Source: Ignavibacteriota bacterium (GTDB lineage Bacteria > Bacteroidota > Ignavibacteria > UBA10030 > UBA6906). From it: a stretch of DNA of 56,170 nt. Below, piece by piece: positions 1 to 56,170 of this stretch. The notes beneath the pieces were generated by a model. It was not told where the DNA came from and searched no databases. It saw only the letters and a program-made list of their open reading frames with translations. Where the stretch lies: assembly GCA_003158475.1 (NCBI GenBank), contig PMJR01000056.1, positions 2,007-58,176 of the forward strand, in the 5' to 3' direction. Position 1 is the stretch's first letter; every line of letters begins with the position of its first letter. A program made the position numbers and the translations under genes.

Positions 1-827
1 TTGTAGGCGTGGCTGATGGACTCGCCGTTGTAGTACCTGTTCTTGTCGGACCAGGCCCAGGAGCCGAATGACGGCTTGTTGTAGAGTCCGGCGTAGGACC
101 GGATGTCCGTCTCGGGGGTTGTGGGGATCTCTTTGGTGATGATATTGATCACACCGCCCAGAGCGTTGGATCCGTACAGGGCCGAGCTTGCTCCCTTGAC
201 GACTTCGATCCGCTCGATCTGCCCCACGGGAATCGACTCGAACACCAGCTCCCCCGTGTCACCGGTGATGAAGGGGACCCCGTCCAGGAGCAAAAGGACG
301 CGGCTCCCGGCGCCCCTGCTGTATCCGCTGGAGCCCCGTATGTTGACCTGACCACCGGTGATGTTGACGCCCGGGACGTAGCGCAGCGCGTCGTCGATCG
401 TCTGTGCGTTTCTCATCTGAAGTTCGGAGGCTTCCAGGACCGAGATGCTCACCGGGACCTCCTGCAGAGACTGTTCGCGCCGGCTCGCCGTCACGACGAT
501 CTGCTCGGATTGAACGGGCGTCTGTGTCATCGCAACGTCCAGTGCCGTTTCCTTCCCCTCCTCCACAGTGACGTCGGTCCTGGTCTCCCGGTGATACCCG
601 ACCATCGAGAAAAGGAGCGTGCATTTCCCCGGGGAGACCGCGGGGATCCGGTATTCCCCTTTTGTGTTCGTCGTGGTGCCGCGCACCGTCCCCTGCAGAA
701 GGACCGTCACTCCCACGAGCGGTTCCGAGTCACCTTTTCCCGTGACGCGTCCGGCGACCGAACCCCCGGCCCCGAAAGCACACCGGCCGGAGACGGCGAG
801 TAGGAGAACTATGGACTGGAGTCTCAT
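1..827 (-). CDS. TonB-dependent receptor, N-terminal part (cut by window edge)
   Basis: Outer-membrane active-transport receptor; about 275 residues are present and the beta-barrel lies beyond the window edge. A signal peptide (MRLQSIVLLLAVSG) is followed by a carboxypeptidase-regulatory-like domain at about 20-105 (GTTTNTKGEYRIP, MVGYH), a TonB-box-like EQIVVTASRREQ, and a plug domain (SISVLEASEL, YVPGVNI, RVLLLLDGVPF, then IERIEVVKGASSALYGSNAL and GGVINIITK). These are the usual landmarks of the family. The ATG at 827 overlaps the stop of the upstream lipoprotein as ATGA, so the two are probably translationally coupled; an alternative ATG lies at 833. The substrate cannot be told from this part. 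Confidence 0.93.
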   Translation of the reverse strand, partial: MRLQSIVLLLAVSGRCAFGAGGSVAGRVTGKGDSEPLVGVTVLLQGTVRGTTTNTKGEYRIPAVSPGKCTLLFSMVGYHRETRTDVTVEEGKETALDVAMTQTPVQSEQIVVTASRREQSLQEVPVSISVLEASELQMRNAQTIDDALRYVPGVNITGGQVNIRGSSGYSRGAGSRVLLLLDGVPFITGDTGELVFESIPVGQIERIEVVKGASSALYGSNALGGVINIITKEIPTTPETDIRSYAGLYNKPSFGSWAWSDKNRYYNGESISHAY

Positions 828-1357
828 CGCCATGGCTTAGGTGGTGGATTGCTGAAATCGACATCAATGTTGATTCCCGTGACGTTCTTGTGGAGCAATA
901 CCCTTACGGGCGCCGGATCGAACTGTCCCGGCCCTGTCGAATACACGCCTGCCGGCCTCCAATCGAAGAGGTTCGCAGTGGGCCTCCAGGCGAACGCCAC
1001 ATAATTGTAGACGCCCACATCGAGCGTGGTCCCTTCCGAGGTGAATGAGTAACGGATGGAATCGGCAAACAGGACTTTCTGTGTCGTGTCGCTGAGGAGA
1101 TTGGGCTGGCCGATCTGGGGATAAACGCTGACAAGCCGCTGGGCGAGGTCGAGCAATATGCTTGCGCTGTCGCTCGGGTACGACGGGAACGCGACGATGC
1201 GGAGTTCCCAGACGCTGTCGGCGGGAGGCCAGTGTTTGAACCTGATGACGCCGCTGAACCCCGACGGCGCATCGGGAGGCCCCAGCCCGGTGTCGCATCC
1301 CGTGGAGAAGAGGAGGAGGACCGTGAGGAGCGTTACAGCGTACCGCATTCGGTTCAT
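824..1357 (-). CDS. putative lipoprotein upstream of a TonB-dependent receptor
   Basis: About 177 residues with a hydrophobic leader (MRYAVTLLTVLLLFSTGCD) ending in a lipobox-like Cys, so probably a lipid-anchored envelope protein. The mature part is beta-rich and has no motif I recognise. It ends in an ATGA overlap with the TonB-dependent receptor, the arrangement seen where a surface lipoprotein partners a receptor; a role in substrate capture is an inference from position only. The start is uncertain: ATG 1357 and ATG 1348 both fit the leader, and a TTG at 1387 extends the frame. None has a strong ribosome site. Confidence 0.7.
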   Translation of the reverse strand: MNRMRYAVTLLTVLLLFSTGCDTGLGPPDAPSGFSGVIRFKHWPPADSVWELRIVAFPSYPSDSASILLDLAQRLVSVYPQIGQPNLLSDTTQKVLFADSIRYSFTSEGTTLDVGVYNYVAFAWRPTANLFDWRPAGVYSTGPGQFDPAPVRVLLHKNVTGINIDVDFSNPPPKPWR

Positions 1358-1460
1358 GAGAGTAATCGCATTATTCTGAAAGAACAATACCTTCCATGCC
1401 CCGCCGAACGGCGTCGGGACTGTTGCTCCCGCCGTCGTGAGGCGGGACTGATTCTCCCGT

Positions 1461-2114
1461 CTAGAACGTCAGACCCACCGTCGCAAGCGGCACTTCCGAG
1501 CTCGTCTTCCCCGTCGTCATGATGAAGTTCAACTTCAGCTCGGCGTACAGTGCGATCGGCCCCAGTTTGAGGTCGACACCCGCTCCCGCATTGAGCGTCG
1601 GCTTTGTCTGCGTGTCAAACGCCTTGACTGTCGCGAGCTTGAATGCGCCCAGAGAAAGCGTGGCATCGTTCATTTTGATATCCACAAACCCCGCGCCGCC
1701 GGTGACGTAGACATGGATGACGGGGAGAGGGAGGATGTTGAGCTTCAGGTTCAGGTTTGCCGAATAGATGTCGATGCGCCCCCCGTCGATCGTGACCTGC
1801 GAACCGAGCGGGCCGAGCAGTGACTGGTATTTTGCCTTATCGGGCGAGAGCATGATGTAGTCGCCGGAGAGCCGGAATGCCAGGAGCCCCAGGTCCACGT
1901 CGAAGTGGATTCCGCCGCCGTAGCCAAGTCCGTAAATATCCTTGACAAGTGAACTGACATCGAGTGTCCCTACCTGCGGGATCTGGACGTTTGCCGAGGC
2001 CACGCCGAGATTGAAATTGACGAAGTCTCCCTGGACGCCGAACCCTACCCCCTGGGCTCCGGCGGATGCCGTGAACGCGACAAGGACAGCACAAAGCAGT
2101 AGTACGTGTTTCAT
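1461..2114 (-). CDS. small outer-membrane beta-barrel protein
   Basis: A protein of 217 residues with a clean signal peptide (MKHVLLLCAVLVAFTASAGA, then QG). The rest alternates hydrophobic and polar residues with many glycines and ends in the aromatic TVGLTF, typical of an outer-membrane barrel of about eight strands. The ATG at 2114 follows a strong GGAGG with correct spacing, so I prefer it to the longer frame starting at 2144. It lies upstream of the lipoprotein/receptor pair in the same orientation, separated by about 100 bases. The specific function is unknown. Confidence 0.75.
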   Translation of the reverse strand: MKHVLLLCAVLVAFTASAGAQGVGFGVQGDFVNFNLGVASANVQIPQVGTLDVSSLVKDIYGLGYGGGIHFDVDLGLLAFRLSGDYIMLSPDKAKYQSLLGPLGSQVTIDGGRIDIYSANLNLKLNILPLPVIHVYVTGGAGFVDIKMNDATLSLGAFKLATVKAFDTQTKPTLNAGAGVDLKLGPIALYAELKLNFIMTTGKTSSEVPLATVGLTF

Positions 2115-2240
2115 GGTTCCTCCTGGATGAGTGAGAGGCCTCAATATCGTTCCTGACAGTCCGGAAGACCGGCCCGGAACAATAATCTATCGTTTGTCAG
2201 CCTCTAATGCAAGGAGAGTTTGGGGTTGCCCCTGCTCCCC

Positions 2241-2269
2241 TTGACAACGTGCCGTTCTTCTTGTAGAAT
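2241..2269 (+). promoter_or_regulatory. sigma70-type promoter of the kinase operon
   Basis: TTGACA at 2241-2246, a 17 bp spacer and TAGAAT at 2264-2269. The predicted start site near 2276 leaves a 5' leader of about 120 nt before the GTG of the kinase gene. Confidence 0.65.
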
Positions 2270-2398
2270 ACAATAATTATGTCGATTATGTTGGTTATGG
2301 CAATACGTTCCTCCCATCCTCGTCATATCATGCGCTATGGTCCTCCGGATTGATTCCCGGGCCATCACGGACCGGAAACCGATAAAGAACGTGCATTC

Positions 2399-4126
2399 GT
2401 GAGCAAGATCGGCAAATACGACATCGTCGCGGAACTCGGCCGGGGCGGCATGGGAGTCGTGTACAAAGCGCACGACTCCCTGATGGAACGCGACGTTGCC
2501 ATCAAGGTCATGTCCGACCTGATGCTGGCGGTTCCGGAGATCAGGCAGAGGTTCTTCCGTGAAGCCAGGACCGCCGGGAGGCTCTCGCACGAGAACATCA
2601 CGGTCGTTTACGACGTCGGCGAAGACGAAGGACGGCCGTACATCGTCATGGAATACCTGACGGGGAACGATCTCGCGGCGCTCATCGAGGGGAAAGAGCC
2701 GATCCCGTTCCTGCAGAAGCTGGACTACGCCATTCAGATCTGCCGGGGGCTCTCCTACTCGCACGCGAACGAAATCGTTCACCGCGACATCAAGCCCCAG
2801 AATATACGGATCGTCGGGAACGGGAAAGTCAAGATCATGGATTTCGGGATCGCCCGGTCGCTGACGAGCACGATGACGACGACCGGCGCCGTGATCGGGA
2901 CTCCTTTCTACATGTCCCCCGAGCAGATACAGGGGCGGCACGTCGACAAACGGTCCGACATATTCTCGTTCGGCGTCCTGTTCTACGAGCTCCTCACCGG
3001 GAGAAAGCCGTTCACCGGCGACGCCCCCACCGCGGTGATGTTCAAGATCGTCTATGACGAACCTGAGCGGCTCGACGACTCGCAGATCGATCACCGGGGC
3101 GGACTGCGTGATCTCGTCATGAAGGTGCTCGCCAAGGATCCTGACAACCGTTATCAGGACCTGGCGGAAGTCGCCGATGCGATCGAGAACATCGTCGCCG
3201 ACCTGCGGGCGGACGAGCGGAGGAGGATGGAGCAACTCCGGATGAGGCTGGGGAAGCTCATTGCCGAAAGCAGGACGCTCCTTCGTGGAAACAAGTTCAG
3301 AAAAGCGAGGGATCTTGTCGAACAGGCTGCGCGGGTGGATCCGGCCAGCACGGAAGTTGCCAGGCTGAGGAACGACATCTCCGCGGCGGAGGAACGGGAA
3401 GCAAAAAGGGTCTTCGTCGAGGAGCGGCTGAACGGTGCGCGCCGGGGGATCGAACTGAAGGAGCTGGAGAGGGCACAGGGTCTCCTGAAGGAAATTCTGA
3501 AGGTGGAACCGGAGCACGCGGAAGCCGTCCGGCTCAGCCGCGAGGTGCGGGATGCCATAGCATACGCCAGCACCGGTGACGTCCGCTATGCAGCCACCCG
3601 CAAGCCCGGGGAGACGAACCCCCTGGCACCGGACCTGCGCTCGCTGGCGCCGACGCAGCTCGTCCCGCCGGAGAAGCCCGTCCTTCCGCCGTTGAAACCT
3701 GGAAGTCTGAAGCCGGCGCCACCGAAACCCGATCGTCCGCGGCCGGCGACCCTGATTCCTCAGGCGCGGAGAAGGACGTATCTGATTGCGGGAGCCGTCG
3801 TGCTCGTCGTCGTTGCCGCGGTTCTCTACAGGACGGTGCTGTACGTTCCTTCCGCTCCCCGGGGGTACGTCGCGCTGAACATACTCCCCTGGGGGAAGGT
3901 GGCGAAGATTGTGAGTAACACGGGTCATGAGGTCCCGCTTCCAGGGAAAACGTGGACCCCCTGCCGCCTGGTGCTTCCGGAGGGGTCGTACTACATTCAC
4001 GTCACGAACCCCATGTTTGCCGATCCGCTGATTGACACCGTCACGGTCCGGAACAACGAGGTCCAGCTGGTCACGAAGAAATTCACCGGGTTTGACGACA
4101 CGCAGGTGCTGTCGAAATTCCAGTGA
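2399..4126 (+). CDS. membrane-anchored Ser/Thr protein kinase (PknB/Hanks type) with PEGA-like C-terminus
   Basis: A protein of 575 residues starting at GTG. The kinase domain occupies about 7-270: glycine loop GRGGMGVVY, catalytic Lys36 (AIKVM), Glu55 in FFREAR, HRDIKPQN with Asp130 and Asn135, DFG at 148-150, and SPEQ in place of APE. All catalytic residues are present. A helical region follows (about 280-385), then a Pro/Lys-rich linker, a transmembrane helix at about 460-482 (YLIAGAVVLVVVAAVLY) and an extracytoplasmic PEGA-like domain (GYVALNILPWGKV, LPEGSYYIHV). The kinase should face the cytoplasm and the C-terminus the periplasm. It heads an operon of envelope proteins, suggesting it senses or controls an envelope process; targets are unknown. 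Confidence 0.94.
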   Translation: MSKIGKYDIVAELGRGGMGVVYKAHDSLMERDVAIKVMSDLMLAVPEIRQRFFREARTAGRLSHENITVVYDVGEDEGRPYIVMEYLTGNDLAALIEGKEPIPFLQKLDYAIQICRGLSYSHANEIVHRDIKPQNIRIVGNGKVKIMDFGIARSLTSTMTTTGAVIGTPFYMSPEQIQGRHVDKRSDIFSFGVLFYELLTGRKPFTGDAPTAVMFKIVYDEPERLDDSQIDHRGGLRDLVMKVLAKDPDNRYQDLAEVADAIENIVADLRADERRRMEQLRMRLGKLIAESRTLLRGNKFRKARDLVEQAARVDPASTEVARLRNDISAAEEREAKRVFVEERLNGARRGIELKELERAQGLLKEILKVEPEHAEAVRLSREVRDAIAYASTGDVRYAATRKPGETNPLAPDLRSLAPTQLVPPEKPVLPPLKPGSLKPAPPKPDRPRPATLIPQARRRTYLIAGAVVLVVVAAVLYRTVLYVPSAPRGYVALNILPWGKVAKIVSNTGHEVPLPGKTWTPCRLVLPEGSYYIHVTNPMFADPLIDTVTVRNNEVQLVTKKFTGFDDTQVLSKFQ

Positions 4127-4173
4127 TGGAAACCCAGAGGCAACGCACTCCCACCATGCAGAGGAGGTGTCTG

Positions 4174-4656
4174 ATGCACCTTGTCAGATCCAGAACAATC
4201 CGGCTCGTCATGATTGCCGGCGCCGCGCTCGCCGCCGGGAGTTGTACGAAGGACGACATACCGACAACGCCCTCCGCCCCATTTCTCTTCAGCGATGTCG
4301 CGATCTCGAAGTTCGTCACTCCCCCCGCGACGAACGCGCTTCATCCCGGAACGCCCTATACCGTCCGGTTTGCGGTGAACTACACGCTCGACCCCGAGAC
4401 TGACGCGCAAAGGAGCAAGTACGCCGTGTTTGCCGATGTTGCAAGCGTTGACGGGAACGACAACATCCTTGGCGTCCTCGGCTTTATTCCCTCCCCATCC
4501 CCGCCCCTGACTGCTGCGACGGGGGCGGTATCCGATTCGATATCATTCACAGTCCCGGCCTCCGGTGCGCCCTTCATTCGTATAATAGCGGGAATTGCAT
4601 TGAGGACTGACAGTACCTTTTTCTACAACCTCGGGCCACGCTGGACAGTCAATTAA
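4174..4656 (+). CDS. putative lipoprotein in kinase operon
   Basis: A protein of 160 residues. The ATG at 4174 is preceded by AGGAGG six bases upstream, so I use it instead of the ATG at 4123 inside the kinase end. The leader (LVMIAGAALAAGSC) ends in a good lipobox with Cys. The mature part looks beta-rich, with FSDVAISKFVTPPATNALHP near its start and regular hydrophobic alternation, but I do not recognise a family. It sits between the kinase and the PorV-like gene, 15 bases before the latter, and is probably an envelope partner of those products. Confidence 0.75.
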   Translation: MHLVRSRTIRLVMIAGAALAAGSCTKDDIPTTPSAPFLFSDVAISKFVTPPATNALHPGTPYTVRFAVNYTLDPETDAQRSKYAVFADVASVDGNDNILGVLGFIPSPSPPLTAATGAVSDSISFTVPASGAPFIRIIAGIALRTDSTFFYNLGPRWTVN

Positions 4657-4671
4657 TCCGGAGAGCACACA

Positions 4672-5970
4672 ATGCCAACGACACGCCGTACACAGACCGC
4701 CCGGGCACTCGCTCTCTGGCTCGCATGGACCTGCCTGGCTGCACCGGGACTTGCGCAGACAAATATGGAGAACTTTGCCCAGTTCAGATTCAATTTCAAC
4801 AATCCCGGCGCCCGCGCCACGGGTATCGGGGGAGCGTTTATGTCGATCGCCGACGACGCGACGGCGTCGGAGGCGAACCCTGCGGGGCTGACGACCCTAC
4901 TGCGCCCGGAGGTGTCGCTCGAGGCGAAAGGGATACAGTTCATCACGCACGTCGGCAATTTCTCTTCGACAGGGACCCAGGCGAATTTCACGCTGAATGA
5001 AAAGGAGTTCAAGAGCGCCGTCGTGAGCCCGTCCTTTGCAAGTGTCGTCTACCCGGTTCGGCGGTTCACGTTTGCCCTGTTCCGGCACGAGCTCATGAAC
5101 TTTGAGAGCGACTATTTCACGGAAGGCTCACTGGTCCCCGGGTTCACCAACGGGAGCTTTTTTTTCCCGGCGAAATCGAACACGCGTATTCACGTCGACA
5201 ATTATGGAGGAACGGTCGCCTACAAGTTCAGGGAGTGGCTCTCGGTCGGCCTGTCCGGCGGGATCTCGCTCATGAGCATGCAGTCGTCGATTGCCCGGTA
5301 TTTCATCGCGGTGTTTAATGACGCCTCGCTTGCCAACATCGCGACGATTGACGACCACGCCTCGGATTTCTTCCTGAACGTCGGCGTGCTTGTCAGGCCT
5401 GCGGAGAATCTCTCGATTGGACTGACGTACAAGAGGAGGCCCTCGTTCAAGATCCAGCAAATGTACAGGTTCACGAATTACCCTTCGGATTCCGTAAAAT
5501 CGACGCAGATCAATTTCAACATTCCCTCGTCATACGGCATAGGCATCTCGTATCGTCCCACCGATGTTCTCACCTTTGCGGTCGATGTCGTGCGCGTCAA
5601 CTACTCGAGCCTGACGAAGGACTTTGTCGTCACGTTCACGCCTCAGGATGTGACCCCGGCCGACTTTGCCGTCGACGACGGCATGGAGTACCACGGTGGA
5701 GCGGAATATGTGTTTTTCGTGAAGACGATCGGGATTGTGGTCCGGGGAGGCGGCTATCTTGAGCCGGACAACAAAATCCGATTCGTGGGAGACCCGGGGA
5801 CCGTGTTCGACAGGAAGATCATGCAGGGGCTCTTCCAGAGCGGGAAATCGTATGCCCACGGCACGTTCGGGGTGGGATGCATACTCTCGAACAATGTGCA
5901 GTTTGACCTGGCCGGGGACCTTTCGTCGGTCAGCAACACGGCCGTCGGCTCACTTGTCGTCCGGTTCTAG
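4672..5970 (+). CDS. PorV/PorQ-like (UPF0164-type) outer-membrane barrel protein
   Basis: A protein of 432 residues with a signal peptide ending near LAAPGLAQ. The N-terminus of the mature part carries GGAFMSIADDATASEANPAG, the signature of the PorV/PorQ family and its FadL-like relatives. The rest is a barrel ending in VGSLVVRF with a C-terminal Phe. PorV and PorQ shuttle type IX secretion cargo in Bacteroidota, but many homologues outside that system have no known job. Its place between a Ser/Thr kinase/lipoprotein pair and two TPR genes (3 bases to the next ATG) argues for a role in this operon. A true FadL-type lipid transporter is the main alternative. Confidence 0.85.
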   Translation: MPTTRRTQTARALALWLAWTCLAAPGLAQTNMENFAQFRFNFNNPGARATGIGGAFMSIADDATASEANPAGLTTLLRPEVSLEAKGIQFITHVGNFSSTGTQANFTLNEKEFKSAVVSPSFASVVYPVRRFTFALFRHELMNFESDYFTEGSLVPGFTNGSFFFPAKSNTRIHVDNYGGTVAYKFREWLSVGLSGGISLMSMQSSIARYFIAVFNDASLANIATIDDHASDFFLNVGVLVRPAENLSIGLTYKRRPSFKIQQMYRFTNYPSDSVKSTQINFNIPSSYGIGISYRPTDVLTFAVDVVRVNYSSLTKDFVVTFTPQDVTPADFAVDDGMEYHGGAEYVFFVKTIGIVVRGGGYLEPDNKIRFVGDPGTVFDRKIMQGLFQSGKSYAHGTFGVGCILSNNVQFDLAGDLSSVSNTAVGSLVVRF

Positions 5971-5973
5971 ACC

Positions 5974-7269
5974 ATGCCGGTGCACAAGCCGCGTCGATTC
6001 GGACTGACACTCACTGCAGCGCTCTTCCTCGCTGCATCCCCCGCGATTGTCCGCGCGCAGACACCCTGGTATGTCTCGTATGAGAAGGCGCTCTCCGCGC
6101 AGGAGCAGGGTGACTGGAAGGGTTCCATCGCTTTGCTCAAAGACGCGGTGGCCGGGAAGGAAACGCCGAAACTCAAAGCGCGTACCTATGGGCTCCGGTT
6201 CGTGAATTATCTTCCGTATTTCCATCTCGGCGAGGCGTACTATCATCTGAAGGAGAAGCGGAAGGCGATCGAGAACTTCGACCTGTGCCTGAAATACGGC
6301 GAGATACAGCAGTCTCCCGAGGAATATGCGCTCCTCCAGTCTCTCCGCGGCGAACTGTCGGGGGAGACTCTGAAGCCCGCCGGCGCGCCGGCGGCCGCCG
6401 TGAAGTCGGAGACTCCCGAGGTCTCCGGGTCCGGTTCGACCGGGGGACTTCCCTGGTACGTGAATTATGAGACGGGGCTCGCGTACGTCGAGTCAGGGGA
6501 CTGGATGAACGCGATCGAAAATCTGAAACTCGCCCTCGGCTCGAACGGCATCCCCCGGAGGTACGCACGGACATACGGGATGTGGTTCATCGCGTACATC
6601 CCCCATTATTATCTCGGGCTGGCCTACTACAATCAGGGGATCTGGCAGCCCGCGGTGAACTACCTTGAAACCGCCGAGCGGTTGGGTGAAGTGAAGGACC
6701 TGGAGCCGGAATCCTCCAATCTGAAGTCGCTCCTCGAGGAAGCGCGGAAGAAAAGCGCGGTGGGGAGGAAACCTTTCGTCTCTGAAGAGCTCAAGGAGGA
6801 GGTGAACAATCAGATTGTCGAGGCTGTCCGTCTCTTCAACCTGGAGGAATACGCAAGAGCCGAGAGTGTCTTCCGCTCAGTCCTCGTGATCGATCCGTAC
6901 AATTCCGTCGCAAGGAATTACCTCGCCAGGATTGCAAAGCAGTCGGGGGCGGGAGAGCAGGAGGCGCCTCCTCCGCGGGAATTCTCGAACGGAGTGCTCG
7001 AGCTGCTCAAAGGACGCCACGAACAGGCGATCAGGCTGCTGAAAACGGCGCAGCCCGCTATGGATCAGGATGCGAGCCTTCACGCGTACCTTGGCGTGGC
7101 ATATTGCCTCCGGCACCGGGCTGCAGGGAAGAAGGAGACCGGCGCGCTCCGGAGCGCGCGGCTCGAATTCCGGCGGGCGCTCGAGATCGATCCTTCGTAC
7201 CGGCTCGACCGTACGCTGTTCTCGCGGGATGTGATCGATATTTTCCAGGGTGTGCGCAAAAGTGAATAG
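5974..7269 (+). CDS. periplasmic TPR-like protein with two WYxxYE modules
   Basis: A protein of 431 residues with a signal peptide (ALFLAASPAIVRAQ). Two copies of one roughly 95-residue helical module occur at about 30-125 and 160-255. Each starts PWYV.YE, continues with a TPR-like GDW..(A/S)I..LK.A and has a strongly conserved TYG..F..Y(L/I)P...LG.AYY. A TPR segment follows (about 275-325), then a C-terminal region ending IDPSYRLDRTLFSRDVIDIF. This last region is also found at the end of the next gene, so the two genes are paralogues. It is exported and probably a periplasmic scaffold. It lies 3 bases after the PorV-like gene and overlaps the next gene. Confidence 0.85.
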   Translation: MPVHKPRRFGLTLTAALFLAASPAIVRAQTPWYVSYEKALSAQEQGDWKGSIALLKDAVAGKETPKLKARTYGLRFVNYLPYFHLGEAYYHLKEKRKAIENFDLCLKYGEIQQSPEEYALLQSLRGELSGETLKPAGAPAAAVKSETPEVSGSGSTGGLPWYVNYETGLAYVESGDWMNAIENLKLALGSNGIPRRYARTYGMWFIAYIPHYYLGLAYYNQGIWQPAVNYLETAERLGEVKDLEPESSNLKSLLEEARKKSAVGRKPFVSEELKEEVNNQIVEAVRLFNLEEYARAESVFRSVLVIDPYNSVARNYLARIAKQSGAGEQEAPPPREFSNGVLELLKGRHEQAIRLLKTAQPAMDQDASLHAYLGVAYCLRHRAAGKKETGALRSARLEFRRALEIDPSYRLDRTLFSRDVIDIFQGVRKSE

Positions 7270-8452
7270 AACCGGGTTCCTGATACTCCTCCTGATCATG
7301 CTTGTGCCTTCCGCGCTTCTTCGCGCGCAGTGGTACGACAGCTACGAGAAGGGGCGGGAGGCGGTAAAGAAGGGCCAGTGGCAGCAGGCGGTGGCCCATC
7401 TGACGGAAGCCCTCGACGCCGAGCCTGATTCAAAGGCGAACAAAAAGACTTACGGGTTCGTGTTCATCGACTACTTCCCGTACCTCTACAGGGGCATGGC
7501 CTACTACAGGCTGGGGGACATGGTCAACGCGAGGGCGGATCTGGAGAAGGCGAAGAGCGAAGGAGCAATCGAGGACGCGCAGCGTGACAAAGAGGCCCAC
7601 TCACTCCTTGCCGAGTACCTGGGTCTCCTCCAGAAGCCCGCGACGCAGACCGCGCAGCAGAAGCCGCCTCAGAATCCGCCTCAGAGCCTCTCTTCAGGTA
7701 CTCCGAAGCCTGAACTGAAAAAGCCCGAGCTGAAGAAGCCCGAGACCGCTGCTGCTGACCAGAGGCAGAAGAAAGACCGGGTTGCCAGGGCATTCGCGGC
7801 GGGCGTGGGGTATTTTAGGCAGGGCAACCTGGACGGAGCTGAAGAACAATTCAAGAATGTGCTCGAACTGGAATCCGCCCATCCGGGAGCCGTTGAATAC
7901 CTGAAGCGCATCGGAGTCCGCAGGCAGGGACTTGCCGATGCGGTGACGGTGCATCCCAAAGAGATCCCGGCTGCGACAACCCACGAGCCTGCCCGCTCGG
8001 GGGAAGGTTCTCCTCGCGATACAGCCGGGTCGGCGCTCTTCAGGGACGCGGTGGCGCTTTTTAATAACGGGAAAATCGGCCAGGCGAAAGCCCGTTTCCT
8101 GGCCCTGCAGAGGATCGCTCCTTCCTACCCGGAGCTGGAGGACTACATGGGATCGATAGGTTCGGTCGAGAATATGGTGCACCAGGGGATCGCCGCCTAT
8201 TTCGGAGGGGAGTACAGGGATGCTATCGACAAGCTGAGTTCATCGTCGGAGAAAGGGAACGACAACCCTCACGTCTATGCGTTTCTTGCATGTTCCTACG
8301 CGGCAGAGTACCTGCTCGCGGGCGCTGAAAACGGGAATCTGAAGAAGGAAGCTGTCGACGCATTCGGCAAAGTTCGAGGGATCGATCCCCGTTACGAGCT
8401 CGATACGAGACTGATATCCCCCGGGATTATCGCACTGCTGACAGGAGAATGA
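7262..8452 (+). CDS. periplasmic TPR-like protein, paralogue with one WYxxYE module
   Basis: A protein of about 396 residues from GTG 7262 (VNRTGFLILL..., signal peptide ending RAQ), overlapping the previous gene by 8 bases; a GTG at 7250 is possible. One copy of the WYDSYEKG...TYGFVFIDYFPY...AYY module follows the signal peptide. Then come a Lys/Pro/Glu linker with repeated KKPEL, two TPR-like segments (about 180-220 and 260-300) and a C-terminal region ending IDPRYELDTRLISPGIIALL that matches the end of the upstream paralogue. The pair probably arose by duplication. Function is unknown; exported TPR proteins usually act as protein-protein scaffolds. Confidence 0.85.
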   Translation: MNRTGFLILLLIMLVPSALLRAQWYDSYEKGREAVKKGQWQQAVAHLTEALDAEPDSKANKKTYGFVFIDYFPYLYRGMAYYRLGDMVNARADLEKAKSEGAIEDAQRDKEAHSLLAEYLGLLQKPATQTAQQKPPQNPPQSLSSGTPKPELKKPELKKPETAAADQRQKKDRVARAFAAGVGYFRQGNLDGAEEQFKNVLELESAHPGAVEYLKRIGVRRQGLADAVTVHPKEIPAATTHEPARSGEGSPRDTAGSALFRDAVALFNNGKIGQAKARFLALQRIAPSYPELEDYMGSIGSVENMVHQGIAAYFGGEYRDAIDKLSSSSEKGNDNPHVYAFLACSYAAEYLLAGAENGNLKKEAVDAFGKVRGIDPRYELDTRLISPGIIALLTGE

Positions 8453-8459
8453 TCCTCTC

Positions 8460-9368
8460 TTGAGTCCTACCCACCGCTCCGTCCTGAATCCGAAGAACCG
8501 GCGTCATCCTGGCTCCCGCTTTTCACTCGTGCTCGGCGGCGGGGGTGCGAGAGGACTCGCGCATATCGGCGTGCTCAAAGTGCTTGAACGGGAGGGGTTG
8601 TTGCCGGGTCTCATCGTTGGAACCAGCATGGGGGCGATCGTGGGGGGGATGTATGCCCAGTGTGCGAACGCGGGAATCGTGGAGGAAAGGATCACACGCC
8701 TGATCCGGAGCAAGCCGTTCAGGAGAATTGTTCTTGACGCGTTTTCAAACGAAGGGGCTCCGGACAGCCTCGGGACGGTCAATGCCCTGTACGGCCGTGT
8801 GAGGCGCGGGTACGGCATTCTGAAATCCGTCTGGTCGCCGGGAATTGTGCAGGCGCCTGTCCTCATTGATTTCCTCTCGCACCTGCTCGATGACGCCCCG
8901 TTCAGTACATGCGTCATCCCGTTCGCCGCGGTCTCCTGCGACCTGCTCACGGGGCGCGAGGTCATCTGCAGGACCGGGCCGATGCTGGCAGCGGTCGCTG
9001 CGAGCTCGGCGATCCCGGGCGTCGTTTCGCCCGTCAAAATGAAAGGGAAATGGCTGGTCGACGGAGGGCCGACAAGCATGGTACCCGTGGATGCGGCGCT
9101 GCAGCTTTCACGCCTCCCTGCAGTCGCGGTGACCGTGACCCGGTCCGTCAGGGGGACAAGAACGATGACGAATGCGATCGATGTGGTGCTCCGTGCGGGG
9201 ACCATCGCCCGCATGCGACTGACCGAATACAATCTCAAGAATGCTGCGGTGGTACTGCGTCCCAGCGTGGGAACGTACAGGTGGGCCGAGTTTCAGTCCA
9301 TCCACAGGCTCGTCGCGGAAGGGGAACGCGTTGCGGAGAAGAGCCTCGCCGGCATACGGGGACTCTGA
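8460..9368 (+). CDS. patatin-like phospholipase (RssA/NTE type)
   Basis: A protein of 302 residues from TTG 8460, eight bases after the TPR gene, with AGGAGA 12 bases upstream. It has the oxyanion GGGGARGLAHIGVLKVLE, the nucleophile elbow GTSMG (Ser56), and the second dyad residue in VDGG (Asp201). It lacks a signal peptide, so it is probably cytoplasmic or at the inner membrane face, and hydrolyses acyl ester bonds of phospholipids or similar lipids. All catalytic elements are intact. As last gene of the kinase operon it links that system to lipid metabolism; the exact lipid is unknown. Confidence 0.92.
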   Translation: MSPTHRSVLNPKNRRHPGSRFSLVLGGGGARGLAHIGVLKVLEREGLLPGLIVGTSMGAIVGGMYAQCANAGIVEERITRLIRSKPFRRIVLDAFSNEGAPDSLGTVNALYGRVRRGYGILKSVWSPGIVQAPVLIDFLSHLLDDAPFSTCVIPFAAVSCDLLTGREVICRTGPMLAAVAASSAIPGVVSPVKMKGKWLVDGGPTSMVPVDAALQLSRLPAVAVTVTRSVRGTRTMTNAIDVVLRAGTIARMRLTEYNLKNAAVVLRPSVGTYRWAEFQSIHRLVAEGERVAEKSLAGIRGL

Positions 9369-9397
9369 TGACGACGGTCGCCGGTTTTCGTGCCGCG

Positions 9398-10021
9398 TCA
9401 GTCCGCTGCGCTCTTCCACCCGGTGATGATCGAGACGAAGTTGGACCACCCGGCGATGATCACCATGAGTATGTGACCCATGAAGAAGAAGGTGAATCCG
9501 GCCGTGAATATGAAATGCCAGATCCGGGCGGTGTCGTAACCGCCGAACAGTGACGCGAGCGGGCCGAACTGCACGGGCCAGTAGAGAGACATCCCGGTAA
9601 GAACCGACCCCAGCCCGGCGAAAGGGATCGACGTGTAGGCGAGCTTCTGCAGCGGGTTGTATTTCCCGGCGGGGGGATGCTCCCTGCGGACCCGGAGATA
9701 ATACAGTATCATCGGCTTCACGCCGGAAACGTCCTTCCACCGGAAGAGCGTCGTTTGCCTGCCGTGCCTGCTCAAAACGTTGTACAGGAACCACGCCGCA
9801 CCGTTGACCGCAAAGAGCCACATCCCGAAGAAATGCCACATGCGCGCCCCCGCGAGCCAGCCCCCGAGCGTCAGGAATCCGGGCATGCTGAAGTTCCAGA
9901 TCGGGGATGCGTTGTAGATCCTCAGGCCGCTCGTGATCATGATCGCGAGCGCAATGAAATTGACCCAGTGAGTCAGGCGGATGAGGAGCGGGTGCTGGAA
10001 TTCTCTTTTTCCTGCTTTCAC
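9398..10021 (-). CDS. cytochrome b561-type membrane subunit
   Basis: A protein of 207 residues with about four or five membrane helices. Candidate haem-ligand histidines sit in LIRLTHWVNF, ARMWHFFGMWL, ARIWHFIF and FMGHILMVI, matching the Ni-Fe hydrogenase / thiosulfate-reductase b-type cytochrome family. The GTG start directly follows the TGA stop of the molybdopterin oxidoreductase gene, so the two are coupled. It probably passes electrons between the quinone pool and the exported oxidoreductase, in the manner of MsrQ with MsrP. Confidence 0.88.
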   Translation of the reverse strand: MKAGKREFQHPLLIRLTHWVNFIALAIMITSGLRIYNASPIWNFSMPGFLTLGGWLAGARMWHFFGMWLFAVNGAAWFLYNVLSRHGRQTTLFRWKDVSGVKPMILYYLRVRREHPPAGKYNPLQKLAYTSIPFAGLGSVLTGMSLYWPVQFGPLASLFGGYDTARIWHFIFTAGFTFFFMGHILMVIIAGWSNFVSIITGWKSAAD

Positions 10022-10762
10022 TCAGATCCCCGCGAACCAGTCATATCCCTGGTCTTCCCAGTAGCCTCCGGTGTTCTCGTTCGTTACGATGAGCTTCGTG
10101 ACCCATTTTGCGTTCTTGTAACCGAGTTTTGTGGGTATGACGATACGCACGGGTGCGCCGTGGGGGAGAGTCAGGGGCTTGTCGTATGCTTCGTAACAGA
10201 GAAGCGTCTGCGGATGGAGGGCGCTCGGCATGTCGTAGGACGTCGTGTAGTCGTCCTCGCATTCGACGGAGAGGTATTTCGCACGCGGGTCGGCTCCCGC
10301 CATGCGCAGGAATTCACCGAGAGGCGTTCCCCCCCAGCGGGGGATCATGCTCCACCCTTCGACGCAGCAGTGGCGTGTGTTCATGACCCGTTTCGGGAGC
10401 GACGCGATCGAGGCGAGAGTGTATGTCCCGGGGTGTGCGACGAGTCCCTCCACCGCCAGCGTCCAGGTCGCGGAATCGATGTCGGGGTCATCCTCGTCTT
10501 TACTGTTGACGCGGAATCCCTCTTCGGGCGTCAACTCCGCCTGGGAGTATTCGGTGCTGAGGCGGGATTTGTCGAAGACCTTCGACTGGAACCAGTCGTT
10601 GAATTTCTGAAACGACCTGAGGAACGATTCCGCCGGGCCCTCCGGAGTCATGTCGCAGCCGGCCAGGAGAACGAGCGGGGAGAGTTTCAGGATATTCCTC
10701 CGTGTGAGCCGGCCGCCGGCTTTTCCTTCGCGTGTGTCTCCGTGTTCTGTTTCCTCGGTCAT
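10022..10762 (-). CDS. molybdopterin-dependent oxidoreductase (sulfite-oxidase/MsrP-like), Tat-exported
   Basis: A protein of 246 residues from ATG 10762, which follows GGAGAG at good spacing; the longer frame would start at TTG 10789. The N-terminus has a twin-arginine motif LTRRNILK followed by a hydrophobic stretch ending LLAGC, a lipobox, so a Tat-exported lipoprotein is predicted. The core belongs to the oxidoreductase molybdopterin-binding family, with RHCCVEGWS containing the Cys that ligates Mo. The downstream b-type cytochrome is the likely redox partner. The substrate is not evident; protein methionine sulfoxide or another S-oxide would fit the family. Confidence 0.9.
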   Translation of the reverse strand: MTEETEHGDTREGKAGGRLTRRNILKLSPLVLLAGCDMTPEGPAESFLRSFQKFNDWFQSKVFDKSRLSTEYSQAELTPEEGFRVNSKDEDDPDIDSATWTLAVEGLVAHPGTYTLASIASLPKRVMNTRHCCVEGWSMIPRWGGTPLGEFLRMAGADPRAKYLSVECEDDYTTSYDMPSALHPQTLLCYEAYDKPLTLPHGAPVRIVIPTKLGYKNAKWVTKLIVTNENTGGYWEDQGYDWFAGI

Positions 10763-10833
10763 GTCGTTCTCTCCGGTTGAGACTCTCAAAGAACTTGCGC
10801 GATGGAGCCAGAGCGGATTTCTCCGCGCCTGTA

Positions 10834-10862
10834 ACCTTACTGAGAATTACCCGGTTTGTCAA
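10834..10862 (-). promoter_or_regulatory. promoter of the molybdopterin oxidoreductase operon
   Basis: On the minus strand TTGACA (10862-10857), a 17 bp spacer, then TAAGGT (10839-10834). It is divergent from the gnd promoter in the same intergenic space. Confidence 0.45.
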
Positions 10863-10876
10863 CCCCTCGGTGATTC

Positions 10877-10905
10877 TTGCTCATTCGCCCCAACCTCCGT
10901 ACATT
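10877..10905 (+). promoter_or_regulatory. promoter of gnd-pdxB
   Basis: TTGCTC at 10877-10882, a 17 bp spacer, then TACATT at 10900-10905, placing the transcript start about 45 nt before the GTG at 10959. Confidence 0.45.
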
Positions 10906-10958
10906 ATGAGGGGGGAAACCGGCGGGGACATGCAATGGCACGACAGAAGGAGCACGCT

Positions 10959-12371
10959 GTGACAAAGTATCACTTTGGAGTTGTTGGACTCGGCGTGATG
11001 GGGCAGAACCTCGCCCGGAACCTGGAGCGGAACGGTTTTTCCGTGGTAGGGTATGACGCTAATGCAAAAAAGGTGGACGATTTCGCCCGTGTGATGGCCG
11101 GGAAAAACGGGGTTCCGGCACGCACCGTGGGGGAGTTTCTTTCTTTGCTCGAGTCCCCCCGGCGCGTCCTGATCATGGTTCCTGCCGGGAAGGCGGTCGA
11201 TGCCGTCATCAACGACCTCAAGGCGGGCCTCTCTGCGGGTGATGTACTGATCGACGGCGGGAACACGTACTTCGCCGATACCGAACGCCGCATGAAGTCG
11301 CTGGAGGGGACGGGCATTCTGTTTGTGGGGACGGGTGTGAGCGGCGGCGAGGAAGGGGCCCTCTGGGGTCCCTCGATCATGCCGGGGGGAAATCCCGCGG
11401 CCTGGCCGATGGTGAAATCTCCTCTCCAATCGATCGCGGCGAAGACCGAGGACGGGGTCCCCTGCTGCGACTGGATCGGAAACGGTGGAGCCGGGCACTT
11501 TGTCAAGATGGTGCACAACGGGATCGAATACGGCGACATGCAGATCATCTGCGAAGCGTATTTTCTGATGGACCGGCTCCTGGGGATGTCACCCGGGGCA
11601 ATGGCCGACGTGTTCACGCAATGGGACACGGGAGAGCTGAACAGCTACCTCATACAGATAACCGCGGAGATACTCCGCAAAAAGGACCCGGACACCGGAA
11701 AGCCCCTGGTGGAGGTGATCCTCGATACCGCGGAGCAGAAGGGGACAGGGAAGTGGACAAGTCAGGTTGCGCTTGACCTCGGGATGCCCGCGCTGACGAT
11801 AGCGGACGCCGTCTTCGCGCGCATGTTGAGTGCACTGAAGAAAGAAAGGGTCGCCGCCTCCGCCATCTTGAAGGGTCCGGAGGTGTCGTTCCACGGGGAC
11901 AGGACGGAGTTCCTGGAGTTGATCCGGAAGGCTCTCTTCTGTTCCAAGATCTGCTCATACGCGCAGGGCTTCCAGCTCCTCCGGGCCGCGAACGCCGAGT
12001 ACGGGTGGGGACTGAACTTCGGGAGGATCGCCCTGCTCTGGCGTGCAGGCTGCATCATCCGCGCACGATTTCTCGGGAAGATCAGCGGGGCGTTCGAGGG
12101 TGATCCGGCGATCCCCAACCTCCTCCTCGATCCGTGGTTTTCAGGGATCCTCTCGACGTATCAATCCGCATGGAGGAATGTGATTGCCACCGCCGTGGAG
12201 CAGGGAATTCCCATCCCGGCATTCACGAGCGCCCTCGCGTACTTTGACAGCTACCGGACCGCGACGCTCCCGGCGAACCTCCTCCAGGCGCAGCGGGACT
12301 ATTTCGGGGCTCACACATACAGGCGCGTCGACAGGGAGGGTGTTTTTCATACGCAATGGGAAGAGAAGTGA
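10959..12371 (+). CDS. gnd: 6-phosphogluconate dehydrogenase, decarboxylating
   Basis: Oxidises 6-phosphogluconate to ribulose 5-phosphate with release of CO2 and NAD(P)H in the cytosolic pentose phosphate pathway. From GTG 10959 the protein is 470 residues, the usual length of the long-form enzyme. It has the Rossmann fingerprint VVGLGVMGQNLARN, the substrate-loop SGGEEGALWGPSIMPGG, and the catalytic KMVHNGIEYGDMQ. The GTG is preceded by AAGGAG at good spacing. An ATG at 10935 in the same frame has a weaker site, and the open frame back to 10650 is not coding. The stop overlaps the ATG of pdxB by one base (TGATG). Confidence 0.95.
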   Translation: MTKYHFGVVGLGVMGQNLARNLERNGFSVVGYDANAKKVDDFARVMAGKNGVPARTVGEFLSLLESPRRVLIMVPAGKAVDAVINDLKAGLSAGDVLIDGGNTYFADTERRMKSLEGTGILFVGTGVSGGEEGALWGPSIMPGGNPAAWPMVKSPLQSIAAKTEDGVPCCDWIGNGGAGHFVKMVHNGIEYGDMQIICEAYFLMDRLLGMSPGAMADVFTQWDTGELNSYLIQITAEILRKKDPDTGKPLVEVILDTAEQKGTGKWTSQVALDLGMPALTIADAVFARMLSALKKERVAASAILKGPEVSFHGDRTEFLELIRKALFCSKICSYAQGFQLLRAANAEYGWGLNFGRIALLWRAGCIIRARFLGKISGAFEGDPAIPNLLLDPWFSGILSTYQSAWRNVIATAVEQGIPIPAFTSALAYFDSYRTATLPANLLQAQRDYFGAHTYRRVDREGVFHTQWEEK

Positions 12372-13510
12372 TGAGGATCGCCGTCGACAGGAATATCCCG
12401 CTTGCCGGTTCCGCGTTCGGTCTGCTCGGCGACGTGGCGCTCCTTGAGACAACTGCGATCAATTCCGGGACAGTGAGGGACGCCGGTGCCCTCGTCATCC
12501 GCTCCGAAACGAAAGTCGGCCCCGCGTTGCTGGAGGGGAGCGGGATACGCTTCGTCGGGAGCGCGACGATCGGCACGGACCACGTCGACCTTCCCTACCT
12601 CGCTTCAAAGGGGATAACGTTTGCAAGTGCGCCGGGGTCCAACGCGAACTCGGTGAAAGAATATATTCTTGCCGCGCTCCTGACGCTGGCCCGTCGGGGG
12701 GGCTTTGCGCTCCTCGGGAGGACGCTCGGCGTCGTCGGTGTCGGCAATGTCGGCGGGCGCGTTGCTGCAATGGCACGCGCATTGGGGATGACGGTCCTGG
12801 AGAACGATCCTCCGCTTGCCCGCAGAGGGGGTGGGGGACGCTTTCTCCCGCTCGACGGCCTGATGGGGGCCGACATCATCACTCTGCATGTTCCCCTGAC
12901 GCGGACCGGGAGCGATCCGACATTTCATCTTTTCGATGCGCGCCGCATCGGCGCCATGAAACCGGGTTCGATTCTGATCAACAGTTCCCGCGGCGCCGTC
13001 GTCGAGACGCGTGCGCTGGAGGCCGCCCTCCGTGAAGGTCGTCTCGCTGCCGCGGTCCTGGACGTGTGGGAGGGAGAGCCCGCCATCGACGCCGCACTCC
13101 TCCGTCAGGCGTCGCTCGGGACGTCGCACATCGCGGGCTATTCGACCGACGGGAAAGTTCGCGCTGCCGGCATGATCCGCGCCGCCCTGTGCCGGTTCCT
13201 CAACGATGCGTCCGGGTGGGATCCCTCGCGGGAAATCCCGCCCCCCCCGGTACCGTCCATTGCGCTACGGGAAGGCGGCATGACAGAAGAGAGTCTCGCA
13301 GCGGCGGTGAAAGCCTGTTACGATATCGAGTATGACGATCGGCTCCTTCGCGGGCTGTTCGTGGTTCCCCCCGAAGAACGGGGCCGATATTTCATGGGGC
13401 TGAGGACCGGGTACCGCCTTCGGCGCGAATTTGCAAGCATACAGGTTATTCCTGACCCGGCGGACACCTCGCTCCGCAAGACGCTGACCGATGTTGGGTT
13501 CCGGGTCTGA
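12371..13510 (+). CDS. pdxB: erythronate-4-phosphate dehydrogenase
   Basis: Second step of the DXP-dependent route to pyridoxal 5'-phosphate: oxidises 4-phospho-D-erythronate. The protein is 379 residues, close to the usual length. It has a split D-2-hydroxyacid dehydrogenase catalytic domain (SATIGTDHVDL, SNANSVKEYI), an NAD-binding domain (GVVGVGNVGGRVAAMARALG), INSSRG with the downstream WEGEP, a catalytic His in TSHIAGYS, and the C-terminal dimerisation domain that distinguishes PdxB from other family members. TGATG overlap with gnd shows translational coupling; both use sugar-phosphate substrates. Confidence 0.92.
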   Translation: MRIAVDRNIPLAGSAFGLLGDVALLETTAINSGTVRDAGALVIRSETKVGPALLEGSGIRFVGSATIGTDHVDLPYLASKGITFASAPGSNANSVKEYILAALLTLARRGGFALLGRTLGVVGVGNVGGRVAAMARALGMTVLENDPPLARRGGGGRFLPLDGLMGADIITLHVPLTRTGSDPTFHLFDARRIGAMKPGSILINSSRGAVVETRALEAALREGRLAAAVLDVWEGEPAIDAALLRQASLGTSHIAGYSTDGKVRAAGMIRAALCRFLNDASGWDPSREIPPPPVPSIALREGGMTEESLAAAVKACYDIEYDDRLLRGLFVVPPEERGRYFMGLRTGYRLRREFASIQVIPDPADTSLRKTLTDVGFRV

Positions 13511-13515
13511 TGCGC

Positions 13516-13659
13516 TCAGTGCCGGGCGTCACCCCCGATCCGCTCATCAGGTACGACGAGGAACCTGATGCCTGCGCCGACGGAGTATTTCACCCCGGAC
13601 GCTTCGAATTCATCAAGCGTCCCCGCCACTTCCCCCGCGCGAATGGTTCTTGCGTATCT
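13516..13659 (-). pseudogene. remnant of the C-terminal end of an Omp85-type barrel
   Basis: On the minus strand a roughly 45-codon open stretch reads GEVAGTLDEFEASGVKYSVG then AGIRFLVVPDERI and stops at 13516. The pattern (G.VA..L.EF....KYSVGAGIRFL..P.ERI) is that of the last strands of BamA/D15-type surface antigens. No upstream barrel is present: the sequence to its left on that strand is the terminator of the next gene. The final strand and terminal Phe are missing. I call it a gene fragment from pattern memory alone. Confidence 0.45.
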
Positions 13660-13677
13660 CCCGCTCCCGCACAATAC

Positions 13678-13701
13678 AAAAGGGCACCCTCGCGGGTGCC
13701 C
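13678..13701 (-). terminator. Rho-independent terminator of the sorting-domain gene
   Basis: An eight-base perfect stem, GGGCACCC / GGGTGCCC with a four-base loop (13682-13701), followed on the minus strand by TTTT. It lies 25 bases after the stop of the upstream minus-strand gene. Confidence 0.8.
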
Positions 13702-13725
13702 CTGCGTTCCCCCTATCAACGATAC

Positions 13726-15270
13726 TTATTTCACGAGGACCATCTTCATCGTGTTGAGAGACGTCCCGGCGATGAGCCTGTATATATAGATCCCGCTTGC
13801 CAGGTGCGAGCCGTCAAAGTTCACCGTGTGCCGGCCGGCCGTGACGGTACCGTTCACGAGCGTCGCCACCTCCTGCCCGAGCATGTTGTACACCCGGAGT
13901 TGGACGGAGGATGTCGCCGGTAGCGAGAACTCGATTTTCGTTGCAGGATTGAACGGGTTCGGATAATTCTGCTCCAGTGAATACCTGGCCGGGAGCCCCT
14001 TCTCCCCTGCCGGCGATACCCCTGTCGTTACCAGTATCGATCCGGTGTTGTAGTCCCCCAGGAACCTCCGCTGTCCGTAGATGATTTGCTGGTTCTGATT
14101 CTGCACGCCGTACAGGTACGTCACGCCGAGGTAGAGTTTTGAGGTGTCGGAGATCATGTCGTTGAATCCGAAGTTTGCGAGCCCGCCGATGCTTGCCCGG
14201 ACGTCAAAACCGTTCCACGTCATGGGCACTGGTCTGTAGGCTTTTCCCCCCTGCCGCTCTGCTCTCGCAAGGAACGTGTCCACCACTGCGACATCGGGGA
14301 GTATGCCGATCGGCTTGGCCTGAACGACCCAGTTGTACTGGCCCGCGTCCATCGTGCGCACTCTGACTCCGAACGCCTCGACATCGACCGTGAAGCTGTG
14401 TGACAGATCCGCGCCCGTAAAATCGAATTCCCAGTAGGGTGCCTTCCCGGTGGAATCAACCGAGCTCGCCTGGATCGCCCGGAGGACGCGGGGGATTGGG
14501 AGCTCCGCGACGTGCGCGTTGACCGAATCCACCGCATCCTTGAAGCTGAACGGGAGGAGCGATTGGAATGTGATCGCGACGCCGGTGAGGTTCGCGTTAT
14601 TCATCACGATGGCAGGTGCCGTACCGACGATGTCCCCGGTGTTCGGGTCTATCTGCCCGCGGTTGGTCACGTCCTTCGCCGCGATCGGATAGAACGTCCC
14701 GTTCGGGACATACGGGATTGTGAAGTTGCCGGCGACGTCCGCAATCGCACCCATGGCGAAGACGGGGTTCCCCTGTGAAACGGGTGTGTAGCTCAGGACG
14801 ACGAGCGAGCCGGCCGTCGCCACACCGCTCGATCCGCTCAGGACGCTGCCGCTTACGGAGAATGCAGGGAACGATGCACCTGTCGTGAAATAGAACACGT
14901 AGGGAGTTGAAAGCTGGACAGCCGATGCACTCTTCGCGTAGTACAGGCAGACGAAGTATGGCTTGCCGGCCGAGAGACGCACCTGCAGATTCACCGTCTT
15001 ATGGTCAGCGCTGTAGGTGATTGCGCTGACGGTGTCGAGGCTTGTGAAAAATCCGGCCGATGGGCCGTCGTTCTGAAGCACGAATATTGTCGTGTCAATC
15101 GGATCGCTGAACGTGAGGCTGAAAGTCGTTGTGCTGGGAGAGACGTTCATGGTGCCGTTCGCAGGAACCGTCGATACGACCGTGAGCCCGGCGGATGTTC
15201 CCTGTGTGTGTTGCGCACTGGAAAGACCTACTACCAGGAGGCAAAGGATGGCAATCGTAACGCTTTTCAT
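13726..15270 (-). CDS. secreted protein with Ig-like domain and C-terminal (type A-like) sorting domain
   Basis: A protein of 514 residues. A signal peptide (IAILCLLVVGLSSAQ) is followed by a bacterial Ig-like domain (VVSTVPANGTMNVSPSTTTF, about 30-130), a middle region with a carboxypeptidase-regulatory-like segment (about 136-240), and a unique region. The C-terminal sorting domain has LEQNYPNPFNPATKIEF, VYNMLGQEVATLVNG, SGIYIYRL and ends MVLVK. Such domains send cargo through the type IX system in Bacteroidota, where they are removed during secretion. The start at 15270 has GAGGA upstream, and a terminator follows. Enzymatic activity is not apparent. Confidence 0.9.
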   Translation of the reverse strand: MKSVTIAILCLLVVGLSSAQHTQGTSAGLTVVSTVPANGTMNVSPSTTTFSLTFSDPIDTTIFVLQNDGPSAGFFTSLDTVSAITYSADHKTVNLQVRLSAGKPYFVCLYYAKSASAVQLSTPYVFYFTTGASFPAFSVSGSVLSGSSGVATAGSLVVLSYTPVSQGNPVFAMGAIADVAGNFTIPYVPNGTFYPIAAKDVTNRGQIDPNTGDIVGTAPAIVMNNANLTGVAITFQSLLPFSFKDAVDSVNAHVAELPIPRVLRAIQASSVDSTGKAPYWEFDFTGADLSHSFTVDVEAFGVRVRTMDAGQYNWVVQAKPIGILPDVAVVDTFLARAERQGGKAYRPVPMTWNGFDVRASIGGLANFGFNDMISDTSKLYLGVTYLYGVQNQNQQIIYGQRRFLGDYNTGSILVTTGVSPAGEKGLPARYSLEQNYPNPFNPATKIEFSLPATSSVQLRVYNMLGQEVATLVNGTVTAGRHTVNFDGSHLASGIYIYRLIAGTSLNTMKMVLVK

Positions 15271-15425
15271 TGGTGTGATCCTCTAGTATGTGATGTCACA
15301 AAGTGCACATTCCCATCACACCGGGACGTGATGAATCACACAGATCTGCAAACTTCGGCGGAAATACGTTGAAACACGTAGCTGGCTGTCAGGTCACGCC
15401 GTTATCTCGTCTTGAATCCGCACTT

Positions 15426-15518
15426 TTATCGAAGAAAGTCATTTACGGCTCTTATGAACATCCCCGGTTGGTCCACGAATGTCATATGGCCGCTCTTGGC
15501 AAAATGACAGATTTTGTG
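15426..15518 (-). pseudogene. remnant of the C-terminus of an alpha/beta hydrolase
   Basis: Between the sorting-domain gene and the TonB-like gene, the minus strand reads FAKSGHMTFVDQPGMFIRAV followed by NDFLR and a stop at 15426. This is the classic end of alpha/beta hydrolases, where the catalytic His lies in SGH and is followed by (M/F)..D.P..F...V..FL. A stop codon lies just upstream in the same frame, and no catalytic serine region remains. It is therefore the last 25-30 codons of a lost gene. Confidence 0.6.
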
Positions 15519-15563
15519 TCAGGTATGAGCCCGTTCATTTCGTGCGCACCCGCAGCGGAGCAC

Positions 15564-16361
15564 TCATCGTTGTCCCCCGCCGTCATGAGTGTCGGGACCC
15601 GTATCGTCCCGAGTCTCCCCGGAGAGTTCAAACTTGAACGGGAATGTCACCCACACAGGGACCGGTCCATCGTTCATGTAGGCGGGAGTGAATAGGAACT
15701 GTTTTGCAGCTTCGATGGCGGGGTTGTTGAAGATTTCCGCATCGCTCTGGAGTACCACGACCTCCTTTGGTTTCCCTTCCCTGTCGACCCAGATCTTCAC
15801 CCAGACTTTTCCCTCAAGCCCCGTCCTGACGGCCATATCCGGATATTTCGGCTCCACGCTCCTGATGATCACGGGTTCTTTTTCGACGGCCACATAGTCG
15901 GCCGGGGGTGATTCGTCGTCTGATATCCTGATATCCCCCGGGAGCCCTGTCCCCCCTTCGCTCCCACTCCCTTCCCCGCCGGGGCCTTTCCCCTGGTTCA
16001 TTTCATGCTGCGTTGCCAGCGTTTGTTCCGGGCTCGCCTCGACATCGGGGACAGGCACGGGTAGCCCCGCATCCGGCTTCGCCTTCGGTGCGGTGACGGC
16101 GATGGGAGGAGGTGAGTTTTCACCTCCAATCGAAGGGGGGGGGCCCAGTTCCGAGTACCTCAGCAACCTGACGTGGATAGCCGTAGGTTCGTCTCCGACG
16201 ACGAATTCGACGAAATAGTAGAAACCGATCAGAGAGAAATGAATGGCGACGGCGAGGGCCAGCCCAAGCGCCAGGAATCTCCTGTATGCTGACTTCAGTG
16301 CTGCTGCGCCGTACGCCGGTTCCGAATTCGTGTTCATTTTCACATTTTCATCCCCTGCCAT
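15564..16361 (-). CDS. TonB family energy transducer
   Basis: About 265 residues. It has a cytoplasmic N-terminus, one membrane helix (FLALGLALAVAIHFSLIGFY), a long Pro-rich periplasmic linker and a C-terminal TonB domain (IIRSVEPKYPDMAVRTGLEG, KVWVKIWVDREGKPKEVVVL, AAKQFLFTPAYMNDGPV). It should couple the inner-membrane proton gradient to outer-membrane receptors; no exbB/exbD neighbour is seen here. The start is uncertain: ATG 16361, GTG 16343 (best ribosome site, AGGGGA at seven bases) or ATG 16337. A run of nine C on the coding strand (16143-16135) lies in the linker. Confidence 0.88.
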   Translation of the reverse strand: MAGDENVKMNTNSEPAYGAAALKSAYRRFLALGLALAVAIHFSLIGFYYFVEFVVGDEPTAIHVRLLRYSELGPPPSIGGENSPPPIAVTAPKAKPDAGLPVPVPDVEASPEQTLATQHEMNQGKGPGGEGSGSEGGTGLPGDIRISDDESPPADYVAVEKEPVIIRSVEPKYPDMAVRTGLEGKVWVKIWVDREGKPKEVVVLQSDAEIFNNPAIEAAKQFLFTPAYMNDGPVPVWVTFPFKFELSGETRDDTGPDTHDGGGQR

Positions 16362-16515
16362 TTTCCCATTATGGAGAGAATGACCGAATTCCTCATGCAT
16401 ATCCGCGAAATAAGGCCGTTTTGGGCCGGTCCGATTCCCGGATCCCGCCGGGGGTGAGGAGGGTGGGCATGTCCGGGGCGGAAGTTATTTATTTCCGGGG
16501 ATGATGAGTGCGCGC

Positions 16516-16545
16516 TTGACATTCGAAAGAGCCCGTTGCTATATT
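16516..16545 (+). promoter_or_regulatory. promoter of the VOC gene
   Basis: TTGACA at 16516-16521, an 18 bp spacer, then TATATT at 16540-16545. The leader to the ATG at 16652 is about 100 nt. Confidence 0.65.
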
Positions 16546-16651
16546 CGGGTGTCTTTTTCCATGCGTGATCCCACAGTCTCACAACGAGATTCGTGATTCC
16601 ACCTTCTTCCTTCTCTCTCCCAACAACCCACCACATTGAAAGGAGTCGGCC

Positions 16652-17131
16652 ATGGCTGCACCGGTTACTCATTTTGAGATAAACGCCCGGGATTCCAAAC
16701 GTGCAAACCAGTTCTATTCCAGTCTGTTCGGCTGGAGTATCGAGACCGTGGGTGATCCCACGGCGATGGTATACGGCATGGTCAACACCGGCGTGAAGAT
16801 GGGGATCAACGGCGGCATCGGGCAAACGCAGGAGGGAGGGCATGCCGGGGTCACATTCTACGTCCAGGTTGAGGATGTGCAATCGCATCTTGAGAGGGCA
16901 GCGGCGCTCGGCGGACGGGTGATCGTCCCTCTGACCGATGTGCCCGGCATGGTGACGTTCGCGCAGTTCGCGGACCCCGAAGGGAACATCGTGGGAATTA
17001 TCAAGGGCCCCCAGACCCCGCCGAAACAAACCGCCCCAAAGAAGAAAGCCGCCCCGAAGAAGAAAGCCGCCCCGAAGAAAAAGGCCGCTGTAAAACCGAA
17101 GAGGAAAGCGCGGAAGGGGAAAAGGAAATAG
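16652..17131 (+). CDS. VOC (glyoxalase/bleomycin-resistance-like) protein with basic histone-like tail
   Basis: A protein of 159 residues with GGAG upstream of the ATG. Residues 1-120 form a vicinal-oxygen-chelate domain of the small PhnB/ring-cleavage-like type (VTHFEINARDSKRANQFYSS, LFGWSIE, and FADPEGNIVGI near the end of the domain). The last 35 residues are almost only Lys, Ala, Pro and Arg (KKKAAPKKKAAP repeats, ending KPKRKARKGKRK), resembling histone H1-like tails. The tail is encoded by an 18-base tandem repeat. The VOC domain gives no clear substrate; the tail suggests binding to nucleic acid or another polyanion. Confidence 0.88.
   Translation: MAAPVTHFEINARDSKRANQFYSSLFGWSIETVGDPTAMVYGMVNTGVKMGINGGIGQTQEGGHAGVTFYVQVEDVQSHLERAAALGGRVIVPLTDVPGMVTFAQFADPEGNIVGIIKGPQTPPKQTAPKKKAAPKKKAAPKKKAAVKPKRKARKGKRK
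17033..17086 (+). repeat. 18-bp tandem repeat encoding the Lys/Ala/Pro tail
   Basis: Three adjacent 18-base units (17033-17050, 17051-17068, 17069-17086). Unit 2 differs from unit 1 by one base, and unit 3 from unit 2 by two. Each codes APKKKA, so copy-number change would keep the frame. Confidence 0.85.
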
Positions 17132-17189
17132 TGTCTCTCTCCCGTCCCGGCACATTCCGGATGAGAGAGGCCGGGGAGGCGTTGCCCCA

Positions 17190-17783
17190 TTGATTTCGCG
17201 GCCTGAAAGAAACAGGTGTGCCTGGGCGGGAGACGATCCCCTGATGCAGCGGTACCATGACTCGGAGTGGGGAGTTCCTCTGCACCACGACCGGGGGCTC
17301 TTCGAGCTTCTCATCCTGGAAGGAGCACAGGCGGGCCTGAGCTGGTCCACGATACTCAGGAAGCGGGATGCGTACCGGAAGGCGTTCGACGGTTTCGACC
17401 CGGCGGTTGTCGCACGATACGGGAATGTGAAGATCCGTTCGTTGCTTGCAGACAGCGGGATCGTCAGGAACAGGCTGAAGATAGAGTCGACGGTTTCCAA
17501 TGCGGCAGCGTTCCTTGAAGTAGCCAATGAGTTCGGCAGCTTTGACGCCTACATCTGGCGATTCGTTGCAGGGGAGCCCGTGATAAACCGGCGGAGGAGC
17601 ATGAAGCAGGTTCCGCCGAGGACCCTTCTCTCGGACGCCATGAGCAAGGATCTGAAGCACCATGGTTTCCGGTTCACCGGGTCCACCATCTGTTACTCCT
17701 TCATGCAGGCGGCCGGCATGGTGAACGACCACGTCGTGGCGTGTTTCAGGCACGGTGAATTGTCGCGGGTCCGGCCCCGGTGA
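17190..17783 (+). CDS. tag: DNA-3-methyladenine glycosylase I
   Basis: Base-excision repair enzyme that removes 3-methyladenine from alkylated DNA. The protein is 197 residues from TTG 17190, the usual size, with GGGAGG about 11 bases upstream. It has RCAWAGDDPLMQRYHDSEWG, QAGLSWSTIL and VNDHVVACFRH. The first Cys, an early His (YHD or the following HH) and the late His and Cys match the zinc site of the family, and Glu in (L)ILEGAQAGLSW is the usual active-site region. The stop overlaps the GTG of the downstream epimerase remnant by four bases (GTGA). Confidence 0.94.
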   Translation: MISRPERNRCAWAGDDPLMQRYHDSEWGVPLHHDRGLFELLILEGAQAGLSWSTILRKRDAYRKAFDGFDPAVVARYGNVKIRSLLADSGIVRNRLKIESTVSNAAAFLEVANEFGSFDAYIWRFVAGEPVINRRRSMKQVPPRTLLSDAMSKDLKHHGFRFTGSTICYSFMQAAGMVNDHVVACFRHGELSRVRPR

Positions 17784-17964
17784 GCGAGGTTTTCATCACC
17801 GGGGGAACCGGCGACATCGGTTCCCGCCTGATCCCGCTCCTTGTTTATGTCAGGGTCGCTCACCCGGCTCCGGCAATACGCTCCTGGGTGCGGTGGAGAA
17901 TCCTCCCCTCGGTGTCCGGATCGTCGATGTCGACGGGATTCGCCGCTCCCTTCCGCTACCGTAG
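17780..17964 (+). pseudogene. internally deleted NAD(P)-binding epimerase/dehydratase
   Basis: The GTG at 17780 overlaps the tag stop (GTGA) and opens with VFITGGTGDIGSRLIPLL, the Rossmann start of an NAD(P)-dependent epimerase. The same frame then becomes meaningless. Another frame ends LLGAVENPPLGVRIVDVDGI and stops at 17964, which resembles the C-terminus of the same roughly 220-residue family. The two ends are joined within about 60 codons and in different frames, so most of the gene (around 160 codons) appears deleted. Its 3' end overlaps the end of the convergent receptor gene. Confidence 0.6.
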
Positions 17965-20823
17965 CGTGTATGTGAATGTCAGCATGACGTACCTCGGGAG
18001 CACCTGGGTTTGCGTGTCTTCGACGTACGAGTCGGTGATCGTCCGGCTGACGCTCTTGTTCTGGTTGAGGAGGTCGTTCGCCGTCAGCCTCAATTCTCCC
18101 CGCTGATCTCCAAGGAATTTTTTCCCCAGACCCACGTTCCAGATCACGATGTCCTGGTTGTAGCCCCCTGCAAGCCCCGTGTAGAGCGTGTTGTTGAGGT
18201 CGTTTCTGAGGACGATCCCCTCAAGGAATATGAGGTTGATCCTCACTCCCGCCGTGTGATAGAAGTAGTTGCCGTTGGAGAGCGGCTGCTGTGAATAGCG
18301 GGAGATCGTGTAGTTCCCCGTGTACGAGAGTGTGAAATCGACATCGGGACTGATGTTGCTGCTCACCACGGCGCCGGCGCTCATGGCGTAGCTGTTGGCA
18401 ATGCTCAGGTCCCCCTGTATGAGCCCGGGCGTTCTCGTATAGGTGAAGCCGGAAGTCAGGTTGAGGGTGCTCCCGATCAGTCCGAACGGGAGGCTGTACG
18501 TCAGGAATGACCGTACGCTCCAGTCCCCATCCAGGTTCACCGGAGCCGTCAGCTGCGTCCCCTGTGCCATGGGCACTCCCCCCGCGAGGAGCGTGTCGTG
18601 CAGCGCGGTGATGGTGGAATTGGCCACGTAGCCGCCCGTATAGCTCAGACCGAAGAACGCAAGGAAGCTCCGGGATTTGTCGGGGTTCGCCTCGGAATAG
18701 CGCGTCACGAAGTTGTGGCTGTACGACTGCCTCAGGTTCGGGTTTCCGGCGGTCAGAAGGAGGGGGTTCGTGTTGTCGACGACACTTTGCAGTTGCGTGA
18801 CAGCCGGCGGTGACGTCGATGTCCTGTAGAATATCCGCAGGTTCGAGTGATCGGAAATGACGTCGTTGATCGTCACCGACGGCAGGAAGTCATAAAAGAC
18901 ACGGGCGACGCCGCTCGACGTGGGGAATTGCTGGTTCCCCTTCAGGCTCGCGATTTGGTACGAAACGTCCGTCATGAAGTTCAACCCCTTGTCCCTGTAC
19001 CTGTAGCCGATTCCGGCTCGATGAGTCGTGTACCAGTCTTCGTACGTGTTGGAGAGGTTCTCCTCGAGCGCGGCATATTCCCCCGTTACCGGGTCCAGCC
19101 TGTACTTCCGGTTGTCGGATGTATTGCGCGTCCAGGAGGGAGAATAGCTGAGCTGCACGAGGCTGGAAATAGTGAGCGGCTCGGTGTAGACGAGCCGCGT
19201 GGAGAGTGACGAGCTGCTTGTCAGCAGTGTCGCCTGCTGATCGAGAGTGTCGCTCTGCGTGAGCGTTCCCTGCGTATAGTCTGCGGACGACTGCAGGGTG
19301 CTGGAACCCGTCTTATGGTTGTACCCGGTCCCGATGTCGAGAGAGATCGTCCGCCCCGGGAGGTCGAATTTGTGTCTGAGGATCAGGTGGTTCGACAAGT
19401 TGTACCCGGCGGTGTGCGCAGAGTTGTCGTTCCCCGCGATGTTCGTGATCAGTGACGCCGGGAGTGTGCTCGTCGCCCCGACCAGGCTCGTCGAATTGTT
19501 GGTCTGGAAATACAGGCGTGGGAGGTCGAGGAATGAGTTCGAGGAATCGGCGGTGTACACCATCCGCATATCGACCCTGTTGTTGTAATTCCTGCTCGCC
19601 GCGTCTGTGTTTTCGTCGTACAGGCTGTTGGAATCCCCCGCCGCAAAGTACTGCCGGTTGAGCCGCTGATCGTTCTGTGCGTGCGTCAGATTGAAGAAGT
19701 AACTTCCGTTGACCTCGAGGTTTTTCATCCAGGTATCGTTGTAGTTCAGCCCCGCAGAGTTTGTTGTCGCGATGCCGCTCTGCTGTCCCACGAGGAAACT
19801 GCTCATGAATCCGCCCGCTCCACCGCCACCTCCTCCCCCGAAACCGCCCCCGCCGCCGGGGCCTCCCCCCCCTCTTCGCCCCAGGCCCCCTCCTCCGGCG
19901 AACGAACCGGCACGCTGGCTGGAGGAGTTCACGACACCCAGGAGATCCTGTGTCGAAAAATTCTGCTGGTTGACGTTGTTCGAGAGCCCGATGAGGGAGA
20001 GCCTTGTGCCGCCGCTGAATAAGTTGAGATCTCCTCCCGTGAGATACCTGGAGTCATCGCCATACCCCCCGGTCAGTTTTCCAAAGCCCTGGTTCCGCTT
20101 CTCGAGGCGCGTGATGATGTTGATCGTCTTGACCGCCTGGCCGTCATCAAAGCCCGTGAATTCGGCCTGGTCGCTCATCTTGTCGAAGACCTGTATTTTT
20201 TCGATGGCGTCTGCCGGGAGGTTGCGGATGGCGAGCGTGGGATCGTTGCCGAAGAAGGGCTTCCCGTCAACGAGTATCTGCTGGACCTGCTCTCCTTGTG
20301 CCGAGACCGTGCCGCTGTTATCGACAGTGATGCCGGGCATTTTTGCGAGTAATTCCTCCGTTGTCGCATCAGGGTGGGTCTTGAATGCCCTCGCGTTGAA
20401 TTCCGTGGTATCTGCCTTTTGCACCGTGGGGGGCGGGTTCCGCTGGACCACGATCTCCCCGAGCGGTATCAGCCTCACCGTCATGGGGAGATCCCCCAGA
20501 GTGAGCAACGGCCCGTCGATGACGATCATCCTCTTCAGGCCGACGAACCCGACAATTGTGGCCTCGAGACGCCACGTCTGGCGCCTGATGCTCGTAAAGG
20601 AAAATGCGCCTGACGCGTCCGTCGTTTCGATGTATACTTCGGTGGTATCGCTCTCGTTCGTCAGCTTCACGTGAACCCCCTTCAGGGGGGACTTCATCAT
20701 CCCGTCCACAACGCGTCCGTTGACAACGGCGTTCTGCGTGCTGGCCGTCGCCGGGAGAAGTATCGCGAGAAGTATGATGATGAGAACGGGGTGAAACCTG
20801 TTCATGGCGAGGTGCTGCGTCAT
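17956..20823 (-). CDS. large outer-membrane receptor (carboxypeptidase-regulatory domain + plug + beta-barrel, OMP_b-brl_3-like)
   Basis: A protein of 955 residues. A signal peptide (VLIIILLAILLPATAS) is followed by a regulatory-like domain (VVNGRVVDGMMKSPLKGVHV), a linker with LGEIVVQRNPPP, a plug-like region (LLAKMPGITVDNSGTVSAQG, QQILVDGKPFFGNDPTLAIR, NLPADAIEKIQVFDKMS) and a long barrel ending in aromatic residues (VMLTFTYTL). This is the organisation of Bacteroidota outer-membrane receptors of the SusC/TonB-receptor superfamily. A Gly-rich, low-complexity insertion occupies about residues 306-342. No substrate-binding partner gene is adjacent, so the ligand is unknown. ATG 20823 is used; ATG 20805 also fits the leader. 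Confidence 0.85.
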   Translation of the reverse strand: MTQHLAMNRFHPVLIIILLAILLPATASTQNAVVNGRVVDGMMKSPLKGVHVKLTNESDTTEVYIETTDASGAFSFTSIRRQTWRLEATIVGFVGLKRMIVIDGPLLTLGDLPMTVRLIPLGEIVVQRNPPPTVQKADTTEFNARAFKTHPDATTEELLAKMPGITVDNSGTVSAQGEQVQQILVDGKPFFGNDPTLAIRNLPADAIEKIQVFDKMSDQAEFTGFDDGQAVKTINIITRLEKRNQGFGKLTGGYGDDSRYLTGGDLNLFSGGTRLSLIGLSNNVNQQNFSTQDLLGVVNSSSQRAGSFAGGGGLGRRGGGGPGGGGGFGGGGGGGAGGFMSSFLVGQQSGIATTNSAGLNYNDTWMKNLEVNGSYFFNLTHAQNDQRLNRQYFAAGDSNSLYDENTDAASRNYNNRVDMRMVYTADSSNSFLDLPRLYFQTNNSTSLVGATSTLPASLITNIAGNDNSAHTAGYNLSNHLILRHKFDLPGRTISLDIGTGYNHKTGSSTLQSSADYTQGTLTQSDTLDQQATLLTSSSSLSTRLVYTEPLTISSLVQLSYSPSWTRNTSDNRKYRLDPVTGEYAALEENLSNTYEDWYTTHRAGIGYRYRDKGLNFMTDVSYQIASLKGNQQFPTSSGVARVFYDFLPSVTINDVISDHSNLRIFYRTSTSPPAVTQLQSVVDNTNPLLLTAGNPNLRQSYSHNFVTRYSEANPDKSRSFLAFFGLSYTGGYVANSTITALHDTLLAGGVPMAQGTQLTAPVNLDGDWSVRSFLTYSLPFGLIGSTLNLTSGFTYTRTPGLIQGDLSIANSYAMSAGAVVSSNISPDVDFTLSYTGNYTISRYSQQPLSNGNYFYHTAGVRINLIFLEGIVLRNDLNNTLYTGLAGGYNQDIVIWNVGLGKKFLGDQRGELRLTANDLLNQNKSVSRTITDSYVEDTQTQVLPRYVMLTFTYTLR

Positions 20824-20989
20824 TGGCGATCGGTACGCTCCTTTTTAGACATCCACGCGGGTCATAAGTTTAGTCCCCTTCGCGGTTATTCTTCCCGGGT
20901 CGGGTGGGATGTTAAACCCCCCCGGCAAAAGGGGGTCTAAATCATGAGTACACCGTCCTCGTTCCCAACACAAAGAAAGGGTCTCTGCG

Positions 20990-21370
20990 ATGAAACTCCC
21001 TGTTGCTCTCCTTTCGATTGCCCTCCTCCTCCTTGCCTGCTCACTCTCCCTCTCCCATGCCCAGCAGGGGATGCGGATGACCCCCGAGCAGCGTGCCGCA
21101 CGGCTGAAGGACTCTCTCGCGCTCAGCGAAGACCAGGTTGCAAAACTGCTCCCCATCTACCAGGAGAGTGACAAGAAACGTGAAGCAGCCTTCGCGGCGG
21201 CCGGTGATGACCGGGATGCGAGGATGGCGGCTATGCGCAGCGTCATGGATAGCACCGATTCGAAAATCGAATCTTTGCTCACGGACTCCCAGAAGGCAAA
21301 GTACGGGGATATGAAGAAGCAGCGGATGCAGAGGGGTCAAGGCTACCCGCGAAGGCCGCAGACCAACTGA
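20990..21370 (+). CDS. small periplasmic Spy/CpxP-like protein
   Basis: A protein of 126 residues with a signal peptide (LLSIALLLLACSLSLSHAQ). The mature part is helical and charged: MTPEQRAARLKDSLALSEDQ, VAKLLPIYQESDKK, KIESLLTDSQKAKYGDMKKQ and a basic, Arg/Gln-rich end. The TPEQRA...LSL.EDQ...L pattern is that of Spy/CpxP-related and DUF4890-type periplasmic proteins, which act as chaperones or envelope-stress modulators. It is transcribed away from the large receptor gene. Confidence 0.75.
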   Translation: MKLPVALLSIALLLLACSLSLSHAQQGMRMTPEQRAARLKDSLALSEDQVAKLLPIYQESDKKREAAFAAAGDDRDARMAAMRSVMDSTDSKIESLLTDSQKAKYGDMKKQRMQRGQGYPRRPQTN

Positions 21371-21470
21371 GAGGAGCACTCCCCGCCATGCTGACTGCGG
21401 GCAAGCGGGGGTTTGATTTTCTCGAATTGTCGGGTATATTCATTCACCCGGCAATTCAAAACTGATCCCG

Positions 21471-23537
21471 ATGAATATTTCGCGACCCGCAGTTCTTTTC
21501 TGCATCTCACTTTCCATCGCCGCCGCACAACCTCGCGTCGACAGAGTCATAAATTCCGGCTGGAGGTTCACCCGGGAAGACGCGCCCGGCGCGGCGGCGC
21601 GCTATTGCCCGGAGACCCGCTGGGAGAGGATCTCACTCCCTCACACCTGGAACGCTCTGGACGGGCAGGATGGAGGGAATAACTATTACAGGGGGGTGGG
21701 CTGGTATCGAAGGCATATCGCTCTCCCTGAGGCATACCGGGGGAGGAGCCTGTTCCTGAAATTCGACGGCGTGTCCACTGTAACACACGTCTTTGTCAAT
21801 GGAGCACCGGTGGGCGAGCACAGGGGCGGGTTCGGCGCTTTCTGCGTGGATATTTCCTCTCGTGTGAGCTTCGGGGCATCGAACGTGATCGCCGTGAAGG
21901 TGAGCAATGCCCGGGACACGGCGGTCCCTCCGCTGCGCGGGGACTTCACCGTATTCGGCGGTATCTACCGGAGTGTCCACCTGCTCGTGCTCGACAGGCT
22001 GTCTGTCTCGCCTCTCGATGATGCATCGCCGGGGGTCTCCATCAGGCAGGTGCATGTCGATTCCAGTGCCGCCGTAGTTTCCGTGACGACGGTACTCCGG
22101 AATGCCACGGGAGAAGAAAGAACAGGGACAGTTCGTTGCGTGATCAGGGACCGTCGCGGGCGTCCGGTCACTGGCGGTGAATCTCCTTTCTCGGTTCCAC
22201 CGGGCTCCCGTTCCATCGCGATCCCCGATTTCGTCCTGCAGCACCCTCACCTCTGGCAGGGGAGAGCAGATCCCTTTCTGTACAGTGCCGAGGTATCCCT
22301 CGTGTCGCATGGGGAGGTGAAGGACCGCGTGGCACAGCCGCTGGGGCTCCGCTTTTTCAACGTGGACCCGGAGAAGGGATTCTTCCTCAACGGGAAGCCG
22401 TACCCTCTCCGCGGCGTGAACCGCCATCAGGACAGGGAGGGGATGGGGTGGGCCATCGGCATGAAAGAGCAGAGGGAGGACTTCCGGCTGATTACGGATA
22501 TGGGGTGCACGGCGGTACGCCTCGCTCATTATCAGCACGCGCAGGAGTTCTATGAACTTTGCGACCGGGGGGGGATCGTGGTGTGGGCCGAGCTGGCGCT
22601 CGTGGATGAGGTTCATCCATCTGCTCAGTTCGCTGATTGCTGCCGCGACCAGCTCCGCGAACTCATCAAACAGAACTTCAACCATCCTTCGATAGTCTTC
22701 TGGAGTCTTTCGAACGAACTGATCCCCGACGGGCGTGAGGAGATCACCACGGATCTTGTCGTGAGCCTCAACGCTCTCGCGAAAAGCCTTGATCCCGCAC
22801 GATACACCACGCTCGCGAGCCGCAGCAACTACGATTGGTCGCTCCGCATCAACAACATCACGGACGTGATCGGTTACAACCTCTACAAAGGGTGGTACGA
22901 AAAGGCCGTGGAGGATTTTGGTCCTTGTGTCGACACGCTCCATCGCCGCCTTCCGGGGCGCCCTTTTTGTATCAGCGAATACGGGGCGGGGGCGGGAATC
23001 CATCAGCACGAATTCCCTGCTATGAAACCTGAGCCGGGAGGTACGTGGCATCCGGAAGAGTGGCAGTCGATTCTCCATGAATCGACATGGAAAGCAATCG
23101 CGGAACGGCCGTGGATCTGGGGGGCGTTCGTCTGGAACATGTTCGATTTCGGTTCGGACGGCCGTTCGGAAGGGGAACTGCCGGGGAGGAATGACAAGGG
23201 ACTTGTCACCTACGACAGGAAAGTGAAGAAAGATGCCTTCTTCTGGTACAGGGCAAACTGGAACCCTTCTCCCCTGGTGCACATCACGGGGAAGCGCTTC
23301 ACCCCCAGGCGATCCGGTCCCTCAGACGTGAAAGTCTACTCGAATTGCGACAGCGTCTCCCTTTTCGTCAACGGTGCACCCGCGGGAGCGAAGGAGTGCA
23401 GTGCGAGAGTTGTCGTTTGGCGTGCTGTGGATTTTCATGAAGGGAAGAACAGCATCCGTGCGGTCGGTGCCGGAAAGGAAGGGACGGCGCGTGATTCCTG
23501 CACAGTGACGTGCGAGGTCGTTGCGGGAGGCCGTTGA
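21471..23537 (+). CDS. glycoside hydrolase family 2 protein (beta-galactosidase/glucuronidase-like)
   Basis: A protein of 688 residues with an N-terminal signal peptide (ALFCISLSIAAAQ-like). Domains in order: a sugar-binding jelly-roll (about 30-190, LPHTWNALDGQDGGNNYYRG, NGAPVGEHRGGF), an Ig-like domain (about 200-300), and the catalytic barrel (about 305-600) with LRGVNRHQD, the acid/base Glu416 in SLSNEL and the nucleophile Glu503 in ISEYGAG. A C-terminal Ig-like domain follows. It lacks the long C-terminal domains of LacZ. It is exported and acts on beta-linked sugars; the exact substrate is open. The rhamnulokinase gene 5 kb away also points to sugar use. Confidence 0.92.
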   Translation: MNISRPAVLFCISLSIAAAQPRVDRVINSGWRFTREDAPGAAARYCPETRWERISLPHTWNALDGQDGGNNYYRGVGWYRRHIALPEAYRGRSLFLKFDGVSTVTHVFVNGAPVGEHRGGFGAFCVDISSRVSFGASNVIAVKVSNARDTAVPPLRGDFTVFGGIYRSVHLLVLDRLSVSPLDDASPGVSIRQVHVDSSAAVVSVTTVLRNATGEERTGTVRCVIRDRRGRPVTGGESPFSVPPGSRSIAIPDFVLQHPHLWQGRADPFLYSAEVSLVSHGEVKDRVAQPLGLRFFNVDPEKGFFLNGKPYPLRGVNRHQDREGMGWAIGMKEQREDFRLITDMGCTAVRLAHYQHAQEFYELCDRGGIVVWAELALVDEVHPSAQFADCCRDQLRELIKQNFNHPSIVFWSLSNELIPDGREEITTDLVVSLNALAKSLDPARYTTLASRSNYDWSLRINNITDVIGYNLYKGWYEKAVEDFGPCVDTLHRRLPGRPFCISEYGAGAGIHQHEFPAMKPEPGGTWHPEEWQSILHESTWKAIAERPWIWGAFVWNMFDFGSDGRSEGELPGRNDKGLVTYDRKVKKDAFFWYRANWNPSPLVHITGKRFTPRRSGPSDVKVYSNCDSVSLFVNGAPAGAKECSARVVVWRAVDFHEGKNSIRAVGAGKEGTARDSCTVTCEVVAGGR

Positions 23538-23552
23538 TCGAACCGTCCGGTG

Positions 23553-23963
23553 TCAGTTGAGCATGGCCACGCTGTCGCGATCCGGGTACACAAAGACATG
23601 CGCGGCGACGGGAAGCCCGGCGATTGTTTCGGTCCCCACTCCCTTGATGACGACCACGGCGTTCGGCCCGCTCCCCGATCCCGGAGTTTCGATAAAGTAC
23701 GACCCGTTCGCATTGGTTGCGTTGGCTGTCAGAAGTGAGATCGAGCCCGCCGTAAGCAGGTCGAAAGAATATCCGCCCCCGCCCATAGAGGCGGGCCTGT
23801 GGTAGAACTGCTGCGCCCGACCGGCGAGGTTTACCAGGTCGCTGATGACAGCGTCCCGGTTCGTCGAGACCGAGCTATCGGAAAACATCGAGATGCCGAT
23901 AGCCACAGCAACCGAAACGACGATCACGCCGAGTACGATGAGCATGAATTGCTGCTGTCCCAC
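23553..23963 (-). CDS. pilin-like single-pass membrane protein
   Basis: A protein of 136 residues. The N-terminus is short, then a 20-residue hydrophobic helix (MLIVLGVIVVSVAVAIGISM) and an exported domain with a Gly-rich stretch (PASMGGGGYSF) and beta-rich end (VVVIKGVGTETIAG, AHVFVYPDRDSVAMLN). The layout resembles type IV pilin-like and pseudopilin proteins but lacks a clear GFxxxE cleavage motif, so I do not claim processing. It is convergent with the GH2 gene. A second pilus-type gene (DUF4900-like) is at 46034. Confidence 0.65.
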   Translation of the reverse strand: MGQQQFMLIVLGVIVVSVAVAIGISMFSDSSVSTNRDAVISDLVNLAGRAQQFYHRPASMGGGGYSFDLLTAGSISLLTANATNANGSYFIETPGSGSGPNAVVVIKGVGTETIAGLPVAAHVFVYPDRDSVAMLN

Positions 23964-24069
23964 AGGCTGGTTCCTTCAGAGCTTCGAGGTGGTGGGGGAA
24001 TAGTAATTTGCGGAAGGTGCGGACCTCATTCTGTGATGGGAGTCACAGGCTGGAGAAGGCGGAACCTTA

Positions 24070-24098
24070 TTGCAAAGATTCTGGTTAGTTGATACATT
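24070..24098 (+). promoter_or_regulatory. promoter of the metal-uptake operon
   Basis: TTGCAA at 24070-24075, a 17 bp spacer, then TACATT at 24093-24098, about 15 nt before the GTG at 24119. I could not identify a convincing Zur or Mur box. Confidence 0.45.
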
Positions 24099-24118
24099 AG
24101 AGCCATATTCCCCTCGGG

Positions 24119-24505
24119 GTGACCATCCGGATCGTGCATTCATCACAGGCTTTGCCCCACTCCTGGCGCCGGATCGCGACATGGGTCCTGCTCTGTCTGT
24201 ATCTGCTGACAGGCCCGGTGATAGGAGCTGTTCACTCTGAATCCCTCTGCCTCTGTTCGGGGAGCGGGTCGGGGCTGATGATCCATGCCCCCGGAGAGGG
24301 GAACCGCCGCTTTCCCGTCGATCTATCCCACACTTGCGCAATCTGCACGCAGCTTACGGAGAGGACGACGACGCCTGCGGTATCGTATCATCTATCAGCC
24401 CTCCGTCTGGTCTGGCTCCTCGACGTGCCGGTATTCACCGCACAGGCCGTTCCCGTCCAATACCTCTCTCCCGACAAGCGGGGCCCTCCCCCCGCGCGCG
24501 CCTAG
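24119..24505 (+). CDS. exported Cys/His-containing small protein heading metal-uptake operon
   Basis: A protein of 128 residues from GTG 24119, with a hydrophobic leader (IATWVLLCLYLLTGPVIGAV). The mature part has the cysteine clusters ESLCLCSG and HTCAICTQLTERT. Small exported proteins with a C..C cluster of this kind (DUF2946-like) often precede metal transport genes. Here a porin, a ZnuA-like binding protein and a ZnuB-like permease follow, so a metal-binding or metal-sensing role is plausible. I cannot assign the family firmly, and the start has no clear ribosome site. Confidence 0.55.
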   Translation: MTIRIVHSSQALPHSWRRIATWVLLCLYLLTGPVIGAVHSESLCLCSGSGSGLMIHAPGEGNRRFPVDLSHTCAICTQLTERTTTPAVSYHLSALRLVWLLDVPVFTAQAVPVQYLSPDKRGPPPARA

Positions 24506-24600
24506 CCTCCGTCTTCTTTCCTGCTCACCAGATCCGCCGGACCCGCATGAACCCTCAGGTCCGGAAACCGGGACGGGTATCGCAAATTCGAGGAGGATTC

Positions 24601-25938
24601 ATGCGTTCAAGCACAATGCTGCTCCTTTGTTTCACATTCCTTTTCATATTCAGGGGGGAAGCCCAGGAATCTGAGGCATCGAAAAACAAGACCATCGAAG
24701 AGTTGCACGCAGAAGTTGCACGGCTCCGCCATGACCTCGATAGCCTGAAGACGCTCCGAAAGGCGGACCTCCTGACACAGGGCGATATGCTGGACAGGTT
24801 GGAGGAGACCCTGGAGAAACGCCTGACGTATCTCGAAACAAAAATTGACGCCGTGTCCCGGGCGACGGCCCCCGTGGCGTTCAACCCCGGCATGACTGCG
24901 TTCATCAACTTTGCCGCTCGCGGGGACAGCAGGAAAGTCTACGATCTGGCGGACCCGGCCAATGAGATAAGCAACCGTCCTTTTCTCCGCACCGTGGAGA
25001 TGGAGCTGCTCGGCGCCGTGGACCCTTATGCCTCCGCGGTCGCCGTGATTTCCATCGAAAACCAGGCCGGGAAGGACTTCGCAATAGATGCGGAAGAGGC
25101 GTACGGTCTCCTCAAAAGGATCCCCATTCTGGAAGATGCGCCCCTGGGTATGAAAGTGAAGATCGGGAAGTACAGGGCTCCGTTCGGCGTCAGCAACAGG
25201 ATCCACATGCATGATCTCCCCTGGACGACCCGGCCCCTCGCCGTGGCGCGCTATCTCGGGACGGAGCACGGGGACTTTTTCGAATCAGGATTCAACCCTA
25301 CCGGGATGGACATGAATTTCTACGTCCCGAATCCCATCCCGCAGACGACGATGGAAATGAACCTCGACGTCGTCCGGGCGGGGGAGCTGACGCTCTCGGG
25401 GGGGCGGGGAGGCTCACAACCTGCGTACGTCGGGCATCTGAATCTTTCGAGAGACTGGTCCAATCAGCACCTGCTGATTCTCGGCCTGAGTGCGTACGAG
25501 GAACATGGGAGCGCGACGACGCGCCTCTACGGCGCCGATCTCACGTACAAGTGGGCTCCGCTGGAAGAACGGGAGTCCCATTCATTTGTCGCCGGGGGAG
25601 AGGTTTTTGCGGGCCGGCATGTGTTCACGGACAGCGCCGTAGCGGTCTCGAGCAACTCCCCTGTAGGCTGGTACGGGTATCTCCAGTACCAGACATCATA
25701 CTGGGTCTATCTCGGCCTCCGGTATGACTGGGTCGAAGAGCCTTCCAATGACAGGCTCGTGACCCGCTCGATAGGGACGTATGCCAGCTACTACACGACG
25801 GAGTTCCTCCGCCTCAGGCTGGGTTTCGAACACCGGTCGAGCGACATCCCGGTGCAGAACAATGTGAACACGGTGCTTCTTGAGGTGAATCTGGTCTTTG
25901 GGTCGCACCCGACTGAACCGTACTGGGTGAACAAGTGA
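24601..25938 (+). CDS. porin-like outer-membrane protein of the metal-uptake operon
   Basis: A protein of 445 residues from ATG 24601, which follows a perfect AGGAGG; the open frame extends upstream to 24334 but only this start gives a signal peptide (MLLLCFTFLFIFRGEAQ). A coiled-coil segment follows (TIEELHAEVARLRHDLDSLK, about 25-75). The rest is a barrel with repeated short strands (KVKIGKYRAPFGVSNRIHMH, YGYLQYQTSYWVYLGLRYDW) resembling phosphate-selective or OprB-type porins with an N-terminal coiled coil. It lies directly before the substrate-binding protein, so it may admit metal ions or complexes across the outer membrane. Confidence 0.8.
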   Translation: MRSSTMLLLCFTFLFIFRGEAQESEASKNKTIEELHAEVARLRHDLDSLKTLRKADLLTQGDMLDRLEETLEKRLTYLETKIDAVSRATAPVAFNPGMTAFINFAARGDSRKVYDLADPANEISNRPFLRTVEMELLGAVDPYASAVAVISIENQAGKDFAIDAEEAYGLLKRIPILEDAPLGMKVKIGKYRAPFGVSNRIHMHDLPWTTRPLAVARYLGTEHGDFFESGFNPTGMDMNFYVPNPIPQTTMEMNLDVVRAGELTLSGGRGGSQPAYVGHLNLSRDWSNQHLLILGLSAYEEHGSATTRLYGADLTYKWAPLEERESHSFVAGGEVFAGRHVFTDSAVAVSSNSPVGWYGYLQYQTSYWVYLGLRYDWVEEPSNDRLVTRSIGTYASYYTTEFLRLRLGFEHRSSDIPVQNNVNTVLLEVNLVFGSHPTEPYWVNK

Positions 25939-25939
25939 T

Positions 25940-25954
25940 TTCCTTCGAAAGGAA
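25940..25954 (+). promoter_or_regulatory. hairpin enclosing the ribosome site of the ZnuA-like gene
   Basis: TTCCTT at 25940-25945 pairs perfectly with AAGGAA at 25949-25954 around a CGA loop. The 3' arm is the Shine-Dalgarno of the ATG at 25958, so the site is at least transiently masked. Confidence 0.4.
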
Positions 25955-25957
25955 CAT

Positions 25958-26992
25958 ATGATGAAAAAGAAATCCGGACTCTTCCTTCTCCCCCTGCTGG
26001 TTCTCTGCGCGTTCCCTCAGTCCCCGGCGCGGGAGGGGAAACTCAAGATCGTCACCACGCTCGGCTACCTCCGTTATGTTGCGCAGGAAGTGGGGGGGGA
26101 CAGGGTGACGGCCGTAGCGCTCGCAAACCCGCGGCAGGATCCCCATTATGTTACCCCGACGCCTGCCATGAACCAGCTCACGTCGGACGCCGACCTCTTC
26201 ATCGAGAACGGGCTTTCACTCGACATTTGGCAAAAGAATGTCGTGGACGCGTCGGGGAATCCCGCAATCCAGCCGGGGAATCCGGGGCATCTCGTCGCCA
26301 CCGTTAATGTCCCCGTGAAGGAGCTCCCGACCGAGGTCTCCCGTGCCTGGGGGGATATCCACCCGCAGGGGAACCCCCATATCTGGCTCGATCCTCTGAA
26401 TATCAGGATCGTCGCTGGGAATATCGCGGAGAGGCTGAAGCAGCTCGACCCCGCGAACACCGCGTACTACCAGACCAGGCTCGAACAGTTCAGGGGCCGG
26501 CTGGACGCCGCAATGTTCGGGGAAGAGCTTGTGCGGGCACTTGGGAAATCCGGGGGAGATGTCCTGGTGCGCAAGGCGATAAACAACGAGCTGGCGGACT
26601 GGCTGAAACTGAGGGGTCTGGAAGGGAAGCTGGGTGGATGGATGAAGGAGGCGGCCCCCTTGAACGGGATGAAGGTCATCTCGTACCATAAGACCTATAT
26701 TTACTTCGCAGACCGTTTCGGTCTCCAGCTCACGGGTGAGCTCGAGGAGAAACCGGGAATCCCCCCGCCCCCGCAGCACCGGGATGCGGTCGTCGAAGAT
26801 GTGAAGCGCGAAGGGATCCGGGTGATATTGAATGACAACTTCTACTCCCGGGAAGCGGCGGACTACGTCGCGAGCAAGACGGGGGCGAAGGTGATCATCA
26901 CCTATCTCGACGTCGGTGCGCTCCCTGAGGTCGATACCTATGAAAAGCTGATCACATTTCTGGTCCAGAATATCACGCAGGCAGTCAGATGA
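25958..26992 (+). CDS. ZnuA/TroA-like metal ABC transporter substrate-binding protein
   Basis: Periplasmic binding protein for a divalent metal (zinc or manganese). The protein is 344 residues with a signal peptide (GLFLLPLLVLCAFPQSPA). Family landmarks are KIVTTLGYLRYVAQEVGGDR, the first His in PRQDPHYVTPTP, the second in NPHIWLDPLNI, a third in ISYHKTYIYFADRFGL, and a late segment TGAKVIITYLDVGA. The His-rich loop common in ZnuA is replaced by PPPPQHRD. The stop overlaps the permease start as ATGA. No ATPase gene follows in the operon. Confidence 0.92.
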   Translation: MMKKKSGLFLLPLLVLCAFPQSPAREGKLKIVTTLGYLRYVAQEVGGDRVTAVALANPRQDPHYVTPTPAMNQLTSDADLFIENGLSLDIWQKNVVDASGNPAIQPGNPGHLVATVNVPVKELPTEVSRAWGDIHPQGNPHIWLDPLNIRIVAGNIAERLKQLDPANTAYYQTRLEQFRGRLDAAMFGEELVRALGKSGGDVLVRKAINNELADWLKLRGLEGKLGGWMKEAAPLNGMKVISYHKTYIYFADRFGLQLTGELEEKPGIPPPPQHRDAVVEDVKREGIRVILNDNFYSREAADYVASKTGAKVIITYLDVGALPEVDTYEKLITFLVQNITQAVR

Positions 26993-28494
26993 TCGAGCAG
27001 ATCTTCTCCTTCCCTTCCACGATGATCTGGCCCCTTGCGGCCTGTCTCATCCTGACCGGCATACACGTCTACCTGGGGGTCCATGTCATTGCGCGCAAGG
27101 TGATATTCGTGGATCTCGCGCTCGCGCAGATTGCCGCACTGGGGACCGTCACGGGTGTCCTTCTCGGTTACGAGGCGGGGAAGGACATCAACGCGCTCTA
27201 TCTATACTCGCTCGCGTTCACGTTCTTCGGGGCATTCATCTTCTCCATCACGCGGATGAGGGGGGAAAGAGTCCCCCACGAGGCCATAATCGGGATCGTC
27301 TATGCGGTGACGTTCGCCGCGACGATACTCGTCCTATCCAAAAGCGCGCTCGGACCGCAGGAGCTGGATCACATAATCAAGGGGGACCTCCTCTGGGTCC
27401 AGTCTGCGGTCGTCATCAAGACCGCCCTCATTTATGCGGCGGTCGGGCTGTTCCATTTCGCGTTCCGGAAGAACTTCTTGGCGATCTCCTTCGACGTGCA
27501 TGCCGCGGAGGCCGCGGGAATCCGTGTGCGGCTGTGGGATTTTCTCTTCTATATGTCGTTCGGGTTCGTCATCACGAGCTCGGTGGCGATCGCCGGCGTC
27601 TTCCTGGTGTTCAGCTACCTGGTCATCCCCTCCGTCGCCGCGATGCTCCTTGCCGAGAAGATAAGCACGCGCCTCGCGCTGGGATGGATCGGGAGTTCGA
27701 TCATAAGCTTCATCGGCGTGAAGCTCTCCTGGAGCACCGGGTTGCCGACCAGCCCCCTGATCGTGGTCCTCTTCGCGGCTGCGCTCCTCCTGACCGGCGT
27801 GTTCAGGTACCTGAAACTCGCCCCCGTGAAACTGACGGCTGTCAGGAACATGGCCGGGGCCGTCGCAGTCGTCGCTCTGTTCGTCGGGGGGTTGTTCTTT
27901 TTCGGCAACCCGGAGGAAGACCCCCTGACACACACGCTCCACATGCTGGGGAGTCCCCTGAGCACGGATCGCCAGGCTGCCCTGTCGAACCTGAGGACGT
28001 ACGGCGACCGTGACAGTCTCTGGCTCCCGTCAGTGGTCCGGCTGCTCCATGACCAGGATGCGGCGGTCAGGATCGACGCGGTGAATCTTCTGGGGGAGCT
28101 GAAGAAGAAATCCGCTCTCCCCACCGTGCTTGACCTCCTGGATGACGGTTCCGACGAAGTGGTTCTCGGCGTGCTCCGTGCCGCGCAGGTCCTTGGGGAC
28201 AGCGCCGATGCATCCCGGCTGCTTGCAAAGGCCGGGAGCGTCGCGGACCCGGAAATGAAGACCGAGATCCTGAAAGCGGCGCTCGCCATGGGGAATCCCG
28301 GGGCGATCCCGGGACTGATACATGTGGTCTCCGACGGCGGGGTGTTCGCCGACGACGCGCTGGACGCGCTGAAGGCTCATGTCAGGATCGGGTCCGGGAA
28401 TGAACGGCCGGGAAAGCTGGGCGCCTGGTGGAACGAGAACAAGAACAGGATCCGCCGGGACAGGAGTACCGGCATGTTCACAATCCCGGAGTGA
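26989..28494 (+). CDS. ZnuB-type metal ABC permease fused to HEAT repeats
   Basis: A protein of 501 residues. Residues 1 to about 295 form an ABC-3 family permease with eight or nine helices; family motifs include IFVDLALAQIAALGTV near the start and VFSYLVIPSVAAMLL later. The remaining 205 residues are helical repeats of HEAT type (DRQAALSNLRTYGDRDSLWL, PSVVRLLHDQDAAVRIDAVN, LLGELKKKSALPTVLDLLDD). Normal ZnuB proteins are about 260-290 residues, so the tail is an addition. The ATG overlaps the stop of the ZnuA-like gene. The required ATPase is not encoded in this window. Confidence 0.9.
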   Translation: MIEQIFSFPSTMIWPLAACLILTGIHVYLGVHVIARKVIFVDLALAQIAALGTVTGVLLGYEAGKDINALYLYSLAFTFFGAFIFSITRMRGERVPHEAIIGIVYAVTFAATILVLSKSALGPQELDHIIKGDLLWVQSAVVIKTALIYAAVGLFHFAFRKNFLAISFDVHAAEAAGIRVRLWDFLFYMSFGFVITSSVAIAGVFLVFSYLVIPSVAAMLLAEKISTRLALGWIGSSIISFIGVKLSWSTGLPTSPLIVVLFAAALLLTGVFRYLKLAPVKLTAVRNMAGAVAVVALFVGGLFFFGNPEEDPLTHTLHMLGSPLSTDRQAALSNLRTYGDRDSLWLPSVVRLLHDQDAAVRIDAVNLLGELKKKSALPTVLDLLDDGSDEVVLGVLRAAQVLGDSADASRLLAKAGSVADPEMKTEILKAALAMGNPGAIPGLIHVVSDGGVFADDALDALKAHVRIGSGNERPGKLGAWWNENKNRIRRDRSTGMFTIPE

Positions 28495-28558
28495 CATCGC
28501 AGGATTGATTCTGTTTCCGGATATCCCTTCCTTTCACCGATATCCGTGAGAAGTTTCT

Positions 28559-30040
28559 ATGACGACACGATTCATCGGGTTTGACCTGGGGGCGGAAAGC
28601 GGACGGTGCGTCGTCGGGATCCTGCGGGACGGAAAGGTCACGCTGGACGAGGTCCACAGGTTCACCACACACACGGTCCGGTTTCACGGGGGCTTTCACT
28701 GGGATATCCTGGCGATTGCCGAGGAGATGCTGAAGGGGCTCGTCAATGCACGGAAATCTCACGGGCCCGATTTCGACGGGGTAGGGGTGGATACCTGGGG
28801 TGTGGATTACGTTCTTGTTGACCCTGAGGGACGTGTCCTGGGCTATCCGTATCACTATCGTGACGACCGCACGGACAGCATCATGCCCGAAGCTTTCGCG
28901 GTCGTCCCGAAAGAGGCGCTGTACGGGAAGACCGGGATCCAGTTCATGCAGTTCAATACCGTCTTCCAGCTCCTTGCCGAAAAGAAGAGGCGCCTGAACC
29001 TTCTGGATCCGGCGTGGGCAATGCTGCTGATCCCGGATTTCTTCAACTTCATGTTCTCCGGAGTAGTGAAATCGGAATACACCGTTGCTTCCACGACGGG
29101 TCTCATCGATCCGGCGAAGAGAGTCTGGTCGTGGGATCTGATTGAGAAATTCGGGATCGGGAGGCACATATTCCCCGGGATCGTGGAGCCGGGGACGATT
29201 CTCGGACCGCTCCTCCCCGGGATTGCCTCCCGGACGGGGTTGAATCCCGGCATCCCGGTAATTGCGACAGCCTGCCACGATACCGCTTCCGCCGTCGTTT
29301 CCGTCCCTGCCACTGAAGGGTCATGGTCATTCCTCAGTTCGGGGACATGGTCGTTGATGGGTGTGGAGCTGAGAAAGCCCGTCCTTTCTCCCGCCTCGAT
29401 GAGGCTCAACTTCACAAACGAAGGGGGAGTCGACGGGACCATACGGTTTCTGAAGATCATCGCCGGGCTCTGGCCCGTGCAGGAGTGCCGCCGTTGCTGG
29501 AGGGAGGAGAAGAAGGAATTCAGTTATCCCGAGCTGACCCATCTGGCACGGGAGGACGGATTCGCCGGGGCCTGGGTAGACCTCTCCGATCCGAGGTTCC
29601 TGAAGGCGGGTGAGATGCCGAAGAAGATCCTGAGTTACGTGCGGGAGACCGGCGGGGAAACGAAGGCCGGGCCCGGATGGATCATCCGCGTCGTCCTCGA
29701 GAGCCTTGCCTTCAGTTACAGGGCGACGATCAGGGAGATTGAGGAACTCACGGGGATGCACATCGAGAGGCTCCATGCGGTGGGGGGCGGGATTCAGAAC
29801 GATCTGCTGGCGCAGTTCGCCGCAGATGCGACCGGCCTGACGGTGTATGCCGGTCCGATAGAAGGGACGATCGTGGGGAATATCGGCGTGCAGGCCGTCG
29901 CCCGGGGGATAGTCTCGGACTATCCGGCGTGGAGGAAGATTGTCGCCGGTTCCTTCGATCTCGATGTTTACCATCCCCGGGACACCGCATACTTTGATGC
30001 GAACGAAAAAAAATACGCGAGGATTCTGAACAAGAACTGA
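28559..30040 (+). CDS. rhaB: rhamnulokinase
   Basis: Phosphorylates L-rhamnulose to L-rhamnulose 1-phosphate in cytosolic L-rhamnose breakdown. The protein is 493 residues, the usual size of FGGY-family sugar kinases. It has the phosphate-1 motif FIGFDLGAESGR, GVDTWGVDYVLVD, DDRTD and QFNTVFQLLAEK typical of RhaB, ATACHDTASAV, SSGTWSLMG and the adenosine motif AVGGGIQNDLLAQFAADATG. No rhaA or rhaD neighbour is present. The nearby GH2 enzyme and SGNH esterase could supply deoxy-sugars from polysaccharide. Confidence 0.93.
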   Translation: MTTRFIGFDLGAESGRCVVGILRDGKVTLDEVHRFTTHTVRFHGGFHWDILAIAEEMLKGLVNARKSHGPDFDGVGVDTWGVDYVLVDPEGRVLGYPYHYRDDRTDSIMPEAFAVVPKEALYGKTGIQFMQFNTVFQLLAEKKRRLNLLDPAWAMLLIPDFFNFMFSGVVKSEYTVASTTGLIDPAKRVWSWDLIEKFGIGRHIFPGIVEPGTILGPLLPGIASRTGLNPGIPVIATACHDTASAVVSVPATEGSWSFLSSGTWSLMGVELRKPVLSPASMRLNFTNEGGVDGTIRFLKIIAGLWPVQECRRCWREEKKEFSYPELTHLAREDGFAGAWVDLSDPRFLKAGEMPKKILSYVRETGGETKAGPGWIIRVVLESLAFSYRATIREIEELTGMHIERLHAVGGGIQNDLLAQFAADATGLTVYAGPIEGTIVGNIGVQAVARGIVSDYPAWRKIVAGSFDLDVYHPRDTAYFDANEKKYARILNKN

Positions 30041-30442
30041 CGTCCCCCCCCTCGCATCATCATCGCCCGCTCCTGTCACCCATCCCTGTTCAGCGTGCCT
30101 TGCTATTGTAATCCCCAGGCAGTACATTTTTTAGAGGCCGCGTTCTTTGCCCGACATCTCTTCTCCCCACATGTAGCGATGGGGATCCCCGGGAGATGGT
30201 ATTCCCGTGGCCCGTCGCTTCCTGCATCTCCCCGGGGAATCGCTTGCTCGCGTAGCAATACCCGGTTCGACACATCGTACCCGCCTCTTCGGTAAGGAGA
30301 TCGTTCAATGCGCACGAGGACACTTGTTGCACTGGGATTGAATTAGCTGCCGGGCGCGATAACGAAATCGAGGCAGACGTGAATGAATTGTTGAAGACGT
30401 GAGTATCGGATACCAAACAACCCACAACCTCATGGAGGATGC
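30041..30442. other. 402-base intergenic region with inverted repeat and mini-ORF
   Basis: No full gene is seen. The region holds a run of eight C just after rhaB, a large imperfect inverted repeat (30176-30243) and a 12-codon reading frame at 30308-30346 (MRTRTLVALGLN) with a perfect AAGGAGAT seven bases before its ATG. The mini-frame could be a leader peptide or the eroded start of an exported protein. Confidence 0.5.
30176..30243. repeat. imperfect inverted repeat (possible RNA hairpin)
   Basis: The arms 30176-30198 and 30225-30243 pair through CCCCGGGAGATG / CATCTCCCCGGGG and through GCGAT / ATCGC. There is a six-base bulge in the left arm and a 26-base loop. There is no following T-run, so it is not a standard terminator. 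Confidence 0.5.
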
Positions 30443-31837
30443 ATGAAAACACTTGCTACTTCGCTCGTGTTCATGTGTGCGCTGACGTTACTTGCTGCGA
30501 CCGCGTTCGGACAGATTACCATCACTTCCTCTGATGTGAATGCGCAGCTGGCGGTAGGGGACTCGCTTGCTTACAAGATCGACAAAGTGACTTCAACCCT
30601 TGCCATCGGCGTGCCAGGCCAGACTTCCTGGGATTTCAGTTCACTTCGCTCGGACTCGTCGCTGACACTCCAAAGCGTTGTGGTTTCCGGTACCCCGTTC
30701 ACCGCCCAATTCTCGGGAGCGACGAATGCATTTCAGACGAGCTTTACGTATGTCTACTCCGGGATACCGATACCGGTGACGGCATATGTCTACTTCCAGT
30801 TATCTGGCAATCTTTTGAATCTCGGCGAGGGGGCAAACGGCAGCCTGGGGCCGTTTCCGGGCTCGGCGTTGATTTCAAACACCCCCGCAGATGTGTTCTA
30901 CTCACTCCCCATGACGCTGGGGACGACATGGACATCCACATACGTAAATAACTCGGTCTTTTCTCTCAATGGCTCCGTGGTTCAGCAAACGAGTGTGTCA
31001 CACAGCACCTCGTATGTCGTCGACGCATACGGCCCGATGACAATCCCGGGAGGATCGGTTCACGATGCTCTCAGGATAAAAAAGAATGATACCACGGCGA
31101 AGGGTATCTACGTCGGCTACATATTCCTGGCAAAAGACGGGGCATCAGTTCAGGTGACCGCTGCCAATACTTCGCAGCCGGAAAGCGGGACTATCCAGAT
31201 AGAACCGAGCGCCAATTGGAACCGGCAGGTGGTCCCATCTCTCCCCATACAGCTCATCTCGTTCAACGCACTGCCCAACACGTCCGGCGCCGGCGTTCTC
31301 CTCCGGTGGTCGACACTCAGCGAGGTAAACAACTACGGGTTCGAAATTCAGCGGGGAGCCCAAAGCGGCGGAGACTTCGTGACCGTTTCCGGAGCGTTCA
31401 TTCCGGGGCACGGCACGACGACGGTCCCGCAGGACTATTCATATGCTGACGTGGGTGCACCGTCGGGAACGTGGTATTATCGACTGAAACAGATCGACCT
31501 AGACGGTGCAATCCACTATAGTGACCCGGCAAAGGTCGGTGTGCGCGCGGGCGGAACTGCTCTGGACGTGCCCGCAGTGTTCTCCCTCGGGCAGAACTTC
31601 CCGAATCCCTTCAACCCGGAAACGACGATCCGTTACAGTCTCCCTTCCCGGTCGCACGTTGAACTGGCGGTGTATAACGTACTCGGCGAGCGTGTCGCAG
31701 TCCTTGCGGAAGGGGAGCAAGAGGGCGGGTTCCATGACGTCAGGTTCGACGGCACTTCGCTGGCAAGCGGTGTATATTTTTACCGACTCCGGTCCGCGGG
31801 TCTTGTGCAGACGAAACGGCTCTCGTTGCTCAGGTAG
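30443..31837 (+). CDS. secreted protein with C-terminal (type A-like) sorting domain
   Basis: A protein of 464 residues with GGAGG before the ATG and a signal peptide (MCALTLLAATAFGQ). Residues about 25-270 form a beta-rich domain without a recognised catalytic motif (repeated S/T/V strands, SLGPFPGSALISNTPADVF). Residues about 275-375 look like a fibronectin-type or Ig-like segment typical before sorting domains (LRWSTLSEVNNYGFEIQRG, GTWYYRLKQIDLDG). The sorting domain has LGQNFPNPFNPETTI, VYNVLGERVAVLAEG, SGVYFYRL and ends KRLSLLR. It is probably exported by the type IX route and anchored or released at the surface. Confidence 0.9.
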   Translation: MKTLATSLVFMCALTLLAATAFGQITITSSDVNAQLAVGDSLAYKIDKVTSTLAIGVPGQTSWDFSSLRSDSSLTLQSVVVSGTPFTAQFSGATNAFQTSFTYVYSGIPIPVTAYVYFQLSGNLLNLGEGANGSLGPFPGSALISNTPADVFYSLPMTLGTTWTSTYVNNSVFSLNGSVVQQTSVSHSTSYVVDAYGPMTIPGGSVHDALRIKKNDTTAKGIYVGYIFLAKDGASVQVTAANTSQPESGTIQIEPSANWNRQVVPSLPIQLISFNALPNTSGAGVLLRWSTLSEVNNYGFEIQRGAQSGGDFVTVSGAFIPGHGTTTVPQDYSYADVGAPSGTWYYRLKQIDLDGAIHYSDPAKVGVRAGGTALDVPAVFSLGQNFPNPFNPETTIRYSLPSRSHVELAVYNVLGERVAVLAEGEQEGGFHDVRFDGTSLASGVYFYRLRSAGLVQTKRLSLLR

Positions 31838-31890
31838 AATCGCTGGCTCTCCACAGGATCCGGCGCTGGTGATATTCTCCACGGTATGCC

Positions 31891-32505
31891 ATGACACCCG
31901 AAGGACCGCCGGCCGGAACGCCGGTCAGCCTGCGCATCTGCGTCTACTGTGCTTCGAGCAGGAGTTGTGACCCGGAATACCACCGGGGGGCACGTCGCCT
32001 GGGCATTCTCCTGGCACGGCACTCATGGACCGTCGTGTATGGCGGGGGTGCGTACGGATCGATGGGCGCGCTGGCCGACGGGGCGATCGCCGGGGGAGGG
32101 AAGATAACCGGCGTCATCCCGAATTTCATGAAGGAGCTGGAGTGGGCGCACGGCGGTCTTTCTGAGCTGCGCGTCGTCGAGGACATGCGCACGCGGAAGC
32201 ACCTGATGCTCTCCGACAGCGATGCCGTGGTGGCGCTCCCCGGCGGCACCGGGACGCTGGAGGAATTGTTTGAAGCGATCACGCTCAAGCGCCTGGGCAT
32301 ATACCTGAATCCGATCATTCTTGTGAACATGCGGGGGTTCTACGACCCGCTCCTTGCACTTCTTGACCGGTGCATCCGGGAGAGGTTCATGGACCGTCAG
32401 CACGAAGCCATGTGGACAGTCGTCACCGACGTGGAGGAGGTGATCCCTGCAATTCTCCATGCGCCGCGGTGGTCGAGGGAAGCGCGCAATTTCGCTGTCA
32501 TCTGA
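31891..32505 (+). CDS. LOG family protein (cytokinin riboside 5'-monophosphate phosphoribohydrolase-like)
   Basis: A protein of 204 residues of the TIGR00730 family. It has ICVYCASSRSCDPEY, VVYGGGAYGSMGALADGAI, EDMRTRKHLM and the signature PGGTGTLEELFEA. Family members release the base from nucleoside 5'-monophosphates such as cytokinin ribotides or AMP/pyrimidine nucleotides; the natural bacterial substrate is often unknown. Arg and Glu of the catalytic motif are present. It ends 25 bases before a truncated VOC remnant that keeps its own ribosome site. Confidence 0.93.
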   Translation: MTPEGPPAGTPVSLRICVYCASSRSCDPEYHRGARRLGILLARHSWTVVYGGGAYGSMGALADGAIAGGGKITGVIPNFMKELEWAHGGLSELRVVEDMRTRKHLMLSDSDAVVALPGGTGTLEELFEAITLKRLGIYLNPIILVNMRGFYDPLLALLDRCIRERFMDRQHEAMWTVVTDVEEVIPAILHAPRWSREARNFAVI

Positions 32506-32529
32506 AAGGCAGGACAACCGGAGGAGGCA

Positions 32530-32646
32530 ATGGAAAAAGTGACGGGTATCGGGGGGCTGTTTTTCCGTGCGCGGGATCCTCTCGCGCTGAAGGAGCGGAT
32601 GAAAAATCTGCGCGCATCCGCTCCGGGCTTTCGCGGGCCGCTGTGA
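32530..32646 (+). pseudogene. 5' remnant of a VOC-family gene
   Basis: After a GAGGAGG ribosome site, a 38-codon frame begins MEKVTGIGGLFFRARDPLAL, which is the standard N-terminus of a glyoxalase-like VOC protein of about 120-150 residues. The frame then departs from the family and stops at 32646. Only the first beta-strand and helix start remain. It could still be translated as a 38-residue peptide. Confidence 0.6.
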
Positions 32647-32699
32647 AAGTAGGCGGGCAGTTGACCCGGTCTGCTCAGATCATTGGTACAAACCCAGTC

Positions 32700-32867
32700 T
32701 CAGAGGGGGTTCAGTCCGTTTTTCGGGTTCCAGCGCTCGTCATCCTCCTGCTTCAGGTGCCTGGCGAGCTCGTCCTGGATTTTGTGCTGTTCGATAAGGA
32801 ACAATACATATGCGACGAAGAGGATGCCGCTGAGTGAGAGGAATCCGATGCCAATTGCGGGTGTCAT
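32700..32867 (-). CDS. small single-pass membrane protein (55 aa)
   Basis: On the minus strand, ATG 32867 follows AGAGGT and opens a 55-codon frame. Residues 1-24 form a membrane helix (GIGFLSLSGILFVAYVLFLI). A charged helix follows (EQHKIQDELARHLKQEDDER) and the end reads NPKNGLNPL. It is antisense to its flanking genes and stands alone. Composition and ribosome site look genuine, and the topology is that of small accessory membrane proteins. No function can be assigned. Confidence 0.6.
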   Translation of the reverse strand: MTPAIGIGFLSLSGILFVAYVLFLIEQHKIQDELARHLKQEDDERWNPKNGLNPL

Positions 32868-33290
32868 TACGACCTCTGGATCATTGGAGGAACGGGAGCC
32901 TCCCCCCGGGGGCGAGGACTATTGTTATTCAACTCTTGTGCCAGTTTCTGGACTAAAATCTGTCGGAAAAATCTGCGGTATTGAACGGAACCAAACGCCG
33001 GTTCCGGAGCGAGTCTCAATTTCGGGAAAGATGGCCCGCCAGATTCCCGTTCCCGGAACCCCTGCGACGGACGGACGCGTTACACACATGGTGTATCATG
33101 GAGATCATGGAACCTCCGGATAGTTTGTGGAACAGTTGATGAGAAAGAATCCGACTCGACGAAGGGAGTCCCGGTAAGTCCTGCATCCGCAGCAGGGACC
33201 TTGCGAAGGTATAGGATTTTCCATACCAATGCAAGCTGGGAAGTTGATATTTTACGTTTGATTATCTCCTCCAAAAATCCTAAAGTTATC
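32868..33290. other. 423-base intergenic region with hairpin
   Basis: I see no gene here. It is more AT-rich toward its end and contains a nested hairpin (33200-33235). The far end leads into a gene remnant at 33291. Confidence 0.4.
33200..33235. repeat. nested hairpin
   Basis: CTTGC (33200-33204) pairs with GCAAG (33231-33235). Inside, GGTAT (33208-33212) pairs with ATACC (33223-33227), and GG with CC beyond an A:A mismatch, closing a TTTT-containing loop. There is no terminal T-run. Confidence 0.4.
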
Positions 33291-33410
33291 ATGGGTCGTT
33301 TCGACGTACTCGAGCAGATCAAACAGCTCGACCCCGAACGGGATAACATGAAGATTATGATCTCTCATTCAGTTATGAGTTTTCGTGGGATTCCATCCGT
33401 TCGTCAATGA
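33291..33410 (+). pseudogene. 5' remnant of an MpaB/DUF2236-type oxygenase gene, frameshifted
   Basis: ATG 33291 opens MGRFDVLEQIKQLDPERDNM, which matches my memory of the N-terminus of DUF2236 oxygenases (…L..I..LDPE.D...I). The frame then reads SHSVMSF and stops at 33410. The alternative frame at the same place reads SFSYEFSWDSIRSS, which fits the family continuation (…YEFPWD..R…). So a one-step frameshift near 33365 is followed by loss of the rest of the gene. The esterase gene begins at 33417. Confidence 0.5.
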
Positions 33411-33416
33411 TTACGT

Positions 33417-34523
33417 ATGACCGATAAATCTCGTTTCCTCTCGCTGCTTTTCCTCCTTTCCTTCGTGCTTTGCGGGGGTTCTCCTGCAATCTCCGGTATG
33501 AAATCCATCCCCCCGAATCACCCGTTCATCCGGTATTCGGGACGCTGGGAATTCAGCGATTCGCTCCACCCCAGGTATTCGTGGCCCGGAGTCAGTATCT
33601 CGGCGGCATTCAAAGGGACGAAGATCGGCGTGCGACTCGACGATCACACGAACTACTATAATGTGTACATCGACGGTGTCTCCCGGGGGGTATTCCACCC
33701 GGTGAAACAGGGTGAAACGGACTACATCGTTGCCGATTCACTCTCAGACACTTGCCACACTCTCACGCTCAGCAGGCGGAATATCACGTTTGATGAAGTC
33801 TACACGTTTTGCGGGCTGATTCTGAATGATGTCGATTCGCTCGTTCCTCTGCCCCCGCTGCCTCAACGGAGGATCGAATTCATCGGAGATTCGTTCACGG
33901 CCGCCGAGAGCAACGAAGCGAAGGAACAGGAGCTCCCCTGGGAAGCGAGATTTCCCCTAACGAACATTGACGGGGGGTTTGCGGCCGTCATCGCCCGCCA
34001 CTTCGGCGCAGAGGCGCACATGACGTGCCGCTCAGGGAGCGGTATGGTTTGCGACTGGCAGGGGAATCCGGAGATGACGATCCCGAAACGGTTTGACCGG
34101 ACTTTCATGGATGCGGCCCTGCCGAAATGGGACTTTGCCCGCTGGGTCCCCGGGGTGGTTGTCATCTGCCTCGGCTTGAACGATTATTCCGGACTCCGAG
34201 ACGGTGCCGGCGTCGTTCCGCGAGAGAAGTCCGCCATGTTCAGGGATGGCTACCGGCGGTTCCTCGCGACCCTGCGAGGTGTGTATCCGCACGTGAAGAT
34301 AGTCGCCGTCGCCTCATTTGCCGAATGGATTCGTCTGAACGTCAGGCAGGTTGTTGACAGCGAGCGATCGGAGGGGAGAGAGGACGTTTTCTATGCTCAA
34401 TACGATCGCTTTGAAGGCGGGTACGTAGCCAACGGACACCCCACGGTGGCCACGCACCGGAAAATGGCGGGTCAGATCATACACGCCATGGAACCGCTTC
34501 ATCTTTTTTCCTCGGAAGAGTAA
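33417..34523 (+). CDS. SGNH/GDSL esterase with N-terminal jelly-roll (CE2-like)
   Basis: A protein of 368 residues with a signal peptide (FLSLLFLLSFVLCGGSPAIS). Residues about 30-145 form a beta-sandwich (RYSGRWEFSDSLHP, SAAFKGTKIGVRLDDHTNYY). Residues 150-365 form an SGNH hydrolase with the block I nucleophile IEFIGDSFTA, Gly in RSGSGMVCDW, Asn in CLGLNDYSG, and the late His in GYVANGHPTVATH. This order matches carbohydrate esterase family 2, which removes acetyl groups from polysaccharides such as xylan or glucomannan. It probably works extracytoplasmically with glycosidases like the GH2 enzyme. Confidence 0.88.
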   Translation: MTDKSRFLSLLFLLSFVLCGGSPAISGMKSIPPNHPFIRYSGRWEFSDSLHPRYSWPGVSISAAFKGTKIGVRLDDHTNYYNVYIDGVSRGVFHPVKQGETDYIVADSLSDTCHTLTLSRRNITFDEVYTFCGLILNDVDSLVPLPPLPQRRIEFIGDSFTAAESNEAKEQELPWEARFPLTNIDGGFAAVIARHFGAEAHMTCRSGSGMVCDWQGNPEMTIPKRFDRTFMDAALPKWDFARWVPGVVVICLGLNDYSGLRDGAGVVPREKSAMFRDGYRRFLATLRGVYPHVKIVAVASFAEWIRLNVRQVVDSERSEGREDVFYAQYDRFEGGYVANGHPTVATHRKMAGQIIHAMEPLHLFSSEE

Positions 34524-34572
34524 CCCGCTCCTTACCCTTCGGGTCTTGTCTTTCTGTCATGTGTTCTCTATT

Positions 34573-35433
34573 ATGCCCCCCTCTATGATCCCTCTCACTC
34601 CCCTCGAGATTCTGGTCGACAACGACTGCGGGATCGATCTGCCGCTTCCGGACGATCTGAAGACCCTGTATGGACGTCTGCAATTTCCCCCGTTCGGAGG
34701 CCGTCCGCAGGTGATCAGCAACTTCGTGACGACACTTGACGGTGTCGTGTCTCTCGGCGTTGACGGCAAAAGCAACGGCGATGAGATAAGCGGGTCGAAC
34801 CGGCACGACAGCATGGTCATGGCCCTGCTGCGGGCGGCCGCCGATGCGGTACTTATTGGCGCGGGAACTCTGCGCCAGTCGCCGCACCATGTATGGACTC
34901 CGGAATTTGTCTTCCCGTCCCTGGAAGGATCCTACAGGACGCTGAGGGCGCGGATGGGGAAGCAGAAACCGCCGATGTGTGTTGTCGTGAGCGCCGGAGG
35001 CACGCTTGACCTGGCGCTGCCGGTCTTTACCGCGGGGAAGGCTCCGGTCGCGATCATCACGACCGCGATAGGCGAAAAAGAAATCAGAAAGGAGAGTGTT
35101 CCTCCCGCGGTCCAGGTTATCCCGGCGGGCGACCGTGAGACGCTCACAATCGGTGAGATACTCGACGCGCTTCTGCGCCTTCTCCCCGGCGGGAACATAT
35201 TCCTCGTGGAAGGTGGACCTCATCTCATCGGCCAGTTCTTTGACCAGGGGGAACTGGATGAGCTGTTTCTGACGCTTTCGCCACGGATCGCGGGCCGGGA
35301 CAGTCACAGCCAAAGGCTCGGTCTGGTCGCCGGGCGGGTCTTTCTGCCGGAACGCCTGCTCACCGGGAGGTTGAATGGTTTGAGGAAGAGCGAAAGCCAT
35401 CTTTTCCTCCGGTATGCCTTCAAAGGGGGATAG
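34573..35433 (+). CDS. RibD C-terminal (dihydrofolate-reductase-like) domain protein
   Basis: About 286 residues. The fold is that of the reductase half of RibD: NFVTTLDGVVSL, a deaminase domain is absent, DAVLIGAGTLRQ, and LVEGGPHLIGQFFDQGELDE near the end. Stand-alone family members reduce pteridine- or riboflavin-type intermediates with NADPH, but the substrate varies, so a role in riboflavin synthesis is not secure. Start candidates are ATG 34573 and ATG 34585, neither with a clear ribosome site. Confidence 0.85.
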   Translation: MPPSMIPLTPLEILVDNDCGIDLPLPDDLKTLYGRLQFPPFGGRPQVISNFVTTLDGVVSLGVDGKSNGDEISGSNRHDSMVMALLRAAADAVLIGAGTLRQSPHHVWTPEFVFPSLEGSYRTLRARMGKQKPPMCVVVSAGGTLDLALPVFTAGKAPVAIITTAIGEKEIRKESVPPAVQVIPAGDRETLTIGEILDALLRLLPGGNIFLVEGGPHLIGQFFDQGELDELFLTLSPRIAGRDSHSQRLGLVAGRVFLPERLLTGRLNGLRKSESHLFLRYAFKGG

Positions 35434-35450
35434 CGAAGGGGACCTTCTCG

Positions 35451-35888
35451 ATGGCTTTCAAACTGGCTTCGATTGTTGGTCTTGCGATCATGATCGCGGT
35501 CTTGATCGCGTTGATTGCGGGTCATTCTCTTCTCGCTGATGATCCGATCCCCATCGGGCTCCAGATTCTGGCTTTTTCTCTGATGATATGGGCCCGGATG
35601 ACATTTGGTGGAAGGAGTTTCCATGCAGCGGCAAATCCCACGGCCGGCGGGGTAGTGACATCCGGGCCCTATGGATTCGTTCGCCATCCAATCTACGCAG
35701 CTGCGCTCTTGTTCACTTGGACCGGTATCCTTTCACATTTTTCGATGATGAACCTGGTTCTGGGCATGTGTGTGGTTACAGGTGTCGGGTTGAGAATAGC
35801 CGCTGAAGAGAAACTCCTCGTCGAGCGCTACCCGGAGTATAAGGAATACGCCAAACGAACAAAGAGAATCATTCCTTTTCTCATCTAG
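35451..35888 (+). CDS. isoprenylcysteine carboxyl methyltransferase-like membrane protein
   Basis: A protein of 145 residues with four membrane helices. The C-terminal half has the ICMT/PEMT signature TSGPYGFVRHPIYAAALLF and EEKLLVERYPEYKEYAKRTK, which form the S-adenosylmethionine site in the family. Bacterial members methylate small lipids or isoprenoid-like compounds; the substrate is unknown. It begins 17 bases after the RibD-C gene, suggesting co-transcription. Confidence 0.88.
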   Translation: MAFKLASIVGLAIMIAVLIALIAGHSLLADDPIPIGLQILAFSLMIWARMTFGGRSFHAAANPTAGGVVTSGPYGFVRHPIYAAALLFTWTGILSHFSMMNLVLGMCVVTGVGLRIAAEEKLLVERYPEYKEYAKRTKRIIPFLI

Positions 35889-35968
35889 TGGCTTGACGTG
35901 ACAATGGCCGGACCGGATTCGCCGTCGGCAGTCGGGCTATTGTCGCGGCGAACCCGGACCTCTCCACA

Positions 35969-37960
35969 TTACTTCCCTTCAACGAGAAGATGAGTGAGGA
36001 ACCGAATGCCGTTTACCCATTCGAACAGCCAGACTTCGACCCATTTCAAAGGATTCCAGGCATGGAGATACCACTGTCTCCAGACCCGCTGGACGTATGA
36101 TCGCGTATACGCAGCGGCGAACGGATTGTGCTTTTTGAACCAGAGTTGCACGACGGAGGGGACCCTCATTTCCGGCATGTCATCGCCGAGCTTCCTGTAG
36201 AGCACGACAAGCTCGCGTGCCTTCAGGTCCCGCCAGTCGATGACATCGTTCCTCGTCCTTACAAGCAGGTCGTGGAGCGCCTCCTCCGCGTTGCTCCTGG
36301 GACGGCTGCGAAGCCAGACCTCTTCGAGCTGCAAGAAGAGCTTCATGATTCCCCACAGCCGGTCGTTGATTGTCGTGAATCGGTTCCACCAGAAGGGAAC
36401 AAATCCCTCACGGGGAAAACCGGATCGTCGATCATTCTGATGGCGCACGGTCCAGAAGCCGCAATTCATCGGGTGTAAGCCCTCGATCCTTGATGCGTAG
36501 AGATATGCCGCGAAGAAAAAGAGCCGGTTCCAGTATGTCGACCAATCGTGGCGCCATCCCTTGAGGACATCGACCATGTGTTCAATGGTGTAGAACTGAT
36601 CCCACGCGCTTCGGTAGGCTTCCATCAGCTCGTCCCGCGTCATTCGTTCGGGCGCTACCGCAACGTGGGCTGAATCGTACGTGTTGAAATCCGAATCCAT
36701 CCACCGCCGCTCATGCCACCATCGTTGGTGATCCTTCGAGCCGGGCAGGGGAGACAGGATATAGAACGAAGCAGAATCGAATCCTATGCGCTGGAGTTCG
36801 GCGATGTCCTGTTTGAGCGTCGTCGGTGTATCGAACGGCAGTCCGAGTATGTATCCCGCGTGGCAGGCTATGCCGAGCGAATGAAGATGTGCCGCAAGAT
36901 CCTTGTACTCCGTGACCTGATTCTGGAATTTCCCCTGGGAGCGGAGGTTGTCCCGGTTCACGCTCTCGATCCCGAAGAAGACCTGATTGCATCCCGCACG
37001 CGCCGCTACTTTGAAGAAGTCGCCGGGGGGGATCTTGCGAGCCGCGAGATCGCTTTGCATCATGAAAGTAAACGGAATGTTTTCTTCTTCACGCAATCGG
37101 ATGAGCCCGGTAAAGAGTTCACGCCAGCGCGGGTTGCGCGCAATATTGTCGTCCGTGAAGAAGCTGTGAACGACTCCCGCCTCATGGTAGTTCCGGCGGA
37201 CGAATTCGACAACCTGGCCGGGTTCCCGGCAACGCATCGTTCGACCCTGCACATTGATGATGGTGCAGAAGTCGCAGGCGAACACGCACCCGCGGCCCGT
37301 ATCGATGGTGCTGTAGGGCGACGCAAACCCCCCGAGATCAGCCTTCGTGAGGCGGGGTGTGGGGATGTTAGAAAGATCAGGAGTGGGATTCAGGAAATTG
37401 TAGAGCGGCTCCGCCCGTCCTCTGAGCACATCCTCTACAACAGCAGGCAGGCGTTCACCTTCCACCTCGCCGGCAACAAGTACCATTCCCCTGCACATTG
37501 CGTCTCTGAGGTCCGATGTCAGCCCCACCATCGCGAGCATGCCGCTGACGTGAAAGCCGCCGATCATGACCGGGATGCCCTGCGGCAAGAACCACGACGC
37601 GATGTCCTTCGCCCGGGGAAACTGATTCGATTGAACGCCGACGAGCATGACAATCGTCTTCACGCCGGGCTCTCGTGATCGCCGCGTGATCTCCTTTGCC
37701 GGAACCCGCTGAATCGCCTCGTCGATCAAACGGACATTGACCGGCAAACCCGCAAAAAATGGATAGCTCACGAGGTCGCGCGCCAGCGTCCCCATCTGAG
37801 TCAGCGTGTTGCTGCGAATCACACCGACGCGCATCTGGATCGGATATCCATCATCCGTGTAGTTTGTCGGACGGATAAGTGTTATATCCAGCTCGCGCAC
37901 ACCACATGTACGTGCAGTGTCACGGCAGACCGTCTCTTCTGCTGCAGGGGCTCGCTGCAT
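35969..37960 (-). CDS. B12-binding domain radical SAM protein
   Basis: A protein of 663 residues from ATG 37960, which follows GGAAG; upstream ATGs lack a site. An N-terminal cobalamin-binding-like Rossmann region covers about 30-190 (TIVMLVGVQSNQFPRAKDIA, GIPVMIGGFHVSGML). The radical SAM core (about 225-440) has the cluster motif GCVFACDFC, FFTDDNIARN and QVFFGIESVN. A long helical C-terminal region (about 470-663) follows. Class B radical SAM enzymes of this kind often methylate or rearrange lipids, hopanoids or antibiotics. No pathway neighbour identifies the substrate. It is divergent from proB. Confidence 0.9.
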   Translation of the reverse strand: MQRAPAAEETVCRDTARTCGVRELDITLIRPTNYTDDGYPIQMRVGVIRSNTLTQMGTLARDLVSYPFFAGLPVNVRLIDEAIQRVPAKEITRRSREPGVKTIVMLVGVQSNQFPRAKDIASWFLPQGIPVMIGGFHVSGMLAMVGLTSDLRDAMCRGMVLVAGEVEGERLPAVVEDVLRGRAEPLYNFLNPTPDLSNIPTPRLTKADLGGFASPYSTIDTGRGCVFACDFCTIINVQGRTMRCREPGQVVEFVRRNYHEAGVVHSFFTDDNIARNPRWRELFTGLIRLREEENIPFTFMMQSDLAARKIPPGDFFKVAARAGCNQVFFGIESVNRDNLRSQGKFQNQVTEYKDLAAHLHSLGIACHAGYILGLPFDTPTTLKQDIAELQRIGFDSASFYILSPLPGSKDHQRWWHERRWMDSDFNTYDSAHVAVAPERMTRDELMEAYRSAWDQFYTIEHMVDVLKGWRHDWSTYWNRLFFFAAYLYASRIEGLHPMNCGFWTVRHQNDRRSGFPREGFVPFWWNRFTTINDRLWGIMKLFLQLEEVWLRSRPRSNAEEALHDLLVRTRNDVIDWRDLKARELVVLYRKLGDDMPEMRVPSVVQLWFKKHNPFAAAYTRSYVQRVWRQWYLHAWNPLKWVEVWLFEWVNGIRFLTHLLVEGK

Positions 37961-38128
37961 CGTTCTTCCTTCCATTGCGTTTTGGAATATACTCTGCATA
38001 ATGGAGCTTACGAAGCGGCAAAACAAACAGAAATAGCTCTAAAGGTTGAGACGAGAATTTCGATTCCTGCAAACCGCCGGCAGCAAATCTCAACAGTTCC
38101 CCACGCGCCCCGAACTCCGTGGAGCACC

Positions 38129-38156
38129 TTGACTTAACCTCGATTTGTGCTATACT
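38129..38156 (+). promoter_or_regulatory. promoter of proB-proA
   Basis: TTGACT at 38129-38134, a 16 bp spacer, then TATACT at 38151-38156. The predicted start site at about 38162-38164 nearly coincides with the ATG at 38166. Confidence 0.7.
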
Positions 38157-38165
38157 GAACATGAA

Positions 38166-39299
38166 ATGCATCGAATTGCGACCACATTACACGAGAAGAC
38201 CAGGATTGTCGTCAAAATCGGCACAAACCTGCTGACCGACAAGCTCTCTGGTTTGAATCATGACCGGATCAACTCCCTGGCCCGGGGAGTCTCGCATATT
38301 CAGTCGCTCGGCTACCATGTTGCCGTGGTCAGCTCAGGCGCAATAGGGGCGGGGGTGGCAGCGCGTGGGCTCAAAGAGCGTCCGATGACGATGCCGGAGA
38401 AACAGGCCACGGCGGCGATCGGTCAGCCTATTCTCATGGAAGCGTATGAAGCCGCATTCCGCACTCAAGCGATCACGGTGGGCCAGATCCTCCTGACGAA
38501 GGATGACTTTGTGAACAGGGCGAGGTACCTGAACGCCAGGAACACACTGGCCGTACTCTTTGAGAACAGGGTCGTCCCGATCATAAACGAAAACGACACG
38601 GTCGCTGTCGAAGAGATCAAGCTCGGGGATAACGACAATCTCTCCGCAATGGTGGCGAATCTGGTCGAGGCGGATCTCCTCATCATACTGAGTGACATCG
38701 ACGGGTTCTATTCGGATGATCCCTCCCACAACCGCCACGCGGAGCTCATCCCCATCGTGGAGACGATTACCCCCCGGATTGAGAAACAGGCGAAGAAGAG
38801 TGGAGGGGGGCTCGGGACCGGCGGGATGATGACCAAAATCCAGGCGGCGAAACTGTGCACTTCCGCGGGGATCGCGATGATCATTGCCAACGGAAGCAAT
38901 CCCCGCGTGCTCCAGGAGATCGTTTCAGGCGAATGCAGGGGGACGCTGTTCCTTCCCGCCACACACCGGCTGAATGTAAAGAAGCGATGGATCGGTTTCG
39001 TGTCACATCCGAGAGGTTCCGTCAGGATTGATGAGGGGGCGAAGGCGGCCCTGACGAATCACCGGAAGAGCCTTCTCCCTTCCGGCATTCTCGAAGTGAC
39101 AGGTGTGTTCAACGAAAAGGATACGATTTCGGTGCTGGATGTGACGGGGAACGAGATTGCACGGGGTGTGAGCGGTTACTCGTCGGCGGAACTCGCCATG
39201 ATCAGGGGGAGAAAAACGGACGACGTTGAAACAATACTCGGTCGCCGGGCGCACGGCGAAGTCATTCACAAGGATAACCTTGTCCTCCTGAGCAAATGA
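38166..39299 (+). CDS. proB: glutamate 5-kinase
   Basis: First step of proline synthesis: phosphorylates L-glutamate. The protein is 377 residues, the usual length. The amino-acid kinase domain (about 12-265) has RIVVKIGTNLLTD, VSSGAIGAG, INENDTVAVEE and GTGGMMTKIQAAK. The C-terminal PUA domain (about 285-370) has GSVRIDEGAKAAL. ATG 38166 gives a normal N-terminus; the earlier in-frame start at 38145 overlaps the -35/-10 spacer. No Shine-Dalgarno fits, so a leaderless transcript is possible. proA follows 10 bases downstream. Confidence 0.95.
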   Translation: MHRIATTLHEKTRIVVKIGTNLLTDKLSGLNHDRINSLARGVSHIQSLGYHVAVVSSGAIGAGVAARGLKERPMTMPEKQATAAIGQPILMEAYEAAFRTQAITVGQILLTKDDFVNRARYLNARNTLAVLFENRVVPIINENDTVAVEEIKLGDNDNLSAMVANLVEADLLIILSDIDGFYSDDPSHNRHAELIPIVETITPRIEKQAKKSGGGLGTGGMMTKIQAAKLCTSAGIAMIIANGSNPRVLQEIVSGECRGTLFLPATHRLNVKKRWIGFVSHPRGSVRIDEGAKAALTNHRKSLLPSGILEVTGVFNEKDTISVLDVTGNEIARGVSGYSSAELAMIRGRKTDDVETILGRRAHGEVIHKDNLVLLSK

Positions 39300-39309
39300 G
39301 CCTGAGAGA

Positions 39310-40569
39310 ATGAGAATGACAGAAGAGAGGATTGAATCGCAGGCACGGTCCGTCAAAGCCGCGAGCAGGATTCTGTACGATTGCCCCACGGCGAAAAAGA
39401 ACCGGCTGCTCCGGGCGGTTATCTCCCGCCTGCGGGGAGGGGCTTCCGCTGTCCTGGCAGCAAACAGAGAGGACGTCGAGAACGCCCGCCGCGGCGGTCT
39501 TTCGCCGGTACTTCTGGATCGGCTGACATTGAGCGAACACGGAATCCAGCAGGTCATACGGGGCGTGCGGGACGTTATCGGACTCCCCGATCCCGTCGGA
39601 CGCATACTGGGGAGAGTGAAACGTCCCAACGGGCTCAGGGTCGAAAAGATGAGCGTTCCGCTCGGGGCCTTGGGGATAATCTACGAGGCCCGCCCGAACG
39701 TGACAATCGATGCTTCCGTGCTCTGCTTGAAATCAGGGAACACGGTCCTGCTTCGCGGGGGATCAGAGGCACTGCGCACAAACAGGATCCTCGCGGATCT
39801 CGTCAGAAAGGCCCTCGGGGACGTGGATCTTCCACCGGGCAGCGTCGAGTTCATCGATTCCACAGACAGAGAATCGGTGGGAATGATGCTGAAGCAGAGC
39901 ACATACCTCGATGTGATCATACCGCGTGGGAGCCGGCAGTTGATCGATTATATCCGGGCAAACTCCTCGGTGCCGGTCATCGCTCATGGAGAAGGAAACT
40001 GCCATGTCTTTGTCGACAGCTCTGCGGACCTTCGTGAAGCCGAGGAAATCGTCTACAACGCAAAAGTCCAGCGACCTTCCGTGTGCAACGCGGCGGAGAA
40101 GCTGCTCGTGCACGAGAAGATCGCCGCGAAGTTTCTCCCCCGGATCGCACAGAGACTGAGAGACGCGGGGGTGGAACTGCGGTGTGATCACGGGGCTCGG
40201 GGATTTATCCCCGACGCAGCAAACGCCTCGGAAGCCGACTGGTCTGAGGAATACCTTGATTTGATCATAGCGATCAAGACCGTCAGGAGCCTGCGTGAGG
40301 CTATCGATCACATCAACCACTACGGTTCCCACCATTCAGACGCGATCGTGACCGGAAGCAAAGCGAACGGTGAGAGCTTCCTTCGCTCGGTCGATTCGGC
40401 CGCCGTCTACGTGAACGCCTCGACGAGATTCACGGACGGCTACGAATTCGGTCTCGGCGCTGAAATCGGCATCAGCACGCAGAAGCTTCATGCTCGCGGC
40501 CCCATGGGTCTGGCCGAATTGACATCGAGCAAATTCATCGTGCATGGAACCGGCCAGACAAGGGGCTGA
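39310..40569 (+). CDS. proA: gamma-glutamyl phosphate reductase
   Basis: Second step of proline synthesis: reduces glutamyl 5-phosphate to glutamate semialdehyde with NADPH. The protein is 419 residues, the family length. It has MSVPLGALGIIYEARPNVT, GNTVLLRGGSEAL, the proA signature region AEIGISTQKLHARGPMGL, and the catalytic Cys in QRPSVCNAAE. It is in an operon with proB. An ATG two codons downstream is an equally good start. Confidence 0.95.
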   Translation: MRMTEERIESQARSVKAASRILYDCPTAKKNRLLRAVISRLRGGASAVLAANREDVENARRGGLSPVLLDRLTLSEHGIQQVIRGVRDVIGLPDPVGRILGRVKRPNGLRVEKMSVPLGALGIIYEARPNVTIDASVLCLKSGNTVLLRGGSEALRTNRILADLVRKALGDVDLPPGSVEFIDSTDRESVGMMLKQSTYLDVIIPRGSRQLIDYIRANSSVPVIAHGEGNCHVFVDSSADLREAEEIVYNAKVQRPSVCNAAEKLLVHEKIAAKFLPRIAQRLRDAGVELRCDHGARGFIPDAANASEADWSEEYLDLIIAIKTVRSLREAIDHINHYGSHHSDAIVTGSKANGESFLRSVDSAAVYVNASTRFTDGYEFGLGAEIGISTQKLHARGPMGLAELTSSKFIVHGTGQTRG

Positions 40570-40966
40570 CCCCCGGAATCTCCGCCCGGTGCATCCGTCC
40601 CGCCCACCATCAATCGTACGTTTATTCCCTCCGCGGTCAACTGAAAAGCTCCAGACGCGGCACATAGACCGGCGCCTGAGAAGGGAGATCCACCAGCTCG
40701 GTGAAATCCCGGATTGCACTCTTCAATATGCCCGGTGCAACCCTGCCAACCTCTTTTTACATGCCTCTTTGTAGAATTCTCCTCTGACGACACATTCGCT
40801 TATTGCTTTACTGACGTCATTTAGCCAGAATCGGCTTAATGTGTGGCACACATGTTGCTAAAATGTCAGATGTGTAAACCCGCGAAAAAGTGGGATGATG
40901 TGTAATCATCGCATTACCCGCAGCGCGACGATCGGCAACTCACTTCCTCAGGAACCAGAAAGGCGC
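40570..40966. other. 397-base intergenic region
   Basis: No gene is supported. The right half is AT-richer and should carry the promoter of the hybrid kinase, but no clean -35/-10 pair stands out. It contains a TGACGTCA palindrome (40812-40819). The minus strand has a short open stretch ending near 40640 that I could not identify. Confidence 0.4.
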
Positions 40967-44356
<3,390 letters not shown>

Positions 44357-44359
44357 ACC

Positions 44360-44941
44360 ATGAAGATCCTTATTGCTGAAGACGACGCCGTGTCCCGGTT
44401 GATCCTGCTTACCAAGCTTAAGAACTTGGGGCACACGGTCATTGCCAGGGAAGATGGTGAATCCGCATGGAATTCATTTCTGGTGGAACGACCCCAGCTC
44501 ATCATCACGGACTGGATGATGCCCAAGCTTGACGGCCTGGACCTTTGTCGGATGATCCGGTCACACGTTCGGGAGAAGTATGCGTACATCATGTTTCTCA
44601 CCGCCCTGACAGGGAAGAAGAACTACCACGAAGGCATGGAAGCCGGTGCGGACGACTTCCTGAACAAACCGGTGGATATGGATGAACTGACAGCACGCCT
44701 CCGCGTTGCCGAACGTATTCTCGCCATGCATACCGAAATGAAACAACTTGAAGGTCTCCTTCCCATATGTTCGTATTGCAAGCAGATTCGCGATGAGAAG
44801 AACACGTGGCAACCAATTGAAGGCTACCTCAGCAACCGGACCGAAGCGACGTTCTCCCACGGATGCTGCCCCAGCTGCCTTGAGAAGTACGTGAAACCCG
44901 AACTGGAGGCGCACAGAATCAAGAAACTATCGAAAGCCTAG
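44360..44941 (+). CDS. response regulator with C-terminal zinc-ribbon-like module
   Basis: A protein of 193 residues. The receiver domain (1-120) has IAEDDAVSR, the phospho-acceptor Asp in IITDWMMPKLDG and Lys in DFLNKPVDMDEL. After a short helix, a Cys-rich tail reads LLPICSYCKQIRDEKNTW, then FSHGCCPSCLEKYVKPEL. This C..C...C..C tail is known at the end of many receiver, PAS and GGDEF proteins, but its role is unclear; zinc binding is inferred. It starts three bases after the hybrid kinase and is the likely phosphorelay end point. Confidence 0.92.
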   Translation: MKILIAEDDAVSRLILLTKLKNLGHTVIAREDGESAWNSFLVERPQLIITDWMMPKLDGLDLCRMIRSHVREKYAYIMFLTALTGKKNYHEGMEAGADDFLNKPVDMDELTARLRVAERILAMHTEMKQLEGLLPICSYCKQIRDEKNTWQPIEGYLSNRTEATFSHGCCPSCLEKYVKPELEAHRIKKLSKA

Positions 44942-45259
44942 AGTACTCTTCGCGCACGATGGCTTCGCGCTCCTGCTTGAATGAATGAGCACCTTGGCTA
45001 CGATGGGGACAACTCGTTCATTCTGAAGAGCCTTCTCCCGCATGTCATCCGGACTCTCCGGCTTCCCGCTCAACTCTCCGCGACCAATCTGAGGATAAAG
45101 CTTCCAGTCTTTCCCCGGCGTAAAGAGACCGAGTGGCCTTGCCTCGAGCCCGCCAGGATTCACAACAATGGCATACGGGCCGACCGCATCTTCGAGCCAG
45201 GGAGAAGCCTTCCAATTGCATGCCCGAGGTACATCGATGGGCTCTGAAGCGGTTGTCAC
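44927..45259 (-). CDS. hypothetical protein coupled to a zinc-ribbon gene
   Basis: A 110-codon frame whose GTG overlaps the stop of the upstream zinc-ribbon gene as GTGA, a good sign of coupled translation. It reads VTTASEPIDVPRACNWKASP, GPYAIVVNPGGLEARPLGLF and ALQNERVVPIVAKVLI. No known motif or membrane segment is seen. It is convergent with the response regulator and overlaps its last 15 bases. A frame on the plus strand (44981-45247) covers the same stretch but is less protein-like and has no start context. Confidence 0.42.
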   Translation of the reverse strand: MTTASEPIDVPRACNWKASPWLEDAVGPYAIVVNPGGLEARPLGLFTPGKDWKLYPQIGRGELSGKPESPDDMREKALQNERVVPIVAKVLIHSSRSAKPSCAKSTLGFR

Positions 45260-45489
45260 GTATCCGACTTGCGGTGGCCGAAACCGAGGAGTTTTCTGAC
45301 TTTGTCCCGTTGCTGCATGACGGCAGCAATCGCTTTCGCAATTTCTTCCGAGTGAGAATTGAGTAACCCCTTGCATTTAGGACAAGGAAATGTAGCGTGT
45401 TCCTTGAGGTAACTCATCTGTTTTTCCAGCCGGAAGCCGCAGTAGGGGCACCTTACCGGTATCGATTCATTCGGGGGGGTATCGCTCAT
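45256..45489 (-). CDS. small zinc-ribbon protein
   Basis: A protein of 77 residues from ATG 45489, with GAAGG upstream. A zinc ribbon (VRCPYCGFRLEKQ, then FPCPKCKGLLN) occupies residues 10-45, and a helical basic tail follows (IAAVMQQRDKVRKLLGFGHR). The four cysteines are intact. The open frame extends upstream to 45660 through a ten-base homopolymer, but that part is not convincing. It is probably a nucleic-acid- or protein-binding adaptor. It is transcribed toward the two-component genes. Confidence 0.7.
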   Translation of the reverse strand: MSDTPPNESIPVRCPYCGFRLEKQMSYLKEHATFPCPKCKGLLNSHSEEIAKAIAAVMQQRDKVRKLLGFGHRKSDT

Positions 45490-45561
45490 CGTGTGCCTTC
45501 GACTATAGTGCTGAAAGAGTAAACGAACATTGCACGTCAGAGTCAACTCCGGACCTTTCCC

Positions 45562-45571
45562 GGGGGGGGGG
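45562..45571. repeat. ten-G homopolymer
   Basis: Ten consecutive G on the plus strand, within an open minus-strand frame that runs into the zinc-ribbon gene. Confidence 0.8.
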
Positions 45572-45776
45572 ACTGTCCTGGCGGCTGAAAGTACGAGAAG
45601 GCGACCTTCAATCTTCCCGGGGAACCGAATAACCTGATAGGAGTCGCCGACCTTTGGCAACGGACGGGATACCCCGCGTTTTGACGGATAAACTCGAGAT
45701 TCGGGGCAGATGGTGAGCTGTGCCGGTGCCTTTTGAATGCATCTTTAATCGACAGCTGAAGTATCCCCCGAAGAAG

Positions 45777-45799
45777 GGATTAACTCCTTTTTCATCCTT
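45777..45799 (+). repeat. direct repeat, copy A
   Basis: A 23-base sequence (GGATTAACTCCTTT then TTCATCCTT) that recurs at 47429-47451 with one mismatch, in the same orientation, on the other side of the DUF4900-like gene. Confidence 0.7.
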
Positions 45800-46033
45800 T
45801 CAGACGATTTATCCTGACGTTCAGTCCGGTACACTTCGTCATAATGGATATATGAACTTTCGCACCGAGGGGGTCGTTATTCACTGCATCCTGGGTGCCC
45901 CCATCCAGCCGATGAAAGCCCGTACAGCGTTCAGGAGGTTGTCAACAGCGAAATCAGCGGGTTCGCCGCGCAATTCTGTCGTCAGACGCCGCGCAACATC
46001 GAACGGCACGATGCATAGCCGAAGGAGGGTTTT

Positions 46034-47356
46034 ATGGGCAAGTCGAGCATCGTTTATGTCATAGGATTGACGATGATAACCGGGCTGATACTCAATAATG
46101 TCGCCCACACCAGCGCCAGTTCCATGGACGTGTACATGGAATACTACGGATCGACGCAGGTGCACAACATCGCGGTATCCACCGCGAACGTCGGAACAAG
46201 CTACCTTCTCAATTACAGCGCGTTTCCGGCAAATTTCGGTCTCGACTTCTTTGGCGGTCACGACTCGATCATTTTTCTCGCAAATACTCCCCAGCCTCTC
46301 TGGGTGACGCTCAAGAGCATTGCGTGGACGAACATGATCGACAAGAACGGCCTCATATTCCGCGACACTGTAGAAGGAGTCTTCAGGCACGTCCAGTTTG
46401 CGAAGTACAGTTGGTTCACCGAGAGTGAAACGAACGGGTATAAGGCTCCTGACGGGAGTCAGGGGCCGTTCTATGGTTCGAACGACTGGAAAATCACTGG
46501 TGATTCAGTCTACGGCTCGGCACACACCAACGGCAGGTTCAATCTGGACGGCACACCGTACTTTGACCAGAAAGTGACCTCGGGACTTGCTCCCAATCTC
46601 GGACCCTCGGCCAACCCGTTCTTCAATGGGGGAATTGAGTATCCGGTCCTGCAGAAGCGACCCAATACAGCGACACTCCAGGCCAACCTTACCGCGGCTG
46701 CAACACTGGGAGGCGGCCTCTTTGATGAAAGCTCGACCTCAAATGACGTCGAGCTGACATTTATGAACGACCAGGTTCATGTCCAGATTCCCCCCGGTGG
46801 GAGTTTGAGGGATACGACGCTGGCTATCAGCGCGCTCGCCCCGAACGGGGTAATCGTCGTGAAGAGCGCGGACCTGCACATAAAGGGAACCTATAACGGT
46901 GACATGACCGTGGCCGCTTTCGGCGGAACGGGCGCTGCGACAAACAAGGGGAATGTCTGGATCGATGGCGATGTAATTGCAAAGACGAGTCCCGTTGGAA
47001 ATCCCGCCTCCTCGGATATGCTCGGTATCGTCGCGGAACGCATGGCGTACATCACCGAGGACCTCACGCGCAGCCCATCGACGGAGGTCAATATACATGC
47101 AGTCGTCTATTGCCAGAACGGGGAACTGACAGCGGAAAATTTCTGGAATATCCCCGTGAGCGGAAGGGTCAATTTGTTCGGTGGGGTGACGCAGATAACC
47201 GCAGGAAGCCTGGGATTGTCCAAAGCCGGTCCTCCTGTTACAATGCTGAATGGATTCTTGTACAGTATCAGAAATGACCCGCGCTTTGATACGAAGCAAC
47301 CACCGTATTTTCCGTATTCGGACAGTTATGAGCTCCTTTCCTGGTGGGAAAACTGA
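46034..47356 (+). CDS. DUF4900-like pilus-type exported protein
   Basis: A protein of 440 residues with AAGGAGG upstream of the ATG. The N-terminus is short, then a membrane helix (SSIVYVIGLTMITGLILNNV) and a helical stalk (VGTSYL), as in PilX-like minor pilus proteins. The exported part has a domain with YGSAHTNGRFNLDGTPYFDQ and ERMAYITEDLTRSPSTEVNI, and the ending resembles DUF4900 (AENFWNIPVSGRVNLFGGVT, YSIRNDPRF). It is likely part of a type IV pilus-like or related assembly, but no assembly ATPase is nearby. A 23-base direct repeat flanks the gene. Confidence 0.7.
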   Translation: MGKSSIVYVIGLTMITGLILNNVAHTSASSMDVYMEYYGSTQVHNIAVSTANVGTSYLLNYSAFPANFGLDFFGGHDSIIFLANTPQPLWVTLKSIAWTNMIDKNGLIFRDTVEGVFRHVQFAKYSWFTESETNGYKAPDGSQGPFYGSNDWKITGDSVYGSAHTNGRFNLDGTPYFDQKVTSGLAPNLGPSANPFFNGGIEYPVLQKRPNTATLQANLTAAATLGGGLFDESSTSNDVELTFMNDQVHVQIPPGGSLRDTTLAISALAPNGVIVVKSADLHIKGTYNGDMTVAAFGGTGAATNKGNVWIDGDVIAKTSPVGNPASSDMLGIVAERMAYITEDLTRSPSTEVNIHAVVYCQNGELTAENFWNIPVSGRVNLFGGVTQITAGSLGLSKAGPPVTMLNGFLYSIRNDPRFDTKQPPYFPYSDSYELLSWWEN

Positions 47357-47428
47357 GCGGAATCAGCTTTTCGCAGGGATTCGGGATTCATCTCGTCAAG
47401 AAGATTCGGCTCCGCTCCCTTCAGATTA

Positions 47429-47451
47429 GGATTAACTCCTTTATCATCCTT
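47429..47451 (+). repeat. direct repeat, copy B
   Basis: The second copy of the 23-base sequence found at 45777-45799, with 22 of 23 bases identical. Confidence 0.7.
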
Positions 47452-47558
47452 CGGGGGCATGTAATTCACCCGCACTAAGCGGTATCCTGTGGCGGTGAGA
47501 TGGGTTCTTTCCGCCCCCACGAGTGGGTTTAGGCTTCAACGAGCCAAAGGAGGCCGAC

Positions 47559-48716
47559 GTGTTCAAGAACAACAGGTCGCTAGGCGGCACGATTACATCG
47601 CACTCGCCACCCCCTCCCCCGGACTATTTCCGGGCGCGAGTTGTTCAAGAGCAGGAAGTCGTATTCCTCGGATGGCAGAAAACAACCTCGGGAGATATTT
47701 ATCCGCTCTACAATATCCTTAAAATAGGACATCCATTATATCTCTCTACTGTAACCGAAAAGACCCTCCAGGCACAGCACTTACGAATCCCTCGGACCCC
47801 GTCTCCTTATCAGGGTGTGGCACCATCTCCTTGGCACACGCTGGGTAATGAACTGGTCAATCCGGCAACTGCAAGAGAAGCAATCGAATCTGCGGGATTA
47901 GACTACACGGTCGCCAAGAAGCCAATGAAGGAGTTCGTGGAGCCGAACGATGCCGCCGACGTATCTGATCGCTGGGTAACTGTGCGAACGGATACCGGAG
48001 ATGTTCTGGGCATTGTTGAAGACAGCTATGAACCGGTACAGAATAGAGATGCCTTCACATTCTTCGACAACCTGGTCGGTGCCGACGAAGCGATATATGA
48101 AACAGCCGGCACACTTGGAAAAGGCGAACGGATTTGGATCCTGGCGAAACTTCCCGGCTTCATCAAAGTTCACGGAAAAGACATTGTCAGCAAATACCTT
48201 CTGCTCTCAAACAGTCACGACGGCAGCTCGCTTGTTCGAGTAAAGCTCACGCCTATCCGCGTGGTATGCAACAATACACTCACTGCTGCATTAAAAGGTG
48301 CGGGGGAAATCAATATCCGGCATACAGCAGATGCAGCTGAGGATATGAAACAGGCTCTTTCATTGCTCGAATTGACAAATTCCCTCTATGAGCAACTCGA
48401 CGCTGTTTTCAACCGCATGGCGCTCACGAAGATCAGCGAGAAGCAACTGCTGGACTATGTGAATGCGCTTGTCCCGGACAATGACGAGGACAACGAGAAG
48501 AACCAGGGAATCCGAAAATCATGTCTTGAGTTGCATGAGTCCGGACAGGGTGCCGATCTCTCGCGCGGGACATTGTGGGGAGCCTTCAACAGCGTAACCG
48601 AATACACGGACCATGGGATGGAGGGTGATCCAGCCACCCGGTTAGAATCAATCTGGTTTGGCCGCGGAGAGCAACTGAAGCTGAAGGCATTTCAATTAGC
48701 GGAACGCATGATGTGA
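47559..48716 (+). CDS. DUF932 (phage/plasmid-related TIGR03299) protein with N-terminal extra module
   Basis: A protein of 385 residues from GTG 47559, which follows AAAGGAGG. Residues 95-385 are DUF932: PSPWHTLGNELVNPATAREA, DTGDVLGIVEDSYEPVQNRD, ERIWILAKLPGFIKVHGKDI, LTPIRVVCNNTLTAAL. The family is common on phages and plasmids and its function is unknown. Ahead of it, residues 30-80 form a small separate module (VVFLGWQKTTSGDIYPLYNI, HPLYLSTVTEKTL) that I have seen as a short stand-alone protein. No other mobile-element gene is nearby. Confidence 0.85.
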   Translation: MFKNNRSLGGTITSHSPPPPPDYFRARVVQEQEVVFLGWQKTTSGDIYPLYNILKIGHPLYLSTVTEKTLQAQHLRIPRTPSPYQGVAPSPWHTLGNELVNPATAREAIESAGLDYTVAKKPMKEFVEPNDAADVSDRWVTVRTDTGDVLGIVEDSYEPVQNRDAFTFFDNLVGADEAIYETAGTLGKGERIWILAKLPGFIKVHGKDIVSKYLLLSNSHDGSSLVRVKLTPIRVVCNNTLTAALKGAGEINIRHTADAAEDMKQALSLLELTNSLYEQLDAVFNRMALTKISEKQLLDYVNALVPDNDEDNEKNQGIRKSCLELHESGQGADLSRGTLWGAFNSVTEYTDHGMEGDPATRLESIWFGRGEQLKLKAFQLAERMM

Positions 48717-48800
48717 TCCGCAGTTCACGATCTGTCCATCGGTCTGCTCAGCCGGTGTCCGATTTGGGTGCCGGCTTCGCTTTTTACATGAGGTGGTACG

Positions 48801-49181
48801 ATTCACAACGTTCTCGTCATTGCGCAAAGGCAGGCTTTGGGAGCCTGTCTTGAGGGGGTACTTCAGGGACACGGCTACCATACAACAATCTCGGAGTCCT
48901 ACGGCAGATTCTCCAATGTCCTTCAGTTCATAGTGCGCAGGAGGTTTGACCTGGTGATCCTAACGAACACCAGTATTCCGCCTGTCCACATTCCCAGTAT
49001 CGTTCCTGAAATCAAAGCACGGCATCCGCAGGGTCGCATCATTGTGCTCTCCGGTTACTTTTCTGAGAGCTATGCGGAGGACCTCAAGCAGAAAGGGATA
49101 GATGAATTCTTCCCGCTTCCTTTTGAAGAGGATGCATTGCTGGGAGAAGTAGCCAGGCTGTTGTCCAACCCGGCAAACTGA
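48801..49181 (+). CDS. degenerate receiver-domain protein with apparent ATT start
   Basis: A receiver-like protein of about 127 residues. The fold is complete only if translation begins at ATT 48801, giving the first strand HNVLVIAQRQALGACLEGVL. A GAGGTG lies five bases upstream, and no ATG, GTG or TTG occurs before it in frame; the first usual start, TTG 48839-region (48837), cuts off the first strand. The phospho-acceptor is lost: LVILTNTSIPP has Thr where Asp is expected, and the acidic pair is absent. The rest (GRIIVLSGYFSESYAEDLKQ, DEFFPLPFEEDAL) keeps the fold. It cannot take part in a normal phosphorelay. Confidence 0.7.
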   Translation: MHNVLVIAQRQALGACLEGVLQGHGYHTTISESYGRFSNVLQFIVRRRFDLVILTNTSIPPVHIPSIVPEIKARHPQGRIIVLSGYFSESYAEDLKQKGIDEFFPLPFEEDALLGEVARLLSNPAN

Positions 49182-49266
49182 TCAGGAGAGAAGGATCTTA
49201 GCAGGAGGAACCCTGTCGCGGGGACCCGCTGAATCGTCGACAGAAGGATAGTCTTCTCCAATGCAA

Positions 49267-50406
49267 CTATTCTTCCTTTGTCAGGTCGAACCCTCCCTGG
49301 AACTGTTCGACGTGTGCGCCGGTGACCGCGCCCGCATCATTCCTGTGGAACTTGATAAAGAGGAACATCCCCCTTACAAAGAAATCGTTGTCGGACTCAA
49401 CCAGCAGTTCGATTTTGGTGCTGTCGGGGGCGAGCAGCGCGAGGTGGTCATTCTCCACCAGTATTCTCACCGTGACCTGCGGGTTGAGCCGGTATTTTCC
49501 GACGAAAGCATTGAGCTTCGATGGATTGATATTCTTCGAAAGCCGTGCAAATACCGACTGCAAGCCACGTGTATACCCCTCAGGTTTGCTCCCTGCGTGT
49601 CCCATCCCTTCGAGGACCCTTGTTTCAATCTGTAAGTCCTGGTACTTCCGCGACTTCAGCCGGTCCACAAACTTCCCGAATGTTGCTTCACTTCCCTCAA
49701 GAGCAGATACGGCCATGAAAAGCCTGGCCGGGAGTCGGGTGTGCTGCGTGTGGTAGGATTCCTCGTATGAGGACAGAACGTTGTTGTCCCACGTGATCGC
49801 AGGGCTCGTCAGGACGTATCGGGTAAAAAGGTCAGTCTCGTGAAACATGGTGTACAGTGTGAAGAGCCCTCCGAGCGAACTCCCCATGAGTGTCCGGTCC
49901 TTTTTGTCAGTCCGGTACTGTGAATCGATGTACGGGATCAATTCTCCCTTGATGGATGCAAGAAATTTCGGCCCGTTTCCCGTGGATGGGACCTCTTTGA
50001 TCGACGTCGGTGTGAGGTCCTGTGTCCTGAGGCTGTCGTAGTTCGGATGTTCCCCTCCCCAGGTGATTCCCACCGTGATCAGTTCCGGCAGGAACCCGTC
50101 GTAATACAGGTCACCGTAGATCCCGTTGACAAGGGGAAAATCGTACTGGCCGTCGAGAAGGTAGACCACGGGAAACCTCCTCGTCGTATCATTGTAGCTC
50201 CTCGGGAAGCTGATGTACAGGTCGTAGTCCCGTCCGACGATCGAAGAACGGATCGTGAGGAGCTTCGTCCCAGGAAGTTCCACCTGCCTTGGGGAATTCT
50301 TCTCGCCATCGCGCCCGGCGTCTTCAGTCACGGAACCGCTCAGTGAAGGCACCGCCAAGAACAATGTCGCTCCGGCAACAATGAGTAGTCTGCGCAATGT
50401 GGTCAT
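49267..50406 (-). CDS. exported alpha/beta-hydrolase esterase with DUF3471-like C-terminal domain
   Basis: A protein of 379 residues from ATG 50406, with GAGG upstream, and a signal peptide (LLIVAGATLFLAVPSLSG). The catalytic region (about 45-280) is of the esterase-D/enterobactin-esterase type: VVYLLDGQYDF, the nucleophile Ser177 in LMGSSLGGLF and the late His in EGMGHAG. A C-terminal domain of about 80 residues (FVGKYRL, DHLALLAPDSTKIELL) resembles DUF3471, often appended to exported hydrolases. It may hydrolyse ferric-siderophore, acyl-sugar or peptide esters; the substrate is unknown. Confidence 0.87.
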   Translation of the reverse strand: MTTLRRLLIVAGATLFLAVPSLSGSVTEDAGRDGEKNSPRQVELPGTKLLTIRSSIVGRDYDLYISFPRSYNDTTRRFPVVYLLDGQYDFPLVNGIYGDLYYDGFLPELITVGITWGGEHPNYDSLRTQDLTPTSIKEVPSTGNGPKFLASIKGELIPYIDSQYRTDKKDRTLMGSSLGGLFTLYTMFHETDLFTRYVLTSPAITWDNNVLSSYEESYHTQHTRLPARLFMAVSALEGSEATFGKFVDRLKSRKYQDLQIETRVLEGMGHAGSKPEGYTRGLQSVFARLSKNINPSKLNAFVGKYRLNPQVTVRILVENDHLALLAPDSTKIELLVESDNDFFVRGMFLFIKFHRNDAGAVTGAHVEQFQGGFDLTKEE

Positions 50407-50501
50407 GGGTGCCTCGGGAAAGAGAGGGAAATCAGGGGAGTGTCTGTTGTGATATACGACGATGCATAATAGAAGTTTCATCTCGTCTCCCCCTAAAACG
50501 C

Positions 50502-50530
50502 AAGAGGAGGGAGCCCGGCCCCCTCCTCTT
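50502..50530. terminator. strong hairpin terminator
   Basis: AAGAGGAGGG (50502-50511) pairs with CCCTCCTCTT (50521-50530) around a nine-base GC-rich loop. On the minus strand it is followed by GCGTTTTAG. It lies about 130 bases after the stop of the barrel gene and before the esterase gene. Confidence 0.75.
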
Positions 50531-50662
50531 CACATCGTCAACTTTCATTGCATTGGTGTGCCAGTGGGATGGAAACGTTGCTCCGGCGGGAATGGGCTAC
50601 GCGATCACCCCGCTCCGAATGGCGAAGGAAACGGTCGTCCCCTGGCTTCTGTCTGCGTGAGG

Positions 50663-51241
50663 TCAGGGGAAGAAGATGGCGAATCCGACGTCGACATTTA
50701 GGATGTTGTCTCCGTCGCGGGCGCCGCTGTACCCGCTCGGGTTACGGGTGTTCATCAGGTACTCAAGCCCCACGTGGAGGTTTGCATTGCTGACGACCTG
50801 GATCTTCGCTACAGCGCGGCCGCCGACGCTCAGGCCACTGGAGGTGATCCCGCTGTTGGTCGTTGTAGAGCCGTAACCGATCAGGAACGCAACGGCCGGG
50901 GTCACGTTGCTGTTCCGGATGCTAAAATTCCAGGCCGGAGACAGAAGGAACGTGTAATCGCTCGATGTGTTCCCCCTGAACGTCGTACTGTTCAGCCGCA
51001 GGTTCAAGCCCACCTCCAATTGGTCCATGAAGAAGTAACCCACAAACGGGGTCAGCGCGAACGTTGTAGCCGCATCTCCGGTCGTGCCGGCGGTGACGTG
51101 CGTATTGCTGGTAAAATTCAGCATCCCGCCAAGCTCAACCTGCCCCTTGTTTGCGAACTTCTCGGACGAGAGCCCGGAAGCGGGCACTACCAGGGACGTC
51201 ACCAGCAAGAGGGCAACCATAACGGCCAAGGGATTCTTCAT
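50663..51241 (-). CDS. small outer-membrane beta-barrel protein
   Basis: A protein of 192 residues with GGAGGAAACA before the ATG and a signal peptide (VMVALLLVTSLVVPASG). Beta-strand character is strong throughout (GQVELGGMLNF, YFFMDQLEVGLNLRLNST, NLHVGLEYLMNT), ending VDVGFAIFFP. The size suggests an eight-stranded barrel of the OmpA/OmpW/OmpX size class. It has its own near-consensus promoter with a long leader, so it is probably abundant. Confidence 0.8.
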   Translation of the reverse strand: MKNPLAVMVALLLVTSLVVPASGLSSEKFANKGQVELGGMLNFTSNTHVTAGTTGDAATTFALTPFVGYFFMDQLEVGLNLRLNSTTFRGNTSSDYTFLLSPAWNFSIRNSNVTPAVAFLIGYGSTTTNSGITSSGLSVGGRAVAKIQVVSNANLHVGLEYLMNTRNPSGYSGARDGDNILNVDVGFAIFFP

Positions 51242-51387
51242 TGTTTCCTCCAGAACGTGAGTGGATGTGTGTTGGTGCGGCTTCGAGCAATCGGCATCAG
51301 GGGACCTGATGTGACTCCCCCCGGATTGTTACTGCCATCAACTTCCTTCTCTCCGGGCCCTAGTCCAGGTGGGAGTCAAAACGACCG

Positions 51388-51416
51388 ATTATACGCAGGA
51401 GGTAGGATAAAGTCAA
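51388..51416 (-). promoter_or_regulatory. near-consensus promoter of the barrel gene
   Basis: On the minus strand TTGACT (51416-51411), a 17 bp spacer, then TATAAT (51393-51388). Confidence 0.8.
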
Positions 51417-51524
51417 GAAAAATCTGATAATTAAGCCAGGTACCTGACAGGCGTTTGTTCAGGACGGGGAGGATTGCCGAATTGTTCGAGCATCGTCTAT
51501 GACATTGAGGACAAGAACAAAGAA

Positions 51525-51544
51525 CCCGACACTCTCGCGTCGGG
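51525..51544 (-). terminator. terminator of the third sorting-domain gene
   Basis: CCCGAC (51525-51530) pairs with GTCGGG (51539-51544) around an eight-base loop. On the minus strand it is followed by TTCTTTGTTCTT. Confidence 0.65.
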
Positions 51545-51633
51545 CCCTTGTGTATCACTCAGCCGCTATGATCAGGAACAGTCCGGCTTGATATTTTTAG
51601 TCAGACGGTATGTTTAAAAAGCATCAGGTGATA

Positions 51634-53070
51634 CTATTTGAGCAGAACGAGTTTTTTCATCTCCACAATCGTTCCCGCCTCCAGCCTGTAAAAATACACG
51701 CCGCTCGCGAGTCGCGAACCATCAAATTGAACGGTGTAGGTGCCCGCCGGCTTGTTTTCGTTCACCAGCGTGGCCGCTTCCTGCCCCAGCACGTTGAAGA
51801 CAGTGAGCTTCACGTTCGCAGCAGTGGGCAGTGCATATTGAATGGTCGTGCTCGGATTGAAGGGGTTCGGGTAGTTCTGATCCAGCGCGTAGGCGGTGAC
51901 GAGCGGATCAGGTGCATTCGCCAAGAGAGTAGTAGAGACTGTCTGCGAATAATGGATGGAACTGTTCCGATCCACCTCCTTGATTCTGTATATCCAGGTG
52001 CCCGGAGTCACATTCGAGTCGGTGACCGCATAGTGCCGTTTCGAAAGACTGGTTCCCCCCGCATTGACGGAATCTATCGTTTGCCACATTTGGCCTTTCC
52101 TTTGAACATAGAACCGGTAAGTATTGATTTCTGAAAGAGTCTCCCATTCCACCTGCACCCGGTTCCCAAGATTTCCCGTTACAGATGGTGGCCCCGCCCA
52201 GGTCGCCGCCAGAGAGGTACTTTCATAGGCAATTGCCGCGTCGTAGATTTGCTGGACAAAGAGTGGGTCGATCACCGCAACGGCCGCATTGCTCGGATGA
52301 TCGCCTCCCGGTCCTTCGTCGAACGACCCGTATATCGGGTCACAATAACCGTCGACCGAACTGGCAAGTATGTGAAACCAATCCAGCACATAAACGTTGG
52401 CGGGAAAAGGACCAAAGCTGTCATTCCCCGTTGCAAGCGTGTTCTTGCACCATGTGGCAAAGAGATTCGACTGCTGATCCCGGTATGTTCCCTGCACATC
52501 TGTCGCCGCAGGATAGTTCGTTGTGATGATAAAAAAATTCTGGGGACGATCACGCATATGGCCGATAATCCGCCGCCATCTAGCTTGACATACACCAAGA
52601 GACTCGGGGGCAGTCATATACTGTGTGGCGGGATATCCGGTCTTGACGATCACGACCGGATAGGTGTCCATCAGGGCATAGAATGTGGAACTCCAGGCAT
52701 GTGTTCCCGCGAAAACTGCATCCCAGCCATACCAGAGATTAGGATCGGGTTCCAGGTCGAATTCGGTCATGCTCACTGCGTTTGACCCGCTGTAGCTATG
52801 GGATGTATTATAGCTTGCGATTTCCTTTGGAATGGTTGTCGGAGGTGTAAGATATGACACACGAAGCCGATCCCAAAAACACGTTCCAACGGAACGATGC
52901 GGGAACATGGCATTTCGATACTGTTGTCCTGCCGCCAGACCGGATGCCTCAGTCAGCAGCAAAACCAGGAGAATAGCCTTGAGGGGATTCAGAAAGCAAA
53001 ACCAGAGTGATGTGCTTTTGCGGTGAGTGCCGGGCTTGCCGGCCGCCGGGAAAGGCATGTGAAAGGACAT
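51634..53070 (-). CDS. secreted SGNH-like protein with C-terminal sorting domain
   Basis: About 478 residues from ATG 53070 (GGAGGG about 12 bases upstream), with a signal peptide (AILLVLLLTEASGLAAGQ). Residues about 60-270 may be a divergent SGNH-hydrolase-type domain: MFPHRSVGTCFWDRL at the start, VVIVKTGYPATQYM and NFFIITTNYPA in the core, and GGDHPSNAAVAVIDPLFVQQ at the end, where SGNH enzymes carry their Asp/His. A fibronectin-type segment follows (VEWETLSEINTYRFYVQRKG), then a sorting domain (LDQNYPNPFNPSTTIQYALP, VFNVLGQEAATLVNENK, SGVYFYRL, ending KKLVLLK). Catalytic activity is inferred only. Confidence 0.82.
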   Translation of the reverse strand: MSFHMPFPAAGKPGTHRKSTSLWFCFLNPLKAILLVLLLTEASGLAAGQQYRNAMFPHRSVGTCFWDRLRVSYLTPPTTIPKEIASYNTSHSYSGSNAVSMTEFDLEPDPNLWYGWDAVFAGTHAWSSTFYALMDTYPVVIVKTGYPATQYMTAPESLGVCQARWRRIIGHMRDRPQNFFIITTNYPAATDVQGTYRDQQSNLFATWCKNTLATGNDSFGPFPANVYVLDWFHILASSVDGYCDPIYGSFDEGPGGDHPSNAAVAVIDPLFVQQIYDAAIAYESTSLAATWAGPPSVTGNLGNRVQVEWETLSEINTYRFYVQRKGQMWQTIDSVNAGGTSLSKRHYAVTDSNVTPGTWIYRIKEVDRNSSIHYSQTVSTTLLANAPDPLVTAYALDQNYPNPFNPSTTIQYALPTAANVKLTVFNVLGQEAATLVNENKPAGTYTVQFDGSRLASGVYFYRLEAGTIVEMKKLVLLK

Positions 53071-53565
53071 GGTGGATTTTCCCTCCAACGATAAGACCCT
53101 GAAAAGAACGGCAATCGACTGTCCCAAGACGCAATTATCAGTATTCAAAATAAGGCATTCGAATCTGCGGAAGTGTGCGCTGTGTCATGGAACTGGACTG
53201 CTCCCCGACATTGGTCCCCTTCTGAACATGGGAGACCACCCTTTCAGTCCTCGGGGATCGGCGTTAGCACCAGATAATCCGGGAGAATCCTGTGGGAATC
53301 CTGTGAAGGTGGGGATCTCTGAGAGGATATCATGATAGATTGCAAAACCCCTACCGGCAGTGCCGATAGGGGTTGTTACAGGAGGAGACTGTGGCGGGCC
53401 CCTGACATGGTTCAGTCAGGATTCCTTGTGACTTGGGGATAACCCCCTGTTACTTCTTGACCCCGGTCTCCTGAGTTGCCCAGACCCGCCAGCGGCGTCT
53501 GTGCGTGGTTATTTTTATATGTATTATGCGTAAAGGACGGTTCTTCCGAAAGGAAATTGCAGGTT
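53071..53565. other. 495-base intergenic region with terminator hairpin
   Basis: No gene is supported. The main element is the hairpin at 53346-53374. The right part, with TTTTTATATGTATTAT near 53510-53530, probably holds the promoter of the next plus-strand gene. Confidence 0.45.
53346..53374. terminator. two-tier hairpin terminator
   Basis: AACCCCTA (53346-53353) pairs with TAGGGGTT (53367-53374), and inside it CGGC with GCCG. On the minus strand a TTTT follows. It would stop minus-strand transcripts coming from the right, and may also act on the plus strand. Confidence 0.65.
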
Positions 53566-53961
53566 ATGAAAAACGTTCGTTTTCTGGGCATTGTACTTCT
53601 ACTGTCGTTGCCAGCGTTGGCCTCTGCACAACAGCGGTGGCAATCCTGTTTGCCACCGGACATCAAAGCAACCGATGTTGTCTCCGCTGCGCTTGCTGTG
53701 TCCTCCAATGGAAGTGGCACGGTCAAAACGACGACAGTCAGGCAAAAACTCAATCAGTTGCGGGCGCATTGCCGTCACGGGAAGCTCGTCGACTCACGGG
53801 GCAAAGAGATTCACTTCTATCACCTGACGGGATGTTGGGGAAATCCACCGGCAGACTATCTGAAGATTATGCAACGCCAGGAGGATGAACTCAAGGAGCT
53901 CAAGAAGAGATACACGGTGATCGAAATGACGTGTAACTCATCAGGAATTCCACCCCCCTGA
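53566..53961 (+). CDS. conserved small exported protein of unknown function
   Basis: A protein of 131 residues. A signal peptide (FLGIVLLLSLPALASAQQ) is followed by LPPDIKATDVVSAALAVSSN, TTVRQKLNQLRAHCRHGKLV, EIHFYHLTGCWGNPPADYLK and ELKKRYTVIEMTCN. The L.GCWGNPP.DY and RYTVIEMTC motifs recur, in my memory, in uncharacterised proteins of several phyla. Cys residues may form disulfides. ATG 53566 is chosen because it starts the signal peptide. No function is known. Confidence 0.72.
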   Translation: MKNVRFLGIVLLLSLPALASAQQRWQSCLPPDIKATDVVSAALAVSSNGSGTVKTTTVRQKLNQLRAHCRHGKLVDSRGKEIHFYHLTGCWGNPPADYLKIMQRQEDELKELKKRYTVIEMTCNSSGIPPP

Positions 53962-54219
53962 CCACCGGGAATCCATCGAGGAAATTCTCTTCCAGTATCC
54001 TGCCCGCATCCCCGCTCGGAGAGAAGGTGCTCTGGATCGAGGTGAAGGAAAAGGGAGACCACAAAACAACGATCGCGATGACGGAACCCATTGCGCGGCT
54101 GCTCCTTGAGTCCGATGAGACAATGGAGGGGACTTCTTCCGTTCCTTGCGAAGGAAGGCGGAGCAATCTACATCAACACTGAGAAGGAGGAGACCGAAGT
54201 GTGGCTGTACGTTGAATGA
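53943..54219 (+). pseudogene. frameshifted gene remnant of unknown family
   Basis: One frame reads LGEKVLWIEVKEKGDHKTTI and AMTEPIARLLLESDETMEG with good protein character, then degenerates. A second frame takes over with FLAKEGGAIYINTEKEETEV and WLYVE, stopping at 54219. No start codon is found for the first piece: the frame opens after a TAA, near the end of the preceding gene. The pieces recall small proteins with a ...V.I..E.....V.I..P...A..LL... start and an EGG..I.IE...V.IYVE end, with the middle lost. The family is not named with confidence. Confidence 0.42.
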
Positions 54220-54267
54220 GATTTCCGGGAGCCCATTGCGAATCACCCCCAGGCGAGGCGAGCAGGC

Positions 54268-55413
54268 TTACACACGGAGGAACCACTTTTTCCTCCACAT
54301 TACCACGCCGACCGCGAACATGGCCGCGACAAACGCGATAGCATAGGCCAGCGATGCGTTTGCTGGCCCGAAGAACGGTGCAAAAAGCAATGAATACACC
54401 TTCGCGTGGAGCGAGACAGGCCCGCCTCCCGCCATACCGGTGGTGATAACCTCCAGCAGGGTCGCCAGGAGCTCCGAGAGGACGTAGAGGGTGATTGCAT
54501 TCATCCCGAAGATCGTGAGCGGCGTGGTCCAACCTGCACGGCCTTTGACGTCGATGATCCAGTAGAATGCGGCAAAACAGATGAGCGCCCAGCCTCCCAT
54601 GAGCAGAGCATAAGAGGACGTCCACATGTTTTTGTTTATGGGGAGCCAGACATCCGCCACGATTCCGGCAAGTACCATCGCGAACCCTGCGACAAACATC
54701 GGTGAGGGTTTTTCTACCCGGGGACGATCGGATCGCAGGAAGCATCCGGTGAGGACGCCGAAAAGCGTTGTGGCAAGGGCGGGGAGGGTGCTCACGATCC
54801 CTTCAGGATCGAATCCTTCGGCCGGCGCATAGATCCATGTGTGCCCTTTCAGGAGGTTCGAATCCACAAACCAGCAGAGGCTCCCCACGGGATTGAGCAC
54901 TCCGGGGCCATACCCGGGAACCGGCACAAGCATCACCATCGCCCAGTAGACTCCCAGGAGACCGACGCACATCCCGACAAGCGTGCGCACTCGTACGGTA
55001 AGGAAAAGAGCCGACGCCAGGACATAACAGATGGCGATCCGCTGCAACACGCCGGGAATGCGCAGCGTCGCCAGCGAGAAGGGGGCGCCTGCGCCAAACG
55101 GAAAACCGTTTACCACGATCCCCAGTGCAAAAATGATGAGCGCCCTGCGCAGGATATGGACCGTCAATATGCCCGGCCTCGCACCGGACTCTCGCCTCCT
55201 TGCGAAGGAGAAGGTCAGGGCCACACCCATGATCCAGAGGAAGAACGGAAAGATCATATCCGTGAACGTCCATCCGTTCCAGGCCGAGTGCTTGAGCTGG
55301 CTGTAGCTTTCGGACCACGATCCGGGATTGTTGACCAGGATCATCCCTGCGATTGTTGCGCCACGGAACGCATCGAGAGAAACAAGACGACTCTGTCGGG
55401 GAATTTCAGTCAC
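54268..55413 (-). CDS. COG4299-type membrane acyltransferase-like protein (DUF5009/HGSNAT-like)
   Basis: A protein of 381 residues with about ten membrane helices. The N-terminus has RLVSLDAFRGATIAGMILVN, NPGSWSESYSQLKHSAWNGW and TFTDMIFPFFLWIMGVAL. These are characteristic of the COG4299 family related to human heparan-alpha-glucosaminide N-acetyltransferase (NagX-like in bacteria). The conserved His in LKHSAWNG is present. It may transfer acetyl groups to amino sugars across the membrane, fitting the carbohydrate-active genes in this window. Confidence 0.9.
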   Translation of the reverse strand: MTEIPRQSRLVSLDAFRGATIAGMILVNNPGSWSESYSQLKHSAWNGWTFTDMIFPFFLWIMGVALTFSFARRRESGARPGILTVHILRRALIIFALGIVVNGFPFGAGAPFSLATLRIPGVLQRIAICYVLASALFLTVRVRTLVGMCVGLLGVYWAMVMLVPVPGYGPGVLNPVGSLCWFVDSNLLKGHTWIYAPAEGFDPEGIVSTLPALATTLFGVLTGCFLRSDRPRVEKPSPMFVAGFAMVLAGIVADVWLPINKNMWTSSYALLMGGWALICFAAFYWIIDVKGRAGWTTPLTIFGMNAITLYVLSELLATLLEVITTGMAGGGPVSLHAKVYSLLFAPFFGPANASLAYAIAFVAAMFAVGVVMWRKKWFLRV

Positions 55414-55466
55414 CGGTTTATCTCCGGATATGATCGTCGATCGCGGCCGCCCAAATCGTTCGGGCC

Positions 55467-55545
55467 CCTGCTCTTCCTCCTTGCAGCGGGGGCAGGGTAG
55501 ACGTTGGCCTGCGCACGGGAGTCGTTGCCGCAGACCCGTTGGGCA
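55467..55545 (-). pseudogene. decayed duplicate of the zinc-ribbon gene at 55946
   Basis: On the minus strand, just after the stop of the response-regulator gene, the bases align with the intact zinc-ribbon gene over about 75 positions. One frame reads RVCGNDSRAQANVY (intact copy: RICNNDFRGQAGSY), and a one-base deletion then shifts to another frame reading CPRCKEEEQ (intact: CPRCKQEDQ). A further insertion lies near the first Cys. The gene is therefore duplicated around the response regulator, and this copy is broken. Confidence 0.65.
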
Positions 55546-55547
55546 TC

Positions 55548-55928
55548 TCAGGAATTTCGCTTCGTCGAGGTGCGAATCACCTTATCGATCAGCGCGAGTA
55601 TGTCTTCGATCGGTGCGGGCTTCCGCAAGAAGTAATCGTTCGGAGATTCCGCCGCCAGGCCCCGCAGGTGCTCGTTGTCGTGCCCGGAAATGAAAATGAA
55701 CGGTACGTCCCTGGCGTCCGTGTATGCCCGGACGAAACTATGGAACCGGACACCGTCCAGCGTCGGCATGAATACATCGGAAATTATCAGGTCCATCTTC
55801 TCACCCTCCAGGGCTTCCCGGGCCTGTTTTCCGTCCTGCGCGGTGACGACATCATATCCCTTCTCGCGCAGAACCCCCTCCATCATGTCCAGGAAGCCCT
55901 CATCGTCGTCGACAAGTAGAATTCTCAT
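55548..55928 (-). CDS. single-domain response regulator
   Basis: A protein of 126 residues from ATG 55928: receiver domain only. It has RILLVDDDEGF, the phospho-acceptor Asp in LIISDVFMPTLDG, the Ser in IFISGHD and Lys in FLRKPAPIEDIL, so it should be competent for phosphorylation. There is no output domain (CheY-like). It begins 18 bases after the zinc-ribbon gene, with which it forms an operon; a broken copy of the zinc ribbon follows it. Confidence 0.93.
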   Translation of the reverse strand: MRILLVDDDEGFLDMMEGVLREKGYDVVTAQDGKQAREALEGEKMDLIISDVFMPTLDGVRFHSFVRAYTDARDVPFIFISGHDNEHLRGLAAESPNDYFLRKPAPIEDILALIDKVIRTSTKRNS

Positions 55929-55945
55929 CGCACACCCCAATAGAC

Positions 55946-56113
55946 TCACATATCAGTCTTCAGATAGAACGGAAGTCTCTTCTTGAGTTTCTCTCTGTGT
56001 GCCTTGTACCGCTGGTCTTCTTGTTTGCAGCGGGGGCATCGGTATGAACCGGCCTGTCCCCGGAAGTCGTTGTTGCATATCCGGCAGACGGCCCGGATTG
56101 TCTTCTTCGTCAT
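55946..56113 (-). CDS. small zinc-ribbon protein
   Basis: A protein of 55 residues from ATG 56113 (AAAGAGGC upstream). Residues 8-32 hold four cysteines (VCRICNNDFRG, then YRCPRCKQEDQ), a compact zinc ribbon. The rest is a basic helix (KAHREKLKKRLPFYL). It precedes a CheY-like response regulator and has its own promoter. It could bind nucleic acid or act as an adaptor for the regulator; this is inference. Confidence 0.75.
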   Translation of the reverse strand: MTKKTIRAVCRICNNDFRGQAGSYRCPRCKQEDQRYKAHREKLKKRLPFYLKTDM

Positions 56114-56140
56114 TTGCCTCTTTCCTTCACGCATTGGTGG

Positions 56141-56169
56141 ATTCTAATCCTTTCCGGCATTAACTGCAA
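56141..56169 (-). promoter_or_regulatory. promoter of the zinc-ribbon/response-regulator operon
   Basis: On the minus strand TTGCAG (56169-56164), a 17 bp spacer, then TAGAAT (56146-56141). Confidence 0.65.
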
Positions 56170-56170
56170 A

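What the first reader, a model, noticed from the sequence alone, without database searches (positions are those of the whole stretch)
26989..28494. Metal permease fused to HEAT repeats, with no ATPase gene in the operon
The C-terminal 200 residues of the ZnuB-type permease are HEAT repeats, not known in standard ZnuB. The usual ZnuC ATPase gene is absent. The HEAT tail could recruit a shared ATPase or another cytoplasmic partner.
Basis: partly seen in the sequence, partly recalled or inferred. Interest (0 to 1): 0.55.

Follow-up and report, generated by a model that had tools for sequence, protein, structure and literature searches.

The report
Metal permease that lost its ATPase
A bacterial metal-uptake membrane protein that looks like half of an ATP-driven pump has no matching ATP-burning partner anywhere in its genome, and carries a repeat domain that probably sits outside the inner membrane, so it may be a pump-derived carrier that works without ATP.

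Summary
The fusion is real. The 501-aa protein is an ABC-3 permease plus an extra membrane helix and a HEAT domain, found in 18 of 100 related genomes. Related genomes carry either porin–SBP–ATPase–permease (18 of 72 genomes with a match) or an ATPase-less locus (54 of 72), never both. None of the 54 has a ZnuC-type ATPase anywhere at the level the 18 show, and 35 lack the nearest type-II family (FecCD/BtuD) too. ATPase-less permeases form one clade (100/100) that reaches other phyla. Their ATPase-docking loop is deleted in one subgroup (14/14), replaced in another (16/16) and poorly conserved in the window's subgroup, where its core Ala/Gly nevertheless survives in 13 of 15.

The tail follows an extra helix after the cytoplasmic C-terminus, so it is predicted periplasmic. 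It begins with a conserved EDPxxHxxH stretch, where relatives have His clusters. Tail-less relatives lack the ATPase too.

Best reading: an SBP- and porin-assisted metal carrier descended from an ABC importer, working without a dedicated ATPase and probably without ATP (inferred, untested).

The parts
26989..28494 (+). ATPase-less ABC-3 permease with extra TM helix and HEAT tail, 501 aa (the finding)
27019..27813 (+). ABC-3 transmembrane core, residues 11-275; clade-specific invariant residues R36, D42, Q47, E98 (64 of 64 ATPase-less rows)
   Evidence: Pfam ABC-3 11-269; PsaB 7kyp Z 27.2 over model 1-278; conservation
27481..27531 (+). coupling-helix (ATPase-docking) loop, residues 165-181, poorly conserved in this group
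27829..27900 (+). extra transmembrane helix, residues 281-304, absent from ordinary ABC-3 permeases and from tail-less relatives
   Evidence: model helix 281-304, hydropathy, positive residues just before it in all 15 fused rows
27916..27942 (+). E310-D311-P312-x-x-H315-x-x-H318 stretch at the start of the tail, possible periplasmic metal-binding site
   Evidence: E310, P312, H315 in 15 of 15, D311 and H318 in 14 of 15 fused rows; His-rich clusters at the same place in 6 of 8 distinct tailed distant relatives
27922..28440 (+). HEAT-type helical tail, helices 312-484, predicted periplasmic
25958..26992 (+). ZnuA-type substrate-binding protein with signal peptide; overlaps the permease start by 4 bases
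   Evidence: PF01297 E 4.5e-47; ligand-type histidines H63, H141, H244 in 59 of 59 aligned rows including E. coli ZnuA
24601..25938 (+). outer-membrane porin-like protein, conserved next to the binding protein
   Evidence: weak BBP2 match, below cut-off; homologue in all 49 clustered loci
24119..24505 (+). small DUF2946-like protein upstream of the porin; association uncertain
   Evidence: weak Pfam match below cut-off; homologues upstream of the porin also in canonical loci L121, L124, L130, L131

Best explanation
The locus encodes a metal-uptake route of three parts: a porin lets the metal through the outer membrane, a ZnuA-type binding protein captures it in the periplasm, and the permease carries it across the inner membrane. 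The permease descends from ABC-3 importer subunits but belongs to a clade that has lost its dedicated ATPase and is losing the ATPase-docking loop. I propose that it carries the divalent cation without ATP, pulled inward by the membrane potential and possibly coupled to protons through the clade's invariant intramembrane D42 and E98. The HEAT tail, on the periplasmic side, would hold metal and/or the binding protein at the entrance and so raise local supply. Shown by computation: fusion, conservation, absence of a ZnuC-type ATPase, single clade, loop erosion. Predicted: periplasmic tail. Inferred, untested: ATP-free transport, direction, substrate, role of the tail.
For: 18 of 72 genomes with a match have porin-SBP-ATPase-permease or the ATPase directly next to the permease, 54 of 72 are ATPase-less, and no genome has both, as expected if one type replaces the other for the same job. 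ZnuC profile: 391-452 bits in 17 of the 18 (the other, G097, is a 121-aa piece with 183 bits), at most 195 in the 54. 35 of 54 have neither a ZnuC-profile match at E<=1e-45 nor a FecCD permease at E<=1e-25; in 12 of these searched more deeply the best ATPase has 133 bits against 159 for the distant E. coli ZnuC. All 64 ATPase-less permeases form one clade, 100/100, with the coupling loop left out of the tree. Coupling loop: 21 residues between anchors in 13 of 13 ATPase-coupled permeases, 6 in 14 of 14 S-group, A173+G177 kept in 0 of 16 B-group and 0 of 2 M-group. In F only 5 of 252 same-width windows are less conserved than this loop, in C 137 of 252. Same locus type in other phyla: in 11 of 14 such genomes it is the only ABC-3 permease. 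Precedent: solitary BtuM and BioY import without an ECF module (PMC6072759, passages).
Against: In the window's own group the coupling-loop Ala and Gly survive in 13 of 15, and in 14 of 17 distant relatives, which may mean that something still docks there. Every genome has dozens of other ABC ATPases, so a non-ZnuC partner in trans is possible. Four of the 11 single-permease genomes outside the order have an ATPase of 159-193 bits, the range of E. coli ZnuC; only one of them lies beside a FecCD permease within the stretch read. An ATP-driven step is normally what empties the binding protein, and no substitute is shown. No transport data. Genomes are drafts of 55-100% estimated completeness.
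Confidence: 0.5

Rival explanations
1. The permease is an ordinary ABC importer subunit that borrows an ABC ATPase encoded elsewhere (a shared ATPase), as sugar importers borrow MsmK-type ATPases (recalled).
For: Coupling-loop Ala/Gly kept in 13 of 15 fused and 14 of 17 distant rows. The own genome has a BtuD-like ATPase of 192 bits. 25 ATPase matches at E<=1e-20 in the own genome.
Against: 35 of 54 ATPase-less genomes have neither ZnuC nor FecCD/BtuD-type components at the thresholds used. The 159-222-bit ATPases of the relatives occur in 30 genomes, 29 of which also have a FecCD permease, so they belong there. The loop is gone in 14 of 14 S-group and replaced in 16 of 16 B-group members of the same clade. 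No ATPase stays near the locus in 46 of 48 loci read; the two exceptions (L122, L126) are 316-aa ABC-2-type ATPases by their look.
Confidence: 0.28
2. The protein no longer transports: it is a receptor or scaffold, in which the SBP reports metal to the permease-like core, or the core anchors the HEAT tail and the SBP near the porin.
For: No energy source identified; a large tail that varies more (43% mean pairwise identity) than the core (82%); no duplication of the system in most genomes.
Against: The locus replaces the ATP-driven importer genome by genome, residues at the metal-pathway positions are invariant (64 of 64), and the porin and SBP are always kept. There is no conserved signalling gene beside it. 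Tail-less members exist.
Confidence: 0.15
3. Tail in the cytoplasm, binding a cytoplasmic partner.
For: The AlphaFold model draws residues 180-221 as one helix; if that were a single crossing, the parity would change and the tail would be cytoplasmic.
Against: That stretch is 42 mostly hydrophobic residues, corresponding to TM7 and TM8 of BtuC/BhuU; the core superposes on BhuU (Z 20.3) and BtuC (Z 21-22) up to residue 273-278, and BhuU has a cytoplasmic coupling helix between TM6 and TM7 of ten helices (PMC5136619, passages). Positive charge at 219-228 and 276-286 and hardly any at 248-256 over 78 rows. A related MntC was modelled with nine TM helices and a cytoplasmic C-terminus (PMC8487065, passages).
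Confidence: 0.07

Closest known systems
PsaBC / MntBC / ZnuBC ABC-3 metal importers
   Same: Permease fold (PsaB 7kyp Z 27.2, 268 residues), Pfam ABC-3, ZnuA-type binding protein with three conserved histidines.
   Different: No ATPase gene; coupling loop eroded in the clade; the Asp-His-Asp of the metal pathway (D47, H51, D94 of MntC, PMC8487065) corresponds by alignment to L43, Q47, E98, with an invariant Asp one residue earlier (D42); extra TM and HEAT tail.
Canonical porin-SBP-ATPase-permease loci of the same order (13 read here)
   Same: Same neighbours in the same order, Q at position 47.
   Different: They keep the ATPase between SBP and permease and a fully conserved coupling loop (A173 and G177 in 13 of 13), D at 98, G or S at 42.
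Solitary ECF S-components (BtuM, BioY)
   Same: Membrane half of an ATP-driven importer reported to transport without its ATPase module (PMC6072759, passages).
   Different: Unrelated fold, vitamins, no binding protein or porin; works-like comparison only.
TRAP and TTT transporters (recalled)
   Same: Binding-protein-dependent transport without ATP.
   Different: Different membrane proteins and substrates; no homology tested.

Membership tests
ABC-3 permease family (PF00950) | Match over the curated cut-off | tested here: met
   107.7 bits against a cut-off of 20.1
ABC-3 permease family (PF00950) | Type-II importer fold | tested here: met
   PsaB Z 27.2, BtuC Z 21-22 over residues 1-278
ZnuABC/MntABC ABC importer | Cognate ABC ATPase in the locus or genome | tested here: not met
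   No ZnuC-level match in own genome (best 192 bits, beside FecCD) or in 54 ATPase-less relatives
ZnuABC/MntABC ABC importer | Coupling helix for the ATPase | tested here: inconclusive
   Window group keeps A173 and G177 in 13 of 15 but the loop is among the least conserved stretches; lost in S, B, M groups
ZnuABC/MntABC ABC importer | Asp-His-Asp metal pathway residues | tested here: not met
   L43, Q47, E98 at the aligned positions; triad from PMC8487065
ZnuABC/MntABC ABC importer | ZnuA-type binding protein | tested here: met
   PF01297 E 4.5e-47; three histidines 59 of 59
Shared-ATPase importers | A same-class ATPase elsewhere in the genome, free to be shared | tested here: not met
   35 of 54 ATPase-less genomes lack both ZnuC and FecCD/BtuD-type components at the thresholds used; unrelated ATPases not excluded
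HEAT repeat proteins | HEAT_2 match and HEAT fold | tested here: met
   HEAT_2 43.1 bits over cut-off 27.7; alphaRep/HEAT structures Z 13-16 over 309-501
Binding-protein-dependent secondary transporters (function) | Transport without ATP | not testable with these tools
   Needs transport assays

The most novel reading that the evidence does not exclude
A widespread clade of ABC-importer permeases has become an ATP-independent, binding-protein-dependent metal carrier: a primary pump turned secondary transporter, with periplasmic metal- or SBP-binding tails (HEAT, His-rich) added in two or more lineages.
Probability: 0.48. Interest if true: 0.85.

Novelty: new variant of a known kind. Interest (0 to 1): 0.62.

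Why it matters
ABC importers are defined by their ATPase. A whole clade that keeps porin, binding protein and permease but has dropped the ATPase, and in some branches the ATPase-docking loop, would show that an ABC importer can be converted into a carrier of another kind, and would make testable what ATP is really needed for in metal uptake. For a divalent cation the membrane potential alone could pay: at -120 mV it allows roughly a 10,000-fold gradient (2 x 120/59; textbook relation). It also warns annotation pipelines, which would call these genes incomplete ABC transporters. The periplasmic HEAT and His-rich tails suggest a metal-capturing or SBP-holding device on the outer face of the permease.

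Tried and rejected
Orphan ZnuC in the own genome: searched with AztA and with a profile A1 made of 13 canonical ATPases from the order. The best match (C116, 192 bits) is on the contig of a FecCD permease, about 6 kb away, with sensor kinases between, and was rejected as the partner; this is by neighbourhood and co-occurrence, not by function. Bit score alone does not separate BtuD from distant ZnuC: E. coli ZnuC scores 159, below the own BtuD-like 192.

ATPase just beyond the locus: 48 ATPase-less loci of 47 of the 54 genomes were read with wide flanks (3.3 to 17.5 kb, cut by contig ends); for 5 more (G054, G076, G069, G091, G096) only stretches of about 1.5 kb flanks were read, and 2 (G051, G080) were not read. 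Porin-SBP-permease order seen in 45 of 48; L091, L134 and L141 are cut by contig ends. Two loci (L122, L126) have a 316-aa ATPase about 0.5 kb downstream. Of 18 distant loci (L070-L087) one (L087) has an ATPase about 2 kb away on the other strand.

Rows dropped: from the F alignment the split copy L147 (G003) and the fragments of G054 and G076; D_L082 and D_L084 (near-copies of L079 and L083) were left out of the conservation ranking; the L077, L082, L084 and L086 loci and 13 of the wide loci were not in the clustering. E. coli ZnuB sits on a very long branch, so the root is unsure; the separation of ATPase-less from ATPase-coupled rows does not depend on it.

Considered and rejected: assembly chimera (18 genomes); rhamnulokinase 28559-30040 as part of the system (kept only in some members of the genus); substrate assignment zinc against manganese (not decidable here). 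pdb_via list: no row that adds a function for the tail; absence of a family there is not evidence.

Literature: PMC searches found no description of ATPase-less ABC-3 permeases or of an ABC-3/HEAT fusion; only open-licence papers are held, so this does not show that nothing is in print. Seen as passages only: PMC8487065, PMC11779740, PMC6072759, PMC5136619. The PsaBC paper is not held.

Full report
Observation. The ORF 26989-28494 encodes 501 aa. Pfam finds ABC-3 at 11-269 and HEAT_2 at 320-394, both above their curated cut-offs. The gene overlaps a ZnuA-type binding protein gene by four bases and follows a porin-like gene; no ATPase gene is in the operon. It is the only ABC-3 permease of the genome (3.7 Mb, 153 contigs, 97.85% complete).

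The fusion is old and conserved. In 100 related genomes (own included) 72 have a match to the permease at E <= 1e-8; in 18 of these, in four families, the match reaches into the tail. Three of the 18 are not intact (G003 split by a frameshift, G054 and G076 in fragments). Over 15 intact fused rows the core is 82% identical on average (pairwise) and the tail 43%. They form one clade, 100/100.

The missing ATPase. I read the neighbourhoods of the matches. There are two kinds of loci. Canonical ones have porin, binding protein, ATPase, permease: 13 read in full, and 5 more (G011, G087, G088, G093, G097) whose ATPase lies directly beside the permease by the coordinates, so 18 genomes. The other 54 genomes have ATPase-less loci (18 fused, 2 M, 20 B, 14 S). 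No genome has both kinds. A profile of the 13 canonical ATPases (A1) gives 391-452 bits in 17 of the 18 canonical genomes (a contig-edge piece in G097 gives 183) and at most 195 bits in the 54. The 159-222-bit matches lie in 30 genomes, 29 of which also have a FecCD permease, and in 12 of the 30 on the same contig; they are therefore most likely BtuD/FecE-type. 35 of the 54 ATPase-less genomes, 12 of the 18 fused ones among them, have neither an A1 match at E <= 1e-45 nor a FecCD permease at E <= 1e-25. In 12 of these 35, searched to E 1e-29, the best match is 133 bits, below the 159 bits that E. coli ZnuC reaches; those whose sequence I looked at resemble MacB/LolD, ABC-2, MlaF and FtsE types (by eye).

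Other phyla. Close permeases were found in records named Acidobacteria, Elusimicrobia, Neomarinimicrobiota, Deltaproteobacteria, Myxococcota, Calditrichaeota, Gemmatimonadales and others, again as porin, binding protein, permease, with one ATPase 2 kb off in 18 loci (L087). In 14 of these genomes, 11 have no other ABC-3 permease. The three that do (G105, G112, G113) have ATPases of 154-216 bits beside their other permeases, which shows that A1 finds real ZnuC across phyla. Of the 11, four (G106, G109, G110, G111) have a match of 159-193 bits; G109's lies beside a FecCD permease, for the other three no FecCD permease was found in the 3.6 to 12.5 kb read. So an ATPase partner is less firmly excluded in those three.

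One clade and a decaying docking loop. On the transmembrane core without the loop, all 64 ATPase-less permeases fall on one side of a 100/100 branch, 13 canonical ones and E. coli ZnuB on the other. Between F163 and D184 the 13 canonical rows and E. coli ZnuB all have 21 residues. The 14 S-group rows have 6: the loop is gone. The 16 B-group rows have 20-22 but an acidic replacement, and none keeps A173 and G177. M-group: 0 of 2 keep both. Distant D-group: 14 of 17; window group: 13 of 15, one row having lost eight residues. Ranked among same-width windows of the core, only 5 of 252 are less conserved than the loop in F, 7 of 252 in D, 37 of 252 in B, and 137 of 252 in the ATPase-coupled group. 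That the loop corresponds to the coupling helix follows from alignment to type-II importers, where it lies between TM6 and TM7 on the cytoplasmic side (PMC5136619).

Metal pathway. MntC needs D47, H51 and D94 (PMC8487065, passages). By alignment through E. coli ZnuB these are L43, Q47 and E98 here. D42, Q47 and E98 are invariant in 64 of 64 ATPase-less rows; canonical rows have G or S at 42, Q or E at 47, D at 98. Proton coupling through D42/E98 is only an idea.

The tail is predicted to be outside. The core model superposes on PsaB (residues 1-278, Z 27.2), BtuC (to 273, Z 21-22) and BhuU (to 278, Z 20.3). Coupling helix inside plus four more helices puts the C-terminus of that core in the cytoplasm; a related MntC was modelled with nine helices and a cytoplasmic C-terminus. 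Over 78 rows, loops expected inside carry 1.8 to 3.6 K+R, those outside 0.1 to 1.8, the highest of these (118-139) with 3.0 D+E; 276-286 carries 2.3. The extra helix 281-304 then leads out, so the HEAT tail (helices 312-484) is periplasmic. A caution: the model draws 180-221 as a single helix, where type-II importers have TM7 and TM8; taken at face value it would reverse the parity, but a 42-residue, mostly hydrophobic single crossing is unlikely. The tail starts with E310-D311-P312-x-x-H315-x-x-H318 (14-15 of 15). Eight distinct distant relatives also have an extra helix and a tail, six of them with His-rich stretches at that place, two (L075, L078) without; one (L077) has HEAT_2 over cut-off.

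Interpretation. The replacement of the ATP-driven set by the ATPase-less set, genome by genome and in the same gene order, with a binding protein that keeps its three metal-type histidines (59 of 59), argues for continued transport. With the ATPase gone, and its docking loop gone or drifting, ATP-independent transport is the most economical reading; the membrane potential would suffice thermodynamically for a divalent cation. Solitary BtuM and BioY are a precedent for importer membrane subunits that work without their ATPase module. None of this is a transport measurement, and the window's own group keeps the loop's Ala/Gly in 13 of 15, so a borrowed ATPase stays a serious rival. The tail, being present only in part of the ATPase-less clade and on the wrong side, is unlikely to recruit an ATPase; a metal or binding-protein dock is my inference.

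Novelty. Six searches of the open-licence library found nothing on ATPase-less ABC-3 permeases or this fusion; most subscription papers are not held.

Noticed in passing
L064:4891-6439 (same as L147): In one same-genus genome the fused gene is split into two overlapping frames at residue 140, a frameshift or a sequencing error.
   Followed up: no
L132:5221-5583 and five more S-group loci: A small protein with a His/Cys-rich end lies upstream of the porin in six S-group loci, similar in place to the DUF2946-like protein of the window.
   Followed up: no
L148:8292-15545: In the own genome a FecCD permease and its likely ATPase are separated by two large PAS sensor kinases with response-regulator ends.
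   Followed up: partly
L073, L079, L077, L083, L076, L081 (C-terminal part of the permease): Tailed relatives in other phyla have His-rich clusters just after the extra helix, L073 and L079 very dense ones.
   Followed up: partly
G032:C43 and G032:C12 (L088, L116): One genome holds two ATPase-less sets of different groups, the fused type and the B type.
   Followed up: no
G054:C5:87887-88828 and G054:C12:3-677: Two pieces of fused permeases of different identity (54% and 85%), possibly one truncated copy and one cut by a contig end.
   Followed up: no
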